The notes beneath the pieces are model-generated. The model was not told the DNA's origin, ran no database searches, and saw only the letters and a program-made list of their open reading frames with translations. Of a stretch of 64,000 bases of DNA, positions 1-64,000 are shown piece by piece; the stretch's first letter is position 1; each line of letters opens with the position of its first letter. Position numbers and translations under genes: made by a program. This stretch comes from Spirochaetia bacterium. GTDB taxonomy: Bacteria; Spirochaetota; Leptospiria; Leptospirales; Leptonemataceae. The stretch lies in contig VFLI01000051.1 in assembly GCA_009885105.1 (NCBI GenBank), positions 1 to 64,000 of the forward strand. Reading direction: 5' to 3'.

Positions 1-1
1 C

Positions 2-322
2 AGAGAATCCTTTGCCTCCCTCTGGGATATCGAACTGCATATGAGGGGTCTTCAGAGATCGACACCGTCCGCCAATCCGCTGACTCTGCAATGGCAGAAA
101 TTTATCGAGAAATCCAATAGAAATGAAGCTGCCGCGGCGGCACAGAATCTGCGCCGGTTTTTTCAGCTGCTGGACGAAGCCCAGAAAAAGCAGCCCGAAA
201 AACAGGAAGAAATTCTCGCAATCAGGCGGGCCTCATCGATCCTGATTCAGCAGGAAAAGATCTTTGCCGGCATTCGTTCCAGTCCTGAAATCCAGAGAAT
301 TACCGGCGATTATTTAAAATAG
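2..322 (+). CDS. C-terminal end of an unknown protein, cut by the window edge
   Basis: The frame is already open at base 2 and runs to a TAG at 320-322, so the start lies outside the window. An internal ATG at 41 is not a convincing start because coding continues upstream of it. The visible 106 residues are hydrophilic and probably helical, rich in Gln, Glu, Lys and Ala, with no signal peptide, membrane segment or recognised motif. I do not recognise the family. The next 58 bases hold no clear terminator. Confidence 0.6.
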   Translation, partial: RESFASLWDIELHMRGLQRSTPSANPLTLQWQKFIEKSNRNEAAAAAQNLRRFFQLLDEAQKKQPEKQEEILAIRRASSILIQQEKIFAGIRSSPEIQRITGDYLK

Positions 323-380
323 ACGCCCAAAAAAGTTCTGACTCCTTTTTTCCGGCGATCCGCTGCCCGACAATTATTCT

Positions 381-575
381 GTGAAGAGCAATCTTGTCGA
401 TCTTACATCGCGGATGAATTCCCCGTACAGGGCTCACCGTGAATCTTCCGTCCGCGGCAGGGCGCCGGTCGTGAATCTGGCCCTCTTCAGAATAAAAAGA
501 AGTCTACAACTAGAGGGATTTGATTTAAGCACCAATGCCGACGGCAAACTGACTCTTGTTCTACGCAAAGAATAG
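381..575 (+). CDS. Possible small hypothetical protein (64 aa)
   Basis: A GTG-started frame of 64 codons follows the end of the first gene by 58 bases. The product is basic, with a C-terminal half that reads like a small beta structure (DLSTNADGKLTLVLRKE). No Shine-Dalgarno sequence is obvious before the GTG and I do not recognise a family. It ends 17 bases before an inverted-repeat element. A chance open frame is equally possible. Confidence 0.35.
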   Translation: MKSNLVDLTSRMNSPYRAHRESSVRGRAPVVNLALFRIKRSLQLEGFDLSTNADGKLTLVLRKE

Positions 576-591
576 CGCCGCGTCAGCATAT

Positions 592-726
592 GTTTCACGC
601 AGAGGGCGCAGGGAGACGCAGGGGGAAGCGAAAATATGGTCAATCATGCACTTAAGCGTCCCGGGACGCTTGTCACGAGTACAATATTCCTCTTCTCCGC
701 GGACTTTGCGCGCTCTGCGTGAAAAC
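592..726. repeat. 135-bp inverted-repeat element with TTCACGCAGAG ends
   Basis: The left end reads GTTTCACGCAGAG and the right end reads CTCTGCGTGAAAAC, its inverse. The arms stay loosely complementary for about 35 bases. The centre carries GCGTCCCGGGACGC at about 656-669. A second element with the same ends, size (131 bp) and a similar centre lies at 60930-61060, and half copies lie at 3139-3195 and 6903-6938. It encodes nothing evident. The layout fits a non-autonomous hairpin or MITE-like repeat. From memory, similar 'TTCACGCAGAG' repeats occur between genes in many unrelated bacteria. Confidence 0.75.
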
Positions 727-781
727 CCGCACCCTTTTAAACCTATAGATTACACTCGTATAACGCCAGGCGGGTTCGCCT

Positions 782-3073
782 TTATAAATAATCGGCCAGG
801 CCGCCTTCGTACGCTTCCGCCGCTTTTTTGCCGTCCATTTTGAATTCACTAAAATCCATTACCGATGATCCGGCGCTCACACATCCCGCGGCGAAGAGCG
901 GCACATTGAATTTCTCCGCTGTTTTGATAAGCTGCGCAGCATCGCTTTTTCTGGCTGATAGGATCGCGCAGCCGTTTGTTTCTCCAAAATATGCCAGTGC
1001 GGCGCCGCGGCTATCGTATATTTTTTTTATAAATTCCGAATACAGTACAAAGCCGTTCACAGTCCGGGTCTGATGGTTGTAAGCGGATCGAAACAGCGCG
1101 GTCGCAAGCCCGCCGAGCGAAAGATCCCTGGCTGAAAGCAGAAGACTTCCGTCTGAAGCCGCGCAGAGGAAATCCACCAAATTCTTTTCCGCACTCAGAT
1201 CCAGCTCAGGGATCTGTCCCTCAACCCTTCCCGTCGTAAGACTTAAAAATTCACTTCCGCCGAACGAGGGGGCGAACCGTCCCGCCAGAAATATTTCTGA
1301 CTCTTCCGCGGCAAAAAACGGCTGTACGGCCAGGGAAACATCTTCAATCAGTCCGACCATGCCGATGGTCGGCGTGGGCTTGACGGGACCGTCCTGACTC
1401 TCGTTGTAGAAAGAAACATTGCCGCCCGTCACCGGAATATCGAACGCCAGGCACCCTTCCCTCATTCCGGCGATGCATTCGGAAAATATATAATAATTTT
1501 CTTTAATATATGGATTTCCAAAATTTAAACAATTTGTAATACCTATCGGCCTGGCGCCTGCAACCGCAACATTGCGCGCTGATTCGCAGACAGCCTGAGC
1601 CGTGCCGATTCGCGGATTCAGATACACATAGCGGCTGTTGCAGTCCGTGGATACGGCAATGCCTTTTGAGGTTCCTGGCACACGAGCCACTCCTCCGTCG
1701 CCGCCGGGTCCGATGATCCGCACAAGTCCCACTTCCGTGTCGTACTGTTCGTAGACGGGCCGGCGCGAGCAGATATTTGGAGACGCAAGCAGCGAAAGCA
1801 ATGTTTTTTCCAGATCAGCGGATTTGTGCGCACTCCCTGATTTTTCCAGATCGCTCAGATCCGCTCTCGCCAGAGTGTCCAGGTATTCCGGCCGGCTCGT
1901 TTCGCGCACGTAGCGCGGCGCGCCGCCGCCCAGCACAAGTGAATCGGAAGGGATTGCCGAACAGAGTTTTCCGTTTCTGCGCACGCGAAGAATGCCGTCG
2001 TGTGTCACATGTCCGATTCGCACGGCGTTCAATCCCCATTTTGTAAATATGGATATAACGGTGTCTTCTTTTCCTGTCGGAAGCACGACAAGCATTCTTT
2101 CCTGCGATTCCGACAGCATGATCTCGTAAGCATTCATGCCTTCTTCGCGCAGAGGCACCAGATCCAGATTGATATCCATGCCCGTGCCGCCTTTGGCGCT
2201 CATCTCCGACGAAGCGCAGGAAAGACCAGCGGCGCCCATGTCCTGTATGCCGATGAGCACGCCGCTTTCGACGAGTTCCAGAGTTGCTTCCAGAAGAAGC
2301 TTCTCCATGAAAGGATCGCCGACCTGCACGGCGCTTCGCTTCGATTCCGACTCCGCCGAAAGATCGCGGCTGGCAAAGCTGGCTCCGTGTATGCCGTCGC
2401 GGCCAGTGGTCGCGCCCACGATGAAGACGGGATTACCCGGACCCTTCGCCACGGCTTTTGCCATTTTATCGTGCCGCACTATGCCGACGGTCATGGCATT
2501 GACCAGACAGTTGCGCGAAAAACTGGGATCAAAAAAAAGTTCCCCGCCGCTCACAGCGATGCCCAGACAGTTGCCGTAATCGCCGATGCCCTTAACGGCC
2601 CGTTTCAGCAGATGGCGGTTTTTTGGATCGTCCGGCGGCCCGAACCGCAGAGAATTCAGCGAGGCAATGGGACGCGCGCCCATCGTAAAAATATCACGCA
2701 TGATTCCGCCGACACCGGTGGCCGCTCCCTGGTACGGCTCAATGGCCGTGGGATGGTTGTGACTTTCAATCTTAAAGACGACGGCCAGTCCATCTCCAAT
2801 GTCGAGAGCGCCGGCATTCTCTTCTCCGGTTTTTGTCAGCGCGCGGGCCGACTGCGTGGGCAGTGTTTTCAGCTGGAGAATGGAATTTTTATAACTGCAG
2901 TGCTCCGACCAGAGGCCGGAATAGATGCCCAGTTCCGTAACCGTGGGATTGCGGCCGCCCAGAAATTCTTGAATTTTTTTATATTCTTCTTCCGACAGAC
3001 CGTGGTCGAGCGCATCGGATACGGTGATTTCTTTTTCCGTGTAAAGGCTTTCATTAGAACTCGCCGGACTCAT
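782..3073 (-). CDS. purL: Phosphoribosylformylglycinamidine synthase II (PurL)
   Basis: The enzyme converts FGAR, ATP and glutamine-derived ammonia to FGAM in the fourth step of purine synthesis. It is cytoplasmic and works with PurQ and PurS, neither of which is in this window. The 763-residue length fits the small PurL type, not the 1300-residue fused form. Residues 55-64 (WSEHCSYKNS) hold the conserved His. Residues about 93-112 carry the ATP-binding FKIESHNHP stretch followed by GAATGVGGI. Two tandem PurM-like halves follow. The ATG at 3073 is chosen as the first in frame; no strong ribosome site precedes it. It stands alone, with an inverted repeat 55 bases beyond its stop. Confidence 0.96.
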   Translation of the reverse strand: MSPASSNESLYTEKEITVSDALDHGLSEEEYKKIQEFLGGRNPTVTELGIYSGLWSEHCSYKNSILQLKTLPTQSARALTKTGEENAGALDIGDGLAVVFKIESHNHPTAIEPYQGAATGVGGIMRDIFTMGARPIASLNSLRFGPPDDPKNRHLLKRAVKGIGDYGNCLGIAVSGGELFFDPSFSRNCLVNAMTVGIVRHDKMAKAVAKGPGNPVFIVGATTGRDGIHGASFASRDLSAESESKRSAVQVGDPFMEKLLLEATLELVESGVLIGIQDMGAAGLSCASSEMSAKGGTGMDINLDLVPLREEGMNAYEIMLSESQERMLVVLPTGKEDTVISIFTKWGLNAVRIGHVTHDGILRVRRNGKLCSAIPSDSLVLGGGAPRYVRETSRPEYLDTLARADLSDLEKSGSAHKSADLEKTLLSLLASPNICSRRPVYEQYDTEVGLVRIIGPGGDGGVARVPGTSKGIAVSTDCNSRYVYLNPRIGTAQAVCESARNVAVAGARPIGITNCLNFGNPYIKENYYIFSECIAGMREGCLAFDIPVTGGNVSFYNESQDGPVKPTPTIGMVGLIEDVSLAVQPFFAAEESEIFLAGRFAPSFGGSEFLSLTTGRVEGQIPELDLSAEKNLVDFLCAASDGSLLLSARDLSLGGLATALFRSAYNHQTRTVNGFVLYSEFIKKIYDSRGAALAYFGETNGCAILSARKSDAAQLIKTAEKFNVPLFAAGCVSAGSSVMDFSEFKMDGKKAAEAYEGGLADYL

Positions 3074-3138
3074 CGGCCCAGATTGTGAAGCCCGATACCG
3101 GGGGCAAGTGTGAAATCTGGGGAGAAAAGGCAGAAAAA

Positions 3139-3195
3139 CAACGGAGGCACCGAGAGATTTTTCACGCAGAGATCGCAGAAGACGCAGAGAGGCTT
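3139..3195. repeat. Half copy of the TTCACGCAGAG repeat
   Basis: The sequence TTCACGCAGAGATCGCAG, followed by GACGCAGAGAGG, matches the left arm of the elements at 592 and 60930. Just upstream, ACGGAGGCACCGAGAGA is a purine-rich leader of the same style. No matching right arm is visible. It overlaps the last 11 codons of the aspartic protease gene at 3162, so the repeat supplies that protein's C-terminus. Confidence 0.6.
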
Positions 3196-3620
3196 TTGAA
3201 TTTTCCTTTCATTTTCATACGCGGCATGTACGGACTTTCCGGATTGACATCAATCGTCTGCTTTTGCGGCACAAGAACCACATCCAGATCTTCCATGGGA
3301 ATCGAACCCAGAAGCACCTCTGTGTCCCGGGTAGCCGCGGCAAAGCAGATGGTCTGACGGTTTTTGAATCGCACCAGAAGCGGACCGACAATCGGCAGTT
3401 TTTCTGAACTGCCATCCGCAAGATTGAATTCTCTGTGTTCCACAATCGGCAGATCCAGCTGCGCGGCGATGTGCTCCGGCACGGCCATCATGTACGCGCC
3501 CGAATCCACAAGAGCGCGGATTTTCACGCTTTTCACGGCATCTGCGCCAATGATCCCACGGCGCGACAATTCAAGATCACCCGAATTCAATAGTTCCAGA
3601 TCTGCATAAATGAGTCCCAT
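3162..3620 (-). CDS. Retroviral-type (clan AA) aspartic protease-like protein
   Basis: This 152-residue protein carries ALVDSGAYMMAVP at about residues 36-48, the D-S/T-G-A active-site loop of single-domain retropepsin-like proteases. Such proteins act as homodimers. A hydrophobic LLGSIPMEDLDVVL segment near residue 110 matches the second half of the fold. The start ATG at 3620 follows AGGAGG by six bases. The last dozen residues (after KMKGKFK) come from a repeat element, so the original C-terminus was probably shorter. The gene at 4466 and the remnant at 6776 belong to the same family. The substrate is unknown. Such genes are common in bacterial accessory regions. Confidence 0.8.
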   Translation of the reverse strand: MGLIYADLELLNSGDLELSRRGIIGADAVKSVKIRALVDSGAYMMAVPEHIAAQLDLPIVEHREFNLADGSSEKLPIVGPLLVRFKNRQTICFAAATRDTEVLLGSIPMEDLDVVLVPQKQTIDVNPESPYMPRMKMKGKFKSLSASSAISA

Positions 3621-3647
3621 ATTACAATCCTCCTGAGCCGTCAGTAT

Positions 3648-3676
3648 AACATACCGGTGTGACAGGATACTGTCAA
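3648..3676 (-). promoter_or_regulatory. Promoter with TGACAG-N4-CTGTCA operator, copy 1
   Basis: Read on the minus strand, TTGACA (3671-3676) and TATGTT (3648-3653) are 17 bases apart. The -35 box is part of the palindrome TGACAG-N4-CTGTCA (3660-3675). The same cassette precedes the genes at 4285 and 6649. Here a leader with an AGGAGG site follows before the ATG at 3620. Confidence 0.7.
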
Positions 3677-3848
3677 GTCGGAAGAAAATTTCGCGCGTGA
3701 AGGGATTGAAGATTCAGAACTGGCTGAGCGACCGGCGGAGGTAGGGATGGTCGTGCATACCGGTCCTTCCTGTTAGCGAGCGATGGCCGTTTTCCGTCCC
3801 CGGCTTATCAAAGGCGAGATCTCAGAAGGAATTAACCGGACAACAAAC

Positions 3849-4073
3849 TCAGGAATTTCCACCCGTGCTTTTTGATGTAGTTTCAAAAATTAATTTTCCA
3901 ATCTCCAAATTGGGAGTTCGTCTGGAAATTTGGAGAATCTCAATACCGACTACCTGATCCTCTGAATTATAATCCAGCACAATGCCCGGAGAAACCTCCA
4001 GCGATTCGATAATATTCGAATCGTCAAGACGCAGATACAGGGCATCTGCTTTTGGGTCCACGAGTAATTTCAT
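3849..4073 (-). CDS. DUF2283 family protein, possible antitoxin-like partner
   Basis: The 74-residue protein starts MKLLVDPKADALYLRL and continues with SPGIVLDYNSEDQVVGIEIL. Both are typical of DUF2283, a small beta-rich family. Its ATG overlaps the stop of the upstream DUF4258 gene by four bases (4070-4073), so the two are translated as a pair. DUF4258/DUF2283 pairs are widely suspected to be toxin-antitoxin modules, with DUF4258 resembling RelE-like toxins. That role is family-level inference; no catalytic residue can be assigned here. A 228-base stretch (3621-3848) upstream of its 3' neighbour holds only that neighbour's promoter. Confidence 0.8.
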   Translation of the reverse strand: MKLLVDPKADALYLRLDDSNIIESLEVSPGIVLDYNSEDQVVGIEILQISRRTPNLEIGKLIFETTSKSTGGNS

Positions 4074-4285
4074 AATTTTCCTCTCATACTACGATCAAAG
4101 AATGCACTTACAATGCGTACTGGAGCGACCGATGTATTGATAATCACCCGAAGCACACGTCCGCCAAATTCCGGAACCGGTCGATACCGATGCTCCAGAA
4201 GGACATCGTCAGGATCCGGCCTTATTAGAGCTGGCTCGTTAATCGTAAGTTCCAACCAGGCAACTTCAATTCCACGTTCAGCCAT
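4070..4285 (-). CDS. DUF4258 family protein, possible RelE-like toxin
   Basis: This 71-residue protein has the DUF4258 pattern: an N-terminal helix (MAERGIEVAWLELTIN), a basic central strand (LLEHRYRPVPEFGGRVLRVII) and a C-terminal strand VRIVSAFFDRSM. It shares a four-base start/stop overlap with the DUF2283 gene. The promoter cassette at 4297-4325 leaves only 11 bases between its -10 box and the ATG, so the transcript should have almost no leader. Partner and family suggest a toxin-antitoxin role, unproven. Confidence 0.78.
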   Translation of the reverse strand: MAERGIEVAWLELTINEPALIRPDPDDVLLEHRYRPVPEFGGRVLRVIINTSVAPVRIVSAFFDRSMRGKL

Positions 4286-4296
4286 AGGACAAGGAT

Positions 4297-4325
4297 AACA
4301 TAAGGGTGTGACAGGATTCTGTCAA
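4297..4325 (-). promoter_or_regulatory. Promoter with TGACAG-N4-CTGTCA operator, copy 2
   Basis: On the minus strand, TTGACA (4320-4325), a 17-base spacer and TATGTT (4297-4302) are followed after 11 bases by the ATG of the DUF4258 gene. The palindrome TGACAG-GATT-CTGTCA covers 4309-4324. The leader ATCCTTGTCCT nearly equals that of copy 3 at 6661. Confidence 0.72.
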
Positions 4326-4465
4326 GCGCGAAGGACGACCGAAAATCGGAAAGAATCTGCGCAATAAAACCAATTTATTGATGACGGCGGCATTTTTTAT
4401 CGCCCAAATCGTCATTCGAAAAATTTTTCTTGACTCTTTCCTGAAGTATCTTACTTTACTGAGCT

Positions 4466-4846
4466 ATGGGACATATTTTTGCAGACATCGAACTGAGCAA
4501 TCCCAGAATTTCGGAATTGCAGCCGATAAAAGTACGTGCTTTTGCAGAGACAGGAGCGCTCATGCTCTGCATACCCAGTCATATTGCCATTCAGTTAAAA
4601 TTGGAGACTGAATCCGAGCGCGAAGTCACTGTCGCCGACGGCAGAAAAACAATCGTCCCCTATGCCGGACCCATTCGAGTTACTTTTGCGAATCGTGTCT
4701 GCTTTGTCGGCGCTCTTGTTTTCGGCGATGAAGTTTTGCTGGGTTCCGTGCCGATAGAAGACATGGATTTGCTGCTGTCACCTTCGCGGCATGAGGTAAT
4801 TTTCGACCCGGCCAGTCCCAATATTCCACATGCAAGAGTTAAGTGA
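4466..4846 (+). CDS. Clan AA aspartic protease-like protein with Glu in the active-site loop
   Basis: This 126-residue homologue of the 3162 gene starts MGHIFADIEL, versus MGLIYADLEL there. The loop reads AFAETGALMLCIP at about residues 30-42. The catalytic Asp of D-S/T-G is therefore replaced by Glu. The second-half motif VLLGSVPIEDMDLLL is kept. The protein may be catalytically altered or may act as a binding domain. A TTGACT box lies 29 bases before the ATG, so the leader is again probably short. A decayed C-terminal copy lies at 6776-6841. The 180-base gap before it holds divergent promoters only. Confidence 0.78.
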   Translation: MGHIFADIELSNPRISELQPIKVRAFAETGALMLCIPSHIAIQLKLETESEREVTVADGRKTIVPYAGPIRVTFANRVCFVGALVFGDEVLLGSVPIEDMDLLLSPSRHEVIFDPASPNIPHARVK

Positions 4847-4971
4847 GGACGCGGCATTTCGGTCGGCGCGGCTTTCAGAAGAAGCCTGCATTCCGATGTG
4901 ACCGTCTGAGGAGGGAGGATGCACAGCCCCCAGAATATCCTGTATACCAGAATAATCAGGACGAAATCATC

Positions 4972-5005
4972 TTGACAGATATAAGATTATATTTTATATT
5001 TGTCA
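4972..5005 (+). promoter_or_regulatory. Palindromic promoter of the DUF4143 ATPase gene
   Basis: TTGACA (4972-4977), a 17-base spacer and TATATT (4995-5000) precede the ATG at 5009 by only eight bases. The region is a long imperfect palindrome: TGACA-g-ATATAA on the left (4973-4984) mirrors TTATAT-t-TGTCA on the right (4994-5005). It is a good candidate site for a dimeric repressor. Confidence 0.6.
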
Positions 5006-5008
5006 GAC

Positions 5009-6184
5009 ATGTACATTCCTCGATCCCTGTCCCCTGTTCTGCATCATGCCGTCAGGCAGTTCCCGGCCATTCTGGTGACAGGTCCCCGTCAGTCCGGAAA
5101 AACCACATTCTTGAGGCACGAAATAAAACGAGATGTCGACTATATCAGTTTTGACGATCCGCTGGAAAGAAATTTCGCTCTGCAGGACCCGAATGGATTT
5201 CTTGACCGATTCAAAAACGATCATGTGATACTGGATGAAATTCAATATGTCCCGGAGATTCTCCCCTATCTGAAAATCCGGATCGACCGTAGAAGGAAAC
5301 AGAGAGGGAAATGGCTTCTGACAGGTTCGCAGCAGTTTGCGATGATGCACAATGTCAGCGAATCGCTCGCCGGCCGCATTGCGATTCTGGAAATTCTTCC
5401 GTTCAATTTTCTGGAGACAAAAAAAAATGTCCGTCTGGAAAGCGCCGTCTGGAACGGATTTTATCCCGAACCGTCGCTGGATTTCGCGAAACGCGATCTC
5501 TGGATTCGTTCGTACATACAGACATACATTGAGCGCGATGTGCGGCTTCTGCTGAATGTGAAAGATCTGCGTTCGTTTGAAACATTTCTGGCCCTGTTTG
5601 CCGCGCGTCATGGACAGACGCTCAACACAGCGGCAATTTCGCGCGACGCCGGAATTTCCCTGCCCACTGTAAAAAGCTGGGTGTCCATTCTGGAGGCATC
5701 CTATCTATGTTATCTTCTCCCTCCGTATTTTAATAATTACGGCAAACGTCTTACAAAATCACCGAAGGCTTTTTTTTTGGATCCGGCCATTGTGTGTGAT
5801 ATCACCCGGCAGCCGGATGAAAATTCCGCGCTGGCCGGTTCGATGGGCGGCGCCCTCTTTGAAGGGTTGATCGTAAGCGAAGCAGTGAAAATATTTGCCA
5901 GCAGAGGCAGAAAACCGGATATATTTTTCTGGCGTTCGCACGACGGACTGGAAGTGGATCTTATCATTCAAGTTGGAAAAAAACTGCATCCCGTGGAAAT
6001 CAAGCTTACGGCTACTCCTTCGTCCGGACATCTGGAGCCATTGAATCGGTTTCGCGAGCTGGCAGGAAAGGACAGCGCGACCGGCTTGCTCGTCTGTGGC
6101 GTGGATAAGATTACATCTATGCCTTTTGGAAACATAGCGATACCATGGAATTATTTTTCAACGTGGCTTGCGGAGCATATTTGA
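5009..6184 (+). CDS. AAA ATPase with DUF4143 C-terminal domain
   Basis: Walker A GPRQSGKT lies at residues 25-32 and the Walker B-like VILDEIQ near residue 75. The arginine-finger/sensor region LLTGSQQF follows. The C-terminal third has VDLIIQVGKKLHPVEIKLT, the D-x(n)-E-x-K pattern of the PD-(D/E)XK-like DUF4143 domain. Proteins of this type are about 390 residues, as here. They are common solitary accessory genes with no settled function. A TTG at 5000 is in frame but falls inside the -10 box, so the ATG at 5009 is the better start, with a nearly leaderless transcript. I see no partner gene. Confidence 0.9.
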   Translation: MYIPRSLSPVLHHAVRQFPAILVTGPRQSGKTTFLRHEIKRDVDYISFDDPLERNFALQDPNGFLDRFKNDHVILDEIQYVPEILPYLKIRIDRRRKQRGKWLLTGSQQFAMMHNVSESLAGRIAILEILPFNFLETKKNVRLESAVWNGFYPEPSLDFAKRDLWIRSYIQTYIERDVRLLLNVKDLRSFETFLALFAARHGQTLNTAAISRDAGISLPTVKSWVSILEASYLCYLLPPYFNNYGKRLTKSPKAFFLDPAIVCDITRQPDENSALAGSMGGALFEGLIVSEAVKIFASRGRKPDIFFWRSHDGLEVDLIIQVGKKLHPVEIKLTATPSSGHLEPLNRFRELAGKDSATGLLVCGVDKITSMPFGNIAIPWNYFSTWLAEHI

Positions 6185-6265
6185 AGGTTGTCTTCCAAGC
6201 GCGTGGCCGTCCTCTTCTCTTCCTGTCTACGAGCGTCGGGGTGCCTTTCGCGAGTCGCACTCGTC

Positions 6266-6649
6266 TCAGTTCTCTCCCGGCTTCACCAGCCGATCCAGAA
6301 TCGCTTCAAGCCGACGGTTGTGTTCTTGGGCATTCTCATCCATCTTCAACAGGGTTTCATCCATACGATGAAGCTGTTCCACGTTCTCCCGATGGTGACG
6401 CTCTGACTGCTGCTGAAATCCAACCAAGGTTTCATTGAAACGACGATTTATCGTGTCCATCAAAGCTCGGTTGGCTGCGCCCTCTTCCTGAATCACTTCT
6501 TTTATTATCTGTTCCGTCCGTTCGGATGCTTCCTGAATAACTCGCTCCGTGCGTTCATGAGCATCTTCGATCAACTTTGCCAGCCACTGCGCAAAATCGT
6601 CCTTTTTACCGTTGCCGCCACTGGCGGGTTTTTTGTTCGTTTTAGCCAT
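6266..6649 (-). CDS. Coiled-coil hypothetical protein
   Basis: The 127-residue product has a Lys-rich N-terminus (MAKTNKKPASGGNGKKD) and then an almost continuous helix with heptads of Ala, Ile and Leu: repeated ERTERVI, ERTEQII, and later EQLHRMDETLLKMDEN. No membrane segment or signal is present. It resembles small coiled-coil proteins found as accessory genes; I do not recognise a named family. It is expressed from copy 3 of the shared promoter-operator, with 11 bases between the -10 box and the ATG. Shared control with the DUF4258 pair and the protease gene suggests a common regulator. Confidence 0.7.
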   Translation of the reverse strand: MAKTNKKPASGGNGKKDDFAQWLAKLIEDAHERTERVIQEASERTEQIIKEVIQEEGAANRALMDTINRRFNETLVGFQQQSERHHRENVEQLHRMDETLLKMDENAQEHNRRLEAILDRLVKPGEN

Positions 6650-6660
6650 GGGACAAGGAT

Positions 6661-6689
6661 AGCATAGGGGTGTGACAGAATTTTGTCAA
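6661..6689 (-). promoter_or_regulatory. Promoter with TGACAG-type operator, copy 3
   Basis: On the minus strand, TTGACA (6684-6689), a 17-base spacer and TATGCT (6661-6666) are followed after 11 bases by the ATG at 6649. The palindrome (6673-6688) has one mismatch in its outer arm compared with copies 1 and 2. Confidence 0.7.
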
Positions 6690-6775
6690 GCGGGAAGTTA
6701 AATCTTACACTTTCCAGAATCTCAACGATCTCATTTATCCCCCCATCCCCTTGAATCTTACACACGGTTGCTGCG

Positions 6776-6841
6776 CCTTCGCGGCATGAGGTAATTTTCG
6801 ACCTGGCCAGCCCGAAGATACCGCACGCCAGAGTTAAGTGA
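6776..6841 (+). pseudogene. Remnant of a third aspartic protease-like gene (last 21 codons)
   Basis: Translation gives 21 residues and a TGA that match the C-terminus of the 4466 gene at 19 of 21 positions (PSRHEVIFD.ASP.IPHARVK). No homologous coding is visible upstream of 6776. This is the tail of a duplicated copy whose body has been lost. Confidence 0.75.
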
Positions 6842-6902
6842 GGATGCTGAACGACCGGCGGAAGTAAAGATTCTCCTGCCGGTCCCGGCCCATCTTTTAT
6901 TC

Positions 6903-6938
6903 TTCTCTTTGCGAACTCCGCGTCTCTGCGGTGAAAGT
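6903..6938. repeat. Half copy of the TTCACGCAGAG repeat, inverted
   Basis: Read on the minus strand it gives AACTTTCACCGCAGAGACGC followed by GGAG, the arm sequence of the elements at 592 and 60930 with one inserted C. The core GTCCCGG found in the full elements is seen at about 6881-6887, so a worn full element from about 6845 is possible. Confidence 0.5.
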
Positions 6939-6946
6939 TATTTTTC

Positions 6947-7567
6947 CTAGTTATACACCGAATACGCCAGACGCACCGTGTACGTCTCATTCAGCAATCC
7001 CGAGCATCGTATATACAGATGCGTGCGCGAAAATTTATCCAGCACAACCGGCGTGATATTCGCAGAGACAACTCCGGCCGATACCAGCGATCCGTCCGGC
7101 GTTCCCGAATTCAGAGCCGACGGACCAAAATTCGTGTACATGACGCAGACAGCTGCAGTTCCAGGTTTGCTTATGTCTATAACAATTGCAGGGGCAGTCC
7201 CGGATGTGTAGGATACAGAATAGATATCCACATCGCCTTCGACATTGATCCGGCCGGATATGGCCTGAATCGTCGACGCGGTGGGCAGGCTCATTGAGTC
7301 GGCCATTAGAAATGTATCATTCAGCGTGAACGCCGATTCTTCTGTAAAATTAATAGTCTGAGTTGCAGTCGCTGCAGGTGTTGCGGCGGGCGATGCCGCT
7401 GTTCTGCGGTTGAGCAGCATCAGCATAAACAGGGCCGATTCTCTCTCGCACTTCTCTTGTTCCTTTTGAGTGGCCTCCTGTTCACAGGTCATCGGCGTCT
7501 GAGGACCGCAATTCAGCAGGACGGACAGGGCGGGCAAAGCCGCAAGAATAAGAATAGATTTTTTCAT
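6947..7567 (-). CDS. Lipoprotein with a PPC-like beta domain
   Basis: The start at 7567 is preceded by GGAGGAAACT, which decides against an ATG 36 bases upstream. The signal peptide MKKSILILAALPALSVLLNC ends in a spirochaete-style lipobox (LLNC), so Cys20 should be acylated. A Gln/Glu/Cys-rich stretch and an Ala/Thr/Pro linker follow. Residues about 105-206 contain GDVDIYSV, a signature of pre-peptidase C-terminal (PPC)-like carbohydrate- or protein-binding beta domains. It is probably anchored in an outer or inner membrane. Its promoter region contains repeated CAGGA sites next to the AraC-type gene, which may control it. Confidence 0.8.
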   Translation of the reverse strand: MKKSILILAALPALSVLLNCGPQTPMTCEQEATQKEQEKCERESALFMLMLLNRRTAASPAATPAATATQTINFTEESAFTLNDTFLMADSMSLPTASTIQAISGRINVEGDVDIYSVSYTSGTAPAIVIDISKPGTAAVCVMYTNFGPSALNSGTPDGSLVSAGVVSANITPVVLDKFSRTHLYIRCSGLLNETYTVRLAYSVYN

Positions 7568-7630
7568 AGTTTCCTCCACATAATCATAATATAGATTAGA
7601 CATGAATTCAGAGGAAAGGTCGCCCCGATC

Positions 7631-7690
7631 TATAAATCAGGAGGATATAGAATTCCTGATTTATAATTCAGGAATTTTGAAAATCAGGAA
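7631..7690 (-). promoter_or_regulatory. Cluster of (A)ATCAGGA half-sites between regulator and lipoprotein genes
   Basis: A perfect 12-base inverted repeat, TATAAATCAGGA (7631-7642) with TCCTGATTTATA (7654-7665), is followed by ATTCAGGAAT (7666-7675) and AAATCAGGAA (7681-7690). That makes four half-sites in 60 bases, just before the lipoprotein gene and at the end of the regulator gene. The inverted repeat could also end transcription of the regulator, though no T-run follows. Confidence 0.5.
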
Positions 7691-8784
7691 ATTGCAGGGT
7701 TTTTCAGGACCGATTTACGAAATCGGGCGGGAGTCAGGCCGGTTTCTTCACGAAAGGACAGGTGAAAAGCGGAGCTGGAATTGAATCCGACCGCCATGCC
7801 GATAGAGAGGATGGAGCGGGTCGGCTGCTCGACAAGAAGATTGCGGGCTTCCCGGATCCGGAAATCGTTCACAAATCGGTTGAAGTTCCGGTTCATCTGA
7901 GTATTCAGAAATTCTGAAAGCAGATGAGGGGAAACACCCAGAGCATCGGCGAGCATTGGAAGAGTGATATCTTCATCGGCAAAAACTTTTTCCTGTTCCA
8001 TGAGATCCAGAAGTCTTTTCCGAAAATGTCCCAGATCAATGCCTCGAAGATGAGACTGTTCCCGCCGCTTTTTCACTGCGGCGGCCAGAGCATCCAGCAG
8101 ATCCGGATATTTCTGCTCCACAAGATACAGAGTGATGAGCAGAAGCGTTGTTCCGAAATTGATAGCCTGAATCAGATGACGCGCGTAAATCAGAAGACCC
8201 ACAAGAGCCGCCAGAGCAAAGCAAAAATATATGGCCGCCGTCATAAGACCCGTCAGCTTTTCGCGGGTTCCTTTTTTCGTGCCTTTCCATAACCAGGAAA
8301 CTCGGAGTAAACAGTATGTTACGTACACCAGCACCGCAAGGACCGCGCAGATCAAAAACAATCGATATTCATCTATATCGCCGGTATCCCGATGCCGGCG
8401 GATGATCATCTGCAGTTCTCCCATATCTCCATAGCTCCAGAAAAGATAGGATGCAAGAATCACAGCCGGAGCGAAATGCAGCGAATGCATTGTATTCATC
8501 TGAAAAAGTTCATCGAACAGGAAACGATACAGCAGATAAATCAGCGGACCGGCGATCAGGACTGCGGGCGCCATCATTAAAAAAATATCCGGATATTCAC
8601 GGATCTGACGTGAATGGAAGAGCGCCGATGCGCATTGAAGAAACGCAATGGAGAGAAGAAATGCCGCCATGACAAGATTCCTGGCGCTGAGACTGCGAAT
8701 CAAACGGCCGCAGGCCATCAGGGCAGCAAGAAATCCGCCTAAAAAAATGAAGGAGTTGATTGATAGATAGTCGTTGTTTTCCAT
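7684..8784 (-). CDS. AraC-family regulator with an N-terminal multi-helix membrane domain
   Basis: Start 8784 (MENNDYLSINSF) is chosen because longer versions run into the upstream acyltransferase gene. About seven hydrophobic helices fill residues 8-225. The last 100 residues are the AraC/XylS double helix-turn-helix: LPMLADALGVSPHLLSEFLN, then SILSIGMAVGFNSSSAFHLSF and the TGLTPARFRKS end. This membrane-sensor AraC form is frequent in Leptospira and other spirochaetes and probably couples an envelope or small-molecule signal directly to transcription. It lies upstream of, and codirectional with, the lipoprotein at 6947, with CAGGA half-sites between. Confidence 0.9.
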   Translation of the reverse strand: MENNDYLSINSFIFLGGFLAALMACGRLIRSLSARNLVMAAFLLSIAFLQCASALFHSRQIREYPDIFLMMAPAVLIAGPLIYLLYRFLFDELFQMNTMHSLHFAPAVILASYLFWSYGDMGELQMIIRRHRDTGDIDEYRLFLICAVLAVLVYVTYCLLRVSWLWKGTKKGTREKLTGLMTAAIYFCFALAALVGLLIYARHLIQAINFGTTLLLITLYLVEQKYPDLLDALAAAVKKRREQSHLRGIDLGHFRKRLLDLMEQEKVFADEDITLPMLADALGVSPHLLSEFLNTQMNRNFNRFVNDFRIREARNLLVEQPTRSILSIGMAVGFNSSSAFHLSFREETGLTPARFRKSVLKNPAIS

Positions 8785-8797
8785 TCTTTGTGCAGAG

Positions 8798-9478
8798 TTA
8801 CGTTGTTTCTTTTTTTGGATCATCCGGCTTTTTATAAACTTCAGCGCATCGGCGGACCAGGTCCAGCATGCAGTCTTCCAGTTTTTTACGCGCGGCTTCC
8901 GGTTCCTCGTTTTTGTCAATGATCACAGGCTCGGAATAGAGAATCGTCTGGCGCGCGAAAAATTTTGGGAACTTAGTTTTGTCCCAGCTTCGCGGAAAAT
9001 CATAATAGCGGTCAAATGAGCAGTGGAAGGCGACTACCGGAACGCCTGTTATCGCCGCCGTCTGTGTGACGCCAGGCTGCAGCACATAAAGGGGACCTTT
9101 GGGTCCGTCCGGAGTAAATATCGGGACTCGGCCGTTCTTGATTGTTTTTAAGATCGCTCGCACACCGGATGCCCCTCCCTTGCTTGTGGAGCCTCGCACC
9201 GATTCCATTCCAAACCGGTAAAAAGTTTCATATGTCAGATTGCCGTCCTTTGACAGCGATACAAGAGGCGTGACTTTTATCCCGCGTTTTTTCTGCAAAT
9301 AGCGCGAAACGTGCACCGTGAGGGATAGAATCTGATTGTGCCAGCCCGCCAGGATGAACGGATTTCCCGAATCGATCAGTCTGTTTGTGGCCTCAGGAAT
9401 AATGATTTTTTTCCGGATCCAGAAGAACCAGAAACTCAATATTATTTTTATCAATAAACCTAATATTTTTTCTTTCAT
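8798..9478 (-). CDS. DUF374-type lysophospholipid acyltransferase-like protein
   Basis: The 226-residue protein has one N-terminal hydrophobic helix, then GWHNQ (His47), LVSLSKDG, RGSTSKGG and TPDGPKGP. This is the DUF374 pattern related to KDO/lipid A and lysophospholipid acyltransferases. It likely transfers an acyl chain to a lipid at the inner membrane. Only six bases separate it from the upstream SH3 gene, so the two are probably cotranscribed. The exact acceptor cannot be told from sequence. Confidence 0.88.
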   Translation of the reverse strand: MKEKILGLLIKIILSFWFFWIRKKIIIPEATNRLIDSGNPFILAGWHNQILSLTVHVSRYLQKKRGIKVTPLVSLSKDGNLTYETFYRFGMESVRGSTSKGGASGVRAILKTIKNGRVPIFTPDGPKGPLYVLQPGVTQTAAITGVPVVAFHCSFDRYYDFPRSWDKTKFPKFFARQTILYSEPVIIDKNEEPEAARKKLEDCMLDLVRRCAEVYKKPDDPKKETT

Positions 9479-9484
9479 ATTGTA

Positions 9485-10507
9485 TCATTGTGGCGGCAGC
9501 GGACTGATATAGGCGCCGAACACCCACCCCACAATGGGCATTCCCATGCCGCATTCGTAGTTCACACTGGCATAATACCAGTACGAAGTTTTTCCCTGGA
9601 TGGTTTCCTGCTGCAGGGTGCGTCCGTACACCCTGATATCGATGCCGGCCGGTATGAAGTGAGTTGTATCCATCTGGCCCGACTTCGGATCCGGACGGCA
9701 GTAATCCTGCGAAGGAGCTGAGGCCGACGGTTTGTTTCTTAAAAAAACATTGGTTGTGGTTTTTCCCGAGCCGGAAACAGTCATGCCCATGATGCCTTCA
9801 ATATAGCGGCGGGTTCCAGGCGGTATCGCCGAATTGCTGTCCGACGCAGCGACGACTGAGGCGGTTCTGTACTCGGCTTTGCGGCCCGTTGCTGCATTCG
9901 CATAGCATCTCAAATCATTGAAAAAGAGAAAATTCTCCGAATTAGCGACAAGTGCGCAGGACCACTGCGCATAGGCGGCCATGGCGCCAGAGCATTCACC
10001 GCCGGTCAGAGCGATGCTCAAAAGGCCGTTTGTGATCGTGTATCTGCCGGAACACTCTCCGCCGCCCTCCGCCTCCAGATTGTCCGTAAAATTTCCGCCG
10101 CTCTCGAAAAGAGGCACCCAGCCCCATCCCATTATTGTTCCTGGTGTCCAGCGCTGTCCGGTCAGCTGTGATACTTCAATTTTTTCCTGGACGAGCGGGT
10201 ACGCAATCCAGCCGCCAAACACCCAGCCCTCCCGGCCGTTGAATTTTGTTTTGAGCCAGTGTCCTTTCATACCGCCAATCGTCTCTTCTGCAGCTCCCAC
10301 TTCCAGGATTTCCAGAATCGTCCCGGACGGCAGGGCGGCCAGATTCTGAAATCTGGCTCCGGCGCCGGACCGAAGCACGATGCCCGATGCGGCCATGACC
10401 ATGCCGCGGTCCCTTGCCGGCTGCTGCGCCGTGATGGTGACAATGGACGCCGTTAGAATCAGGAAAACAGAAATAATAAAGGTCGATCTTAAAAATGCTG
10501 ATCTCAT
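9485..10507 (-). CDS. Exported protein with two SH3b-like domains
   Basis: The N-terminal signal peptide (about residues 1-28) probably ends near TAQQPA. Residues 35-105 form a bacterial SH3 repeat: MAASGIVLRSGAGARF, then GHWLKTKFNGREGWVFGGWI. A Cys-containing middle region follows. The end has a second SH3-like unit (VFLRNKPSAS, then YWYYASVNYECG and VGWVFGAYI). SH3b domains bind peptidoglycan or protein partners, so a periplasmic envelope role is likely. It is the first gene of a unit with the DUF374 acyltransferase. Confidence 0.82.
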   Translation of the reverse strand: MRSAFLRSTFIISVFLILTASIVTITAQQPARDRGMVMAASGIVLRSGAGARFQNLAALPSGTILEILEVGAAEETIGGMKGHWLKTKFNGREGWVFGGWIAYPLVQEKIEVSQLTGQRWTPGTIMGWGWVPLFESGGNFTDNLEAEGGGECSGRYTITNGLLSIALTGGECSGAMAAYAQWSCALVANSENFLFFNDLRCYANAATGRKAEYRTASVVAASDSNSAIPPGTRRYIEGIMGMTVSGSGKTTTNVFLRNKPSASAPSQDYCRPDPKSGQMDTTHFIPAGIDIRVYGRTLQQETIQGKTSYWYYASVNYECGMGMPIVGWVFGAYISPLPPQ

Positions 10508-10560
10508 GCGGCAAAATTACAGATCGACCATGATTCTGTAAAGCGATTATGGAGGCCGCT

Positions 10561-11604
10561 TCAGTTACTGCTGAAGTGTATTTTTTCCAGAACAAAGCGC
10601 ATGATGTTCACGGCGCTTTCTTTTTCACCCGGAGGGAATGTGATATTCAAATAAAATCCCTGAAAGGCGCGGACAGAATAAAAATCGATGCTGGAAACTT
10701 CTCCCAGGAATCCCGATTCTCGCACCGCGCAGAACAGCCGGCCGCGCTCTGTCCGACCGCCGGAGACGGAGCCGGTCTGCGAACAAAATTCATTTTCATA
10801 CGGCGGTATGCTTCTCTGGAAATCCAGTGACTGCTGCCGCTGAGGACTGAGAGATCGGCGGAGGTCCCAGATCGACATGAGCGCCTGAGTGTCGGGCAGT
10901 TCCCAGGCTCTCCGGCGAAGATCCGATCCTATAGTAATATTAATATTTCCGGAACCCGCATAGACCACACTGTGCATGGACTCCCGCTCCCGTGCGGCCA
11001 TGGAAGGCATATACCGGAAACTGCCTGGAAGCGTGACTCTCCAGCCGAACCTGTCGCTGGCGATGACCGTCAGTTCGTCTATGTCGTTGAAGAAAATGTA
11101 CGGATCGCTATCGCGCTCATAATCCTCAAAGAGAAGCAGATCCGTTTTCATGCGATTGATGCGGACGGTGGAGTCAGCGGAGGCGCGCCGGACGGCCGCG
11201 GGTGCTTCCGGAAAATTTCTGTCCATAGAGACAATTGACCTGTAAAGAAACAGCGCTTCCGATTTCAGGCCCGCGCGAAGAAGAGCGTCGGCTTCCGCCA
11301 GATGAAGCGTGGCGTCGCTCGTGCGTGGAACCACCGGACGCCAGTTGTCTTCCAGGGGGTTGAAACTCACCCTGCCCCGTCTGTCGATTTCAAACGTGCG
11401 GCCGCCGGCGTCCTGGATCTGCGCATGCGCCTCCATTTTTTCCAGCACGGAGCTGATCCGAAAAAACAATCCGCGTGCTTTGAGCGATTCCTGCTGACTC
11501 CAGTTCTCACGCAGCAGGGGATCGTTACGATTTTCCCCGCCCGAATAAACGGCGCCGAACGCGCAAAATACTGCAAGTATTGCAGCCGATCGAAATAATA
11601 TCAT
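10561..11604 (-). CDS. Exported hypothetical protein with TPR-like segment
   Basis: Start 11604 (MILFRSAAILAVFCAFG) gives a signal peptide; an in-frame start at 11700 would overlap the divergent PlsC gene and lacks one. Residues about 105-150 (LHLAEADALLRAGLKSEALFLYRSIVSM) look like one or two TPR helices. The C-terminal half is beta-rich (GWRVTLPGSFRYM, GFYLNITFPPGEKESAV), like small lipid- or ligand-binding domains that follow a transport or sensor gene. I do not recognise the family. Only 34 bases separate it from the divergent gene at 11639. Confidence 0.7.
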   Translation of the reverse strand: MILFRSAAILAVFCAFGAVYSGGENRNDPLLRENWSQQESLKARGLFFRISSVLEKMEAHAQIQDAGGRTFEIDRRGRVSFNPLEDNWRPVVPRTSDATLHLAEADALLRAGLKSEALFLYRSIVSMDRNFPEAPAAVRRASADSTVRINRMKTDLLLFEDYERDSDPYIFFNDIDELTVIASDRFGWRVTLPGSFRYMPSMAARERESMHSVVYAGSGNINITIGSDLRRRAWELPDTQALMSIWDLRRSLSPQRQQSLDFQRSIPPYENEFCSQTGSVSGGRTERGRLFCAVRESGFLGEVSSIDFYSVRAFQGFYLNITFPPGEKESAVNIMRFVLEKIHFSSN

Positions 11605-11638
11605 TGACTTTCGAAACGAATACCGGCATATTCCGGTC

Positions 11639-12367
11639 ATGGCCCTGCAGTCAGAAAAACAAACCTTCCACACACTAAAGAATATCGTAAAACCGTTCAT
11701 GGACTTGATGGTAAATATTCAGCCTCAGGGCCTGGAAAATGTGCCCAAAGAAGGGGCAGCGATCCTTGTCGGCAACCATCGTTCCGACCTCGACCCTTTT
11801 GTCGTGGCGTACGCCGTGCCCCGGTTCATTTCCTGGATTGCCGCGGAATACACAACCCGAATCCCTATTTTCAAGAATTTAATCCGGGACACAGGAGTGA
11901 TCCCCATGGATGTTTCCGGCAATGTCAGCGTCGGTTCGATCAAACGGCTGATGCATGTTCTCAAGAGCGGAGAGATTCTTGGAATTTTTCCGGAGGGACA
12001 CGACTATATGGTCCAGAACGATTTCTCGTCCCGCATGGTGAATTTTCACCAGGGATTCGCTCTTTTTGCCCTGCGCGCCCGCTGTCCCATCATTCCCTTC
12101 GCCATTATTCCGGAGGATGAGCAGATCGAGACGATTCCCTTCCCATCCGCGGTCCGTTCCCTGTTCGGCCTGCCGGAGGAAGTGTGCAACATACCGCATC
12201 GAGTCGTTTACAACACCGTGAGAATAATTTTCGGCAGTCCGCTGTCAATGGAGCCGTATCTTCAGATGCCGGACAAAGAAGCCTCGCCGATCATTGTGAA
12301 AAAAACGCGAGAACTGATTGAGGAGATACAATTTGGTGAAGGGATGTATGTGAGGGAATCCTCATGA
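11639..12367 (+). CDS. 1-acylglycerol-3-phosphate acyltransferase family protein (PlsC-like)
   Basis: The catalytic HX4D is NHRSDLD (His47, Asp52), and FPEGH near residue 118 is the acyl-acceptor motif. The 242-residue length suits PlsC-type enzymes that make phosphatidic acid at the inner membrane. No long hydrophobic anchor is present. Its stop overlaps the start of the next gene (12364-12367), the broken membrane protein, so the two once formed an operon. Confidence 0.9.
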   Translation: MALQSEKQTFHTLKNIVKPFMDLMVNIQPQGLENVPKEGAAILVGNHRSDLDPFVVAYAVPRFISWIAAEYTTRIPIFKNLIRDTGVIPMDVSGNVSVGSIKRLMHVLKSGEILGIFPEGHDYMVQNDFSSRMVNFHQGFALFALRARCPIIPFAIIPEDEQIETIPFPSAVRSLFGLPEEVCNIPHRVVYNTVRIIFGSPLSMEPYLQMPDKEASPIIVKKTRELIEEIQFGEGMYVRESS

Positions 12368-12744
12368 CTCAAATTTCAGTCTGGCGAAACTACTGCGCAA
12401 TCGCGCTTGTTTCTGCCGCCGTTATTTTTCTCCAGATCGCTGTTACGCGAGTCCTCTCAGTCGTCGTCTGGTATCATTGGGCATTTTTCTCCATCTCTCT
12501 CGCCATGCTTGGCATCGGCGCTCCAGGCGTTTGGCTCACTTTCGTCAATCATCGTGAATGCTGGCTGGGTCCATCTCTTCTCGCATCCGCCGTTCTGGTG
12601 CCAGGCGCGATCATTGCGATTGTGAATGCCACCCATTTTTTTAGAGAATATTCCATCCTCTTCTGCCTGGTCTGCCTTTTGCCTGCCGCGCTGGCGAACT
12701 GCGTCGTGAGCGATGTAATCTGCGACCATCTTTTAGGAAGATAG
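12364..12744 (+). pseudogene. N-terminal fragment of a membrane spermidine synthase-like protein
   Basis: The 126 residues have four hydrophobic helices and the family opening FLQIAVTRVLSVVVWYHWAF with SLAMLGIGAPG. Whole members run 700-900 residues: helices, then a methyltransferase-like domain, then more helices. Here the frame stops at 12744, right beside a fabF fragment. The matching C-terminal part is found at 19683-20117 in the same orientation. The middle, about 500 residues, is missing and replaced by foreign genes. The last dozen residues (after LPAALANCV) no longer resemble the family. Confidence 0.72.
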
Positions 12745-12914
12745 TCCTCCGGATTAAAATTCGTTTCTCCCGCGATGCGACATGGGAAAGTAGATGCATC
12801 GAACCTGGTGATGGGTCTGAGTCCAGTTTTTCCATCCAGGAGATTTTGCCAAAAATACGTAATCCCATTGCCGATGGGCGAAATAACACCGATTCCTGTA
12901 ATTACAACACGCAC
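12729..12914 (-). pseudogene. Truncated 5' end of a beta-ketoacyl-ACP synthase II gene (fabF-like)
   Basis: A GTG at 12914 opens MRVVITGIGVISPIGNGI, then LLDGKTGLRPITRFDAS and FPCRIAGETNFNPEDYLPKR. This is the first 60-odd residues of a FabF-type condensing enzyme. Homology ends at about 12729, where the reading frame runs antisense into the broken membrane gene. The catalytic Cys-His-His residues lie in the lost part. The fragment marks one end of the inserted DNA. Confidence 0.8.
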
Positions 12915-13048
12915 TTAAAAAATCCCTGCAATAAAATGTAATTTATCAAATCAAAATGATATCCTATGTGTCAAGGAATAAAACTGAAAAGAATTTCAAT
13001 ATTTTCTGGACAGACGATGTGCCTCCGCAGTCTCCATGCTATGGACCT

Positions 13049-14458
13049 ATGAAATCTCATTTCAGGATCTTATTCGCTCTTCTGCTTTGGCTCATCTTCT
13101 TTTGTTTGACATTTCTTAAAGATTACAATATAGATCAAATAAACTATTGCGGGGATCAGTCAGAGCTGATTGAGACCGCTCTGCGCATAACACAGGGAGT
13201 GGCAATTTATCGCGGGCCTCCCAGTCAGGGCGGAAGTCATAACATTGGACCTTTATATTACTATTACCTGGCTTTGTTGCTCGTCTTTTCAGGCAAGAGC
13301 ATCGTTATTATGAATCTTTTAAATTGTCTCGTTCAAAGCTGTGGTTTCCTTTTCTTGTGCCTTTTGCTTCTACGCCTCACCGGTTCGTATTTTCTATCAT
13401 TTGCCTGTGCGATATCCATGTATGCTCACAGCCAGCCATATTACTATATGAAAATCGTATGGGGACCGGCCGTGGTCATGCCTGCTTTCATTGCTTCTCT
13501 TTTCCTTCTTCAATTGATCCAGGATGGGCGGCATGGTTTTATACCCCTTCTCGCATTCCTCCAGGCATTTCAGATACAGGCACATTATGCGATGATCTTT
13601 CCATGTGCCGGAATCCTTTTCGCTCTGATACTCCATCTTGTGCGCCTGCACCGGGAGACACTTCCTTTATTAAAGAAGACTATCATTATTTCAATGCTTG
13701 CATTCTCCCTGCCATTCATTTTCACTCTATACGATCTGGTCCTCAACTACGGAGAAAACGCGAAACGTTTGGTTCAGTTTCATTTCGCACACGGGGGTTC
13801 AGTGCGGTGGAGCGAAATAATTTTGTTTCTGGCCGAATTTGCTATCGAAAGTTCCCTGACGCCATGGTTCAGTACGATTCTTGCATCGATGATATTGCTG
13901 GCCAGTTTTGCGTTGGTTAAGAAGAAACTAAATTTCAGATTCGAATTTTTCCTGCCATTGAGTTTTTCAATTCTAAGTCTTTTCTTCATCCGAGATCGTA
14001 TTGATAATCATTATCTTGCATATTTCGCTTTCTTTCCACCGATTTTGTTTGCAATATTAGGGAATGATATTCAGGAACTATCGAACCAGAAAGCGCGGCC
14101 GTTTATCAGAATCTCTATAGCCATTCTGGTCTTGAGCGCCGCGTTTTCTGATTTTCGTTTCAATTTTGAGAGTCATGCCGAAACCTCCTGGAATTCCTGT
14201 CCTTATGGAGAGATGCGAAAGTTGTCGCTTATCTTAAAAAAGAATGCAGGTGCGAATCCAGTTTACATGGAAATCATCGGCTCCAACGCTCCGCCTGTCA
14301 TGGCATCCTTCGCCAGGTTGTTCCACGCACTGAGCATCGAATATTCCCCGACTGCGGCTAAATACAAGATTTTCACGCCACCCGATGGATTACCGGATAA
14401 TAAATATGAGACTCTTTATGTTAGTACAAAATTTAGATTGCAGCGAATTAGACAATGA
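13049..14458 (+). CDS. Polytopic GT-C-type glycosyltransferase-like membrane protein
   Basis: The ATG at 13049 (MKSHFRILFALLLW) begins the first helix; an earlier in-frame ATG at 12956 would add a soluble tail without support. The protein has about ten transmembrane helices. After helix 1 comes an extracytoplasmic loop with YCGDQSELIETALRI and GGSHNIGPLYYYYL. The acidic residues there resemble the catalytic loop of lipid-linked-sugar transferases of the PMT/ArnT type. The same loop pattern (GDQ, then GPxxYW) occurs in the gene at 16161. Its sequence is clearly AT-richer than the flanking chromosome. The sugar and acceptor are unknown. Confidence 0.68.
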   Translation: MKSHFRILFALLLWLIFFCLTFLKDYNIDQINYCGDQSELIETALRITQGVAIYRGPPSQGGSHNIGPLYYYYLALLLVFSGKSIVIMNLLNCLVQSCGFLFLCLLLLRLTGSYFLSFACAISMYAHSQPYYYMKIVWGPAVVMPAFIASLFLLQLIQDGRHGFIPLLAFLQAFQIQAHYAMIFPCAGILFALILHLVRLHRETLPLLKKTIIISMLAFSLPFIFTLYDLVLNYGENAKRLVQFHFAHGGSVRWSEIILFLAEFAIESSLTPWFSTILASMILLASFALVKKKLNFRFEFFLPLSFSILSLFFIRDRIDNHYLAYFAFFPPILFAILGNDIQELSNQKARPFIRISIAILVLSAAFSDFRFNFESHAETSWNSCPYGEMRKLSLILKKNAGANPVYMEIIGSNAPPVMASFARLFHALSIEYSPTAAKYKIFTPPDGLPDNKYETLYVSTKFRLQRIRQ

Positions 14459-14476
14459 GATCGACCCCTTTAGTTT

Positions 14477-16129
14477 TTGCAAACGCACGAGATAATTAAT
14501 TTGAGCAAATTCTTACAATCAGAAATATCCGCTCGCCTCTCAGCTTATTGCCTGAGCGGCACGGCTCTATTCATATTTATTTATAGTGTCGCGTCGCAAA
14601 ACATTCCTTACATCCTCTTTAATGCGGATGCCCTGCACCCAGCTCTTCTATACAAGGATATATTCATCGATGAATTCCCATTGAAAGGTTGGAGTCTCAC
14701 CCCGGCCCCTTTTTTCTTTCCTGATATTGTATTGTACTTTCCTGTTCGATTTCTTGCGGGAAGCACTATCGCTGGTGTTTTCGCTTTCACAGTAGTGCAG
14801 TGGTTGGCCATGCTGGAGTCGGTCTTTTTTTTGATAAAGAATGTGCTGCCAGATCGCCATGCAATCAGCGGCATTTATTTTATGGGTATACTTTTTTCCA
14901 TAATAGTATTCATTGCCTGTCTTGGCTGGGCTGGCGAGGTTTTTCTTCCCCACTTTGTACCCGATTTCCATGCAGGTATGTGCATTGCGACAATCCTGGA
15001 TTTTGCCTTCGCTGTCCGATATATCAAGACAGGTAAAATCACATCTATTCTGGCAGTTACGGTAATCGGTATTCTTACAACAGCTTCGGATCAGCTATTC
15101 TGGATTTCTTTTATTTTCCCAGCAATAGTGACATTCGCAATTCTCTTTCGTAAAAATAATAGGGCACGAAATAGCATCCTGATCATTATGATATTATTTT
15201 CCGGATTCGTGGGCAATCGCTTGCTTCTTTTTATACAGGATTTGAACATTTTTCTAATCCCTTCTCTCGACATAACGGAACGCTTTCGCGATTCGCTTAT
15301 ACATGAAAATACGGTACATGAAATTGCCATCGTTCTGTTCGAGGGGATCTGGCTGCAGTTCTCGGTATTGGACGTCGGCGGTGGAATTGCCTTTTGCTTG
15401 ATTTTGATCTTATTGCTTTACAAATCATTGTCTTCCTTTCGAAAACCGGGATTTGATAGTGTTGACTGCTTTTTTATTTTCGCACTGATCGCAACAGTCT
15501 CAGGTTTTTTTGCACTTTCGGTAACGCGGGCTTTGTTTGGCATATTCGCGGCTCGCTATGCTATTGTGTCCTATACGCTTCCCATTATCTGTGCAGCAAT
15601 TTTGGCAGGCCAATTGAAATCATGGAAATCATGGCAAACTCAAAGAAATCTTGCAATCGGATTTACCGCCTTATTTATTATATTTCTTTTTTTCAGTATC
15701 AGCAGGGTGTCACCCACCCTTCCATTCCCCGAGTATCGGCATCCGCTGGCCGCTTGCATGGATGAACACCAGTCGAAATATAACTTGAAATTCGGCCTCG
15801 CCGATTACTGGAATGCAAAACCTTTGAATGTTCTGTCACAAAAAGGAATCCGGGCCAATCAAGTTTATGAAAATTTAGGGCCGCTCTACTGGATGATGAA
15901 CTATTACTGGTATTTTGGAAAAGAAAAGAGTCCGGATTATGATTTCATTATAACGGAAAGGCTGGATCGAGATCTAATTTTGAAAAACTTTGGTAAACCA
16001 GCAGCGATCTTCTTCTGCGGGCAAAGCGAGGTTTTTGTTTTCAATCGACCAACTGATCGCGCTTTTCGAGAGCATCTCCATGCATCAAGAGAACAGGTTC
16101 GAGTCTGGCAGATTTTGACGGGAAGGTAA
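14477..16129 (+). CDS. Large polytopic membrane protein of the glycan island
   Basis: The product has about 550 residues and 11-12 hydrophobic helices. The first loop contains NADALHPALLYKDIFID and FPLKGWSLTPAPFFFPD. Acidic and aromatic residues in such a loop suggest a GT-C-like glycosyltransferase, but I cannot place it in a named family. No ATG lies near the start; TTG at 14477 or TTG at about 14501 are the choices. It follows the previous gene by 18 bases. It may use the same polyprenyl-linked sugars as its neighbours. Confidence 0.62.
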   Translation: MQTHEIINLSKFLQSEISARLSAYCLSGTALFIFIYSVASQNIPYILFNADALHPALLYKDIFIDEFPLKGWSLTPAPFFFPDIVLYFPVRFLAGSTIAGVFAFTVVQWLAMLESVFFLIKNVLPDRHAISGIYFMGILFSIIVFIACLGWAGEVFLPHFVPDFHAGMCIATILDFAFAVRYIKTGKITSILAVTVIGILTTASDQLFWISFIFPAIVTFAILFRKNNRARNSILIIMILFSGFVGNRLLLFIQDLNIFLIPSLDITERFRDSLIHENTVHEIAIVLFEGIWLQFSVLDVGGGIAFCLILILLLYKSLSSFRKPGFDSVDCFFIFALIATVSGFFALSVTRALFGIFAARYAIVSYTLPIICAAILAGQLKSWKSWQTQRNLAIGFTALFIIFLFFSISRVSPTLPFPEYRHPLAACMDEHQSKYNLKFGLADYWNAKPLNVLSQKGIRANQVYENLGPLYWMMNYYWYFGKEKSPDYDFIITERLDRDLILKNFGKPAAIFFCGQSEVFVFNRPTDRAFREHLHASREQVRVWQILTGR

Positions 16130-16160
16130 ACATTATTTGACGAAAGTGTAGTATCGTATA

Positions 16161-17522
16161 TTACCTGCTCCAGCGGACACTCCCGTCGTTAGCTATTGTC
16201 GCCACCTCACCATCCGGAGACGGTTTCACTCCGAGGCATTCCACAATAAACGCGGCATTGGTTTTGGGGCTGGCATCGGGCGCATCGACTCGCCGGAACT
16301 TCTTACCTGAATTGACAATCGTTTTGGCCCCTCTGACCAGGACACCGTATTCAGGCAGCCTGTCGGAGGGAGATTCACGGAATCTATCCGGCTGGCGATA
16401 GAGTATGAATATCAGCAAAATCCAAATGGGAATTTTAATACTGCCGCTCAATGCCTCGATCCCCAGACACATAAGAAATGAAAAGGGAGCCATCATGGTG
16501 ACGAGATGGTAGAGATCGGGGCGGATGGGATATACGGCACAGCCGGCGATGGCAACAGCGAGCGGGAGCCAGGAAAAAAAGAACCACTCCGGTTTTCGCG
16601 CGATCACAGCCAGAGAGAGAAGCCAGGGTATGACGACAAAACTTGAATGACGAACAATGAAATCCGCATTTTCAAAAAGCAAAAGCGCGTCGCCGCGAAC
16701 GATGTATCGATAGGCGGCCGTTGTGTGGAATTTGGCGGGTTCTTGCAGTATAGTTAAGATGCTTGATGTGGCGCCCGATGTCCGCGGCAGCCCTTCTTTG
16801 AACCAGTATACAAAATAAGGAATTTGCAGACATAGAATACAAACCATGGCAAGAAAGGTAAATTTAAATACTGCGCGGAAATTAGATTTTCTATATTCTC
16901 GAAATAAAAGAAATAGAAAAATTGAAATGGTTGAAAAGACCGCCGGGAAATGTGCCTGAAACGCTACCCAGGCGAAAATGAAAGGTAAGAATGGGCTTGT
17001 TTGCGGTTTCTTGAAATATCGAATTGAAGCAGCATAGGCAAAATTTACGAACGCTGTGCCCACACCAGGATTCCAGGATGTGTTGCCGGAGAACGATGCC
17101 TCGAAAGGCGAAGAAATAATAAATAAAATAGCCGCGCTTGAAAAAGGAAAAGACATAACCGAAAGCAAGGCTCGATACAGAAATCCGGCAGACAGTCCAT
17201 AAATAAAGGCGACTCCAATCCCACCCGCATGAGGCAGATAATCTGTGAAGGGACCGATGACCTCCCGCGATAACCATAAAATCCAGTACAGGATTGGCCC
17301 GAGCGAATAACCGCCATCGACACGCGGCGTCCCTCTGAGAGGAAGATCAGTGAAAGCCACCGAAATCTCCTTCCAGTAAAGAATTTGATCACCGAATAAC
17401 TGAAAATGCTCCGCAATACCATGGGCGCGAAAATAAAAAGCATAGAAAGCGATCAGCAATGGAAGGAAGTAACTCTGAATTGCCTCTTTTCCTCGACTCG
17501 ATGGCAGCAAAGAACGGCTCAT
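16161..17522 (-). CDS. Polytopic GT-C-type glycosyltransferase-like membrane protein
   Basis: This 453-residue protein with about ten helices shares the loop style of the 13049 gene: FGDQILYWKEISVAF and YSLGPILYWILWL. SGNTSWNPGVG follows. The soluble C-terminal tail (about residues 395-453) is extracytoplasmic or cytoplasmic and of unknown use. It converges with the gene at 14477, leaving 31 bases between the stops. The paralogy with 13049 suggests two transferases acting on one glycan. Confidence 0.66.
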   Translation of the reverse strand: MSRSLLPSSRGKEAIQSYFLPLLIAFYAFYFRAHGIAEHFQLFGDQILYWKEISVAFTDLPLRGTPRVDGGYSLGPILYWILWLSREVIGPFTDYLPHAGGIGVAFIYGLSAGFLYRALLSVMSFPFSSAAILFIISSPFEASFSGNTSWNPGVGTAFVNFAYAASIRYFKKPQTSPFLPFIFAWVAFQAHFPAVFSTISIFLFLLFREYRKSNFRAVFKFTFLAMVCILCLQIPYFVYWFKEGLPRTSGATSSILTILQEPAKFHTTAAYRYIVRGDALLLFENADFIVRHSSFVVIPWLLSLAVIARKPEWFFFSWLPLAVAIAGCAVYPIRPDLYHLVTMMAPFSFLMCLGIEALSGSIKIPIWILLIFILYRQPDRFRESPSDRLPEYGVLVRGAKTIVNSGKKFRRVDAPDASPKTNAAFIVECLGVKPSPDGEVATIANDGSVRWSR

Positions 17523-17589
17523 AGAAGATGAGCGACAATTTGTGCAGTCTATGTCAAGATATTTATAATAATTTTTTATACAATATTCT

Positions 17590-18873
17590 TTAATCTTCCT
17601 TCTTGTGATGATTTGCCCTCAAGAATTCATTCGAAAGCACCAGCATGTAGCAAGGGAAGAGCAGAAGAAGGTTTGCGATAAATATTGTTCCATAACCGCT
17701 GTAAATCTTCCAGTCTGAAAACTGATTGAAGAAGAATATACTCGTAAGAATGATTGAAACGGAGACCGCCAAAGCTGCCGTAAATTTTTTAATAGGATGG
17801 TTCTTGAAAATATTCAAACTGTGAACAAGAAGCGCCACCTGGCAGAATGGTAGGTATACAAAATAATGTGGCCATGAAGTCCGCACTAGAAACGCCAAAG
17901 TTAGGAATACAATAATTATTGATAAAGACAATCCGACTATCAATTTAAGATGTCGGAGCCGCCAGACAAGCCCAATATTCACCGCCGCGATACAATAACC
18001 CAGAATCCCGAGTTTCTCGAAACTGAATGAATAATACAACGACGGTGCACAGCGAACAATCAAACGCATGAATACGTGAGGAAAATATTGAGAGTTTATA
18101 TCAATCATATCCAATTTTCGCTTGATCCTCAAGAGAGCAATGGAGGCGATCTCGAACTCCTTCCAGTCCGTAAAACCGATTACGGTAATGGGAACAAGTG
18201 CATAAAAAACAACCACTCCTAAAAGAAATGATACCACCACGCGCCATTCGCGACGCAACACAAAGGGCACAATGAAGACGGCCGGGTAATATTTTATAGA
18301 TGTACCAAATGCCAGCAGAAAACCTGCCGCAACCGGAAACCCGGCTATTCGCAAATGGTAAACCCCCAAAATGCCAACAAAAAGAAACAGAGAGACCTGT
18401 CCCCAGGCAAAATTATGAAGAAGCGGCACCGACGTAATCATTAAAGAAAAAAAAAGGATGGCTGCATACGGTGATTTTTTTCCGAATTTGTTAAAAAACA
18501 TAAAGATTACAATCATGAACAATGTGAATTGAAAGATACCCCAGACCAACATATCAGTCTGTAATGACAGATATTTTAATGGAAGCAGCAGTACCGCGAA
18601 AAATGCTGGAAAAATAAAACCTCCCACCGGACGCTTTGTCTCAAGAAAGCTTTGAGCCATGCCCAAATAGTAATCCTTGAAATCCTGAAAAATGCTCGGA
18701 CATATGTCAATTGCCTTGACGAAATCAGTTGTAGTTTCCCAACGATTGAGATAGTAATTATATATTAGAGAAAAGATCAAAACACAGATTAAATATACGA
18801 TATAGGGACGGCGAATCTTTTCATCTGCATACGAGAGAAGTGACTTGGCTTTATTCAATATTTTCCCCACCAT
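17590..18873 (-). CDS. GT87 (DUF2029)-type glycosyltransferase
   Basis: Start 18873 (MVGKILNKAKSL) is next to the end of the upstream gene. About ten helices carry FAWGQVSLFLFVGILG and FGTSIKYYPAVFIVPFVLRR, the GQ and K-P signatures of polyprenyl-phosphate-mannose alpha-mannosyltransferases (GT87). It acts at the inner membrane with the active site outside the cytoplasm. It is transcribed with the small gene at 18875 and is probably part of the inserted island. GC is lower than in the flanks. Confidence 0.82.
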   Translation of the reverse strand: MVGKILNKAKSLLSYADEKIRRPYIVYLICVLIFSLIYNYYLNRWETTTDFVKAIDICPSIFQDFKDYYLGMAQSFLETKRPVGGFIFPAFFAVLLLPLKYLSLQTDMLVWGIFQFTLFMIVIFMFFNKFGKKSPYAAILFFSLMITSVPLLHNFAWGQVSLFLFVGILGVYHLRIAGFPVAAGFLLAFGTSIKYYPAVFIVPFVLRREWRVVVSFLLGVVVFYALVPITVIGFTDWKEFEIASIALLRIKRKLDMIDINSQYFPHVFMRLIVRCAPSLYYSFSFEKLGILGYCIAAVNIGLVWRLRHLKLIVGLSLSIIIVFLTLAFLVRTSWPHYFVYLPFCQVALLVHSLNIFKNHPIKKFTAALAVSVSIILTSIFFFNQFSDWKIYSGYGTIFIANLLLLFPCYMLVLSNEFLRANHHKKED

Positions 18874-18874
18874 C

Positions 18875-19507
18875 CTATTTCCCATACAGCGCCAGCACCT
18901 TCGCAATCTCGTCCAGCTCAATCTCCCGCAACCCCGCCGCTGTTTTCACAATAGCCTTACCATCTCTCACCGATTCAATATATCCCTCGATCTGAAACTC
19001 CCCGGTATCCTCTTCATTCTCTCTCTTCACTTCGCGAAAAAGTATCCTGTGATAGATCGCAACCGGCCCCCCCATCCCAGGATCGATCCTGCCGGCAAAA
19101 GATGGCACCGCAGCGCTTTCACCTATGCCCTCCACCTTTCGCCCCACCTCCTTTAGACGTTCTTTCTCCTTCTGGAGGATGCGATACTGCACAATCGCCG
19201 CAGTGTCTTCCGGCTTGAGAACGATGGCATTTGAAGGACATCCTTCTATCAATTTCGTGCGAACAATAAAACTGACAATAAACCCCAGCAACGACAGCCC
19301 GACATCGCCCGGATACGCAACTTCCCTGTACCGGATAGACGGATACTTTGTGAGTCGCTCGCCAGGCCATTGTTTCGGACGGTCGCGAAGACATGCCGGA
19401 GTTATTCGCAAAGCCCAGTCTTGCCTGGGGCGGGGAGGATACCTATCATAAGGTATTTTCCAATATTTAGAACCAACCGACTCGCCGTATAGAATAACGA
19501 CAAACAT
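18875..19507 (-). CDS. Hypothetical protein, possible shortened lipoprotein
   Basis: This 210-residue protein opens with MFVVILYGESVGSKYWKIP; there is no full signal peptide, although related-looking envelope proteins would carry one. A GAGGA site ten bases before the ATG supports this start. A hydrophobic stretch DVGLSLLGFIVSFIV (about 70-85) may be a membrane helix. The C-terminal half is charged, with REIELDEIAKVL. GC matches the chromosome rather than the AT-rich island. The function is not recognised. Confidence 0.6.
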   Translation of the reverse strand: MFVVILYGESVGSKYWKIPYDRYPPRPRQDWALRITPACLRDRPKQWPGERLTKYPSIRYREVAYPGDVGLSLLGFIVSFIVRTKLIEGCPSNAIVLKPEDTAAIVQYRILQKEKERLKEVGRKVEGIGESAAVPSFAGRIDPGMGGPVAIYHRILFREVKRENEEDTGEFQIEGYIESVRDGKAIVKTAAGLREIELDEIAKVLALYGK

Positions 19508-19682
19508 GCGTCAAAATTCCTCGTTGATATACAAATGTCAATGATTACCGTCGCACTATCCACCATTGAGCGGCATGTTATATCAGTCGACACACGTTTG
19601 CCATCCTTAACACCCATTTTTCATTTTTGCCCTGATCGCGTTACACAATTCTCATCCGTCATCCCCAGTCGACCGGAAGTAA

Positions 19683-20117
19683 AAAACAGAAAAAGAACTT
19701 ACAAGAATTGTCAATGCTACTGCCGCATATGAAATTTTGTTCCGTTGCCGTGAGCCGAAATCATCATTCCTTCTACCCGTCTATGTCTTCGCCGTTAACT
19801 GGGCAATTCCATTGGTATTCACTGCAACGCTTGGTCTGGATTGGATCGCGCGGCTCCTGATCACAATGGCGCTGCTGGTTCCTGCAGCGTTTCTGATGGG
19901 CTTCGCATTCCCTTCAGGCATGATTCGTTTTAACGGTCCCAATCGCCCATGGTTCTGGGCCCTCAACGGCGCGGCCGGTGTGCTGGCCAGCGTTCTATCA
20001 CTTTCTCTTTCAATGGAGTTTGGATTCTCGCATGTGGGCATCATGGGAGCGTGCGCTTACGCAGCCGCCTGGCTGCTGATACTCGGGCGCCGGGTTTCGG
20101 AAGAAACCAATAGATAG
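19683..20117 (+). pseudogene. C-terminal fragment of the membrane spermidine synthase-like protein
   Basis: An open frame from 19683 to TAG at 20115-20117 has no plausible start except a TTG at 19737. It has three to four helices, with FAFPSGMIRF and PWFWALNGAAGVLASVL then FGFSHVGIMG. These are the family's C-terminal signatures. It matches, in orientation and order, the N-terminal fragment at 12364. The two fragments and the lost centre once made one gene. Confidence 0.72.
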
Positions 20118-20189
20118 AAAAAGCCGCAGTATCGTTCCTCCCCGGCGATGTGCCGGCGGAAAAAGACACTGCGGCCCGTTGTTCTCAGA

Positions 20190-20774
20190 TCAATTCTTGC
20201 GCATGCAGTAGGTCAGCGCCACGTTCTTTGGCCGCGTTTCATTTGCGGTGCGCGGTGCGCCATTGACTCCGTCGTCCGTTGGGTTCCCGATAATAAGGTC
20301 CGTCGCAAATGCTGAGGCAGTCGCAGCCGATCCGGCAAATGCCAATCCGCCCGTATTCGGTGGCATACCATTGGACCACGAATGCGAGTGCCAGTGCCCC
20401 TGAAACGTATCTCCTTGCGGAAGAGCGCCGATGGCACGACTTCCATCAGGATCGACAAGTGCAGGACCGGTGCCCACGTCATCACGGCCGCGAATGAACA
20501 TACCGCGCAGATTCGGAGTTCCGTTTGTTCCGTCAGCGGGCGCCCATCCATCCGGGCAGTTCGCCAGATAGAATGCCATGATGGCTCCTTCCGGCGCCGC
20601 GATGGCGAAATTCTGATTGATCATGGCCGAGCTGATTACCTGGCCGGGCGCAAATACGTTCATGGCCATGGCAGCGGCAAAGACGCCCGTGCTCAGAAGT
20701 CCCGCGCCCAGTCCGACGCCCTTGAAAAATCCACTTTTTATTGAGTCTATCAATCTTGTTTTTATCTGTTTCAT
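20190..20774 (-). CDS. Exported protein with phage tail collar-like domain
   Basis: Start 20774 (MKQIKTRLIDSIK) follows GGAG by eight bases. A hydrophobic anchor fills residues about 20-45. The rest matches tail-collar domains: IMAFYLANCPDGWAPADG, NLRGMFIRGRDD, and the ending RPKNVALTYCMRKN. Such domains also occur on bacterial surface proteins. It lies 40 bases downstream of the lipoprotein at 20814 and is probably cotranscribed. No other phage gene is near, so it is read as a surface protein, not a prophage. Confidence 0.82.
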   Translation of the reverse strand: MKQIKTRLIDSIKSGFFKGVGLGAGLLSTGVFAAAMAMNVFAPGQVISSAMINQNFAIAAPEGAIMAFYLANCPDGWAPADGTNGTPNLRGMFIRGRDDVGTGPALVDPDGSRAIGALPQGDTFQGHWHSHSWSNGMPPNTGGLAFAGSAATASAFATDLIIGNPTDDGVNGAPRTANETRPKNVALTYCMRKN

Positions 20775-20813
20775 TGTTTTTTCTCCGTTATAGTATTTCA
20801 TCTCATCAAAATT

Positions 20814-22289
20814 TTAATTGAACACGCACGATGTATCAAATAGCCCCGTGTCAAACAGACAGAAGGCTCCGGTTCCGTGCACAAAGACATTGTACGTTAT
20901 GCTGTAGGCCCCCAGTGTCGCCGTGATCGTCCCGAACGTGTCCGCGCCAAGATTCGCCGCAGTCAGCTGTCCGTAGTTCGCCGGGCCGCCGAATGTTCCG
21001 ATGCCTCCGGCCGCGCTGAAGACTGGTTGCACAAACATAAAGTTGTTGAATGCGTCGTAACCGGCCGCATCCAGCTGCGTGACGCTGTTGGCGTTCACAT
21101 GCAATGGATCTGGCAGAACGGCGTCGTTGTACAGAACATCCATTCGGTTCATCACACCCGGATACACGCTGATCGGAACGGACAGATTCAGATTGCCGTA
21201 GGTTCCCTGCAAAAAGGAACTCCCAATAATCTGCGCTGTGTACCTGGCGCTGAGCCAGGTGGGCCGGCTGGTCGTTCCCTTGCCTGCCGCAAATGTCAGC
21301 GTATCCGCCGGCACTGGATAGTAGGTGGCGGAAGCAGTCCCCTTCACCTGAACTGTCAGATCGCGCGAGAAACCGGCGCTTATCTGGCTGACCGTCGTCT
21401 GGAAACGGATTGGTGTGACCGGATCTCGAACATTTCCCGCAATCGTGCTGAAAACAGCAGGCGCTCCGGCCGGATTTGTCCTTCCGCTGTTGAGCGAATC
21501 AAAAGCAGCAATGTAATACTGAAGTCCCGCGGCCGCGATGTCCGCTGCCGGAATCTTCGCCGTATAGAACTGGCCCGATCCATCGTTTGCATCCGGCAGC
21601 ATTGCGATATTCTTAAATGCTCCGCCGCTGCCGGTGGTCCGGTAATAGAATCGAACCGTCGCGACGGCCGATCCTGCATCCCAGTCGATTATGGCGCTGC
21701 GCACCGTTGCCGGCAGTCCCGCGATGAGTCGGCCGGGAAAAAATGCGGCTCCGCCGATTGTCGGCGCGTTGTTTCCGACTCCAAGAAGCTGCGCCGTAAG
21801 AATGTACGACGAGAAATGATAGATCGGCGAACTCACGCAGTGATTCACCATATCCACATCGCCGCCCATGCTCACGAATTCGCCGGTGTCGAGGTCGTTG
21901 TACTGGATCTGCAGCGTTCTCTCCTGAAATCCCTGCGCCAGCACGTCCTTCGCATCGTAGCAGATTTTCAATGTCGCCGGTTTGTTGAACTGCAGATTTT
22001 CCGGACCGAACCTGTAAGCGGCCTGAAGCGGCGCCACAGAATCCTTTGGATTGGGAAGGTCGATCGATGTGTACGTGATCGTTGTTTCCTCTTCCAACGC
22101 TCCCTGTGGAACAGTCAGGCTCATGGTCGGCGCCTGAATCGTCCCTCCTGCTGCCGGGGTCACCCTTGCCGAGGCAGCTGCAGCCAGCATAAACAATCGG
22201 CTCATGGCCGATTGGCCGTCTGAAACTTGCTGACAGCCAACTGTCAATACGACAAGCAAGCTCAGATACAATCTATTGCTTGATTTCAT
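20814..22289 (-). CDS. Large surface lipoprotein
   Basis: The signal peptide MKSSNRLYLSLLVVLTVGC ends in lipobox TVGC. Residues about 45-150 resemble a ZU5-like domain: GGTIQAPTMSLTVPQGALEEE, then FNKPATLKICYD. Beta-sandwich repeats with Gly/Ser/Thr-rich loops follow (about 170-490). It is likely anchored at the cell surface. A ribosome site AAGGAGG precedes the ATG. It is followed by the tail-collar protein at 20190, possibly a partner. A long antisense frame over it is a shadow. Confidence 0.82.
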   Translation of the reverse strand: MKSSNRLYLSLLVVLTVGCQQVSDGQSAMSRLFMLAAAASARVTPAAGGTIQAPTMSLTVPQGALEEETTITYTSIDLPNPKDSVAPLQAAYRFGPENLQFNKPATLKICYDAKDVLAQGFQERTLQIQYNDLDTGEFVSMGGDVDMVNHCVSSPIYHFSSYILTAQLLGVGNNAPTIGGAAFFPGRLIAGLPATVRSAIIDWDAGSAVATVRFYYRTTGSGGAFKNIAMLPDANDGSGQFYTAKIPAADIAAAGLQYYIAAFDSLNSGRTNPAGAPAVFSTIAGNVRDPVTPIRFQTTVSQISAGFSRDLTVQVKGTASATYYPVPADTLTFAAGKGTTSRPTWLSARYTAQIIGSSFLQGTYGNLNLSVPISVYPGVMNRMDVLYNDAVLPDPLHVNANSVTQLDAAGYDAFNNFMFVQPVFSAAGGIGTFGGPANYGQLTAANLGADTFGTITATLGAYSITYNVFVHGTGAFCLFDTGLFDTSCVFN

Positions 22290-22468
22290 TCATAGTCCTC
22301 CTTCAATGTATTCTGGCAGGCCGCGGATCTTCCGATCCATCTCGCCCGCTCATTTTGTTTAGTATCTGGAGGAGTCGTTTTCTCAAAAAAAAATTCCATT
22401 ATGAATATTTTGCGCGTTTCGAATAGTTTATGACGTTATTGTGCATTCTCCCGAATTGAATGTCCATT

Positions 22469-23818
22469 TTATTCAAATTTAATCTCTTCGATCTGTTCGG
22501 GGTCCAGCATCACAATACCGTTGGCCGTGTACACGCGGTATCTGCCGTTTTCACCGAACACCACGCCAAAGATCGTTTCACCATTTTTCAGCTGGATTTC
22601 CTGCGGGGATTTGCCCAGAACCCGCGTTGCTTCCCGGCGGAATGTTTCGCGGTCCACAGGACGATCACCATTGCGAAGTTCCTGATAGCGGGCCTCGCGT
22701 TCTTTTTCATCGGCCGCTTCAAAGGATAGTCTGCGCGCCTGCATCTGTTCAGCGGACAGAGTCTGCGCCTCGGGAGGCTGACCGAAAGCCGCCTGCACCA
22801 GTCTGAGATTCGCTGCGCGATCCTCGGCAGTCGGGAATGCTCTTTCCAGGAAATCAAGGGCGGAGCGGATTTCAATACGAGAAACATCAGAACGCTGACG
22901 CAGCCGCAGCCGGGCCAGAGAAGGGTCCGCCAGGGCCGACTCAAGGCGCTCAATTCTCCTGAGACGATCCTTAAAATCCTGTCCGTGCACCGTCGACTGT
23001 GAAAGCGCGCTCACTTTCACGGAGGCCTTCTGAAAGACCTGCAGCGTTCCGGACAGCAGTTCGCTTTTCGCAATCAACTCTGCAGGCAGATCTTCCAGAG
23101 CATCCCAGCGCCGACGGAAATTGACCGTTCCTTCGTATGTCGATAGCATCGTATCCGAGGAAGAGTTTGTCTCAACAGAAAATACTGTCCCTGTCACGGA
23201 AGCCTCCGCATTCCTGGTGTAGATGGACAGCCCCTGTGATGGAGCTGCTCTTTCCTGATTTCGTGAAAGACTGACGTAAATACGGCCGGACTTCAAACGC
23301 GTTTTGAAAAGATCAGAGTTCAGTAAGTCAAGGCGGATTTCAGAATCCGACAACAGACGCAGATTCACCTGCGATCCCGCATTCTCTGAGAGCAGAACTG
23401 CCAGCGACTGGCCGGCCACAGTCAATCGATCTTTTTGGGCAAGCCTGTCACCTACGGCGGCCCTGTGTTCATTTCTCAAAACCTCTCCGCTTACAAAAAC
23501 AACAGCTGCCGGCGGCGAATCAGACCGATTTATTATAAAGCCAAAATATACCAGCAAAAGCGCGGCGATCGCTCCCGCAAACGAAACTCCGGCCGCGAGC
23601 CGGAAGCGCAGTATTCTTGACTTCGCCGGGGGCTCCGCACCGGTAGCAGAAGCTGTTGAAGCTGCTGATTCATGCGTTAATTCGGAAAGTCTTTTGCGCA
23701 GCGACGCAGGCATGGGCCTTACTTCAACGCGCAGTGCATCGAGTTCTCCGGGCCAGGCCGCAGACGGCTGTTCCAGGAGACGACGCGCCAGCTCCTCTTT
23801 AGACAGTTTCTCACTCAT
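22469..23818 (-). CDS. FecR-domain anti-sigma-like membrane protein
   Basis: Start 23818 overlaps the stop of the sigma factor by four bases, the usual sign of a sigma/anti-sigma pair. An N-terminal cytoplasmic region (1-72) is followed by one helix (about 73-95, LAAGVSFAGAIAALLLVYFG). The FecR domain lies at about 100-250: FVSGEVLRN, SIYTRNAEASVTGTVFSVET. The last 40 residues (IQLKNGETIFGVVF onwards) match the tails of the two FecR proteins at 32494 and 33720. It likely holds the sigma factor inactive until an envelope signal arrives. Confidence 0.85.
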   Translation of the reverse strand: MSEKLSKEELARRLLEQPSAAWPGELDALRVEVRPMPASLRKRLSELTHESAASTASATGAEPPAKSRILRFRLAAGVSFAGAIAALLLVYFGFIINRSDSPPAAVVFVSGEVLRNEHRAAVGDRLAQKDRLTVAGQSLAVLLSENAGSQVNLRLLSDSEIRLDLLNSDLFKTRLKSGRIYVSLSRNQERAAPSQGLSIYTRNAEASVTGTVFSVETNSSSDTMLSTYEGTVNFRRRWDALEDLPAELIAKSELLSGTLQVFQKASVKVSALSQSTVHGQDFKDRLRRIERLESALADPSLARLRLRQRSDVSRIEIRSALDFLERAFPTAEDRAANLRLVQAAFGQPPEAQTLSAEQMQARRLSFEAADEKEREARYQELRNGDRPVDRETFRREATRVLGKSPQEIQLKNGETIFGVVFGENGRYRVYTANGIVMLDPEQIEEIKFE

Positions 23819-24366
23819 AGATTGAGGTCCTCCAGATGCAGCCCGGCTTTGCGGCATGCTTCGGCAAGAATGCTGAGCGCATTTTCCATCAAACGATATA
23901 CGGTCGACTGCGAACGGCCAGTACGGCGGCATATCGAGTCAATTTCCGCCTCTTCCAGAAAGCGCAGACGAATGACCATCGCCAGGTCTTCAGGCAGACC
24001 AGGATCCTCGATTGTCTCCAGAAGGATCAAACGAAGTTCGCGCGCAAGTTCTTCGCGATTGGCACGCCGCTGTCCCGCATGATCGGGAGCGTCTTCCGGA
24101 AACGGCGCTTCCCGGCTTTCCTTCCGCAGTCGTCCAAAGTAGTCGTGTTTTGCAATTGTCTGCAGATATTGGGGGGCTGTTGCCCGTAAAACCTTGCCCC
24201 TCCTCACCTGTACAAGAAATTTCACATAAGCATTCTGCATCGCATCGGAAGCTGCATCCTCATCACGGCACAGAATGCAGAGATATGTATAAATTCGATC
24301 GCCGTGCATGTTCAAGAAAGCGTCCAATTCCGCCTCCCCGATGATATCCGACGCGCCGACAGTCAT
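23815..24366 (-). CDS. ECF-type RNA polymerase sigma factor
   Basis: The protein of about 183 residues has a region 2-like part (FLNMHGDRIYTYLCILCRDED, then DAMQNAYVKFL) and a region 4 helix-turn-helix at the end (ICRRTGRSQSTVYRLMENAL). Start 24366 (MTVGASDII) is chosen because the longer form has a hydrophobic, unsigma-like prefix; the ribosome site is weak either way. It is translationally coupled to the FecR gene and is probably released when that protein senses stress. Confidence 0.82.
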   Translation of the reverse strand: MTVGASDIIGEAELDAFLNMHGDRIYTYLCILCRDEDAASDAMQNAYVKFLVQVRRGKVLRATAPQYLQTIAKHDYFGRLRKESREAPFPEDAPDHAGQRRANREELARELRLILLETIEDPGLPEDLAMVIRLRFLEEAEIDSICRRTGRSQSTVYRLMENALSILAEACRKAGLHLEDLNL

Positions 24367-24514
24367 GGCTCTGCCACGGCCGGAATTCCATGAAACGGCG
24401 GCAACGCATAAACAGACAACATGTGCGGACATGATCTGTATAGTCCCAGAGAGAGGAATTTTCGCAAAAAAAATAGGAAGGACACTTTAAAAATACTGGC
24501 CATGCTGGTTTCCA

Positions 24515-24718
24515 TCACGGTCCAAATGTGCAGGAATCGAACTTTCCCGGCGAATCAAAGCGGCAGTAAGTCTGCTGTATCAATCCGCCAAGGTATCCTG
24601 CGATTCCCTTCGGGCCTTTCAGGTCAAAACTGTTGTCCAGATCCGATACCAGACATCCGCCGCCGATTGCCAGGGCAACGATTGTCGCGCCAATCCATAA
24701 CAGAATCCTGTTCTTCAT
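24515..24718 (-). CDS. Small lipoprotein
   Basis: The 67-residue product begins MKNRILLWIGATIVALAIGG and is cut after lipobox IGGGC. The mature part is short with two further Cys residues. The ATG at 24718 overlaps the stop of the upstream gene by four bases (24715-24718), so it is cotranslated with the DUF5683-like protein. I do not recognise a family. Confidence 0.7.
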   Translation of the reverse strand: MKNRILLWIGATIVALAIGGGCLVSDLDNSFDLKGPKGIAGYLGGLIQQTYCRFDSPGKFDSCTFGP

Positions 24719-25530
24719 AAAGAAAAACTCACAACGGCCAGAATTGCGTCTCTTCTGAAATTCAGGCTGATGACAGGAGCCGAATCGCGTGACGAACCGA
24801 ACCAGCGCTTCTCCCACGGAACACCTCCGTACGCGATATCCAGCAGGTTCCAGATCCAGAGAATGGGCAGGACCATCAGAATGGTGTTGCCCTTCTCCTG
24901 GAGGCGGTAGACCTCGCTTTCTTTTCGTGACAGATACATGAAATTGATTGCGGCAGCTTCCGCCACGCCCAGCGATCCGGTGATGGTCTGCGACGCCACA
25001 AGTCCGACGGGAATCGGATTGTTGTAATCCCTCTGCGCCGCAGCGTGTTCCTGACGGAATGTCCAGTATCTCTGAAGGGCGATCAGCGTGGCAGAGGCGT
25101 AGACCGTTCCTGCGATATTGCGACCCTCGGCCAGCTGTCCCCAGCCGGGAAAAATCGTTGACTTAAGTATTGGAATCATCGGACGTCCCGTCGATGGGAG
25201 GCCATGCCGGCCGGCATCCGGTGACTGAACAGTCGGAGCTTCAGAAACAACGGGTACAGGATTTGTGACGATGTTCGGCATCTCTATAATATGCGGCTGA
25301 CTCCAGGTGGTCACAGCAGGACGTACGGAACGGATTTCTGAATTGGGCACAATTTGAATTCTCCCGTCCTGGAACCGGATCCGGTGCGAATCGGCCGAAG
25401 GCTCCGCCTTGACATCCGTATAACGAATACCCGAACGCAGAATTACAACATCGGCAAGCAAAGCCTTCTGGTAAAAAATCGCCGACAGAACAAACAAGGC
25501 GATACGGTCTATGGAGGCAACACGGGTCAT
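24715..25530 (-). CDS. Exported DUF5683-like membrane protein
   Basis: Start 25530 (MTRVASIDRIALFVLSA) gives a signal peptide. The first 80 mature residues carry ADVVILRSGIRYTDVKAEP, resembling the LKNG tail domain of the FecR proteins. The second half has IPILKSTIFPGWGQLAEGR, the hallmark of DUF5683-type membrane proteins, followed by helices around LIALQRYW and MVLPILWIWNLLD. It is probably an envelope protein. Two lines of evidence tie it to the local FecR network: position and the shared small beta domain. Confidence 0.72.
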   Translation of the reverse strand: MTRVASIDRIALFVLSAIFYQKALLADVVILRSGIRYTDVKAEPSADSHRIRFQDGRIQIVPNSEIRSVRPAVTTWSQPHIIEMPNIVTNPVPVVSEAPTVQSPDAGRHGLPSTGRPMIPILKSTIFPGWGQLAEGRNIAGTVYASATLIALQRYWTFRQEHAAAQRDYNNPIPVGLVASQTITGSLGVAEAAAINFMYLSRKESEVYRLQEKGNTILMVLPILWIWNLLDIAYGGVPWEKRWFGSSRDSAPVISLNFRRDAILAVVSFSL

Positions 25531-25640
25531 GTATATTGCTCCGCGGTAACGATGCTGGCCACCGCACTGTCGCAATTGAATTTTGTCGATAATAAATAAT
25601 CTATATATTTTGTCAAACAGAAAAGCAGCAAATCGGCATT

Positions 25641-26555
25641 TCAGTCCACTTTCAGAAAACAGCTCAATCTGTCAGGAAATACTCCCGTAAACGTCGTGGA
25701 ATACTCCGCCTTATTTCCGGATGTTTCGCGTGTCAGCGGGATGATTGAATTGTCCCGGCTCGTTTTTAGCCAATTTTCAAAGCTATTGTCCGTTTCACTG
25801 TAAGGCGGGAGCGGAAGCTGACGATTCATTTGCAGATCATCAGCCCGGCACTCCACCTGCGAGTCGTTGAACAGACGGCGGTGCCAGGACGGACGGGCCA
25901 CCAGAATTTTCACATTCATTTGAAATGTTGGAGAAATTTTCCAGGTTTTCAGAGGCCACAGTTCATAAGAGAAATGATTGAGCCATTTGCTTGTCGTGAA
26001 ATATCCGTAAGCCGTTTCCACGAAACCGTACGGCTGCCGGTAGCGCGCTTCAATCACATTTTTTCCTTTTTCGACAGAGGCTTCAAAGGAAGCGGCATAC
26101 AGACGCGATATCGCATTGCCGCAGAAATGACAGAGACTGCTGAGGCGGTACGCCTTCACCGTTGTCTCGGTGAGCGACAGTTCGTGCGGCACAGTTGAAA
26201 CGGGATGTCCGTTTATTGATATGGAAACCGGATCGCTTGAGGGAAGAATAAATTCAAGCCGGAATTTCCGGCTGTCATCGGAGGCTATCCTATACACGGC
26301 TTGAACATCGCAGCCGCGCTTCTGCATTTCATCCCAGTCCGGATCCCCTTCATAGGGCATGTCGCAGCTGAAACTTAAATCTTCCGATTCAACCACGGCT
26401 CCAGAAACACCGGCGAGGAAGTACGATGGATGGCGGGCAACCTCCCATCGCTGTCTCATATTCGCGTAAAGGGCGCCCGCGGAAATCACAGACAGAAAAA
26501 GAAATATCTTAAGCCTGCGGCCGGGAGATGTTTTATTTTCAGGGTAAGTTTTCAT
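25641..26555 (-). CDS. Exported hypothetical protein
   Basis: This 304-residue protein has a charged tip and a signal segment (residues 14-32, LKIFLFLSVISAGALYA). The mature part has several Trp, Tyr and Cys residues (CDMPYEGDPDWDEMQKRGC; LCHFCGN) and is beta-rich. No family is recognised. Its ATG overlaps the end of metW by 17 bases, so it belongs to the metX-metW transcript, though a metabolic link is not evident. Confidence 0.65.
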   Translation of the reverse strand: MKTYPENKTSPGRRLKIFLFLSVISAGALYANMRQRWEVARHPSYFLAGVSGAVVESEDLSFSCDMPYEGDPDWDEMQKRGCDVQAVYRIASDDSRKFRLEFILPSSDPVSISINGHPVSTVPHELSLTETTVKAYRLSSLCHFCGNAISRLYAASFEASVEKGKNVIEARYRQPYGFVETAYGYFTTSKWLNHFSYELWPLKTWKISPTFQMNVKILVARPSWHRRLFNDSQVECRADDLQMNRQLPLPPYSETDNSFENWLKTSRDNSIIPLTRETSGNKAEYSTTFTGVFPDRLSCFLKVD

Positions 26556-27132
26556 TGGTAAGCAGCGTCAACGCCTGCTCGGCGCGAAGGTTTGGCAGAA
26601 CAGAAATACGGCCCCTGGAGTTGAAATACGCGCTCTTCAAATCGTGAAATTTCATGGCTCGAAGGAAATCCTGAAAATCAAAGATCGAGAAAAAATGCAG
26701 GTTCGGAGTTTCATACCAGCGAAACGGCATCGATGTAGTCACCGGCGACCGGCCCGTGAACATGAACTGCAGCCGTCCCTTCCAGAAGGAAAAATTTGTG
26801 TAAGCGATGAGAATCCTTCTGCTGACGCGAAAAGCCTCGCGCAAAATCAGCTCCGGCGAAACCAATTCCTGGAATGTGCCGAGCAGAAGCGAATAATCAA
26901 AAGCTCCGTCCTCATACTGATCCAGACCGTCCAGAATATCTCCCTGATGCACAATCAGCCCTTTCTCTATGCACCTGGCCACCATCTCGGGATCTTTTTC
27001 GACGCCTTCGCCCTGGACCCGGCCCTGCTTGATCAATGATGCAAGAAAAGAGCCGTCGCCTGTTCCCAGATCAAGCACCCTCGATTTTTCAGGAATCCAC
27101 TGCTGAACCGTTGCGTAAAGATTTGTTAACAT
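26539..27132 (-). CDS. metW: Methionine biosynthesis protein MetW
   Basis: The SAM-methyltransferase fold is shown by VLDLGTGDGSFLASL (motif I), followed by VEKDPEMVARC and FDYSLLLGTFQEL. MetW works beside MetX in methionine synthesis, and here metX is directly upstream. Start 27132 (MLTNLYATVQQW) lies 20 bases after the metX stop; longer versions would overlap metX. The length (about 197 residues) equals the family norm. MetW's exact chemistry is unsettled. Confidence 0.93.
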   Translation of the reverse strand: MLTNLYATVQQWIPEKSRVLDLGTGDGSFLASLIKQGRVQGEGVEKDPEMVARCIEKGLIVHQGDILDGLDQYEDGAFDYSLLLGTFQELVSPELILREAFRVSRRILIAYTNFSFWKGRLQFMFTGRSPVTTSMPFRWYETPNLHFFSIFDFQDFLRAMKFHDLKSAYFNSRGRISVLPNLRAEQALTLLTNENLP

Positions 27133-27151
27133 ACTGAAGATTTTGTTTTTA

Positions 27152-28408
27152 TCAAGAATGTGCCAGCGCGGGCGTCTCGTCGCGGGCCTCTCTGAGGTTT
27201 CGATACTCGGCATATAAAAAGTTCCGAACAATACGGGAAAATTCCGGATTCTTGATTAAGAAGGAATCGTGTCCGTACGGAGTGTCCAGATTGCAGTAGG
27301 TCACCGCCATGTTTGATCTTTTAAGAGCCCGCACAAGTTCGCGCGACTGCGCCGGAGAATACAGCCAGTCCGATTCGAATGATACAATCAGGAAACGCGA
27401 CTTAACATTTCTGAAAACCTCTGACGCATGTCTTCCGTCCAGAAGATCGAACATATCGAGCGCTTTTGTTATGATCAGATACGAATTCGGATCAAATCTC
27501 TTCACAAAACTTTCGCCCTGATGCTGCAGGTAACTTTCCACAGTAAAGAACATGGGGAAAATATCTTCCGGCACGGCGGGACGCTGCTGCTTTCGTCCGA
27601 ATTTCAGCCGCATAGCGTATTCGCTCAGGTAGGTCACATGACCCACCATTCGCGCCACGGCAAGACCGTGCTCAGGCCGGCTGGATTCGTAGTAATCGCC
27701 GCTCTTCCAGTTTGGATCTGTCACAATCGCCTGACGTCCGACCTCATTGAAAGCGATCTGCATCGCTGAATGCGCCATGCTTGTGGCCAGGGGAATGCAG
27801 GCATGAAGTCTGTCCGGATAGTCGACGGCCAGGGAGAGAGCCTGCATGCCGCCCATCGATCCGCCCAGTGCGGCGAAAACCTTTTGAATTCCCAGATAAT
27901 CCAGAAGCTGGACCTGCGCTGTGACCATATCGCGGATCGTGATGGGCGGAAAAGACATGCCGTACCGGCGGCCTGTTGCCGGATTGATGGAAGACGGCCC
28001 GAGCGAACCATTGCATCCGCCGATTACATTCGCGCAGATCACAAAAAAACGATCCGTGTCCACGGTTTTTCCAGGGCCCACATGAAAGTCCCACCAGCCT
28101 GGTCGTCCGGTATCCGGATCAGTTCCGGCCACATGAGCATTCCCGGACAGAGCATGACAGACCAGAACAGCGTTGTCCTTCTCCGGTGATAGCGTTCCGA
28201 TTGTTAAAAAAGATAATTGAATTTTATCAAATAAATGGCCCGACTGTGTGCGAAAGCCCGGCAGCTCCACAATCCCGGCAGAGGTCTGTCCCAGTTCTGA
28301 AAAATATTCTGTTTCGAGGGCGCTATCCTGCAAATCATGATCGTCTACAATATTCACACTGCTTGAACCGCTGCCGCTGATGTTCAAGACAATTGGGTCA
28401 TCCTGCAT
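27152..28408 (-). CDS. metX: Homoserine O-acetyltransferase (MetX)
   Basis: This alpha/beta hydrolase transfers acetyl from acetyl-CoA to homoserine, committing it to methionine. The nucleophile is Ser184 in GGSMGGMQ, with Asp347 (FESDWLYS) and His380 (YGHDSF) as the rest of the triad. NGSLGPSS and SSRPEHGLAVARM are further family marks. At 418 residues it has a 35-residue N-terminal extension over the usual 375-380; a later start is possible. It is paired with metW. Only 33 bases lie upstream, so no riboswitch fits there. Confidence 0.96.
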   Translation of the reverse strand: MQDDPIVLNISGSGSSSVNIVDDHDLQDSALETEYFSELGQTSAGIVELPGFRTQSGHLFDKIQLSFLTIGTLSPEKDNAVLVCHALSGNAHVAGTDPDTGRPGWWDFHVGPGKTVDTDRFFVICANVIGGCNGSLGPSSINPATGRRYGMSFPPITIRDMVTAQVQLLDYLGIQKVFAALGGSMGGMQALSLAVDYPDRLHACIPLATSMAHSAMQIAFNEVGRQAIVTDPNWKSGDYYESSRPEHGLAVARMVGHVTYLSEYAMRLKFGRKQQRPAVPEDIFPMFFTVESYLQHQGESFVKRFDPNSYLIITKALDMFDLLDGRHASEVFRNVKSRFLIVSFESDWLYSPAQSRELVRALKRSNMAVTYCNLDTPYGHDSFLIKNPEFSRIVRNFLYAEYRNLREARDETPALAHS

Positions 28409-28441
28409 ATGCGGTCAGAATAGTGAATAAGCGCTTCTCAA

Positions 28442-29776
28442 TCAAGCGGATTCAAAGATTTTATCATAGTTGAAGTTGATTTTTTCAAAAAAGTCTTTTG
28501 CCGGGATCAGCGGCCGGTCAGGCTCGGAATATTCTTTACGCAGACCCAGAATGACCGGCCAGGGCGAATCGCCGCTGAGTTCAAAGACCCTGCCAAAATT
28601 CAAGCGCAGTTCCGGCTGCAAAAACAGCGTCGATTTTTCGGAATCGTGCGGAGTCTGAAACACATTCTCAAATTGCGCCGGGAGCGGACCGGCAAAATTC
28701 CAGGATAACGGCTGACCGGAACCGGGAAAACCGATACAGCGGCCCTGGGCCAGCAGGAGACGGACTCCCCAGCCCCGGCGCCCTCTGTGAAGAAGAGCTC
28801 TCCGCCCTCGCTCGGTAAATTCACAGAGCGACAGACATAGAAGCGCCGATTGAAAAAACATTTTCCAGTTCTCCCGGAACACGTCTTTATCCGCGGATTT
28901 CAGAAGACTGGCCGACATGATGTATCCAGAAAAAGCTCCGGGCCAGTGACCGATTTTTTCCGCCTCCGCCCGGATGTAGCGTATGTAACGGTCCCACTCA
29001 GCTTCAAAATCCACGACGGCTTCCGATGCATTGGGATAACCGGCTGCATTCTGAAAATCACGCGCGCTTTCATGAAGTCCCGGAAAATCAGCGGCCATCC
29101 CGAAATACAGACCGGATTCACTTCTGAGACGTCCCCGATACATCGCGGCTCTGTTCTCCGGCAGATAGGAACGAATCAATAAATCCAGCTTGCTGCCCAG
29201 TCCGATATTTCTGCGCGAGAGCCTGCCGCTCTCAATTTTATGCTTCAATGATTTTTTCTGAGCTTTTCTAACGGCGGTTTCCCGGATTATCAGCGCGCTT
29301 GAAATTAGAACGGCCAGCGAGGCCAGAGAGATGGTTCTTGCGCCGGGCAGATCTCCCTCTTTCATCGCGGCGAAGGCAATCAAACCGGCGGCGAAAAAAA
29401 AGGAATAGAGCACGGAGCGCGCCGGGTTCCGCCCCATGGAAAAATGCAGGAGCGCGGGCAGAAATCGGACAAATCCAGCATAGCCGGGGACAACCAGTGT
29501 GCAGAGATAAACCGTCAGAGGCAGACCGATGATTGTTCGATTGAGATAATCAACCAGCAGATAGCGGCGGCGGCGCAATGAGTGAAACAGTCTCAGATAC
29601 TCCAGAAGCGCGCAGAGTAGAAATTCGACGGTTGTCAGGCCTGTAAAAAAAAGAATCGAGAAAGACGGAACATCAGCGGCTATAATAAAAGGGTAAGGAA
29701 GAATCAGCGAGAGAAGCGGGAGGATCAGCGATCGCGGAAATTCTCCGGCCGATTTATTTTTTAATCGTGCCGACAT
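28442..29776 (-). CDS. Polytopic membrane protein of unknown function
   Basis: Start 29776 (MSARLKNKSAGEF) overlaps the exbD end by 23 bases. About six helices fill residues 15-170. The C-terminal 270 residues are soluble, with a basic linker (RKAQKKSLKHKIESGRLSRR) and a Trp-rich globular part (PWPVILGLRKEYSEPDRPLIPAK). It is translationally coupled to exbB-exbD. A role in energising an envelope process is only suggested by that context. I do not recognise the family. Confidence 0.65.
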   Translation of the reverse strand: MSARLKNKSAGEFPRSLILPLLSLILPYPFIIAADVPSFSILFFTGLTTVEFLLCALLEYLRLFHSLRRRRYLLVDYLNRTIIGLPLTVYLCTLVVPGYAGFVRFLPALLHFSMGRNPARSVLYSFFFAAGLIAFAAMKEGDLPGARTISLASLAVLISSALIIRETAVRKAQKKSLKHKIESGRLSRRNIGLGSKLDLLIRSYLPENRAAMYRGRLRSESGLYFGMAADFPGLHESARDFQNAAGYPNASEAVVDFEAEWDRYIRYIRAEAEKIGHWPGAFSGYIMSASLLKSADKDVFRENWKMFFQSALLCLSLCEFTERGRRALLHRGRRGWGVRLLLAQGRCIGFPGSGQPLSWNFAGPLPAQFENVFQTPHDSEKSTLFLQPELRLNFGRVFELSGDSPWPVILGLRKEYSEPDRPLIPAKDFFEKINFNYDKIFESA

Positions 29777-30158
29777 AAATGTTGGCGGCTCCGCTGGATC
29801 GGACCGCATCCAGCACGGAAATCACTTCTCCATGTTTGGCGGCGGAATCGGCATTCAGAACAATGCTGAGTTCTGGATCTTTCGCTGCCTGCATCGCGAT
29901 TGTGTTTTTTAATTCCTGCAGGTTGACAAGCTTAGAGTCGAGATAGATTTTTCCCTCACGGTCCAGGCCCACAGTATAGCTGGCCGGCTTGTGCGTTTTC
30001 GAAGTTTGAGATCCCGGCAGAGTTATGTCGAGTCCTGGACTCAAAATCCCGGGCGCAGAAATCATAAAGACTATAAGCAGAACAAGAACTATATCCGTAA
30101 ACGGCGTAATATTGATGGCGCTGACAACGGTTTCGCCTGATTTTTTATATCGAACCAT
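29754..30158 (-). CDS. exbD: ExbD/TolR family biopolymer transport protein
   Basis: This 134-residue protein has one membrane helix with the key acidic residue: ITPFTDIVLVLLIVFMISAP (about 17-36). The periplasmic part ends in a beta domain, with LNADSAAKHGEVISVLDAV. It pairs with the ExbB-like protein just upstream (3-base gap) and uses proton flow to drive outer-membrane transport with a TonB partner that is not in this window. Confidence 0.92.
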   Translation of the reverse strand: MVRYKKSGETVVSAINITPFTDIVLVLLIVFMISAPGILSPGLDITLPGSQTSKTHKPASYTVGLDREGKIYLDSKLVNLQELKNTIAMQAAKDPELSIVLNADSAAKHGEVISVLDAVRSSGAANIYVGTIKK

Positions 30159-30161
30159 AGC

Positions 30162-30830
30162 TCAGCGTTTTCTGGATTTGATGATCATCACTTTCAGACG
30201 GCTGGCAGCGACCTCGATTGAAAGCACCATCCCGTCCACTTTTTTACGGTAAAAGTTGTACGCTGCCGTCGCCGGAATAGCCACAAAAAGACCGGCGGCG
30301 GTCGCAACCAGCGCTTCCGCAATTCCGGTATTCAGACCCGACAGCCCGCCCGCGCCGCCTCCGCCTCCGTCCGCCTGTCCAATGCTGACAAATGCGCGAA
30401 TGATCCCAAATACAGTTCCCAGAAGGCCTATAAAAGGGCTTACAGATCCCAGCGTTGCGATGATATTCAAATACTTTTCCATATCCGGCATTTTCTCGCC
30501 GATGGCTCTGGCTTTTATCTCTTCAAAAAGATTTTCTCTGTCATCCGATTCTGCAGTCTGCAGACATTCAAAGAGCACGTAGCCGGCGGGAGTTTTTTTG
30601 TCCAGAAGCATGCGGCCCGCATTCGAATACTCGCCCGATTTAACAAGATCTGCAATGCTGCCGGTAATTTCCGTGGGATTGAAAGTGCGGCCCCGAAAAT
30701 AAAGCCAGCGTTCAATAATAATTATATAAGATACTATAGCGCAGGCCAGTAGAAAGATGAGAGTCGGTCCGCCTGCTTCAAAAAGGGCGGACCAGGAGAA
30801 TATGCCGGACATTGACCTGGGATTTCTCAT
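30162..30830 (-). CDS. exbB: MotA/TolQ/ExbB proton channel family protein
   Basis: The family core is visible: three helices, with ATLGSVSPFIGLLGTVFGII (about residues 130-149) and GIAEALVATAAGLFVAIPATAAYN (about 175-198). These frame the proton path with ExbD. A Gly-rich turn DGGGGGAGGLSG lies between them. Starts at 30830 (MRNPRS) and 30812 (MSGIFSW) are both possible. The gene pair 30162/29754 forms the ExbB-ExbD motor. Confidence 0.92.
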   Translation of the reverse strand: MRNPRSMSGIFSWSALFEAGGPTLIFLLACAIVSYIIIIERWLYFRGRTFNPTEITGSIADLVKSGEYSNAGRMLLDKKTPAGYVLFECLQTAESDDRENLFEEIKARAIGEKMPDMEKYLNIIATLGSVSPFIGLLGTVFGIIRAFVSIGQADGGGGGAGGLSGLNTGIAEALVATAAGLFVAIPATAAYNFYRKKVDGMVLSIEVAASRLKVMIIKSRKR

Positions 30831-30869
30831 ACACCGGCAGGCGCAAGCAAAGAATCCGAGAGCGAAACG

Positions 30870-32117
30870 CTAAATAATATTAAATATGTGCATCAGAAGT
30901 ATCTGCAGTTCGCCCACGAGAAAGCCCAGAATCGCTCCCACGGTAATCAGAATCCACTCGTCCTGCTGAAAGGGCGGGCGTAATAGTTTTTCAAACTCCT
31001 CTTCCGTCAGCTGCTGCATTTTGTTGACCAATGTATTTCGGATATCCATGGCATCGCCGGCATATTTGTGCACGTGTTTGAGAGTGTCGGGGAGCTCCTT
31101 CATGACTTTCTCGACGACTGAACGTTTCATCTCGTTGTAACGATCTGAACCCATTGTAAACTCAACAACCGGCTGAAGAAATCCGGCCTGTTCATCCAGC
31201 AGCTTTTTTATATGGACCTGAATCAGCTCAAAGAGATTGTCGCTGAGCGGACCCTTCAGCACGGAATCGATAATAGCTTCCGGCGTCAGAATTTTCTGGG
31301 CCACCAGATCGCCGTAAGAGGCCGCTACTTCGCGTCGTCGTTTTAAAAATAGGCCCTGCCAGGTAAAGAGGCCGAGATACGTTGTTGGTTTTTTCGGATT
31401 GAATATCATTTTTAAAGCCAGCCAGTCCGTAAACCAACCGGTAAACAGACCGAACACAGGCATGATCAATGCATTGTGACTGAAAACCCAGGCGGTCATC
31501 TGTATCAGGCCGATCACGGTGCCGAAATATATACCCGATCGTATAATAAATTGAAATTCATTACTGCCCGCTTCCAGAAAAATGCTGTTCAGAAGCTGTT
31601 TATCTTTCAGCAGACTTGTCACGACCATGTCGCGAAGATCAAAAACATGGGTGATATTCTCCCGGATGTTTGTCATAATTTTGTGAATGACAGCCGGAGC
31701 ATCCGCCTGAAATCTTCGAATTAGCAGCGAGCGCAGAGTATCCGGCAGAAAATTCCACAGATCCGGCTGATATTGAACCATCACTTCATGGATTATTTTC
31801 TCGGCGGATTCGAGCATGGGCTTTTCAATTTCGCCGGCAAGCCGAACCGGATCCAGCCGGCTGAAAATTTCCTGGGGCGAAATAAGACGCGACGTCATCG
31901 TATCGCAGGCGATTACGGTCATTCTCTCCGCGTTTCTGGGCACGATGCCCTGCCATCCAAAAAACGGCCGGATTCCCCTGAACTCCAGCGGATAAAACAT
32001 CATGCGAACAGCAACGACCTTTGTCGTGTAGCCGATTGCTGCGGCAATGACCGGCATGGACAGATACACATACCAGTGCACTGTGATATCCTGAATTATA
32101 GCGTCGAAAGACTGCAT
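30870..32117 (-). CDS. DUF445 family membrane protein
   Basis: The 415-residue protein has an N-terminal helix (VYLSMPVIAAAIGYTTKVVAV), a soluble middle (about 60-200), a second helix pair (about 210-245) and a C-terminal hydrophobic anchor (WILITVGAILGFLVGELQIL). The repeated GWQGIVP/TWQGLFLKRR motifs are typical of DUF445. Such proteins are conserved in many bacteria and their role is unclear; some sit in envelope-stress loci. It lies 40 bases upstream of exbB on the same strand. Confidence 0.88.
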   Translation of the reverse strand: MQSFDAIIQDITVHWYVYLSMPVIAAAIGYTTKVVAVRMMFYPLEFRGIRPFFGWQGIVPRNAERMTVIACDTMTSRLISPQEIFSRLDPVRLAGEIEKPMLESAEKIIHEVMVQYQPDLWNFLPDTLRSLLIRRFQADAPAVIHKIMTNIRENITHVFDLRDMVVTSLLKDKQLLNSIFLEAGSNEFQFIIRSGIYFGTVIGLIQMTAWVFSHNALIMPVFGLFTGWFTDWLALKMIFNPKKPTTYLGLFTWQGLFLKRRREVAASYGDLVAQKILTPEAIIDSVLKGPLSDNLFELIQVHIKKLLDEQAGFLQPVVEFTMGSDRYNEMKRSVVEKVMKELPDTLKHVHKYAGDAMDIRNTLVNKMQQLTEEEFEKLLRPPFQQDEWILITVGAILGFLVGELQILLMHIFNII

Positions 32118-32152
32118 TGGATTCTCTTCAGGCGGTTTCCTGAGATAAACAG

Positions 32153-32380
32153 CTAGTTATGATATTTATTCTTTTCAAAGTAATCGCTTATTATTCTGCG
32201 AACGCGCATTTCGCATGTGCCGCATCCTGTGGAGCATCCGGTTCGATTCTGGACTTCCACAAATGTGCGGGCCTGTCCGCTGCGCAGTTCTTCCAGGATG
32301 GAATTCTCTGTCACAGACCGGCAAACACAAACCTTTGCGGGACGCATCAGAGCAAAGAGTTCGGCTTCCGACAGAGGCAT
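32153..32380 (-). CDS. BFD-like [2Fe-2S] ferredoxin
   Basis: This 75-residue protein carries the BFD cysteine set, CVC at about residues 18-20 and CSTGCGTC at 49-56, which ligate a [2Fe-2S] cluster. Members interact with bacterioferritin or act as small electron carriers. No bacterioferritin gene is in the window. It is 35 bases upstream of the DUF445 gene on the same strand. The strong terminator beyond 32418 separates it from the FecR genes. Confidence 0.88.
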   Translation of the reverse strand: MPLSEAELFALMRPAKVCVCRSVTENSILEELRSGQARTFVEVQNRTGCSTGCGTCEMRVRRIISDYFEKNKYHN

Positions 32381-32417
32381 ATTGATATTTAACGATTGAG
32401 ATGCGGCAGGGCAAGCA

Positions 32418-32449
32418 GAAAAAAAATGCCGCCTATGAAGGCGGCATTT
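32418..32449 (-). terminator. Rho-independent terminator of the FecR lipoprotein gene
   Basis: On the minus strand ATGCCGCC-TTCATA-GGCGGCAT is an eight-pair GC-rich stem followed by a run of eight T (plus-strand A at 32419-32426). It lies 45 bases after the stop of the FecR lipoprotein gene and 38 bases before the ferredoxin gene. Confidence 0.85.
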
Positions 32450-32493
32450 ATCTGAACAGGGTTCAGTATTCTTGAAGTGCTTCTACCTCAGAA

Positions 32494-33645
32494 TCACTGA
32501 AATTCCTGAGCGGCCAGATCGGCTCTTCTAATTCGCACCACACCATTCGGCGTGTGAACGACAAGCTGATCTCCCGTTTGTGCAATAACAGCTCCGCTTA
32601 CGCGGTCGCCATTTTTCAGAATGATGGTTTCCAGGCTGTTGTAATGCTGGCGTATTTCAGCTTCAGTTTTCAGCTCTTCTTTCTGAGCCTGATCCTGAAT
32701 TCTCTGAAGCACAACATTCTGTCTTGCTTCCTGCTCTTTTTTGAGCTCGTCAACAGCGCCTGCATCGCCCCGTCCGGCATTTTCAACAACTCTCTGAAGA
32801 GTTGAAGTTTCTACCGTCACAAGAGTCGCTCGGTCCGCTTCATCCCGCGCGGAAATTTCCGCCGGACGAGTGGTAACCGCCGGAGCGGCCTGAATCTGCT
32901 CTGCGATTTTTGCAGCGTCAGCGAGATTCGTATTGAGCTGTTCAGCAGTGGCAGCCGGATTCTGAGCAACGGCAGTTACGATGGCCTGGTTGGCCTGAAT
33001 TACCTGCTGTTCTACTTGAGCATCCAGAGTTCCTTCTGTTTTTTCCTCAATAACAACTTCTTTGTTCTCTACAGCCTGCAGCTGACGCAGCGCCGGACTG
33101 GCCTGAATCTGCGCATCTGTATAGTTGTCAAGAGCCGGGATGTGCGGAGACATTGCCACACTTCCATCAAGCACCTTGACTATTGGCTGCGAACCTTCTT
33201 CAGCCGACATCTGGAAAGTCGTTCCTCGCACACCGGCGATCGCGGTCGGTGTGACCACAGTAAAACTTTCTCTATTTGATGTCCGCTTAACATTGGCAAG
33301 CAGACCGCCATGATCCATATTCAGACGGGTTTCTTCTCCGCCTGCAAGACGAGCCACGGTGATCGTTGTGAAAGGACGAATCCTCACAGCGCTTCCCGAT
33401 TTTGTTTGAAGATCCACAGAACCTTCCAGAGTTTTGATCTGATCGTTTTCATTCACGACCATTCCAACTTCGGCTGTGACTTCTTTCCCAGCTTTCACGA
33501 TCTTAGCATCGCCGACTCGGGATACCACTACCATTGCTTTGGATAATGCGGCATCTGACTTACTGCCGCAACTTAATACCGCACCGGCTATTGCCAGAGA
33601 AAGCAAAAGACCGGTCAGTATTCTAAAAGCTATTCGCTTATTCAT
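32494..33645 (-). CDS. FecR-domain lipoprotein
   Basis: Start 33645 is preceded by GAGGAGAAAG; the signal peptide (MNKRIAFRILTGLLLSLAIA) ends in lipobox LSC. The FecR domain lies at about 40-165, with VGDAKIVKAGKEVTAEVGMV, TVVTPTAIAGVRGTTF and VLDGSVAM. A helical Gln/Ala-rich stretch follows (about 185-330). The tail (LKNGDRVSGAVIAQ and TPNGVVRIRRADL) matches the tails of the two other FecR proteins. It lies at the end of the sigma/FecR operon and may report envelope state. Confidence 0.85.
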   Translation of the reverse strand: MNKRIAFRILTGLLLSLAIAGAVLSCGSKSDAALSKAMVVVSRVGDAKIVKAGKEVTAEVGMVVNENDQIKTLEGSVDLQTKSGSAVRIRPFTTITVARLAGGEETRLNMDHGGLLANVKRTSNRESFTVVTPTAIAGVRGTTFQMSAEEGSQPIVKVLDGSVAMSPHIPALDNYTDAQIQASPALRQLQAVENKEVVIEEKTEGTLDAQVEQQVIQANQAIVTAVAQNPAATAEQLNTNLADAAKIAEQIQAAPAVTTRPAEISARDEADRATLVTVETSTLQRVVENAGRGDAGAVDELKKEQEARQNVVLQRIQDQAQKEELKTEAEIRQHYNSLETIILKNGDRVSGAVIAQTGDQLVVHTPNGVVRIRRADLAAQEFQ

Positions 33646-33719
33646 ACACTTCTTTCTCCTCTTAAATTTATTTCCGGCACTGCCGGTAAATATTCGAAAA
33701 CACTTATTTCCCCAGACTA

Positions 33720-34802
33720 TCATTGCGCTGTTTCCTCAGAATTCAGAACCACTTCCGCAACATCGGAAGAAGACACCATATACGTGCCGTCCACCGTAAG
33801 AATAAGGAGCTGTCCGTCCACCTGGGAAGCGACAACACCGCGAAAGATTCTTCCATTTTTTAATATGATAATTTCAATCTCTTTATGATAAATCTCTGAC
33901 AGCTCTTTTTCAGAATGAACCTGCCGTATTTCTCCGGCTGCTTCGAAAATTCTGGAGCTGACTCCGTTCAGATTCGTGTTCATTTCCTGAAGGTCCGCAG
34001 TCTTCTCAGCAGCAGCAGCTTCATCCCTTGTAACTTCGAGACTGGATGCGCCCGCCGGAATCGATACTGTATCCTTCTCTTCTAATATAACACTCTGCGC
34101 TGAACCAGCCGAAGCTTCCACGCGTCCTTCCATCAGAACGATCCTGGTATTCTGGCCGTCTGTCTCGATGGAAAAGCTTGTGCCTCTCACTCCTGCTATG
34201 GCGGTTGGAGTCACAACCCTGTAACTGTCTCTCGCCGTAATTCTTCTGACCAGACTGGTGGATTCTCCCTTCTGCAGATACAGCGAAACAGTGAAATTGG
34301 ATTTATCATCCGATTTCAGTTCTTCTATCTTCAGCCTGCTGCCTGGATTGATACGAACCATGGCTCCGTCAGAAAATGCCAGATCGACTTTTCCATCGGC
34401 ATTTGTTTCTATCAAATCTCCCGTCAGAACCATATCTCCGGCGAAGAGCTTTTTTTCACCCCGGTCGCTCCGGACCGTAACTTCCCCGGACAATGAAACG
34501 GCAATAGCCCGATTCCCCGCAGTTGGACTCTCTCCACTCTTATTAGATGAAAGATAATACAAAATTCCGCTTATGGATAATAAAATTGTAGCAGCGATTG
34601 ACAGGCCTGCCGTCCATATTTTTCCCGATCTGCGTCCGATTACAGAGCTCGGATCCACGGAATAAACCGGCTTTCTGTTCAGCCAATCAGCGCTGAAATC
34701 GGGCAGGTTTGCATCCGTTTTTACCGACAGAAGATCAAAATATCTTTTGAATTCTTCCGGATAATCCGCTTCGTTTTCTATTTTATCGGGTATTTTTCCC
34801 AT
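33720..34802 (-). CDS. FecR-domain membrane protein, likely anti-sigma factor
   Basis: The cytoplasmic N-terminus (1-62) is followed by one helix (WTAGLSIAATILLSISGILY, about 63-82) and a FecR domain (about 96-250: SLSGEVTVRSDRGEKKLFAG, VVTPTAIAGVRGTSF, VLMEGRVEA). The tail LKNGRIFRGVVASQ is the shared small domain. It follows the sigma gene by 82 bases and precedes the FecR lipoprotein by 74, a plausible three-gene unit. It probably sequesters the ECF factor at 34885. Confidence 0.86.
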   Translation of the reverse strand: MGKIPDKIENEADYPEEFKRYFDLLSVKTDANLPDFSADWLNRKPVYSVDPSSVIGRRSGKIWTAGLSIAATILLSISGILYYLSSNKSGESPTAGNRAIAVSLSGEVTVRSDRGEKKLFAGDMVLTGDLIETNADGKVDLAFSDGAMVRINPGSRLKIEELKSDDKSNFTVSLYLQKGESTSLVRRITARDSYRVVTPTAIAGVRGTSFSIETDGQNTRIVLMEGRVEASAGSAQSVILEEKDTVSIPAGASSLEVTRDEAAAAEKTADLQEMNTNLNGVSSRIFEAAGEIRQVHSEKELSEIYHKEIEIIILKNGRIFRGVVASQVDGQLLILTVDGTYMVSSSDVAEVVLNSEETAQ

Positions 34803-34884
34803 TTCCCGTTCCTATTATGATAACATTTGATTCCGTAAATACTTGCAGTTTTTATTGCCAGAATCCCTAAAAAAAATCCATCCT

Positions 34885-35436
34885 TTATCTTTCACCCAAA
34901 CCAGAGCCTTTGCCCGCCAGAATCAGCATCTGTACCGATTTTTTTACCAGACGGGAGGCCGTGGACACGGATATATCCATGATTCGGGCAATATCCTCGA
35001 GGCGGAGAGACTGTTGGTACCGAAGAACCAGCGCTGTTCGATGCTCCTCATCCATCCTGTCCAGAATCTTGTTGAGGATTTCGGCATCCGCCTCATTTTC
35101 CATACGATCCAGAACCTGGTCCTCCACCGATTTCTTCCTCGGCTGCGTGATTGAATGCTCTTCTCCTCCGTAAACGGGAAGCAGGTCCACTTTCCTGACA
35201 TAACTTTTCTTGCTCAAATTGATCATCAAATTCCGGGCAATTTTGAAAAGGTACATCCGGCTCTGTATGGAATCCGGCATTGTCTTCTTTTGAAACATCT
35301 GGAAAAAGTTCAAAAAAGCGTCCTGCGTCAGATCGAGGGCCATATGCTCGTCCCGAAGAGATCTCAGAAGAAAAGAATACAAATCCTTCCGATTGGAATT
35401 GTAAAATTCCTCAAATATTCCTGCCAGATCATTCAT
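34885..35436 (-). CDS. ECF RNA polymerase sigma factor
   Basis: This 183-residue sigma factor shows region 2 (MALDLTQDAFLNFFQMF; SRMYLFKIARNLMINL) and region 4 (LRLEDIARIMDISVSTASRLVKKSV). It recognises its own promoter class and is held by the adjacent FecR membrane protein. The C-terminus ends ILAGKGSGLGER. A 14-bp palindrome lies 60-73 bases upstream of its ATG, between it and the divergent gene at 35588, which could be a target. Confidence 0.92.
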   Translation of the reverse strand: MNDLAGIFEEFYNSNRKDLYSFLLRSLRDEHMALDLTQDAFLNFFQMFQKKTMPDSIQSRMYLFKIARNLMINLSKKSYVRKVDLLPVYGGEEHSITQPRKKSVEDQVLDRMENEADAEILNKILDRMDEEHRTALVLRYQQSLRLEDIARIMDISVSTASRLVKKSVQMLILAGKGSGLGER

Positions 35437-35495
35437 GATAACTTTAGTCTGATATGTGTTGGTATGAAGAAAATCTGTAAATCGATTTTTAAGAC

Positions 35496-35509
35496 AACCG
35501 GCCCCGGTT
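35496..35509. promoter_or_regulatory. AACCGG-N2-CCGGTT palindrome in a divergent intergenic region
   Basis: AACCGGCCCCGGTT has perfect six-base arms. It lies between the sigma factor (minus, start 35436) and the outer-membrane-like gene (plus, start 35588). The 150-base region is otherwise AT-rich. A dimeric regulator site is plausible; a hairpin is the alternative. Confidence 0.45.
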
Positions 35510-35587
35510 TTGCAAAAATTTCATACGGTTGGACGAATTTTCCCTAAATAGCGCAACGATACTACACTTTCTTACCATTGCCTGGAT

Positions 35588-36874
35588 ATGAGAAGAGTTT
35601 TTTTCCCTATTCTGGTTCTGCCTGTATTTTTTCTTCAGGCGGAAAATTGGATGGAATCGACCCTGGGAGGAGCCTTCTCCGCGCCTAAGAACGGATCGGG
35701 ACGATCTGTCTACTATGTTCAGCAGCTGGCCCGCTTTAATGCAGGGGAGGCACGAATCCTGGCAGAAACATCCGGCCAGGAAAAAAAACCCGGAGAATCG
35801 GATCTCCGTCCCGAATCGAACAGAGTTTCACAGGCACTGGTATCCGCCCAGTGGTCGTCGCCCTTTTTGTATTTTTCAGCGGGCAGCCGTTTCCTGCCGG
35901 GACCGGCAACCGGATATTTGCTGGATGCCGACCGCTACAGCGGCTTTTCAGACACATCTTCCGGCAGAAACCAGAGCAGCGCTTTTCTCCAGCCGTTCCC
36001 GCGTTATTTTCTGCCCGGAATATTCTATCTGGAACAGACAGGGACTGCCGGCATTTTCCTGGCGGACTCTCAACACAGATTTTTTTTTGCAGCACACCCA
36101 GGCACAAAAACGGGAGCTCTCTCATTCAACTATGGCGGAACCAATGACGGCCTTCGTGTGTACGGAGATTTTTTTAAGAATTCTCTGACACCGGAGGGTT
36201 TTTTCCAGCTGAATCATGGAAAACGATTCCAGGATATTTATCTGCATATCGAAGCCGAGAGGCGTGAATCCTGGGATAAGAACGCTGCTGGAGAATGGAT
36301 CGATGAAAGAAAAGGCCGTTCCGGTCTTGGTGCGGCGAATCTGATCTTCTACTGTGCTGAGCTCGAGACGGCCGGACAGGATATCGGCCTGTACGGCTTG
36401 CGGATGGGCGGACTTACACTGAAATACAGACTCGGATTTTTTCCCGGAGCGGCGGCTGCGCGAGGGCGATATTACAGACAGGCAGTTTACGCATCCTCAC
36501 TGGATTACGCGGTGAATGCAGGCGGCGCTCTGGGATGGATGCTGGATGAAAATCGCTGGGGAGCCTCTCTTTTTTATGAGGAACGATCAACCGGACGACC
36601 GACGGCGGAATTGAAATTTCACTGGAAATCCAGGTATGCAGAATTCTCATTCGGCGCGGCGGCCCGGACGAAAGAACGCGAAGGCGAAGACCGCTCATTC
36701 CTGTTTGTACAGACGGAAAAGGATCGCGGCTCATCCGCAAATTTTTTCCCGGATGCCAGGGCCGCGCTTCTTCTTCAGATCAAAAGCGGGTATGTGTATC
36801 TGTATCTCTCATCGATTCAGACCGGACAGAAGTCGGCCGGATTTGTGAATCTTCAGGTGCGCGCTGTATTCTAG
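35588..36874 (+). CDS. Outer-membrane-like exported protein
   Basis: The signal peptide (MRRVFFPILVLPVFFLQAE) is cut near Ala18. The mature protein has short alternating strands, aromatic girdles, and a terminal Phe (VNLQVRAVF), as in outer-membrane beta-barrels. No sequence family is recognised. It is divergent from the sigma/FecR operon and may be its target. Its TAG overlaps the convergent pssA stop in a CTAG. Confidence 0.62.
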   Translation: MRRVFFPILVLPVFFLQAENWMESTLGGAFSAPKNGSGRSVYYVQQLARFNAGEARILAETSGQEKKPGESDLRPESNRVSQALVSAQWSSPFLYFSAGSRFLPGPATGYLLDADRYSGFSDTSSGRNQSSAFLQPFPRYFLPGIFYLEQTGTAGIFLADSQHRFFFAAHPGTKTGALSFNYGGTNDGLRVYGDFFKNSLTPEGFFQLNHGKRFQDIYLHIEAERRESWDKNAAGEWIDERKGRSGLGAANLIFYCAELETAGQDIGLYGLRMGGLTLKYRLGFFPGAAAARGRYYRQAVYASSLDYAVNAGGALGWMLDENRWGASLFYEERSTGRPTAELKFHWKSRYAEFSFGAAARTKEREGEDRSFLFVQTEKDRGSSANFFPDARAALLLQIKSGYVYLYLSSIQTGQKSAGFVNLQVRAVF

Positions 36875-37644
36875 ACCCTGTATTCCTGTATTGCGTGAAT
36901 CGCATAGGCAACAAGGCCGGAAACGATGTAGACTCCGATCAGCGTAAGAAGTCCCGCCGCTGCATGATCCGCTCCGTATCGAAATCCAATGAATACAAGA
37001 CTGCCGATCAGAAAAACGATCAGAATGCTCAAGCGCGCAGGAGAAAATTTCCGGAATATTGTAACCTGCGGTTTGGCATAACGCAGCGTGCTTACCATCA
37101 GGAATGCAACAAGAATGAATACGAAAATCAGAATGTAGGGCGAAACGCTGATTCTCTGAAATGCAATCGGCAAAAGACCCACAATCACACCGGCCACCGG
37201 TGAAGGCAGGCCGCTGAAAGCGTCTTCCACATGACTGACATTGAACCTGGCCAGACGATACGCGGCGCAGGCTGGATAGATCGCGGCCAGCACCATTCCC
37301 AGCGGAAAATCAAATCCAATGTTGTCGAAATTTTTCAGCACCTGGGAGTACATTAAGATGGCCGGGGCAATTCCAAAGGTCGTCAAATCCGCAAGGCTGT
37401 CCAGCTGCGCACCCAGATCCGACTGGGCATTCAGGAGACGCGCCGCATAACCGTCCAGACCGTCACACAGCGCGGCAAGAAGAATCAGCAGTCCGGACAG
37501 CGGAAGAAGACTGGAATCAGAGCGTTGAAATGCCAGTATGATAGCGAAAAAACCCATCCAGAGATTGCCGAGAGTGAAGAGATTGGGTACCCATCCCAGT
37601 TTGCTAACAATTCCTTTTTTGATTTTTTCTGGTGATGAATTCAT
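36871..37644 (-). CDS. pssA: CDP-diacylglycerol-serine O-phosphatidyltransferase
   Basis: The CDP-alcohol phosphotransferase motif DGxxAR-x8-G-x3-D-x3-D is seen as DGYAARLLNAQSDLGAQLD followed by SLAD at about residues 64-86. Eight or so hydrophobic helices surround it. The enzyme makes phosphatidylserine, the precursor of phosphatidylethanolamine, at the inner membrane. The N-terminal WVPNLFTLGNLWMGF is the family opening. The decarboxylase Psd is not in the window. Confidence 0.92.
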   Translation of the reverse strand: MNSSPEKIKKGIVSKLGWVPNLFTLGNLWMGFFAIILAFQRSDSSLLPLSGLLILLAALCDGLDGYAARLLNAQSDLGAQLDSLADLTTFGIAPAILMYSQVLKNFDNIGFDFPLGMVLAAIYPACAAYRLARFNVSHVEDAFSGLPSPVAGVIVGLLPIAFQRISVSPYILIFVFILVAFLMVSTLRYAKPQVTIFRKFSPARLSILIVFLIGSLVFIGFRYGADHAAAGLLTLIGVYIVSGLVAYAIHAIQEYRV

Positions 37645-37691
37645 AAATACGGCTCAATGCCTGGATGATTTTACAACAGCCGAAAAGTCTG

Positions 37692-38693
37692 TCAAGGCGT
37701 AACCGGTATCCGATTGCTGGATACTGGAAAACTTTTATCATCCCCGAATCCGCCTTTCATCAAAAAATAGCCGAGCGAGGCCACCATGGCCGCATTGTCT
37801 GTGCAGAGTATCTTCTGGCGCGGACAGTGGATTTCCAGATTCCGGGTCCCGGCCAGTGAATACAACCGGCTCTGAAGAACGGTGTTAGCCAGAACTCCTC
37901 CGCTGGCTATGATTCGCCGAATCCCGGTTTTCACGGAAGCGCGCAGAAGCATTCTTTCAACCAGTTCGAAAACTGTATCCTGAAAATCACGACAGATCTG
38001 ATTGACATCCAGACCGCGGGCGGCGCTGCGCAGAACAGCCGTCTTGATTCCCGAAAATGAAAATTCCACAGAATCTTCCGGAAGGTCTCTCAAAATTCTG
38101 GCAAACAATCCGGAAGGTCCTTCTGCAAGAGCCGCTCTTTTTTCCACGGCGGGCCCCCCTGGATATTCCAGATTCAGAATCGCAGCAGTTTTGTCGAAAG
38201 CTTCTCCGAGCGCATCATCGCGGGTATCGCCAACGACTTCCAGATTCCCGGGCGCCAGGACCTTGAACACCGCTGAATTCCCCCCCGAAAGCAGAAGCCC
38301 CAGATACGGATAACTCCAGTTTATTCCTTCCAGCCGCGAAGCGTAAAGATGAGCTTCGACATGATCGACGGGAATTACAGGTTTTTTATAAATATATCCG
38401 AATGTTTTGGCCAGCTGACTGCCGATCATCAGGGAACCAGTCAGTCCGGGCCTGTTCGTCACTGCTGCAAAATCAATATCCTGCGCCTTAACATTGGCAT
38501 CGTCCAGGGCTTTGGCATAAATATAATTTATCTTTTCAAGGTGCGCGCGGCTGGCAATTTCAGGAACGACTCCGCGAAAGGGGGCGTGCTCATCGGTCTG
38601 CGAATACACTGCATTCGAAAGTATTTCGACGCCGTCTCTTACGACAGCGGCTGCAGTCTCATCGCAGGATGTTTCAATGCCCAGTCCCAGCAC
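37692..38693 (-). CDS. tsaD: tRNA N6-threonylcarbamoyladenosine transferase TsaD
   Basis: TsaD carries threonylcarbamoyl to A37 of ANN-decoding tRNAs. The opening GLGIETSCDETAAAVV, the metal-binding HVEAH (about 110-114) and the nucleotide-binding LLLSGGNS and ASGGVLANT are all present. Length 333 residues fits. The start is a GTG at 38693 with GGAG eight bases upstream. It overlaps the 3' end of the processing-protease gene by 20 bases, so the two are cotranscribed. Confidence 0.96.
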   Translation of the reverse strand: MLGLGIETSCDETAAAVVRDGVEILSNAVYSQTDEHAPFRGVVPEIASRAHLEKINYIYAKALDDANVKAQDIDFAAVTNRPGLTGSLMIGSQLAKTFGYIYKKPVIPVDHVEAHLYASRLEGINWSYPYLGLLLSGGNSAVFKVLAPGNLEVVGDTRDDALGEAFDKTAAILNLEYPGGPAVEKRAALAEGPSGLFARILRDLPEDSVEFSFSGIKTAVLRSAARGLDVNQICRDFQDTVFELVERMLLRASVKTGIRRIIASGGVLANTVLQSRLYSLAGTRNLEIHCPRQKILCTDNAAMVASLGYFLMKGGFGDDKSFPVSSNRIPVTP

Positions 38694-40050
38694 TGTTTAT
38701 CTCCGCCACCGCTCTGGACAACTGCGCGTCGATTTCCAGATCTATTTCCCCGGATCGTATGAGGCCGTATTCTTTTTTGAGCAGAAAAAGACTGATGGCA
38801 GGACTGACGTTCCAGCCGCGCTTCTGCGTTTCCGATTGAAATATTTGCAGCAGAGAAGGATTGTAAGCAGGATGATCTTTTTTGAACGCTTCCAAAAAAG
38901 CGGTCTCCTGCATTTTGTATAAAAAATAATTCTCGTCGACTGTTGAATGAAGATCACCCACGGCAATATCCGGAGTCAGACCGACTCCATGAATGGATCT
39001 GTTGAGCGGCGTGTAATAACGCTGATATGTGATGAGCGCCGCCGTGTCGTCCGGCAGATTTCCGATAATCTGCTGCACAGAAGCCTTTCCAAAACTTCTC
39101 GTCCCCAGCAAACGAGCCCGTCTGTGATCCTGCAGGGCGCCGGCAAAGATTTCCGAAGCCGAGGCGCTGCCCTGGTTTATCAGAACAATGACCGGTGTAC
39201 TGTCGGAGACCAGCTGGCTGTCTTTTGCGGACCGATATATCTGGCTGAGATCCGCGGTGCGTCCCCTTGCCTGCACGACGACCTGCTCCGGTTTCAGAAA
39301 GAATCCGGAAAGCTTCACCGCCATGTCAAGATGCCCGCCGGGATTGTTGCGAAGATCGACGATGATTCCTTTTACATTGCGTCTTTCGAAATCGACGAGA
39401 AAATTCTTGAATTTTTCAACAGATCCTGTGTCTTCGCCGAAAAACTGGGAGAGCCGAACATAACCGATTTTGCCGCCGTCCAGAACCGATCCCGAGCAGT
39501 ATTCCAGACGAAACACGCCCCGCGTTACCTGAAACTTGAGCGAACCTGTCAGACCCTCGCGCATTATTTCCAGCTCGACAACCGAGCCGATTTCTCCGCC
39601 GATCATTTTCAACAGATCCGCGAAAGGAAGTTTTTCCGTGGCTTTTCTGTCGATGGCAATGATTCTGTCTCCGGCATTGATGCCTGCTTTTTCCGCGGGA
39701 CCGCCCTGAATGGGAGCAATGACGACGGGAAAGTCTCCCCGGTAGGCAACCTCGACGCCGATGCCGACCCTGGTGCCTTCCTGCGCTTTCAGGAATTCTG
39801 CATATTCATCCCTGTCCAGAAATCTGGTGAACGGATCTCCCGTCGCCGCCAGGGCTCCGCGTATCGCGCCTGTCAGCATAGCTCGGTCTTCTACCGGATC
39901 CACATATAGATTCTTTGCATAGAAAATAATATTCTGCAGTATGTGCTGGTATTTCTGACTGTCTTCCTGGCCTGCCCGAATCGGCAGAGCCTGAAAAGCT
40001 GTGCTGACGCAGAGGAGCGAAATCCATATCAGGCGTTCTTTATTCTTCAT
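38674..40050 (-). CDS. S41 C-terminal processing peptidase (CtpA type)
   Basis: Start 40050 (MKNKERLIWISLLCV) has GGAAAG upstream and gives a signal peptide; a TTG 15 bases earlier is less likely. A PDZ domain (about 90-175) includes GIGVEVAYRGDFPVVIAPI and AGINAGDRIIAID. The S41 catalytic part has RNNPGGHLDMAV, nucleophile Ser in NQGSASASEIF and general-base Lys in SFGKASVQQ. It cleaves tails of exported proteins in the periplasm. Confidence 0.93.
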   Translation of the reverse strand: MKNKERLIWISLLCVSTAFQALPIRAGQEDSQKYQHILQNIIFYAKNLYVDPVEDRAMLTGAIRGALAATGDPFTRFLDRDEYAEFLKAQEGTRVGIGVEVAYRGDFPVVIAPIQGGPAEKAGINAGDRIIAIDRKATEKLPFADLLKMIGGEIGSVVELEIMREGLTGSLKFQVTRGVFRLEYCSGSVLDGGKIGYVRLSQFFGEDTGSVEKFKNFLVDFERRNVKGIIVDLRNNPGGHLDMAVKLSGFFLKPEQVVVQARGRTADLSQIYRSAKDSQLVSDSTPVIVLINQGSASASEIFAGALQDHRRARLLGTRSFGKASVQQIIGNLPDDTAALITYQRYYTPLNRSIHGVGLTPDIAVGDLHSTVDENYFLYKMQETAFLEAFKKDHPAYNPSLLQIFQSETQKRGWNVSPAISLFLLKKEYGLIRSGEIDLEIDAQLSRAVAEINSAGTGH

Positions 40051-40078
40051 ATTTCTTTCCGGCAAATGTTTGTGTTGA

Positions 40079-40354
40079 TTACGGTTTTTTCAGCGTCTCA
40101 AAAAATTTTGGATCCGACTGTTTGAGCATATCCAGAAGAGGGGCGCAGCGAACCCGGTTTGCCTCACAGGACATCTGAAACAGATCCGCATCGTTTAGAT
40201 TTTTTAATTCTTTTGAAAATGGCGCCTGAAATCGCATCGCAAGAAAATGCTTCTTCACCCTTTCCAGGTCGGCCTGAGCGGGCGTTGCGTGGCAGCCTGA
40301 AAACAGCAGTCCGACCGCGGTCAATAATAACAAAATTCTGACAAACCGTCGCAT
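40079..40354 (-). CDS. Small lipoprotein
   Basis: The 91-residue protein begins MRRFVRILLLLTAVGLLF and has lipobox FSGC (Cys21). The mature part is helical (DLERVKKHFLAMRF; LKNLNDADLFQMSC) with two more Cys. It lies between radA (14 bases) and the processing protease (28 bases) on the same strand. It may be a substrate or partner of that protease, by context only. Confidence 0.75.
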   Translation of the reverse strand: MRRFVRILLLLTAVGLLFSGCHATPAQADLERVKKHFLAMRFQAPFSKELKNLNDADLFQMSCEANRVRCAPLLDMLKQSDPKFFETLKKP

Positions 40355-40368
40355 AGTGAATAGTTTTT

Positions 40369-41721
40369 TTATCGCTCTTTCCTGTAAAGCGAGTTAGCAA
40401 TGCTCAGATCCTGAATCGTGCTCACTGTTGAAATCTGCGCTTTCTCCTGCGTCAGCTCAGCCCTTCCTCTGTCCGGAACGACGATATGAGAAAAACCCAG
40501 CCCTGTCAGTTCCCTGACTCTGGCAGGAAGCTGTCCGACCTGACGAATCTCGCCGGAAAGCCCGACTTCCCCAACAAAGGCTATGCCGACCGGCAACGGC
40601 TCTTCGCGGTACGATGAGATGATGGCGGCGCATACTGCCAGATCGAGAGCCGGTTCATCACCGGACAGCCCTCCGGCCAGATTTGCGAAAATATCGCAGG
40701 AACCCAGCGGAATGCTCAGATATTTTTCAAGCACGGCCGCCATCAGCATCAGCCTGCGGCTGTCGAGCCCTTCTGCGGTCCTTCGCGCAAGGCCCGGAGC
40801 TGTTCTTGTTACCAGCGCCTGCACCTCTATGCCGATGGCGCGGCTGCCTTCCCGAAGAGCCGTGAACGCGCGTCCCGGCGCCAGTATCTTTCGCGCAGCC
40901 GCAATCGATGGAAAATCTTTTACTTCTGTGAGACCGCGCGATGCCATTTCAAAAATGGCCACCTCTCCGACGGGTCCGAACCTGTTTTTCACGGCTCGAA
41001 GCAGCCGGTAGTGATTCAGTCTGTCGCTTTCAAAATACAGCACCACATCGACCATATGTTCGAGAAGACGCGGACCGGCTATCGATCCTTCGCGTGTCAG
41101 ATGCCCGGTTATCATAACGGGTATCATCGTGCGTTTGCACACATCCATCAGCGCCGAGGCCGCCTCCTTCATCTGACCCACCGAACCCGGCGTGCCTTCA
41201 TGACTGGAACGGTGCACCGTCTGTACCGAATCGATCACTGCGATCGCCGGTTTTTCCGAAACAAGCCGCGAACAGATCGAGTCAAGATCCGTTTCACGCG
41301 AGATAAAAAGATTCTGCGCGTTCAATCCCATGCGGTCCGCGCGCATTTTAATCTGACCCGGCGATTCTTCGCCGGAGAAGTAGTAGAATTTTCCGGTAAA
41401 GTTCCGGGCGGCTTCCAGAATCAGGGTCGACTTTCCGACGCCGGGCTCGCCGCCGATCAGAATAAAAGATCCGGGCACAATCCCGCCGCCCAGAACAATG
41501 TCCAGCTCTCCCACGCCTGTGGGAAGTCGGTCGGCTGTGCCCGTTTCAATTTCTGAAAGCTTCTGGATGTTCGCCGACGAACCTTTTACGTTCTTTCTGC
41601 CGTCGGCCGGAATTTCTGAAATTGTATTCCAGGATTCGCAGGCGGGACAGCGCCCGGACCATCGCGAAAACATTTCCGAGCAGGATGCACAGTGGAAATT
41701 CAGGGCCTGTTTTTTCGCCAT
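40369..41721 (-). CDS. radA: DNA repair protein RadA
   Basis: RadA promotes branch migration in recombinational repair. It has a C4 zinc finger (Cys11, 14, 25, 28), Walker A GEPGVGKST (Lys97), the KNRFGPVGEVAIFEM motif unique to RadA and a Lon-like C-terminal domain (LPARVRELTGLGFSHIVVP). Length 450 is usual. It is five bases from dnaB and cotranscribed with it. Confidence 0.96.
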   Translation of the reverse strand: MAKKQALNFHCASCSEMFSRWSGRCPACESWNTISEIPADGRKNVKGSSANIQKLSEIETGTADRLPTGVGELDIVLGGGIVPGSFILIGGEPGVGKSTLILEAARNFTGKFYYFSGEESPGQIKMRADRMGLNAQNLFISRETDLDSICSRLVSEKPAIAVIDSVQTVHRSSHEGTPGSVGQMKEAASALMDVCKRTMIPVMITGHLTREGSIAGPRLLEHMVDVVLYFESDRLNHYRLLRAVKNRFGPVGEVAIFEMASRGLTEVKDFPSIAAARKILAPGRAFTALREGSRAIGIEVQALVTRTAPGLARRTAEGLDSRRLMLMAAVLEKYLSIPLGSCDIFANLAGGLSGDEPALDLAVCAAIISSYREEPLPVGIAFVGEVGLSGEIRQVGQLPARVRELTGLGFSHIVVPDRGRAELTQEKAQISTVSTIQDLSIANSLYRKER

Positions 41722-41726
41722 GCCTG

Positions 41727-43106
41727 TTACGAGCGAGCAAAAGATTCCGCGAGAGCCGGATCCAGATCGTCAAAGCGGTTATAATGGGATCGAAAAGAAA
41801 GTTTGAAACTGTCCGTGGGTCCGTTTCGATGTTTGGCAATGATGATTTCAGCGCGTTCTTTGTTGGCGTTGAATTCAGGGTCGGTCGGATCTCCCGTCAT
41901 TTCACGGTGGATGAACATAACAATATCCGCATCCTGCTCTATGGCGCCGGATTCGCGAAGATCGGACAGCACGGGCCGCGCCGAATCGCCGCGCCTCTGC
42001 TCCACGGAGCGGTTCATCTGCGAAAGAGCCAGAACAGGCGCACCGACAGTCTTGGCCAGCTGCTTGAGATTCCGGGAGACGGAAGCGACTTCAAACTGAC
42101 GGCCCTGCTTGCGCGACTGAGTGTCGCTCATCAGCTGAAGATAATCGACCACGATCAGGCCCAGTTTCTCGCCCCTGTTGGCCAGCTCCACGGCGAATTT
42201 TCGTGTGCGAACAATGCAGTCCCAGATATCCAGAGTGCCCGTTTCATCAATGCTGATCGGCGATGTAAAAATATTATCCATGGCGGCCAGCAGGTCCTGA
42301 TGCTTGACGGATGGTATGATGCCCCGTTTCAAATCGCTGTGATTGATCTGCGTTTCCGCGCAGAGCATGCGCATGAGCAGCTCCGACCGGCTCATCTCAA
42401 GAGAGTATATCAGAACATTTTTTCCGCCCTGCATCGCCATATTGGCCGCGATATTCATGGCCAGCGTGGTTTTTCCCATCGAGGGACGCGCGGCCAGAAT
42501 GATGAGCTCTCCCGTATGAAGCCCCGAAGTCAGATGGTCCAGTTCTCGGAAATATGTGAGATTGCCAGTCGGAGCGCCGCGCGACTGGATCAGTTTTTCC
42601 AGGTATTCCGAAAATTCCGCCTTCATGTCCTTTATGGAAGCGATCCCGGGAACAAAACTTTTGTTTGTTATTTTAAGTATTTCATCTTCTACTTTTTTCA
42701 GGAAGGCATGCTCGTCTTCATGCGGACGCATCGCTTCAGTCTCAATATTCTTGGCGGCATGCACCAGCGCCCGGCGAAGCGACAGATTTCTGAGTCGGCG
42801 CGAATGCATCAGCGCATTGGATGGCGACATGACGTCCTCAACCAGTCGGAGGATGTAGGGAGCCCCTCCGGCCTTTTCCAGAAGATCGCGGTCCTGCAGG
42901 AAATGTATGACCCGCATGGCGTCGAGTTCGCCCGAGCCCAGGTTGTTTATGTCGCTTAATGTGTCAAAAAGAAGCCGGTGCGATTCCATAAAGAAATCTT
43001 CCCGGTTGAGAACGGATGCGATTTGATGAATCAATTCCTGCCGGACGAGCAGGGCTCCCAGCACCTGACGCTCAGCGTCAACATCCGATGGAAGGCTGAG
43101 TGCCAG
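41727..43106 (-). CDS. dnaB: Replicative DNA helicase DnaB
   Basis: The helicase core shows Walker A RPSMGKTT, Walker B LIVVDYLQLM, and the H4 LSQMNRSVEQRRGD motif. The N-terminal helical domain and the linker are typical. The only ATG/GTG/TTG option is GTG at 43064, but homology (SLPSDVDAERQVLGALL) clearly starts upstream of it. A CTG at 43104-43106 with GAGGAG eight bases upstream gives the full N-terminus, and an in-frame TGA bars any longer form. Translation from CUG is therefore proposed. It follows rplI almost without a gap. Confidence 0.93.
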   Translation of the reverse strand: MALSLPSDVDAERQVLGALLVRQELIHQIASVLNREDFFMESHRLLFDTLSDINNLGSGELDAMRVIHFLQDRDLLEKAGGAPYILRLVEDVMSPSNALMHSRRLRNLSLRRALVHAAKNIETEAMRPHEDEHAFLKKVEDEILKITNKSFVPGIASIKDMKAEFSEYLEKLIQSRGAPTGNLTYFRELDHLTSGLHTGELIILAARPSMGKTTLAMNIAANMAMQGGKNVLIYSLEMSRSELLMRMLCAETQINHSDLKRGIIPSVKHQDLLAAMDNIFTSPISIDETGTLDIWDCIVRTRKFAVELANRGEKLGLIVVDYLQLMSDTQSRKQGRQFEVASVSRNLKQLAKTVGAPVLALSQMNRSVEQRRGDSARPVLSDLRESGAIEQDADIVMFIHREMTGDPTDPEFNANKERAEIIIAKHRNGPTDSFKLSFRSHYNRFDDLDPALAESFARS

Positions 43107-43111
43107 AGATT

Positions 43112-43666
43112 TTACTCCTCAGTTTCGCTTTCAGCTTCCGCAGCTTCTGCAGTTTCTTCAGAATTTTCCTCTGCCGCAGCCGGAAGAGCTTCCACTTCCT
43201 CGTCAGGGGCCTTGAAATTCATATCCTGCACGATGCTGAGTGTCACCGGCACTACGATTTTCTCGGACAGACGGACTTTAACAGTATGATTTCCCAGCGA
43301 TCGGATTTTATCGCCCATTTCAACGCGGCGTTTATCAAACTCAAAACCTTTTGCCTTCAGGGCGTTGGCCACATCCATGGATGTGACGGAGCCGAAAAGT
43401 CTGTTTTTTGATCCGACCTTCACCTGCAGTTCGATGGCGCCCAGTGCTTTGATGTCTTCGGCAACCTTCGCCATGGTTTTGTTGCGCTTTTCCATTTTAA
43501 TGGCGCTGATTTTCTTCTGGTGCTCGATGGCTCGCGCTGTGCCGCCGTAGGCGGTGATCACAAGTTTGCGCGGAAGCAGATAATTTCTGGCATAGCCGTC
43601 TGCGACTTCTTTGAGCTCTCCCGCATCGCCGAGCCCGGGCACATCTTTCTGCAATACTACTTTCAT
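43112..43666 (-). CDS. rplI: Ribosomal protein bL9
   Basis: The sequence opens MKVVLQKDVPGLGDAGELKEV with GYARNYLLPRKLVI, the L9 signature. The N-domain, the long connecting helix and the C-domain are complete (about 148 residues). A further 35 residues form an acidic Glu/Ala tail (EENSEETAEAAEAESETEE). AGAGGAAG precedes the ATG. It lies between ssb (20-base gap) and dnaB. The usual rpsR is not between ssb and rplI. Confidence 0.97.
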   Translation of the reverse strand: MKVVLQKDVPGLGDAGELKEVADGYARNYLLPRKLVITAYGGTARAIEHQKKISAIKMEKRNKTMAKVAEDIKALGAIELQVKVGSKNRLFGSVTSMDVANALKAKGFEFDKRRVEMGDKIRSLGNHTVKVRLSEKIVVPVTLSIVQDMNFKAPDEEVEALPAAAEENSEETAEAAEAESETEE

Positions 43667-43685
43667 GTTCTTCCTCTATATATTT

Positions 43686-44147
43686 TTAAAACGGTATATC
43701 ATCATCATCCGCGCTTTCCGGAACGAATTCCTCGCGCGGGAACGGAGGTTCATCGTTGGAAGACGGCCCCGCATAAGACGGCTGTGTTTCCGGAGTGGCA
43801 GACCCTCCACCTCCACCCGCCGATCCCAGCATCTGCAGCTGTTCAATCACGATGTCCACCGTGGACTGCTGCTTGCCTTCCTGATTCTGCCAGCTTCTCT
43901 GCTGCAATCTTCCGTCGATGGCAACCTGTTTGCCTTTGCGGCAGTACTGATTTATGATCTCAGCCTGCCTGGCCCAGGCGACACAATTAAAAAACGATAC
44001 TTCTTCCTTTTTTGTGCCATTCACCGTATAATTTCTGTTGCTGGCAATGGAAATTCTGCAATAAGCAGTTCCTGTTCCCGTATGCCGGAGTTCCGGGTCC
44101 CTGGTGAGTCTTCCGACCACGATGACCCGGTTCAGATCATTGGCCAT
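43686..44147 (-). CDS. ssb: Single-stranded DNA-binding protein
   Basis: Start 44147 (MANDLNRVIVVGRLTRDPEL) is two bases after the rpsF stop. The OB fold (about 1-110) with RISIASNRNY and FFNCVAWARQAE is typical. A Gly-rich linker leads to the acidic tail ending DDDDIPF, which recruits repair and replication partners. Length about 153. It is cotranscribed with rpsF and rplI, as in many bacteria. Confidence 0.96.
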   Translation of the reverse strand: MANDLNRVIVVGRLTRDPELRHTGTGTAYCRISIASNRNYTVNGTKKEEVSFFNCVAWARQAEIINQYCRKGKQVAIDGRLQQRSWQNQEGKQQSTVDIVIEQLQMLGSAGGGGGSATPETQPSYAGPSSNDEPPFPREEFVPESADDDDIPF

Positions 44148-44148
44148 T

Positions 44149-44436
44149 TCAGGCCACCCGTTTAACCATGTAATGAAGAACACCCGACTGGATATTCAAT
44201 TCATGGCTGATGTCTTTTACTTTCAATGGATCGATACTGCACTTTGAGTATAGAAAATAACCGTTGTTGTTATGATGTATCTCAAAATACAAACGTCTCT
44301 GGCCGATTTCCTCTTCTTTCAGAACCTCAGCATTGTGACGTTTCAGTATCTCCTGGAAAGCCTTTTTGGACTCTTCCAGTTCCGGACCTTCCTTGAAAAT
44401 AGTTATAAATTCGTAATGTTTGCCAGTTTTTTCCAC
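44149..44436 (-). CDS. rpsF: Ribosomal protein bS6
   Basis: Residues HYEFITIFKEGPELEE and RRLYFEIHHNNNGYFLYSKC are the S6 core. Length is 95. No ATG is available; GTG at 44434-44436 (MEKTGKHYEF) is the only start. No strong ribosome site is visible. It leads the rpsF-ssb-rplI-dnaB-radA unit. S6 normally partners S18 (rpsR), which is not encoded in this window. Confidence 0.95.
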   Translation of the reverse strand: MEKTGKHYEFITIFKEGPELEESKKAFQEILKRHNAEVLKEEEIGQRRLYFEIHHNNNGYFLYSKCSIDPLKVKDISHELNIQSGVLHYMVKRVA

Positions 44437-44516
44437 AGTGCCAGGTTTTTGGATATTGCGGCGGGTGTCAAGTCTTAGAGCCCGGGCCTGGATGGCGCAA
44501 AGGGTCGCTTACCCTA

Positions 44517-45797
44517 TTAAGAGAAAAAAAGAGGCGGGGAAGACTCCATCGATAGATCGAGCATATTTTGCATATCATCCCGGAGTCTGGCAAGCATCTT
44601 TTCCACACCCGCCCTTTTCTCTTTCTTGTCCGCTGAATGGTATTCTGAAATCTTGAAAGGACTGGCCAGACGCACATGCGCCTCCACAGGCACGGGCCAG
44701 GGAAGTCCGCCCAGAGCCCTTGGCTGTTTCCCGAAAACGATGGATTCAAATCGTATCAACCATTCATAGAATCGCTCTGCCGAGGGATGCGCCGTGAGAT
44801 AGTCCTTTTTGATGACAATGAAATCGTAAGCTTTGGCGCACTCGCGCACCGCCCAGTCCAGCAGTTCTCGACTCACCTGCGGCAGGCCCTTGAGAGGATA
44901 GTCGATCTTGAGCATCTCCACTATTCCCAGAATGTGGCGCAGTTTCTGGATTGCGTCCAGGGAATTGTCGCGCAGTTCGATGCCCATTCGATCGGCCACG
45001 CCGTCCAGTATGGCATGCCGGATTCGTCCCACGCGATAATCAAAATCGGTCTCGCTCGCTTCGGGGATATTGTACTCTTTTTCAGTTTTTTCCAGAAGAA
45101 TTCTGCCAAAATGCAGAAAGCGACGCAGGAGTGTCCTGTCCCCCCTCTCCAGTTCGTACTGCCTTTCCAGAGCGCCGATTGATGAAGTAAGATGCAGGAG
45201 CGCTTCTTCCTGCGAAATGCGTATTTTGTATTTTACGAAAGCCGACAGAATCCAGATGTCCGCCTGAGGATCGTTTTTTCTGGCATCCTCAAATCCCCAG
45301 AGCCCCAGCTGCGCAACACCGCTCTGAAACGGCATCAGGCTGTCGTTCTCTCCGCTTGTCGGGGCGCCCTCGGGAAAAAGCACGAGTTTTCCGCCGGGGC
45401 TCGCAAGAATATCGCGCGTCATCTTCATGGATTCGCGGTCGCCGGCTCCCTGCACGATCGAATACGCCCCGATGCGAGAAAGCAAAAAGCCGTTGATGCC
45501 GTGATTCCAGTTGAAGACCTCACGACCCGCCAGATAGTTGAATCGGGCTCCCATCACTTTAGAAATGTGATAGGCGATGGCCGGTTCCGCCGTCGTGGGA
45601 TGATTGCTGAAATAGATAAGACGCTCTTCGCGAAATGAGCGCAGCAACTTTCTGTCTTCATCGCTTATGATGATGTCCTGAATATTGTACAGCTTCTTCA
45701 GAAGCGGCGCGTGGATCCTGTCGATGAACCAGAGAACCGGCAGGCTGAAATTCGGCGGTATGAATGTTTTTATTTTTCTTTTCATAAATTTGTGCAC
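44517..45797 (-). CDS. PlsC-like acyltransferase, atypical HX4E motif
   Basis: The acyltransferase core is at about residues 60-200: FSNHPTTAEPAI (His-Pro-Thr-Thr-Ala-Glu), then GREVFNWNHG, and LVLFPEGAPTSG. The catalytic HX4D is HX4E here, so Glu replaces Asp. The last 225 residues are an additional helical domain not seen in short PlsC enzymes. It has no clear membrane anchor. MKRKIK at 45785 could be the start. It probably acts on glycerophospholipids or another lipid. Confidence 0.8.
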   Translation of the reverse strand: MHKFMKRKIKTFIPPNFSLPVLWFIDRIHAPLLKKLYNIQDIIISDEDRKLLRSFREERLIYFSNHPTTAEPAIAYHISKVMGARFNYLAGREVFNWNHGINGFLLSRIGAYSIVQGAGDRESMKMTRDILASPGGKLVLFPEGAPTSGENDSLMPFQSGVAQLGLWGFEDARKNDPQADIWILSAFVKYKIRISQEEALLHLTSSIGALERQYELERGDRTLLRRFLHFGRILLEKTEKEYNIPEASETDFDYRVGRIRHAILDGVADRMGIELRDNSLDAIQKLRHILGIVEMLKIDYPLKGLPQVSRELLDWAVRECAKAYDFIVIKKDYLTAHPSAERFYEWLIRFESIVFGKQPRALGGLPWPVPVEAHVRLASPFKISEYHSADKKEKRAGVEKMLARLRDDMQNMLDLSMESSPPLFFS

Positions 45798-45872
45798 ACT
45801 TCCCTCGACCGGTATGAAATGTATTGCGAGAATTTCCAGCTTTTTTCTTGTGGACGTATTGTCCTGGAATCG

Positions 45873-45914
45873 CGAAATAAAAAACCAGGGATAATTCCCG
45901 GATTTTTTATTTCG
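45873..45914. terminator. Long bidirectional terminator-like inverted repeat
   Basis: Arms of 19 bases (CGAAATAAAAAACCAGGGA, and its near-inverse from 45896) pair with two mismatches around a TAAT loop, with A/T tracts on both sides. It lies between the starts of two divergent genes, which is unusual for a terminator. Its core, GGGATAATTCCCGG, recurs in the terminator at 46522-46547. Confidence 0.6.
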
Positions 45915-45958
45915 ACCGGTGACAGTAAACCCGGCAGAGACGGAATCTCTTCAAAACA

Positions 45959-46396
45959 ATGAAAATATTTTACATCTTTTTTTTATTTATTATTTATCTG
46001 ATTCTGGCCGGTTCATTCGCCGGCTGTCAAAGCAATTCTGTCAAAAATGAAAATACTGAATCTCAAAGTATTATCGGTAAATGGGAATACCAGGATTGCA
46101 CGATCAAAAACACAAGAATCTATGGATTTATCACTTTTTATTCAAACGGAACTTTTCTAATTGATATCGACACTCGCGATGACTACCCCGCCCGGCCGAT
46201 AAAAGGCAAATTCAATTTCAATCTGACTGGCAGTGAAATAAAAACCAATTATCATGGATATGGTCTGGATAAATATTTTTTCATTGAAAGCAACATCCTG
46301 TATTTTTCAGATCTGGAAATGCTGCGAATCGATGAAGATTGGCACGGCAGCGTTTTGACTGCAGACTGGAAATATCAATTAAAAAGAGTTGAGTAG
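45959..46396 (+). CDS. Small lipoprotein, lipocalin-like size
   Basis: The signal peptide (residues 1-22) ends in lipobox FAGC. The mature 122 residues resemble small beta-barrel lipoproteins (IIGKWEYQDC..., FITFYSNGTFLIDIDTRDDY, YFFIESNILYFSDLEM). The gene is AT-rich and lies between two similar hairpins, as if moved as a cassette. The ribosome site is weak. No named family is recognised. Confidence 0.65.
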   Translation: MKIFYIFFLFIIYLILAGSFAGCQSNSVKNENTESQSIIGKWEYQDCTIKNTRIYGFITFYSNGTFLIDIDTRDDYPARPIKGKFNFNLTGSEIKTNYHGYGLDKYFFIESNILYFSDLEMLRIDEDWHGSVLTADWKYQLKRVE

Positions 46397-46521
46397 AAAA
46401 TTTCCGAATCTCCAGGAATAGAAATGGAAACGCATGCTCACTCATTCCTGGTTTGAGCCCTTACAGACATGTCCCCGCTGCGTTGAACCAGCACTTCGTA
46501 AGATTCGAACACGGTCTCGAC

Positions 46522-46547
46522 AAAAAAAAGCCGGGATAATTCCCGGC
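46522..46547 (-). terminator. Rho-independent terminator of the phasin-like gene
   Basis: On the minus strand GCCGGGA-ATTA-TCCCGGC is a seven-pair stem followed by eight T. It lies 35 bases beyond the stop of the phasin-like gene. The 186-base gap 46397-46582 holds only this and unrecognised sequence. Confidence 0.82.
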
Positions 46548-46582
46548 CTTTGATTCTCAGTTTATTGGTATGGCTGTGAGAC

Positions 46583-46852
46583 TTAACCGATTTTTCGCGC
46601 AGCGTTGACCGCCAGCTCTCTAACTTTACTGGCTTCTTTTGAAGATTCCAGAGCGCCTTTGGTTTTCAGATCCTGATAGACCTTCTGTGCGCCGTTGCCA
46701 ATATCCGAAATCGTCTTTTGAACATTGTCCCGGAAATTTTCGAGGCTTTTCTGTCCATTCTGAATGGCAGTGCCCAGCTGTTCCTGACCGGCTTTTACAA
46801 GGCCGATTCCCGCGTTTACGATGTCCAGTACCTGATTTTCTTTGGTTTTCAT
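46583..46852 (-). CDS. Phasin-like protein
   Basis: This 89-residue, almost wholly helical protein (VLDIVNAGIGLVKAGQEQL; SLENFRDNVQKTISDIG) resembles phasin-related proteins that coat polyhydroxyalkanoate granules and are found in Leptospira-type genomes. The fit is by pattern only; no PHA synthase gene is in the window. A GGGAG ribosome site precedes the ATG. Two palindromes flanking the -10 box suggest tight repression. Confidence 0.6.
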   Translation of the reverse strand: MKTKENQVLDIVNAGIGLVKAGQEQLGTAIQNGQKSLENFRDNVQKTISDIGNGAQKVYQDLKTKGALESSKEASKVRELAVNAARKIG

Positions 46853-46874
46853 ATTCTTGATCTCCCTTTATTTA

Positions 46875-46915
46875 GTGCGTTGCACCATATTTTTTGTGCA
46901 ATGCACAAACGTCAA
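46875..46915 (-). promoter_or_regulatory. Two TGC palindromes over the phasin-like promoter
   Basis: TTGTGCAATGCACAA (46894-46908) has seven-base perfect arms and lies in the spacer after a TTGACG -35 box (46910-46915). GTGC-GTT-GCAC (46875-46885) lies near the predicted start of transcription. The centres are 21 bases apart, two helical turns. A dimeric repressor could occupy both. Confidence 0.62.
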
Positions 46916-46959
46916 GAACTATTAGAAATTTTTATTGGATGGAATAAAAAAAAATCAGC

Positions 46960-47946
46960 TCAGATGAGGCCCTTTTCCTTGAGAAATGCCAGCGTTTCTT
47001 GAATGCCTTCCTTCGTCGGAATGGATTTCCAGCCCAGAACTTTCCGGGCACGGTCACTTTTCGGGACGGCCTGCCATTGAAGAAAATGCAGCTGACCTTT
47101 AGGCAGAAGCGGCGGACGACGGATTACGGAACTGAGAGCTTCACCGGCGACTGAAATTATCGTACCCATCCAGAGGGGCATGACAGACGGTATTTTTTTC
47201 AAACCGGCCAACTGTGCGACAATCTGCGCCATATCCGAGAGGCTGTGGTACGATCCGCTCAGAATGAATCTGTCGCCGGATTTTGCTTTTTCGTCTGCAA
47301 GCACATGGCCCTCTGCGACGTCTTCAGAATAGACGACGGGAAATCCGCCCGGAAGAAGCAGGGGTATTTTTTTCAGACATAGATCCGCGATGAACTGATT
47401 GGTGCCTGGCGTGCCCAGCGGACCCGGACCGTACACACCTGACGGGTGCAGGAACACAATATCCATGCCTGATTTTTGCGCCCGGGCGGCGATGCTGTCC
47501 GCTTCCTGCTTGGATCTTTCGTAGTAGGTGCCTTTGGGCTGCGGATCAATCGTTCTTTCATCGTATTCCTGCCCGCGAGATGCCTGAAACACATCAATGG
47601 TGCTTGTGTAGATGAGTCTTTTCACTCCGCTGGAGCGGGCTGCTTCGATGACATTTCGCGTGCCTTCCGTGTTCACTCGGCGGAACATATCATTGTCCGG
47701 CAGCCACTGCTCCGGCATGCCCGCTGCATGGTAGACTGTTTCGCATCCCTTCATGGCCGATTCCAGAGAAGCAGTATCCGTTATGTCGCCGGGCACGATT
47801 TCACAGCCGGCAGTCATCGAGCCGAGAATCGAGCGGGCTTTTTCCGGAGACCGGACAAGGACACGGATATTTCTGCCGCGATTCAGCAGAATCTTTACAA
47901 TATTGTAACCGATAAGACCGGTTGAACCAAGAACGAGAGTATTCAT
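46960..47946 (-). CDS. NAD-dependent epimerase/3-beta-HSD-type oxidoreductase
   Basis: The Rossmann fold is seen in LVLGSTGLIGYNIV (GxxGxxG, residues 5-18), followed by GDITD at about 53-57. The catalytic Tyr-Lys is YYERSKQE (about 138-145), with Ser/Thr in YTSTIDVF. The 328-residue protein is closest to the dihydroflavonol-reductase/3-beta-hydroxysteroid-dehydrogenase style of extended SDR. The substrate is unknown. GAGAGG precedes the ATG. It is the last gene of the TetR-controlled unit. Confidence 0.85.
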   Translation of the reverse strand: MNTLVLGSTGLIGYNIVKILLNRGRNIRVLVRSPEKARSILGSMTAGCEIVPGDITDTASLESAMKGCETVYHAAGMPEQWLPDNDMFRRVNTEGTRNVIEAARSSGVKRLIYTSTIDVFQASRGQEYDERTIDPQPKGTYYERSKQEADSIAARAQKSGMDIVFLHPSGVYGPGPLGTPGTNQFIADLCLKKIPLLLPGGFPVVYSEDVAEGHVLADEKAKSGDRFILSGSYHSLSDMAQIVAQLAGLKKIPSVMPLWMGTIISVAGEALSSVIRRPPLLPKGQLHFLQWQAVPKSDRARKVLGWKSIPTKEGIQETLAFLKEKGLI

Positions 47947-47988
47947 TTACACCTCTCCATCCGCACAGAATAGTGAGCGCGCGGGGGA

Positions 47989-49182
47989 TTATCCAATAAA
48001 TTTCTTTTTGAATTCATGTATTTTTATCAGCGCTTTCTCCCGGCCGCCGGAGCAGCGCAGATATTTCATTTGAACTTCCGCCGACTCCCGGAAAGAAGGC
48101 TGCTCGAGGACGGTCCGCGCCTTCAGCATCAAAGTCTCCGGATCAATATCTTTTTCTTTTAAAACAAGGCCGGCACCCAGGTTCTGGACACGTTTTGCGA
48201 CCATTCCCTGCTCGTCGGTCTGAGGAAAAATAAGGAGCGGCACTCCAAAAAACAATCCTTCATTCACACTGTTCATCCCTCCATGAGTGATGAACAGCTG
48301 CGCTCGTTTCAGAATTTCGATCTGCGGCACATGACTTTGAATAATAAAGTTTTCCGGCGCCGAATCAAAAGCGGCCAGATCCACCTGCTTCCCGACAGAA
48401 AGCACAATTGTGCCAGTGAAGCTGCGGAATGCTTCAATGCAGTTGAGGTAAAAATCCATTCGATTGTTTCTCAGGGTTCCCAGAGAAATATAAATCAAAG
48501 GTTTGTTATCCAGCTTCTCAACGGGAAAATCTCCGGCGCTCTGAGATTCCGGCACAGACGGCCCGATGAAATGATAGCTCTCCGCAAATGTATGACTGGC
48601 GGGCTGAAACTCCCGGGAAGTGTACACCAGGTTCAGGTGCGATTCATTGACTATATTCTGTATGAGACGGCGCTGTGGAAAACCATATTTCCTCTGCAGC
48701 CGGCGGATCCGGCGGAGCATTCCGGGCAGGGTTGTCCCGCCCTCCCAGAAATTTTTCAGGATATTCCAGCGGGATGCGGAAACGGATTTCACTACATCTC
48801 TGTTGAAGGCGAAAGTTGTGGTTGAGCAGACGGCCGGCAGTTTTGCGGATTTTGCCGCGGCCCAGCCCCAGGGACAGATTGAATCGTGAATGATGTATTG
48901 CGGATTTTCTTTGTCAATTTCAGAAAGAATAAAAGGAAACATATCTTCCGCTGCTTTCCAGAGCAGATCTGCAAGGAGAAACGGATTTTCCGGCTGGAAA
49001 TTTTTGTATTCTTTTTTTTCCGGATACTGCCGGAACTCGGCGCCGGTATTTTCGATCTTCTGCTGGAACTCAGCGGAATTGTAGCAGATAATTGTGTCTC
49101 CGCTTTTTACAAGCTCACGCACGAGCGGCAGAGTCGGATTGACATGGCCGTGCGCGGGAATATTGAAAAACAGAGCTTTCAC
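47989..49182 (-). CDS. MGT/UGT-type glycosyltransferase (GT1)
   Basis: The GT-B fold starts at KALFFNIPAHGHVNPTLPL (about residues 2-20), and the donor site THGGMNSVNEGLFFGVPLLI (about 316-335) is the GT1 family mark. The start is a GTG at 49182 whose bases overlap the ppnP stop (GTGA). Length about 397. It transfers a sugar from an NDP-sugar to a small hydrophobic acceptor, so detoxification or modification is likely. It lies in the TetR-controlled operon with ppnP and an SDR. Confidence 0.9.
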   Translation of the reverse strand: MKALFFNIPAHGHVNPTLPLVRELVKSGDTIICYNSAEFQQKIENTGAEFRQYPEKKEYKNFQPENPFLLADLLWKAAEDMFPFILSEIDKENPQYIIHDSICPWGWAAAKSAKLPAVCSTTTFAFNRDVVKSVSASRWNILKNFWEGGTTLPGMLRRIRRLQRKYGFPQRRLIQNIVNESHLNLVYTSREFQPASHTFAESYHFIGPSVPESQSAGDFPVEKLDNKPLIYISLGTLRNNRMDFYLNCIEAFRSFTGTIVLSVGKQVDLAAFDSAPENFIIQSHVPQIEILKRAQLFITHGGMNSVNEGLFFGVPLLIFPQTDEQGMVAKRVQNLGAGLVLKEKDIDPETLMLKARTVLEQPSFRESAEVQMKYLRCSGGREKALIKIHEFKKKFIG

Positions 49183-49505
49183 AGAAAACTGCAGATGTAT
49201 TCGCAGATGCCCGATTTTACTTCGATGGTAAATCCCGATTTGCCGGGAACAACGAATGTCTGACCCTGACCGTATGCGCTGAGACTTTGCTCTCCGTCGA
49301 CAATCACCTCGCACTGACCCGCAACGATTTCCATTTTCTCTGCCTGGTCCGTGTTGAAGTGAAATTTACCGGGATAAATGATGCCCAGAGTTTTTTTGCT
49401 GCTGTCCGGAAAAAAAAGACTGTGGCTTACAACCCGGCCGTCAAAATAAATATTTGCTTTGGTGACGGCCCGGACGCCGGAGAACTCAGTCGGAATGGTT
49501 TCCAT
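49179..49505 (-). CDS. ppnP: Pyrimidine/purine nucleoside phosphorylase (PpnP)
   Basis: PpnP is a small cupin-fold enzyme that releases nucleobase and ribose-1-phosphate. The signature pieces are FDGRVVSHSLFFPDSSKKT, GKFHFNTDQAEKMEIVAG, FVVPGKSGFTIEVKSG and EYICSFL at the end. Length 108 is usual (about 94). It follows the TetR gene by nine bases. Its stop overlaps the GTG of the glycosyltransferase gene. Confidence 0.9.
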   Translation of the reverse strand: METIPTEFSGVRAVTKANIYFDGRVVSHSLFFPDSSKKTLGIIYPGKFHFNTDQAEKMEIVAGQCEVIVDGEQSLSAYGQGQTFVVPGKSGFTIEVKSGICEYICSFL

Positions 49506-49514
49506 CGGGATGCC

Positions 49515-50123
49515 TCATTCGCCTTCGCGGAGCAGTTTCAGAAAAAAAGTCATGCCTTCATGCATGGGATTGGATGCTTCGCTGTGGTGGTGCACGAGCA
49601 TGCCAGTCAGCTCCAGCACAATAAGACCGTAAATCCAGGCCCAGATCGTGCGGGCCAGAGCGTGGTAACCGCGCCGGGTATATTTAATATCCCCGCTCTT
49701 TACTCCGCGCCGCATCGTCTCCAGAAAGACCCGGTAACTGGGCGACATGATGGCGAAAATTTTCCGGTGACCGCCCACATTGAAAATGAGTTTGTGCAGT
49801 TCCCTGTTCTTGTTGGCAAAGTTCCAGTACGTCTGACCGATGGCTTTCAGCTGCTCAAAAATATCCGTCGATGATGCCTGCGCTCGTCTTAAATCCGCTG
49901 TCAGCCAGGACTCGCCTTCCACGATGAGAGCGTGCAGTATTTCTTCCTGATTTGTGAAATGTGAATACGGTCCGGCAACGCTGCAGCCCAGCTTCGCGGC
50001 GATGTTTCGCATGCTGAGATGCTCGATTCCTTCTTCAGTCAGGATTGTCATGGAAGCGTCCATGATGATCTGTCGGCTCAGGCCGGGCCGCTGTTTCGTG
50101 CGGACTTCCGCGGCGGCTGTCAT
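49515..50123 (-). CDS. TetR/AcrR family transcriptional regulator
   Basis: Start 50123 (MTAAAEVRTKQRPGL) is chosen because GGAGG lies five bases upstream; an ATG at 50174 has no such site. The N-terminal helix-turn-helix (GIEHLSMRNIAAKLGCSVAG and PYSHFTNQEEIL) is a clear TetR DNA-binding domain. The C-terminal ligand pocket spans about 80-202. Two operator-like sites in its own promoter fit autorepression. The downstream ppnP, glycosyltransferase and SDR genes are probably its regulon. Confidence 0.9.
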   Translation of the reverse strand: MTAAAEVRTKQRPGLSRQIIMDASMTILTEEGIEHLSMRNIAAKLGCSVAGPYSHFTNQEEILHALIVEGESWLTADLRRAQASSTDIFEQLKAIGQTYWNFANKNRELHKLIFNVGGHRKIFAIMSPSYRVFLETMRRGVKSGDIKYTRRGYHALARTIWAWIYGLIVLELTGMLVHHHSEASNPMHEGMTFFLKLLREGE

Positions 50124-50266
50124 ATCAGCCTCCGGCTGTTCATCCGGCCTTTTTCCTGTTCGAAATGTCTGCATAGTAATACCGCGGAGAAAGAATTCGC
50201 AAACCTATGGTTTCCATCAATCATATATTCACCACAAAGATCGGTTCTGTATTCTGTCAAGCTACT

Positions 50267-50319
50267 TAACGCTGTTAGCTGCGTTTCGACCATTATATCT
50301 AACGCTGTTCATTTTGCAA
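50267..50319 (-). promoter_or_regulatory. TetR-gene promoter with two TAAC-GCT-GTTA operators
   Basis: On the minus strand TTGCAA (50314-50319) and TATAAT (50292-50297) are 16 bases apart. TAAC-GCT-GTTC (50300-50310) sits in that spacer and TAAC-GCT-GTTA (50267-50277) lies downstream of the -10 box, 33 bases from the first. Both are near-palindromes. This is the best promoter-operator pair in the window. Confidence 0.72.
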
Positions 50320-50375
50320 GATTTTTCCATTCAGGGATATGTTTCTGTTACCAGTGATTCAATAATAAACTGGGA

Positions 50376-50463
50376 AAAAGGAGATGAGGGGATAGATGAG
50401 ATGCGGAGATGGAAGATGAAAAAAGAAAATCCCCTCATCTCTTCCATCGCTATATCTCCTTTT
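50376..50463. repeat. Nested inverted repeat between tetR and pepA-like genes
   Basis: Three inverted pairs overlap: AAAAGGAGAT (50376-50385) with ATCTCCTTTT (50454-50463), GAGATGAGGGGAT (50381-50393) with ATCCCCTCATCTC (50429-50441), and GATGGAAGA (50408-50416) with TCTTCCATC (50440-50448). They cannot all form at once. No gene uses the region. It belongs to the 400-base gap between 50175 and 50574. Confidence 0.6.
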
Positions 50464-50574
50464 ATTACACAGTCATGGCACGTAAATGCAATGTATTCCG
50501 TGATGCCAGGCGCTGTGCCATAAACTATCTTCTCTAACGCTCGACAATGCAGTCCCTGGTTAGAAAGTCCGCCC

Positions 50575-52113
50575 ATGAACGATTCGAATATTTCTTTCAG
50601 CCTGTCCTCGGACAATCCCTCCGACTATGAAGGCGACGGTCTATTGCTGCCGGTTTTTCAGGAAATGACAGCAAAGCCCCCCTCCCCTGAGAAACAGAAA
50701 TCTGCAAAATGGACCGACACAGTCAATAAGTCCGATGAATTGCTGCGGGGGATTATTGGAACTACTATTATAGAAGAAAAGTTCGACGCCTCGGCAGCAA
50801 AGACACTGATTTTTCGCAAAACCCCGTCTGATGCAATAAAGGTCCGGCGTCTGGTTCTCTACGGTCTGGGCCTGCCGGAAAAATGCAGGCTGGAAACTGT
50901 GGAAAAATCGGTTCGCACGGCCATGGAAGGAATTGCCATTGAAAATCGTAAATCGATTGCCATTGTTCCGCCGGTTCTAGAGGGAACTCCGAATTTCCAT
51001 GTCGTTCAGGTTGTCATCGACGCTGTGTTTCAGGCCTGTTACAAATCGCTGCAGGCAAAAGACTCGAAAGACGAACCGCTCAGTGTGCTGATTTTCGCCT
51101 CCGATATCACACAGAAAGAATTGTTCGCGGGAATCATTATGGCCCGGGCCCGGTGTTTTGCCAGAGATCTGACAAACACGCCGCCAAATTTAAAATCCAC
51201 GGATACCATGGCTGATGCCGCGCGCGGTCTCGCCGAACTGACGGGCGTTGAAGTGGATATTATCTCAGACACAAAGTGGATCGCACAGCACATGCCGGCT
51301 TTTTATGCGGTATCCCGCGGATCTCTGGCCAGCGATCCGCCAAAATTCATTCAGGTTCGATACCGTCATCCGGCGGGACGCGCGAAAAATAAACTTGCTG
51401 TGATCGGAAAAACAGTTATTTTCGATACGGGCGGATACCAGGTAAAACCGGACAGCTTTATGAACACAATGAAAGCCGACATGACCGGCGGAGCGATGGC
51501 GCTGGCGGCTCTGCGCGCGGTCGCGGAGCTGCAGTTGACAAATGTCGATCTGGATGTCTATCTGGCCGCCACGCCGAATAAAATTGATTCAGACGCAATG
51601 GTGCCGGATTCAATCGTCGGCTCCACGTGCGGCAAAAAAATCGAAATACGCCACACCGACGCTGAGGGACGTCTGACCCTCATCGACGCTCTGTCGAAAG
51701 CCTGCGAGAACAAACCGAACAGCGCTCTGACCGTGGCCACGCTTACGGGATCCGCGGCCCGGGCCGTGGGACTGTGCGTCGCTCTGATGGCAAACAATGA
51801 TTCACTCAGGACAAAAATTGAGAAGGCGGCAAAATCCTCGGGGGATCCCGTGCAGACTCTTGATATTTTCGAAGAAGATTACGACGATATCAAGAGCAAA
51901 CTGGACGCGGCGGACATCATCAACACAAGCCAGAATAAAAACCGCGGCGCCCAGTCGGCGGCGGCTTTTGTTATGACCGGAGCTGCGGAGGGTATATCTG
52001 TCGCGCACATGGACATTGCGGGCGCGGATATGACGACCGACGAAAAAGCGACGGGCATCGGAGTGAAAACAATTGTGCGCTGGATCATGAATGAGGATGC
52101 GAGCCTCGGCTGA
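50575..52113 (+). CDS. M17 leucyl aminopeptidase-like protein
   Basis: The M17 catalytic domain lies in residues 160-510. The metal-binding sets are recognisable: GKTVIFDTGG (family GKGxxFDxGG), MKADMTGGA (family MKYDMGGA), and HTDAEGRLTL (family NTDAEGRL), where Asn is replaced by His. The catalytic Arg is within AEGRL. The N-terminal 150 residues form the macro-like domain. It cleaves N-terminal residues from peptides. The His substitution may alter activity. It abuts the convergent gene stop to stop (TGATCA). Confidence 0.9.
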   Translation: MNDSNISFSLSSDNPSDYEGDGLLLPVFQEMTAKPPSPEKQKSAKWTDTVNKSDELLRGIIGTTIIEEKFDASAAKTLIFRKTPSDAIKVRRLVLYGLGLPEKCRLETVEKSVRTAMEGIAIENRKSIAIVPPVLEGTPNFHVVQVVIDAVFQACYKSLQAKDSKDEPLSVLIFASDITQKELFAGIIMARARCFARDLTNTPPNLKSTDTMADAARGLAELTGVEVDIISDTKWIAQHMPAFYAVSRGSLASDPPKFIQVRYRHPAGRAKNKLAVIGKTVIFDTGGYQVKPDSFMNTMKADMTGGAMALAALRAVAELQLTNVDLDVYLAATPNKIDSDAMVPDSIVGSTCGKKIEIRHTDAEGRLTLIDALSKACENKPNSALTVATLTGSAARAVGLCVALMANNDSLRTKIEKAAKSSGDPVQTLDIFEEDYDDIKSKLDAADIINTSQNKNRGAQSAAAFVMTGAAEGISVAHMDIAGADMTTDEKATGIGVKTIVRWIMNEDASLG

Positions 52114-52629
52114 TCAGCGGGTAATTTTGAACGACTTTGCGATATCGCCCACAACACGTCCGTGGACGGCTTTTTGGGTTTCGGCAATCGTCTGGATTAG
52201 AACAAAGCAGACTGTTCCTTTCATTATAACAGAAACCCCCTGGATGACCGGAACTGCCGTACCCGTATAACGAAAGGCCCCCATGTATCCGGAATCGCCG
52301 TTTGCCGCCTGAATCTGAGCCGCCGGCGGAGTGCGCTGCGCTTCTGGAATCAGATTGGGACCCGCGCCTTCCATACTCTCCTGCATGGCTTCCAGGAAGG
52401 TCTGCGGAGAAACGACCTCTCCGAGCTCCTTGACAATCACCTGAACTTTTGCGGTCGAATCGGCCGAACTCACATCGAAATTGACGCCGCCTTCATTTTC
52501 CGTTACAGTCCAGTCCGAGGGATGACTGATGGAAAATCCTGCAACATTTCTGTGCAGAACCATTGGCCCGGCAAGCAGCAAAAAAGGAACGGAAAGAAAT
52601 AGTAGGATTGACATTGCTGATTTTTTCAT
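52114..52629 (-). CDS. Exported hypothetical protein (PsbP/DUF1795-like)
   Basis: The signal peptide ends near Ala20 (MSILLFLSVPFLLLAGP). The mature part, with GFSISHPSDWTVTENEGGV and KVQVIVKELGEVVSPQTFL, resembles PsbP/DUF1795-type folds. Such proteins are periplasmic and of unknown function. Length 171. It is convergent with the aminopeptidase gene. SD AGGTTCCTC is weak. Confidence 0.7.
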   Translation of the reverse strand: MKKSAMSILLFLSVPFLLLAGPMVLHRNVAGFSISHPSDWTVTENEGGVNFDVSSADSTAKVQVIVKELGEVVSPQTFLEAMQESMEGAGPNLIPEAQRTPPAAQIQAANGDSGYMGAFRYTGTAVPVIQGVSVIMKGTVCFVLIQTIAETQKAVHGRVVGDIAKSFKITR

Positions 52630-52771
52630 TCGAGGAACCTCTCAAAACGCCGTAAAAAAAGATAGCATTTTTTTAGGCGCAACGGTTTACCCCGCCTTTC
52701 TACATCCCACCCCGGATAGCTTGCACGGCAGACGATGATGGGTTAGAATTAAGAAATTCAGGAGATTCTCT

Positions 52772-53377
52772 ATGAAAAAGCTGACAATGCTGATGATTGT
52801 TGCAGTTCTCATCACTCAGTGGAACTGCGTCACCTGGTATACAAATGAACCGGAGGTCACCGATGCGGCCGTTCCCAGGCAAAGAACTGTGCCCCTCCAC
52901 TACGCAGTGATGACTACCCGGGGCGACTGGAAAGCAAGCGTACGCCGGGGCCTTGATAAGTCGGGCGTCTTTTCCCGAAATGTGGAACACACAAGTTTGA
53001 CTGACTATACAGACCGAGAAAAAGGCAGCGATCCCTATTTTCTTGAAGTGTTCATCACGGAAAGACAACTCAGCGGCCCAGGAGTCGTATGGACTTATCT
53101 TACCTGGTATCTTTCCTTTGGAATTGTTCCGGGTTATACAAATTCAGGAGTGGATGTTTCCTATCGCATGTATCAATATGATAATGCAAAGAAGAGTTAT
53201 CTTGCTATGGATTCCTACACCTATGATATGAACGCCCATTCCGTAACGGGTCTTATTTTCATTCCTTTAATGTGGATCAATTTCGTCTCCTATTCACGCG
53301 GCGAAGCGATTGGTGCGTCATCCGAGGCTTTCCTGGCGCGAATGTATGCTTCAGACCCCGGCCTCTGTGAAAAGTGA
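52772..53377 (+). CDS. Lipoprotein
   Basis: AGGAGA precedes the ATG. The signal peptide ends in QWNC, an accepted spirochaetal lipobox with Asn at -1. The mature protein has an aromatic-rich hydrophobic centre (VVWTYLTWYLSFGIVPGYT) and a second hydrophobic stretch (GLIFIPLMWINFVSY), so it may cross or touch a membrane. No family is recognised. The 180 bases after it hold no clear gene. Confidence 0.75.
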   Translation: MKKLTMLMIVAVLITQWNCVTWYTNEPEVTDAAVPRQRTVPLHYAVMTTRGDWKASVRRGLDKSGVFSRNVEHTSLTDYTDREKGSDPYFLEVFITERQLSGPGVVWTYLTWYLSFGIVPGYTNSGVDVSYRMYQYDNAKKSYLAMDSYTYDMNAHSVTGLIFIPLMWINFVSYSRGEAIGASSEAFLARMYASDPGLCEK

Positions 53378-53558
53378 CGCTACGAACATGGGTCTGCATT
53401 CGGCGTTAAGCGGAGGGGTTTTTTCCGGTCCGTAAATTAATTGGCGCGCGAATCGTAGATACAATCGGGCGGGGTAAAACCGCTACATAGCCGCACTGTC
53501 TCAATACTGTGGGCGGCCCCGGCTGCGGAACTCATGATTTTTTTACGCAACGATGTAA

Positions 53559-54080
53559 AGGATTTCTACCATAATTGTCATCTACATCTCCGGCGCAAAT
53601 ACACGACAATCGGAATACCGACCAGGATTTGATAGGAACACTACCTACAAATCCCTCTGGGCCAGGCACTGGCAGGACTTTCTTCAAATATATCCGGACC
53701 GGTTTGAGTCAAAATACGGCCCACTCTCCGCGTCGAAAGTTGCAGAGGTCAAAAAACTCCTGGCCTGCGGAGATTATCGAAACGGCCTTCAGAAATACGA
53801 ATGTCGATCATGCGGCACAGTTCTCGTTGTTCCTTTTTCCTGCAAAAGTCGGCTCTGTCTTTCCTGTTATCGCAAAAAGCTTTTCGGCTGGTCACTGAAT
53901 CTTTCGAGGATTCTGAATCCGGCGCTGGCCCATTCGCATGTAATCTTTACTGTCCCCGGCCAATTGGCACGACTGATGTTTGTCCGTCGATTCCAGCCGG
54001 AGATTCTGAACAAATTTGCCGCGCTCTTCTATTCGCGCCAGTTGCGTAAAGCGGGAGATGATATTAAAATTCATTCGTGA
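53559..54080 (+). pseudogene. IS91-family transposase remnant (zinc-binding N-terminal part)
   Basis: In this frame the sequence reads GPLSASKVAEVKKLLACGDYR, then YECRSCGTVLVVPFSCKSRL, CLSCYRKK and AHSHVIFTVPGQLARL. This is the Cys-rich N-terminus of IS91-type Y2 transposases. The frame has no start codon and ends at TGA 54078-54080 after about 170 codons, against 370-400 in whole enzymes. The catalytic Tyr pair is missing. It is a dead IS copy next to the big kinase gene. Confidence 0.8.
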
Positions 54081-54561
54081 GTTGTTAATGTCCTACTTTC
54101 TGGAGCGAGTGCGGACCCTGGCGGAGAAGTCCGGCGCGTCTTCGCGACCGTCGGAGCCAGGAATCCCGCCGAGCGATTGCTGGAGCTTCAAACCGGTTGC
54201 TATTTAGAATCAGAAAAATGCATCAGTTGTTCAATGGGTATTTTCGTCCGATTCGGGGCCGTACGTGAATTCGTCCTTTGTCAATTGACAGATTTTCATG
54301 GATCTGCCTGAGAAATAAGTATTTGCGGTGCTGCTTGCGAATGACGGCACAATTGACGGCGACACTGTTCGGTTTTTTTTGAAAACGAGACGCAGGATTA
54401 CGAAACGATACGCTATCTTATTATTCAGGGAACCAGGAACATAACAATTCTTGATATGCTGCCGAAAATCGGACAGGACATTCTCGATCGACGCGCTGGA
54501 CGATCATACGGGAAGGATTCAAGGCAGCACTGTCGGTTTGAGAATTACCAATTCTTAAACC
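54081..54561. other. 480-base gap with no supported gene
   Basis: Beyond the IS91 remnant lie short frames only. A stretch at about 54391-54561 (ENETQDYETIRYLIIQGTRN, then ILDMLPKIGQDILDR) reads like protein but has no start and no known family. A TGTCAATTGACA palindrome lies at about 54279-54290. I see nothing else. Confidence 0.5.
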
Positions 54562-57500
54562 TTATCCTTCTGTAGTCATCTCCACCACAAACCGCGCCCC
54601 CCGGCCCGGCTCGCTCTCACAGCTGATTGTGCCTCCATGCGCCTCGACAATCTGCCTGACCATGGCCAGGCCCAGTCCTGTGCCGGACTGCTTCCCAAAA
54701 GTCGCGAAAGGTTGGAACAGTTTTGCCTTGATTATTTCAGGAATTCCAGGTCCATTATCTGAAAAGGTCATTTTTAAAAGTCTGTCACCGGTTTTTCTGC
54801 CTGTCTCGTTATCCAATCCGTTAATTTTGCAGTGGATCGAAAATATTCCATTTTCTGGCAGTGCTTCACGAGCGTTATTGGCCAGGTTGATAATCACCCG
54901 GCGCATCCTGTCCCTGTCGATAGAGATTTCTCCCTCATGGTCGACACGCCATTCCAGAATTTTGTTATCCTCCTTGAATACAGGATGAATAAAATTTGCA
55001 ATCTCAGCGACATATGCCTTGAGATTCACTTTCTCCCGATTGAGACTGATCTCGCCCTTGACAAAATCCAGAATAGAATGCGCCATATCGCTTAAACGAT
55101 CTGACTCGCTTTCGATTGTTGTAAGATATTCTTTCTTGTTTTCCTCAGTCAGATCAAAATCGCGCACCATCTCGGCGTACGCCTTGATGATGGCAATGGG
55201 ATTTTTCAGGTCATGGACAATGCCGCCTGCCATCTGGCCTATGGCTGCCATCTTTTCTCTGCTTATCAGCGCCTCCCTCAATTGCTGCGCGTCACTGAGC
55301 GCTTTCTGCAATGAGTCGTTCAATGTGACCTGATGGTCAAATGAATCTTTTAGCTCTTTATAAAGGCGGGCATTTTCAAGAGAAATAGACATCTGCGACG
55401 AAAGCAGGGCGAGCACCTGGAGCCTGCCGGAATTGAAGGCATCGGCGACAACCCTGTTCTCCAGATAGATGATGCCGGTCACCCGCGCCTGATGGCGGAT
55501 CGGAGCGCACAGTATCGATTTAACGCCCCGGTTTTGTATGTAAGGATCTGACCCATAGACCGGATCGTCCGTCGCATAGTTCAAAATTACTTCTTCCTGT
55601 GTGCGCGCCACATAGTTTACGACTGAATGCGCGATATCTTTCATTTTTTCAATCGGAGAGGACTCCAGGACCCTGATGTCGCTTTCCACATCCCCGCTGG
55701 CCTCGATGAACAGCTTTCCATTTATGTCGATCAACATAAAACCGCGCTGGGCTCCGGAATTTTCCATGGCGATCATCAGGCATGTCCGCAGCAGATTCCC
55801 GAGAACGATCTCGCCCGAGATGGCCTGCGACGCTTTCATAAGCGAAGCAAGATCGATTTTTTCGGAAACTGTATCTATTGTCGTTGAATCCCTCTTAATT
55901 TTTTCATCCAATTCCCCGGCTGCCGGGGACATCGCCGGAAGGAGGCTGGAATATTTTTTTTCTATATCCCGCACCTTCGCCTGACCACCCCAGGCGGCAT
56001 AGCAGAGCCTTGCATCCTGAATGAAAACACCAGCGATCTTTTTATCTCCCAGCGCCAGATAAAAATTGCAGGCCAATTCATTGGCCAGGGCTTCCTCGTG
56101 CAAAAACTCATTTTCATGAGCCAGTTTAATTGCCAGATAATAATGCTTTCTTGCTCTCGATTCATCTCCCCTGACCCGGGCAATTTCTGCTTCCACGAGA
56201 TGGAATTTATGGGCGTAATTCGCCGGCGCATGGAAAGCCCATTTTTTCATTTTTTTTTGGTTTCTGGTTGTCTCTTTCAGCAATTTTTTCTGCACGGACT
56301 TTTTCTCTCTGCTGTAGAGCGCCATCCTCGTCAGTGAATCGTAGAAATAGAATAAAGGCACGTAAGGCGATGATACTACAGCGTCTATAATTGGTTTGGT
56401 CAGTTCCGCAATTCTGAAGGCTTCTTCCGGCTTTTCAAATAGATAGTTAAGATACAATAAATAATAATACATATAAAATAATGCGCTTATGTCGTTTGCC
56501 TCTTTATGAACCGGCAGCATTTTGTTTATATCGTACGCTGAACCGGTCAATGAAGATGGATCCTCGGATAAACCACGGAGATTCAATGTATTCTGATGAT
56601 GGATCCGCTGATAGGTGGAGATTGTATCCTGATTGAATTTCCGGATGGTATCGACGTGCTTGCCAATCTCTTTTTCAACGCCTGAAAGCGCATTGCCGGC
56701 AACGAATGAATTTATAGAATGTGTGCTTGCAGATAACGCTGCAAATTCCAGCTCACCTGTCTGTGTCCCCACAGTATAAGCGTCAAGCAGCGGTTTGAGA
56801 GTTTCCCGTATGGGCCTTTTCCAGTGCTTTATCAAAAACCATACGACAAAGCCGACCCTTGATTTTGTATCTCTGATATTCATCTTTTCAACAAGATTCA
56901 AGGCCAGCTCGCCGTACCTGTAACCTGTCTCGATCTCCCCAAGAATGCCGCAAAGAATCATTCCAAAGCCGGCATACGAATACGGCGAATAAATACTGTT
57001 GCCGTATTTCATCGATAATCGGATTGAATAAAAGACGATAAGCGGAAGGAGGTCGGGAGCGGCATAATAGGCGCTCGTCCCTACTCCTGAGATGATCTGC
57101 ATGATGGCAAGTTTATATGGATCCTTCATCTCCGGAAGTTGGAGCATATTCTCCACCGGTTTGCCCATCAGCAGCAGTTTCAACGAAAGAAGTTCATATA
57201 CAATCCGCAGTTTGCCCGGTTTTTCAGGAAGCCTGAGGCCGAGCTGCCTGAGAACAGATAAACCTATCCTTACTCCTTCCATCAGCTGGTTCTGCGCAGC
57301 ACAGGCGAATATTTTTGTCTCATATGTTTTTATTTTATCAAGAATCGTCCGCGCATGCTGAAAAACTTCCGCTGCCATTTTTTCCATGGTCGAATAATCA
57401 GCGCAAAGCTGAGCTGCCGCGGCTGCCTCCTGATACAATGCCAGGGTAAAATCATAGCTGCTTTCCCAGCAGTTTTTTCCGAGAAGTCTTATCCCCGCAT

Positions 57501-59589
57501 AGAAATAATTCAAAGCGGAATCATAGGCATTGGACATAAGGGCTTTCTTCCCTGCTGCGAGGTTCAGTTCAGCCAGCCGCTGTTTTTCCTTTTCCCCTGT
57601 GACCAGTTCTACGCCTGCATTCAACTGGTTGACAATATAAAATATTTTCTCTTTTAAACTTTCAGTCTCAGTATTTTCTAACTCCAGGCTGCCGATGCGG
57701 TAATGCTGTTTTACTTTTTCTTCATCGGGTATCAGCGAATACGCAGCTTCGAGCACCCGGTCATGGCTGAACCTGTACATGTCATCGATTCTGTTAAGCA
57801 TGCCCTCCTTTATGATTTCATTTAATGCAGGCAGAATATCTTTTTCCGGTTTTCCGGAAACTGTGCTCAATGTGGCAAGGTTAAAAAAACTCCCCAGGCA
57901 GGCTCCCAGCTTCAGTATCTCCTGAGAATTTTCAGGCAGGGAGGTTATCTTCGTGACCATAAGCGCAACTACATTATCCGTCACCTGCATCGCTTCAATT
58001 TCTGCCAGGTCCCAGCGCCAACCATCCCCCGGGGAAAACTTAAAGAAACCCTTATGATCCAGAAAATTTAAGAATTCATAGATGAAGAACGGGTTTCCCC
58101 CCGTCTTGCGGATCAGAAGCTCAGCAAGGAATTTCATTTCCGGCGCCGGACGGTTCAATGTGTCAGCCAGGAGCTGGCCGGCGTGTTCCCTGGTAAGCGG
58201 CTGCAGAAATATATTGTTTATTTTCGCGCCGGTTTTTCCAATCTCATCCAGCGTCAGGATCAGCGGGTGGGAGCTCGTTGTTTCGTTATCGCGGTAAGCT
58301 CCTATTATTAAGAGATGTTTAATATCTGAATCGGTGGTGAATAATTTCAGCAGGTGCAGGCTGGCTGAATCGGCCCATTGAAGGTCGTCCAGAAAAATAA
58401 CCAGAGGATGTTCTTTGGCGGCCAGAACTTTCAGGAATTCCTGGAAGGTGAACCTGAAGCGGTTTTGTGATTCAACGGGCCCCAGAACTTCGAGGTCCTT
58501 CTGTTTGCCGATGACCAGTTCAAATAAGGGGATGATGTCAGTTACGATTTTACCATTTGGTCCGAGGACGGATAAAATTCTTTCTCTCCAAACGCCGATT
58601 TTCGCTTCATCCTCAGCCAGAATCTGCCTGGCAAGTCCGGTGAATGCCTGTATGATGGCGCTGTAAGGTTCGTCTTTTTTAAGTTTTTCGAATTTTCCTG
58701 AAACGAAATATCCTCTGTGCTTAACAATCGGCCTGTGCAATTCATGAATTAAAACTGACTTGCCGACCCCTGAAAAACCGGATACCAGCATCAACTCGGT
58801 ATCCCCTTCGCTCACTCTTTCAAAGGCGGACAGCAGTGTTTCCAGCTCTCGCTCCCTGCCATATAATTTCTGCGGTATCTGAAACCGGATGGGCACATCC
58901 TCAAGTCCCAGGTCCAAAGCAGCGACGATACCTGATTCGTGGAACTGTCTCTGGCAGCGTTTTAAATCTGCGAGCAGCCCAGAGGCGCTCTGGTAACGAT
59001 CCTCCGCATTTTTTGCCATCAATTTTAAGATTATATCTGAAACAACTTTTGGTATCTTTTCGTCAATCTCATGGGGAGAGGGCGGAAAAATGGCTATATG
59101 ACTGTGCACCAATTTCAAGAGGTCCTCGGACTCAAAGGGAAGCCTCCCCGTCAGCATACGAAAGTACGTTACACCCAATGAATAAAAATCCGTACGGTAA
59201 TCCAGACATCGGTTCATACGGCCGGTTTGTTCCGGAGAAATATATAGAAGGGTTCCCTCCAGAACATTCGGATTTTTTACGGAAGTTATTTCCCGCGGAA
59301 GTTCGGTCGCAATTCCAAAATCAATGATGCGGACAATTTCCTTTGTCCTGTTCCAGATAATATTAGCGGGGTTGATGTCCTTGTGGATGATATTGCGATT
59401 GTGAATATTGGCGATGATTCTGGCAATCTGCGGTGCAAGATTTAAGAATTCTTCCAGTTGAAGTTTCCCTGATTTCAGGATATCGGCAAGTGACTCACCT
59501 CCAATATCTTCCATTACAATCATGGGGGAATCGCCGGTTTCCTTCTTCTCGTATGCCTGAATGACGCCCTCACCAGCAAACCTGCTCAA
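54562..59589 (-). CDS. Giant Ser/Thr kinase-AAA ATPase-GAF-histidine kinase protein, N-terminus cut by an amber codon
   Basis: Open length is 1675 codons from a TTG. Residues 1-215 are the C-lobe of a Ser/Thr kinase (HKD at 69-71, DFG at 90-92). Walker A GFSGVGKS near 270 and LDDLQWADSA near 405 mark an AAA/STAND ATPase. TPR-like helices follow (about 650-1200), then a GAF domain, then HisKA (GGIVHDLKNP, His about 1459) and HATPase with NLANNARE, DNGPGIPE and GTGLGLAM. The kinase N-lobe lies upstream in the same frame but beyond a TAG at 59602-59604. Such proteins couple Ser/Thr phosphorylation and two-component signalling. Confidence 0.93.
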   Translation of the reverse strand: MSRFAGEGVIQAYEKKETGDSPMIVMEDIGGESLADILKSGKLQLEEFLNLAPQIARIIANIHNRNIIHKDINPANIIWNRTKEIVRIIDFGIATELPREITSVKNPNVLEGTLLYISPEQTGRMNRCLDYRTDFYSLGVTYFRMLTGRLPFESEDLLKLVHSHIAIFPPSPHEIDEKIPKVVSDIILKLMAKNAEDRYQSASGLLADLKRCQRQFHESGIVAALDLGLEDVPIRFQIPQKLYGRERELETLLSAFERVSEGDTELMLVSGFSGVGKSVLIHELHRPIVKHRGYFVSGKFEKLKKDEPYSAIIQAFTGLARQILAEDEAKIGVWRERILSVLGPNGKIVTDIIPLFELVIGKQKDLEVLGPVESQNRFRFTFQEFLKVLAAKEHPLVIFLDDLQWADSASLHLLKLFTTDSDIKHLLIIGAYRDNETTSSHPLILTLDEIGKTGAKINNIFLQPLTREHAGQLLADTLNRPAPEMKFLAELLIRKTGGNPFFIYEFLNFLDHKGFFKFSPGDGWRWDLAEIEAMQVTDNVVALMVTKITSLPENSQEILKLGACLGSFFNLATLSTVSGKPEKDILPALNEIIKEGMLNRIDDMYRFSHDRVLEAAYSLIPDEEKVKQHYRIGSLELENTETESLKEKIFYIVNQLNAGVELVTGEKEKQRLAELNLAAGKKALMSNAYDSALNYFYAGIRLLGKNCWESSYDFTLALYQEAAAAAQLCADYSTMEKMAAEVFQHARTILDKIKTYETKIFACAAQNQLMEGVRIGLSVLRQLGLRLPEKPGKLRIVYELLSLKLLLMGKPVENMLQLPEMKDPYKLAIMQIISGVGTSAYYAAPDLLPLIVFYSIRLSMKYGNSIYSPYSYAGFGMILCGILGEIETGYRYGELALNLVEKMNIRDTKSRVGFVVWFLIKHWKRPIRETLKPLLDAYTVGTQTGELEFAALSASTHSINSFVAGNALSGVEKEIGKHVDTIRKFNQDTISTYQRIHHQNTLNLRGLSEDPSSLTGSAYDINKMLPVHKEANDISALFYMYYYLLYLNYLFEKPEEAFRIAELTKPIIDAVVSSPYVPLFYFYDSLTRMALYSREKKSVQKKLLKETTRNQKKMKKWAFHAPANYAHKFHLVEAEIARVRGDESRARKHYYLAIKLAHENEFLHEEALANELACNFYLALGDKKIAGVFIQDARLCYAAWGGQAKVRDIEKKYSSLLPAMSPAAGELDEKIKRDSTTIDTVSEKIDLASLMKASQAISGEIVLGNLLRTCLMIAMENSGAQRGFMLIDINGKLFIEASGDVESDIRVLESSPIEKMKDIAHSVVNYVARTQEEVILNYATDDPVYGSDPYIQNRGVKSILCAPIRHQARVTGIIYLENRVVADAFNSGRLQVLALLSSQMSISLENARLYKELKDSFDHQVTLNDSLQKALSDAQQLREALISREKMAAIGQMAGGIVHDLKNPIAIIKAYAEMVRDFDLTEENKKEYLTTIESESDRLSDMAHSILDFVKGEISLNREKVNLKAYVAEIANFIHPVFKEDNKILEWRVDHEGEISIDRDRMRRVIINLANNAREALPENGIFSIHCKINGLDNETGRKTGDRLLKMTFSDNGPGIPEIIKAKLFQPFATFGKQSGTGLGLAMVRQIVEAHGGTISCESEPGRGARFVVEMTTEG

Positions 59590-59601
59590 GATGTCATATT
59601 C

Positions 59602-59772
59602 CTAGTTGAATTTCTGAATTTCTTCCGGAGCAGTATGTCCTTTCTGGAATATTTTCAATATTACTGGGCGTGTATCCCCTTCTTTTACCGCCCGGTATAT
59701 CAGTGTGCGGTGGCTTTCATATATTTTGTGAAGATTGATAAAACCTTTCAGAATATGCATACGGTTTGCCAT
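59602..59772 (-). pseudogene. Separated N-terminal segment of the giant kinase (before the amber codon)
   Basis: From ATG 59770-59772 the frame reads MANRMHILKGFINLHKIY, then ESHRTLIYRAVKEGDTRPVI, LKIFQKG and EEIQKFN, then TAG. This is the glycine-rich loop and the catalytic Lys strand (VILK) of the same Ser/Thr kinase. After the TAG, EYDILSRFAGEGVIQAYE continues in frame without a base shift. A CAG to TAG change of one base would explain the break. Without readthrough no product has both lobes. Confidence 0.85.
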
Positions 59773-59885
59773 TGTTAATATGATAAAAACTGGTTTTTGT
59801 TGAAAATTCTATATCGCGGCCATTTAGGTTTCTTCTGCACAACCCGGAGAAGATTGTCCCTCATATAGATATTTTCCAGAATTTT

Positions 59886-60287
59886 TCAGCCGATCCAGTT
59901 CTCAATCTTAATACCGCCAATTCGCCGAAATTCGCGGACATTATTCGTAACCAATGTCAGTGAATGCGCCAATGCCTGAGACCCGATCAATGTATCTATC
60001 GGACCAATCGGTTTTCCTTTTGATTCCAATTCCATTCTCAACCTGCCATAGACAATCGCGCTCTCTTGATCGAAATTCAGCAGTTCAAACGGATTCAAAA
60101 AATTAAATAGAACGGATCTGTTCTGATCGGGCCTGGAACTTCTTTCGGCTCCGTATTCGAGTTCTGCGACGGTGAGATTTGAGATGGCCACGTCTCCCGG
60201 TTTCGTCTTTGACAGCGTCCTGTAAACCTTTTCAGGCTTTTTCTTAATGATATAAATACAGATGTCTGTATCCAGCAGATACTTCAC
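59886..60287 (-). CDS. vapC: VapC-type PIN-domain toxin
   Basis: This 133-residue ribonuclease has the PIN acidic set: Asp6 (LLDTD), Glu42 (AELEYG), Asp98 (IGPIDTLIG), with VTNNVREF at 113-120. It cleaves RNA when released from its antitoxin. The ATG overlaps the vapB stop by four bases. It lies about 100 bases from the kinase N-terminal piece. Confidence 0.93.
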   Translation of the reverse strand: MKYLLDTDICIYIIKKKPEKVYRTLSKTKPGDVAISNLTVAELEYGAERSSRPDQNRSVLFNFLNPFELLNFDQESAIVYGRLRMELESKGKPIGPIDTLIGSQALAHSLTLVTNNVREFRRIGGIKIENWIG

Positions 60288-60511
60288 AGAATCTCTCTCT
60301 TTTGATTCTCTGGCTGCCTACGATCGTCTGGGAAATCGTCTGTAAAACTCTGAAGATTTTCAAACCACGACTTCCAGAGGCTCTTACGCGGAATCAGGAG
60401 AACCGCATCGTTCATATGCTTCACATACACTTCATCATCTTTGAACCTGTATTCCTTTGGAAGTCTCACGGCCTGGCTGCTGCCATTCTTGAAAATTTTT
60501 GCCCTGTCCAT
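60284..60511 (-). CDS. vapB: VapB-type antitoxin (AbrB/MazE-like)
   Basis: The 75-residue protein opens MDRAKIFKNGSSQAVRLPKE, the swapped-hairpin AbrB DNA-binding motif of VapB. The C-terminal half (WKSWFENLQSFTDDFPDDR) binds VapC. It overlaps vapC by four bases. The promoter ends eight bases before the ATG and contains a 13-bp palindrome, which fits autoregulation by the complex. Confidence 0.93.
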   Translation of the reverse strand: MDRAKIFKNGSSQAVRLPKEYRFKDDEVYVKHMNDAVLLIPRKSLWKSWFENLQSFTDDFPDDRRQPENQKREIL

Positions 60512-60519
60512 ATATATCT

Positions 60520-60566
60520 ATATTACTGTATATATTAATTCTGTCAATATTATTATTGACAGAATT
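60520..60566 (-). promoter_or_regulatory. vapBC promoter with 13-bp palindromic operator
   Basis: AATTCTGTCAATA (60537-60549) and TATTGACAGAATT (60554-60566) are perfect inverted arms around a four-base loop. TTGACA (60542-60547), a 16-base spacer and TAATAT (60520-60525) lead to the ATG after eight bases. The TTGACAGAAT core recurs in the promoter cassettes at 4.3 and 6.7 kb. Confidence 0.66.
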
Positions 60567-60604
60567 TTAATCCCTCTGCCATTCTTGAGTCGCCAAAAAT
60601 AATC

Positions 60605-60916
60605 TCACGACTCTTCCCTTCTCTGAATCTCCTCCACCTGCCGGCAGAGGCTGGCAATGGCATGCTCCTGCGTCTTGATCTTCCGCTGCATTTCCAGAAG
60701 CACGGAAAGAAAAACGCCGTCCGCCGGATTGGGACAGGCAGCCATCACGCCGGCCTGAATATGAATTTTTGCGCTGAGCATGATCTCGTCGAACAGAGCC
60801 TGGTCGGCCTTACGAAGAGCCCGGCGAAACTTGCGAAAGCGATCGCGGACAATTTCGATCTGCTGCGAATACGGTAATACCGTGCGGCCCACTAGCGCGA
60901 CTCCAACTTTAAGCAC
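60605..60916 (-). CDS. Hypothetical protein with C-terminal coiled coil
   Basis: The 103-residue protein is basic and helical in the middle (VRDRFRKFRRALRKADQALF), then has a hydrophobic stretch and a C-terminal coiled coil (LLEMQRKIKTQEHAIASL). The start is a GTG at 60916; a GTG a few codons later is possible. It directly follows the inverted-repeat element at 60930. No family is recognised. It may be cotranscribed with the RadA-like gene through that element. Confidence 0.6.
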   Translation of the reverse strand: MLKVGVALVGRTVLPYSQQIEIVRDRFRKFRRALRKADQALFDEIMLSAKIHIQAGVMAACPNPADGVFLSVLLEMQRKIKTQEHAIASLCRQVEEIQRREES

Positions 60917-60929
60917 TGTGCTGCCGGAA

Positions 60930-61060
60930 GTTCACGCAGAGAACGCAGGGGCCGCCGAGAGGGATGCATTAATAAATTATTCAAAGTCCCGGAACGATTG
61001 CGCACCGCTTCGCTTTCCATTTTCTTGCTCTGCGCTCTTTCTGCGATCTCTGCGTGAAAC
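60930..61060. repeat. 131-bp inverted-repeat element with TTCACGCAGAG ends
   Basis: The left end is GTTCACGCAGAG and the right end is CTCTGCGTGAAAC, its inverse. The centre carries AAGTCCCGGAACGATTGCGC (60983-61002), close to the GTCCCGGGACG centre of the 592 element. It sits between two genes on the same strand and ends two bases before the stop codon of the next gene. Confidence 0.75.
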
Positions 61061-61061
61061 A

Positions 61062-61715
61062 TTATCTTACTCTTGCGCGGGCACTGGCGGCCGCTTCCCC
61101 TCCGATCAAGCCCCGCGACTGCGGCAGCATCTCTGCATCGCCGTGCGCCTCAACCTGCCAGATCGGCGCAGACAGAGCGCGAATTTTTGAAATCACTGAC
61201 GGGAAATTCGGATGCGGATAATTTTCCTTCTCCACCAGAAAAAGCGCAGTGCCGCGCCGGTTTATTTCTAAAAGCATTTTACAGAACATATTGAGAAGAT
61301 AGGCCCCCTCTTCCAGCGCCACATCGGCGTCGAAAAACTGTTTGAGCGGAGCGAGAAAAAACGTGATCCCTTCCGGCGGATGCCGAATCATGTCTTTTAC
61401 CGCTTCCAGAATGTGGTACGGCGTGAACACGCGCTGCACGGTGACGGCAGAAAGCAGAATATCAGGATTGCAGTCGAAGCGGGCCGCCTCATCCGCGAGC
61501 TGGAAGACATCAAACCGCATGGCGCAGTCCAGAATATGCACATCGCGCCCCTGCAGGGCCAGTCGCCCCGCCCACGTGTGCGCCAGTGAAAAAAAACCGC
61601 TTTTTCCCGTTACCAGCGCCGTGTGCTTCAAGTCACCGGGAGGCGCAGGCCGGGAAAAAACGGGCCGATTCTGCGGCAGATAAACTACGCGGGGATGCAA
61701 CTTTTCGAGGAGCAT
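61062..61715 (-). CDS. Rad51/RadA-like protein with degenerate P-loop
   Basis: The 217-residue protein has VTGKSGFF at about residues 36-43: the GKS survives, but the preceding Gly-x4 spacing is lost. The following RDVHILDCAMRFDVFQLADE and LLSAVTVQRVFTPYHILEAV match the strand and helix set of Rad51/RadA ATPases. A DNA-repair or recombination-mediator role is inferred; activity as an ATPase is doubtful. It has its own promoter, with a very short leader, and a palindrome in the spacer. Confidence 0.6.
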   Translation of the reverse strand: MLLEKLHPRVVYLPQNRPVFSRPAPPGDLKHTALVTGKSGFFSLAHTWAGRLALQGRDVHILDCAMRFDVFQLADEAARFDCNPDILLSAVTVQRVFTPYHILEAVKDMIRHPPEGITFFLAPLKQFFDADVALEEGAYLLNMFCKMLLEINRRGTALFLVEKENYPHPNFPSVISKIRALSAPIWQVEAHGDAEMLPQSRGLIGGEAAASARARVR

Positions 61716-61720
61716 ACTAC

Positions 61721-61749
61721 CACATAAATGTAGGCTACATATTTGACAA
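61721..61749 (-). promoter_or_regulatory. Promoter of the RadA-like gene with ATGTAG-N-CTACAT palindrome
   Basis: TTGTCA (61744-61749), a 17-base spacer and TATGTG (61721-61726) precede the ATG at 61715 by five bases. The spacer holds ATGTAGGCTACAT (61728-61740), a palindrome with one central base. It could be a repressor site. Confidence 0.58.
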
Positions 61750-61781
61750 GTAATAAAGGACGGCCGGAGAAGAAAATTCTC

Positions 61782-63998
61782 TTATTTCGATTTCTTCAAA
61801 TATTTTTCCAGCATTTCCGACAGTTCGATTCTCATGAAAGGCTTGGATATACTGGCTGTAAAACCGTATTCAGCTGGATTTTCCATAACAGGATCATCAG
61901 CGTATCCGCTTACCACAAAAACTGGCACATCGCTGTCCAATTTTCTGATCTCCCCAACAGCCTCAAGGCCGCCCATGCCTCCAGGCACAGTCAGGTCCAG
62001 AATCAGTGAGGCAACGGGGCGGTTATTGTTTCTTTCCTGAACAAATAATTCCACCGCTTCACTGCCGCTGCTTCTGGTAACAACGCTGTAGCCCAGCGAT
62101 ACCAGCATCGCCTCCAGTGTTTCTCGAATCACTTCTTCATCGTCCATAACAAGTATCAATCCGCTGCCCCGGTGATGCGACGATGCGGCGCTCTGCTCGA
62201 TCTGTGCTTCCGGCGTTGCCGGCAGATAAATATGAAATGTGGTGCCGACTCCGGGCTCCGACGCAACGTCTATCACGCCTTCATGACGTTTGATGATAGA
62301 ATACGATGTGGCCAGACCCAGGCCGTGTCCTTTTGTCTTTGTGGTATAGAAGGGATCGAAGATGCGGGGTAAAATATTCTTTGGTATTCCGATGCCGGAA
62401 TCCTTGATCGACAATCGGACATAGTGCCGGTCTGCAAGAGCAGCGTGCTCAATTTCACCGGGCGAAATGTTTCTGGCTGTCACCTCAATATTTCCGCCGT
62501 CCGGCATGGCCTGCTGGGCATTGATAATAATATTGTCGATCACCTGTTCGATCTGGCTTCTGTCAATACTGCACGGCCAGAGATTATCCGGAACATTAAA
62601 ACTGCTTGAGACACTGGAGCCGCTGAGTGCGAACTTCGCTGTCTCCTCGACAAATGGAAACAATTGCTCAATTTTCTGCATCGGCGCGCCCCCTTTCGCA
62701 AAGGTAAGCAATTGCTGCGTGAGTCCCCGCGCTCTGTAAATTGTGTTCAGGGCTTTTTCAAGATAACCGGAAATTGTATGGTCCTGCGAAAGAACATTTG
62801 CAAGATCGATATAACTGAAGATACCCGCCATGAGATTGTTGAAATCATGAGCGATGCCGCCGGCCAGAACACCCAGCGATTCCAGTTTCTGCATCTGATT
62901 GCGCTGGTGCTCGAATCTTTCGCGTTCAATTTCCAGCTGCTTTCTCTCCGTGATATCCATGGCCGTTCCCTGTGCGCCGATGATGATACCCTGAGCATTC
63001 TTTAGAGGAATTGCGTTAATTAATAAAGTGTGGATGCTTCCGTCCCTGGCGATCTGGATGGTTTCATGTTGCTTTAATAATCCTCCGGTCATGAGGCGCG
63101 CAAACTCTTTCATATCTCTCTTGAACACTTCAGCCGGTTGAATATTGCCGAAGCTCTTACCGAGCATTTCCTCTAATCGGTATCCAAGAGCCTCTTCCCA
63201 GGCCGGGTTCAGATATGTAAAACACCCATGATCATCGGTTTTCCAGACAAGTTCCTGGGCGGTTTCCACCAGGCTGCGGTATTTTTCTTCGCTCTCCCGG
63301 AGATCTTTTTCCGCCTGTTGTCGTGCCGTTATGTTTCTGCCGATGGATAAAATCAGCAGCCTGCCGTCCATCGTTGTGATACTCGTCCCCGAATACTCGA
63401 AAGGAACCTGTGTCCCCTGTTTTGTAATCAAATCCATTTCAACAATGCCGAATCCCTCATTCAATATTTCTCCAGTTGCAGCTCCGGCTCTGCGCAGATC
63501 ATCTTCGCTGTAGTAACTTTCGGGGGCCTTCATTTCGGTAATTTCCTTATCACTGTAGCCCGTTATTTCGGAGAAACTCTTGTTCCACCGGACCGGCAGG
63601 GACAAGGCCGGATCAAATAGAAAAAAAGTATCCTGCATCATGTTGATCAACTTATCTGTGAGGGCTTTTTCCTCGCGCAGGGCATTCGCGCCCTGTTCGC
63701 GGCTTTTCCAGAAAAACCAGAGGAGGCCCGTGACAATCCAGACGCCGGCCAGGAAAATAAAAACAATTGCTGAAGTGATGTTTCTGTCTCTTTTCCATTG
63801 AGCCAGGTAATCATCCTCGGCCAGTCCTGCTATCACATAGAATGGTGCAGCCTCGATCCTCTGGTATGTCAGTGTTCTCATCGTCCGATCGAAGGGAGTC
63901 ACGGCAGAAAATGTCTTCTGTAAAACATGCGAATCAATGACAGCCTGCAGCTCACGGGAGATCGTCGCTTCACCGATGGTCAGAACGCTGCCATTCAT
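61782..63998 (-). CDS. Hybrid sensor histidine kinase (PAS-PAS-HisKA-HATPase-REC), partial
   Basis: The visible 738 residues start inside an extracytoplasmic sensor domain, then one helix (about 75-95, SAIVFIFLAGVWIVTGLLW). Two PAS domains follow (about 115-240 and 245-365). HisKA has GGIAHDFNN; HATPase has NIIINAQQAMPDGG, DSGIGIP and HGLGLATS. A C-terminal REC domain has Asp in LILDLTVPGG and ends ISKPFMRIEL. Phosphate passes from His to this Asp. The gene runs off the window edge, so the sensor's start is missing. Confidence 0.93.
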   Translation of the reverse strand: MNGSVLTIGEATISRELQAVIDSHVLQKTFSAVTPFDRTMRTLTYQRIEAAPFYVIAGLAEDDYLAQWKRDRNITSAIVFIFLAGVWIVTGLLWFFWKSREQGANALREEKALTDKLINMMQDTFFLFDPALSLPVRWNKSFSEITGYSDKEITEMKAPESYYSEDDLRRAGAATGEILNEGFGIVEMDLITKQGTQVPFEYSGTSITTMDGRLLILSIGRNITARQQAEKDLRESEEKYRSLVETAQELVWKTDDHGCFTYLNPAWEEALGYRLEEMLGKSFGNIQPAEVFKRDMKEFARLMTGGLLKQHETIQIARDGSIHTLLINAIPLKNAQGIIIGAQGTAMDITERKQLEIERERFEHQRNQMQKLESLGVLAGGIAHDFNNLMAGIFSYIDLANVLSQDHTISGYLEKALNTIYRARGLTQQLLTFAKGGAPMQKIEQLFPFVEETAKFALSGSSVSSSFNVPDNLWPCSIDRSQIEQVIDNIIINAQQAMPDGGNIEVTARNISPGEIEHAALADRHYVRLSIKDSGIGIPKNILPRIFDPFYTTKTKGHGLGLATSYSIIKRHEGVIDVASEPGVGTTFHIYLPATPEAQIEQSAASSHHRGSGLILVMDDEEVIRETLEAMLVSLGYSVVTRSSGSEAVELFVQERNNNRPVASLILDLTVPGGMGGLEAVGEIRKLDSDVPVFVVSGYADDPVMENPAEYGFTASISKPFMRIELSEMLEKYLKKSK

Positions 63999-64000
63999 CT

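Follow-up and report, generated by a model that had tools for sequence, protein, structure and literature searches.

The two ends of a gene for a polytopic membrane spermidine-synthase-like protein lie 7,073 bp apart in the 64-kb stretch (below, the window) that opens contig C7 of a draft MAG (3.6 Mb, 115 contigs), and the central ~540 codons with the synthase-like core are missing from the gene. We consider it probable that this synthase remnant is dead, illegitimate recombination by insertion plus deletion having put 7.07 kb of other DNA in place of the centre. That the arrangement is an ordinary genome rearrangement scar in one draft genome, with no new system indicated, is well supported. 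The features are collected in Table 1; the open reading frames, their strand, order and composition, and the four polytopic genes of the gap are as given in the original prediction.

Table 1. Features of the split synthase locus (window coordinates)
Feature	Position	Strand	Evidence
Upstream acyltransferase gene, intact	11639..12367	+	PF01553 6e-24; orthologues 48-68% identity in 16 relatives
N-terminal remnant, 110 aa, polytopic membrane spermidine-synthase-like	12364..12693	+	66% identity to aa 3-109 of L032 protein; profile N-terminus
Left junction, 10 bp fitting synthase and fabF homologies	12684..12693		Synthase homology ends at 12693, opposite-strand fabF homology at 12684
fabF-type beta-ketoacyl synthase gene, first 77 codons, rest missing	12684..12914	-	TIGR03150 1.7e-17; 69-70% identity to full-length G015 and G003 genes
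GT-C-fold glycosyltransferase-like polytopic protein, 500 aa	12956..14458	+	Model pLDDT 69, pTM 0.71; Foldseek to DPY19, ArnT, ALG12 at 5e-5 to 6e-5
Polytopic protein, 550 aa, GT-C-like by topology only	14477..16129	+	About 10 hydrophobic segments; no Pfam or NCBIfam match
Polytopic protein, 453 aa, GT-C-like by motif	16161..17522	-	GDQ and GP motifs common to 12956-14458
GT87 family glycosyltransferase	17590..18873	-	PF09594 7e-21, 75.5 bits vs cut-off 25; start inferred from overlap with 18875-19507
Small lipoprotein gene, 3' part; signal peptide and lipobox lost with 5' part	18875..19339	-	ORF aa 57-207 align to aa 137-267 of L090 ORF
Dispersed-repeat copy	19353..19416	+	In frame with false N-terminus of ORF 18875-19507
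Unassigned AT-rich DNA, about 260 bp, holding right junction	19508..19766		Synthase homology begins only at 19767; join bounded by in-frame stop at 19680
C-terminal remnant, 116 aa, same synthase gene	19767..20117	+	60% identity to aa 654-758 of L032 protein; profile C-terminus

The closest intact homologue found in a scan of genome contigs is a 768-aa polytopic protein of a Kiritimatiellae MAG (L032:6048-8351), the middle of which weakly matches the spermine/spermidine synthase domain (PF01564, E = 0.006, aa 291-382). As a tblastn query against the window it gave two matches only, aa 3-109 at 12373-12693 (66% identity, 2e-36) and aa 654-758 at 19767-20081 (60% identity, 6e-34). This is supported by an independent profile of six other family members from the window's phylum, with the L032 protein left out, to which the N-terminal piece aligns at positions 12-68 of 786 (7e-14) and the C-terminal piece at positions 685-779 (2e-17; profile-search E-values are given for Z = 1000); the same profile has no match in the four island proteins. 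The proposal that the N- and C-terminal signatures of one membrane protein lie 7 kb apart, on the same strand and in the same order, is thereby confirmed, and alignment to whole family members places the fragments at opposite termini of one family, not in different families. On these alignments, 12364-12693 and 19767-20117 are the two ends of one gene whose centre has been lost.

The open reading frame of the N-terminal piece runs to 12744, yet only 110 of its residues belong to the synthase, its last ~16 codons being antisense fabF, and the C-terminal piece begins near 19767 rather than 19737. The remnants contain no stops or frameshifts, and decay after the event is not visible. Nothing in the assembled genome corresponds to residues 110-653 of the L032 protein, the catalytic core among them, and a search of it with the intact protein gave just the two end pieces. 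It was originally proposed that the missing centre indicates replacement rather than simple insertion; this is upheld, as replacement or as insertion plus deletion. To judge from the absent core, the product cannot work, and the split gene would be a remnant and not a working family member.

The 10-bp overlap of the two homologies at the left junction may be a microhomology used in end joining, or could be a chance agreement between alanine-rich stretches. The remainder of the truncated fabF was not found in the assembled genome; an intact copy may exist in the roughly one fifth of the genome that the assembly lacks. The intact partner of this scrap, for which a search elsewhere had been suggested, was absent from the organism's own assembly; full-length homologues are present in the relatives G015 and G003. 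The piece was considered as a duplicate of the genome's own ketoacyl synthase on contig C10, and this was rejected: there is no DNA similarity and the protein identity is 46%. That paralogue lies in a fatty-acid-type operon, and besides it no other ketoacyl synthase was matched over the full domain. The operon (L010, G000:C10:40001-52000) is compact, fatty-acid or polyketide-like, and comprises acyltransferase, reductase, dehydratase-like, ketoacyl synthase and biotin-carboxylase-like genes, its ketoacyl synthase being the only one in the draft genome matched over the whole PF00109 domain. No transferase module was found beside fabF in G015, G003 or G018, and in the first two (L079 and L080) the full fabF-type homologue adjoins a ParA-like gene cluster, not a fatty-acid operon.

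The gap is AT-richer than its surroundings, as predicted: the GC content of the island is 43.0-43.7% (43.7% for the gap) compared with 50.4% in the rest of the window, and it is the lowest 5.9-kb stretch of the whole window. Two transferase genes homologous to those of the island but located elsewhere in this genome have 49-53% GC. The island proteins have weak or no homologues in the 47 class relatives; a search for the same island in other genomes had been suggested. Foreign origin of the island is suggested because its composition differs and close homologues are absent. The reading frames of all four transferase-like genes are intact, and the genes form two convergent pairs. Their description as polytopic glycosyltransferase-like genes, accompanied by the 5' end of fabF, holds for position, and in class it is carried for one by Pfam (GT87), for one by the GT-C fold and for two by motif or topology only. 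The model of 12956-14458, of medium confidence and built from an alignment with five related sequences, has GT-C enzymes as its best PDB Foldseek matches (TM 0.40-0.54); the protein has no family match, and its D67-Q68, in the putative first outer loop, is invariant in the six aligned sequences. Protein 16161-17522 has no Pfam or NCBIfam match and its single-sequence structure model is too poor to use, and a PDB sequence search with two island proteins gave no match. Family and fold suggest that the four may act as lipid-linked sugar transferases. No integrase- or transposase-like gene, terminal or direct repeats or tRNA were found at the island ends; Rfam and tRNA scans of the 64-kb window found nothing, a PHROGs search gave nothing useful, and no paper on the polytopic spermidine-synthase-like family or on the locus was found.

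Near the right junction, just a part of ORF 18875-19507 is real: aa 57-207 match small lipoproteins of relatives over their C-terminal part, and no lipoprotein N-terminus lies upstream in any frame. Its false N-terminus is partly supplied by an in-frame copy of a dispersed repeat directly at the truncation. The repeat is about 65-75 bp long, mostly intergenic, with the core GACGGTCGCGAAGACNNGCCGGA, and has about 8 copies in the assembled genome (window 19353-19416 and 54121-54155 on the minus strand; C112:44417, C88:40638, C88:46738, C85:26359, C1:15619 and C23:1003). The reversed control pattern of the core has zero occurrences in the same genome, and the exact core was not found at the searched pattern in the other 47 class genomes. 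Long hairpins can form in several of the copies; the C85 copy folds far better than its shuffles (z -4.9), whereas three others, the window copy included, do not. The repeat resembles a REP-like or MITE-like element. We regard it as very doubtful that it is a mobile or recombinogenic element that aided capture of the transferase module, with the spot after the acyltransferase a preferred capture site in the lineage.

A synthase family match is present in 40 of 393 genomes of the phylum, and among the 48 genomes of the class the window's own genome alone has one, the other 47 having no detectable homologue. The comparison with relatives for an intact gene, as originally suggested, is consequently uninformative. 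Because the synthase is absent from all class relatives while the upstream acyltransferase, the stop of which overlaps the synthase start, has orthologues (clear ones in most of the family), the gene was probably acquired by the window's lineage from outside. Among 13 genomes examined around their acyltransferase orthologues, 10 have the divergent upstream neighbour in common and two a purL-like gene; nothing else is shared, and no empty site was found. The divergent pair of a 379-aa protein and the acyltransferase (window 10561-12367; L092-L101 in relatives) is the arrangement kept in those 10 genomes, and the gene 3' of the acyltransferase varies from genus to genus.

We propose that the ancestral lineage would have carried a full membrane spermidine-synthase-like gene directly 3' of the conserved acyltransferase gene. 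One or more events of illegitimate recombination would then have deleted the ~540 codons of its centre, and 7.07 kb of other DNA would have come to lie in their place, comprising a fabF-type 5' scrap, the four membrane sugar-transferase-like genes in their two convergent pairs and the 5'-truncated lipoprotein gene. A microhomology of about 10 bp may have served to join the left end. As the gene is cut into two ends with its centre missing, replacement, or insertion plus deletion, is favoured. The three partial genes found at the edges speak for illegitimate recombination, perhaps stepwise, over a neat exchange. An inversion or transposition of the synthase centre within the genome was rejected, as the centre is absent from the assembled 3.6 Mb. 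The pieces are most improbable as functional small proteins of a genuinely split gene: both have open frames and predicted membrane segments, but the centre with the family's catalytic core is absent from the assembled genome, the N-terminal piece terminates in antisense fabF codons and no start signal was identified for the C-terminal piece. Homologous replacement of a surface-glycan locus, as first envisaged, would be in keeping with the gap's membrane transferase-like genes, four in number and with support as glycosyltransferases for at least two, and with the AT-rich island, since many glycan loci are AT-rich. However, by Pfam and NCBIfam the gap holds no sugar-nucleotide, flippase/transporter, polymerase or cytosolic transferase genes, and a glycan locus is not supported because the gap offers only four membrane transferase-like genes. 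Exchange through shared flanks was likewise rejected: the edges lie inside unrelated genes and share nothing beyond about 10 bp, at the left junction. We therefore judge this origin very unlikely.

The evidence for the rearrangement comes from the assembly of a single draft MAG, and it has to be weighed whether the assembler, or strain mixing, falsely joined to the synthase locus a transferase segment that belongs elsewhere or to another organism. The genome is a draft in 115 contigs with 78% completeness, the synthase remnants are pristine up to the joins, the insert differs in composition, and the assembly contains neither the remainder of fabF nor the synthase centre, all of which would be consistent with such an artefact. 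It would nevertheless require two false joins in one gene, in register and on the same strand, plus loss of the centre; the contamination estimate is just 0.7%, and no long repeat lies at the joins to mislead the assembler. On balance an artefact is unlikely. Taken as a genuine rearrangement, the locus is a clean example of an apparently foreign gene overwritten by a second acquired module, with scraps of two further genes at the joins. Its importance lies mainly in the annotation of this lineage, in which neither end piece of the synthase, nor the false N-terminus of ORF 18875-19507, should be entered as a working protein.

Compared with polytopic membrane spermidine-synthase-like proteins (L032:6048-8351), the N- and C-terminal membrane parts agree in sequence and position; unlike the intact protein, with its distant PF01564 core between membrane segments, the window gene is without the central ~540 residues and is held in two frames 7 kb apart. 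The first 77 codons of the fabF piece match FabF (beta-ketoacyl-ACP synthase II; TIGR03150), whereas the active-site region and the remainder of a full FabF are lacking. Among the island proteins, 17590-18873 matches the Pfam GT87 family of GT-C glycosyltransferases and 12956-14458 resembles ArnT, DPY19 and ALG12 by fold; in contrast to the solved GT-C enzymes, sequence identity is about 10%, and there is no recognisable O-antigen or capsule locus. The locus, as read from the assembly of one draft genome, shows no essential difference from bacterial pseudogenes made by illegitimate insertion plus deletion, in which the ends are kept, unrelated DNA forms the centre, partial genes stand at the edges and, as here, at most a short shared sequence is found at the join.
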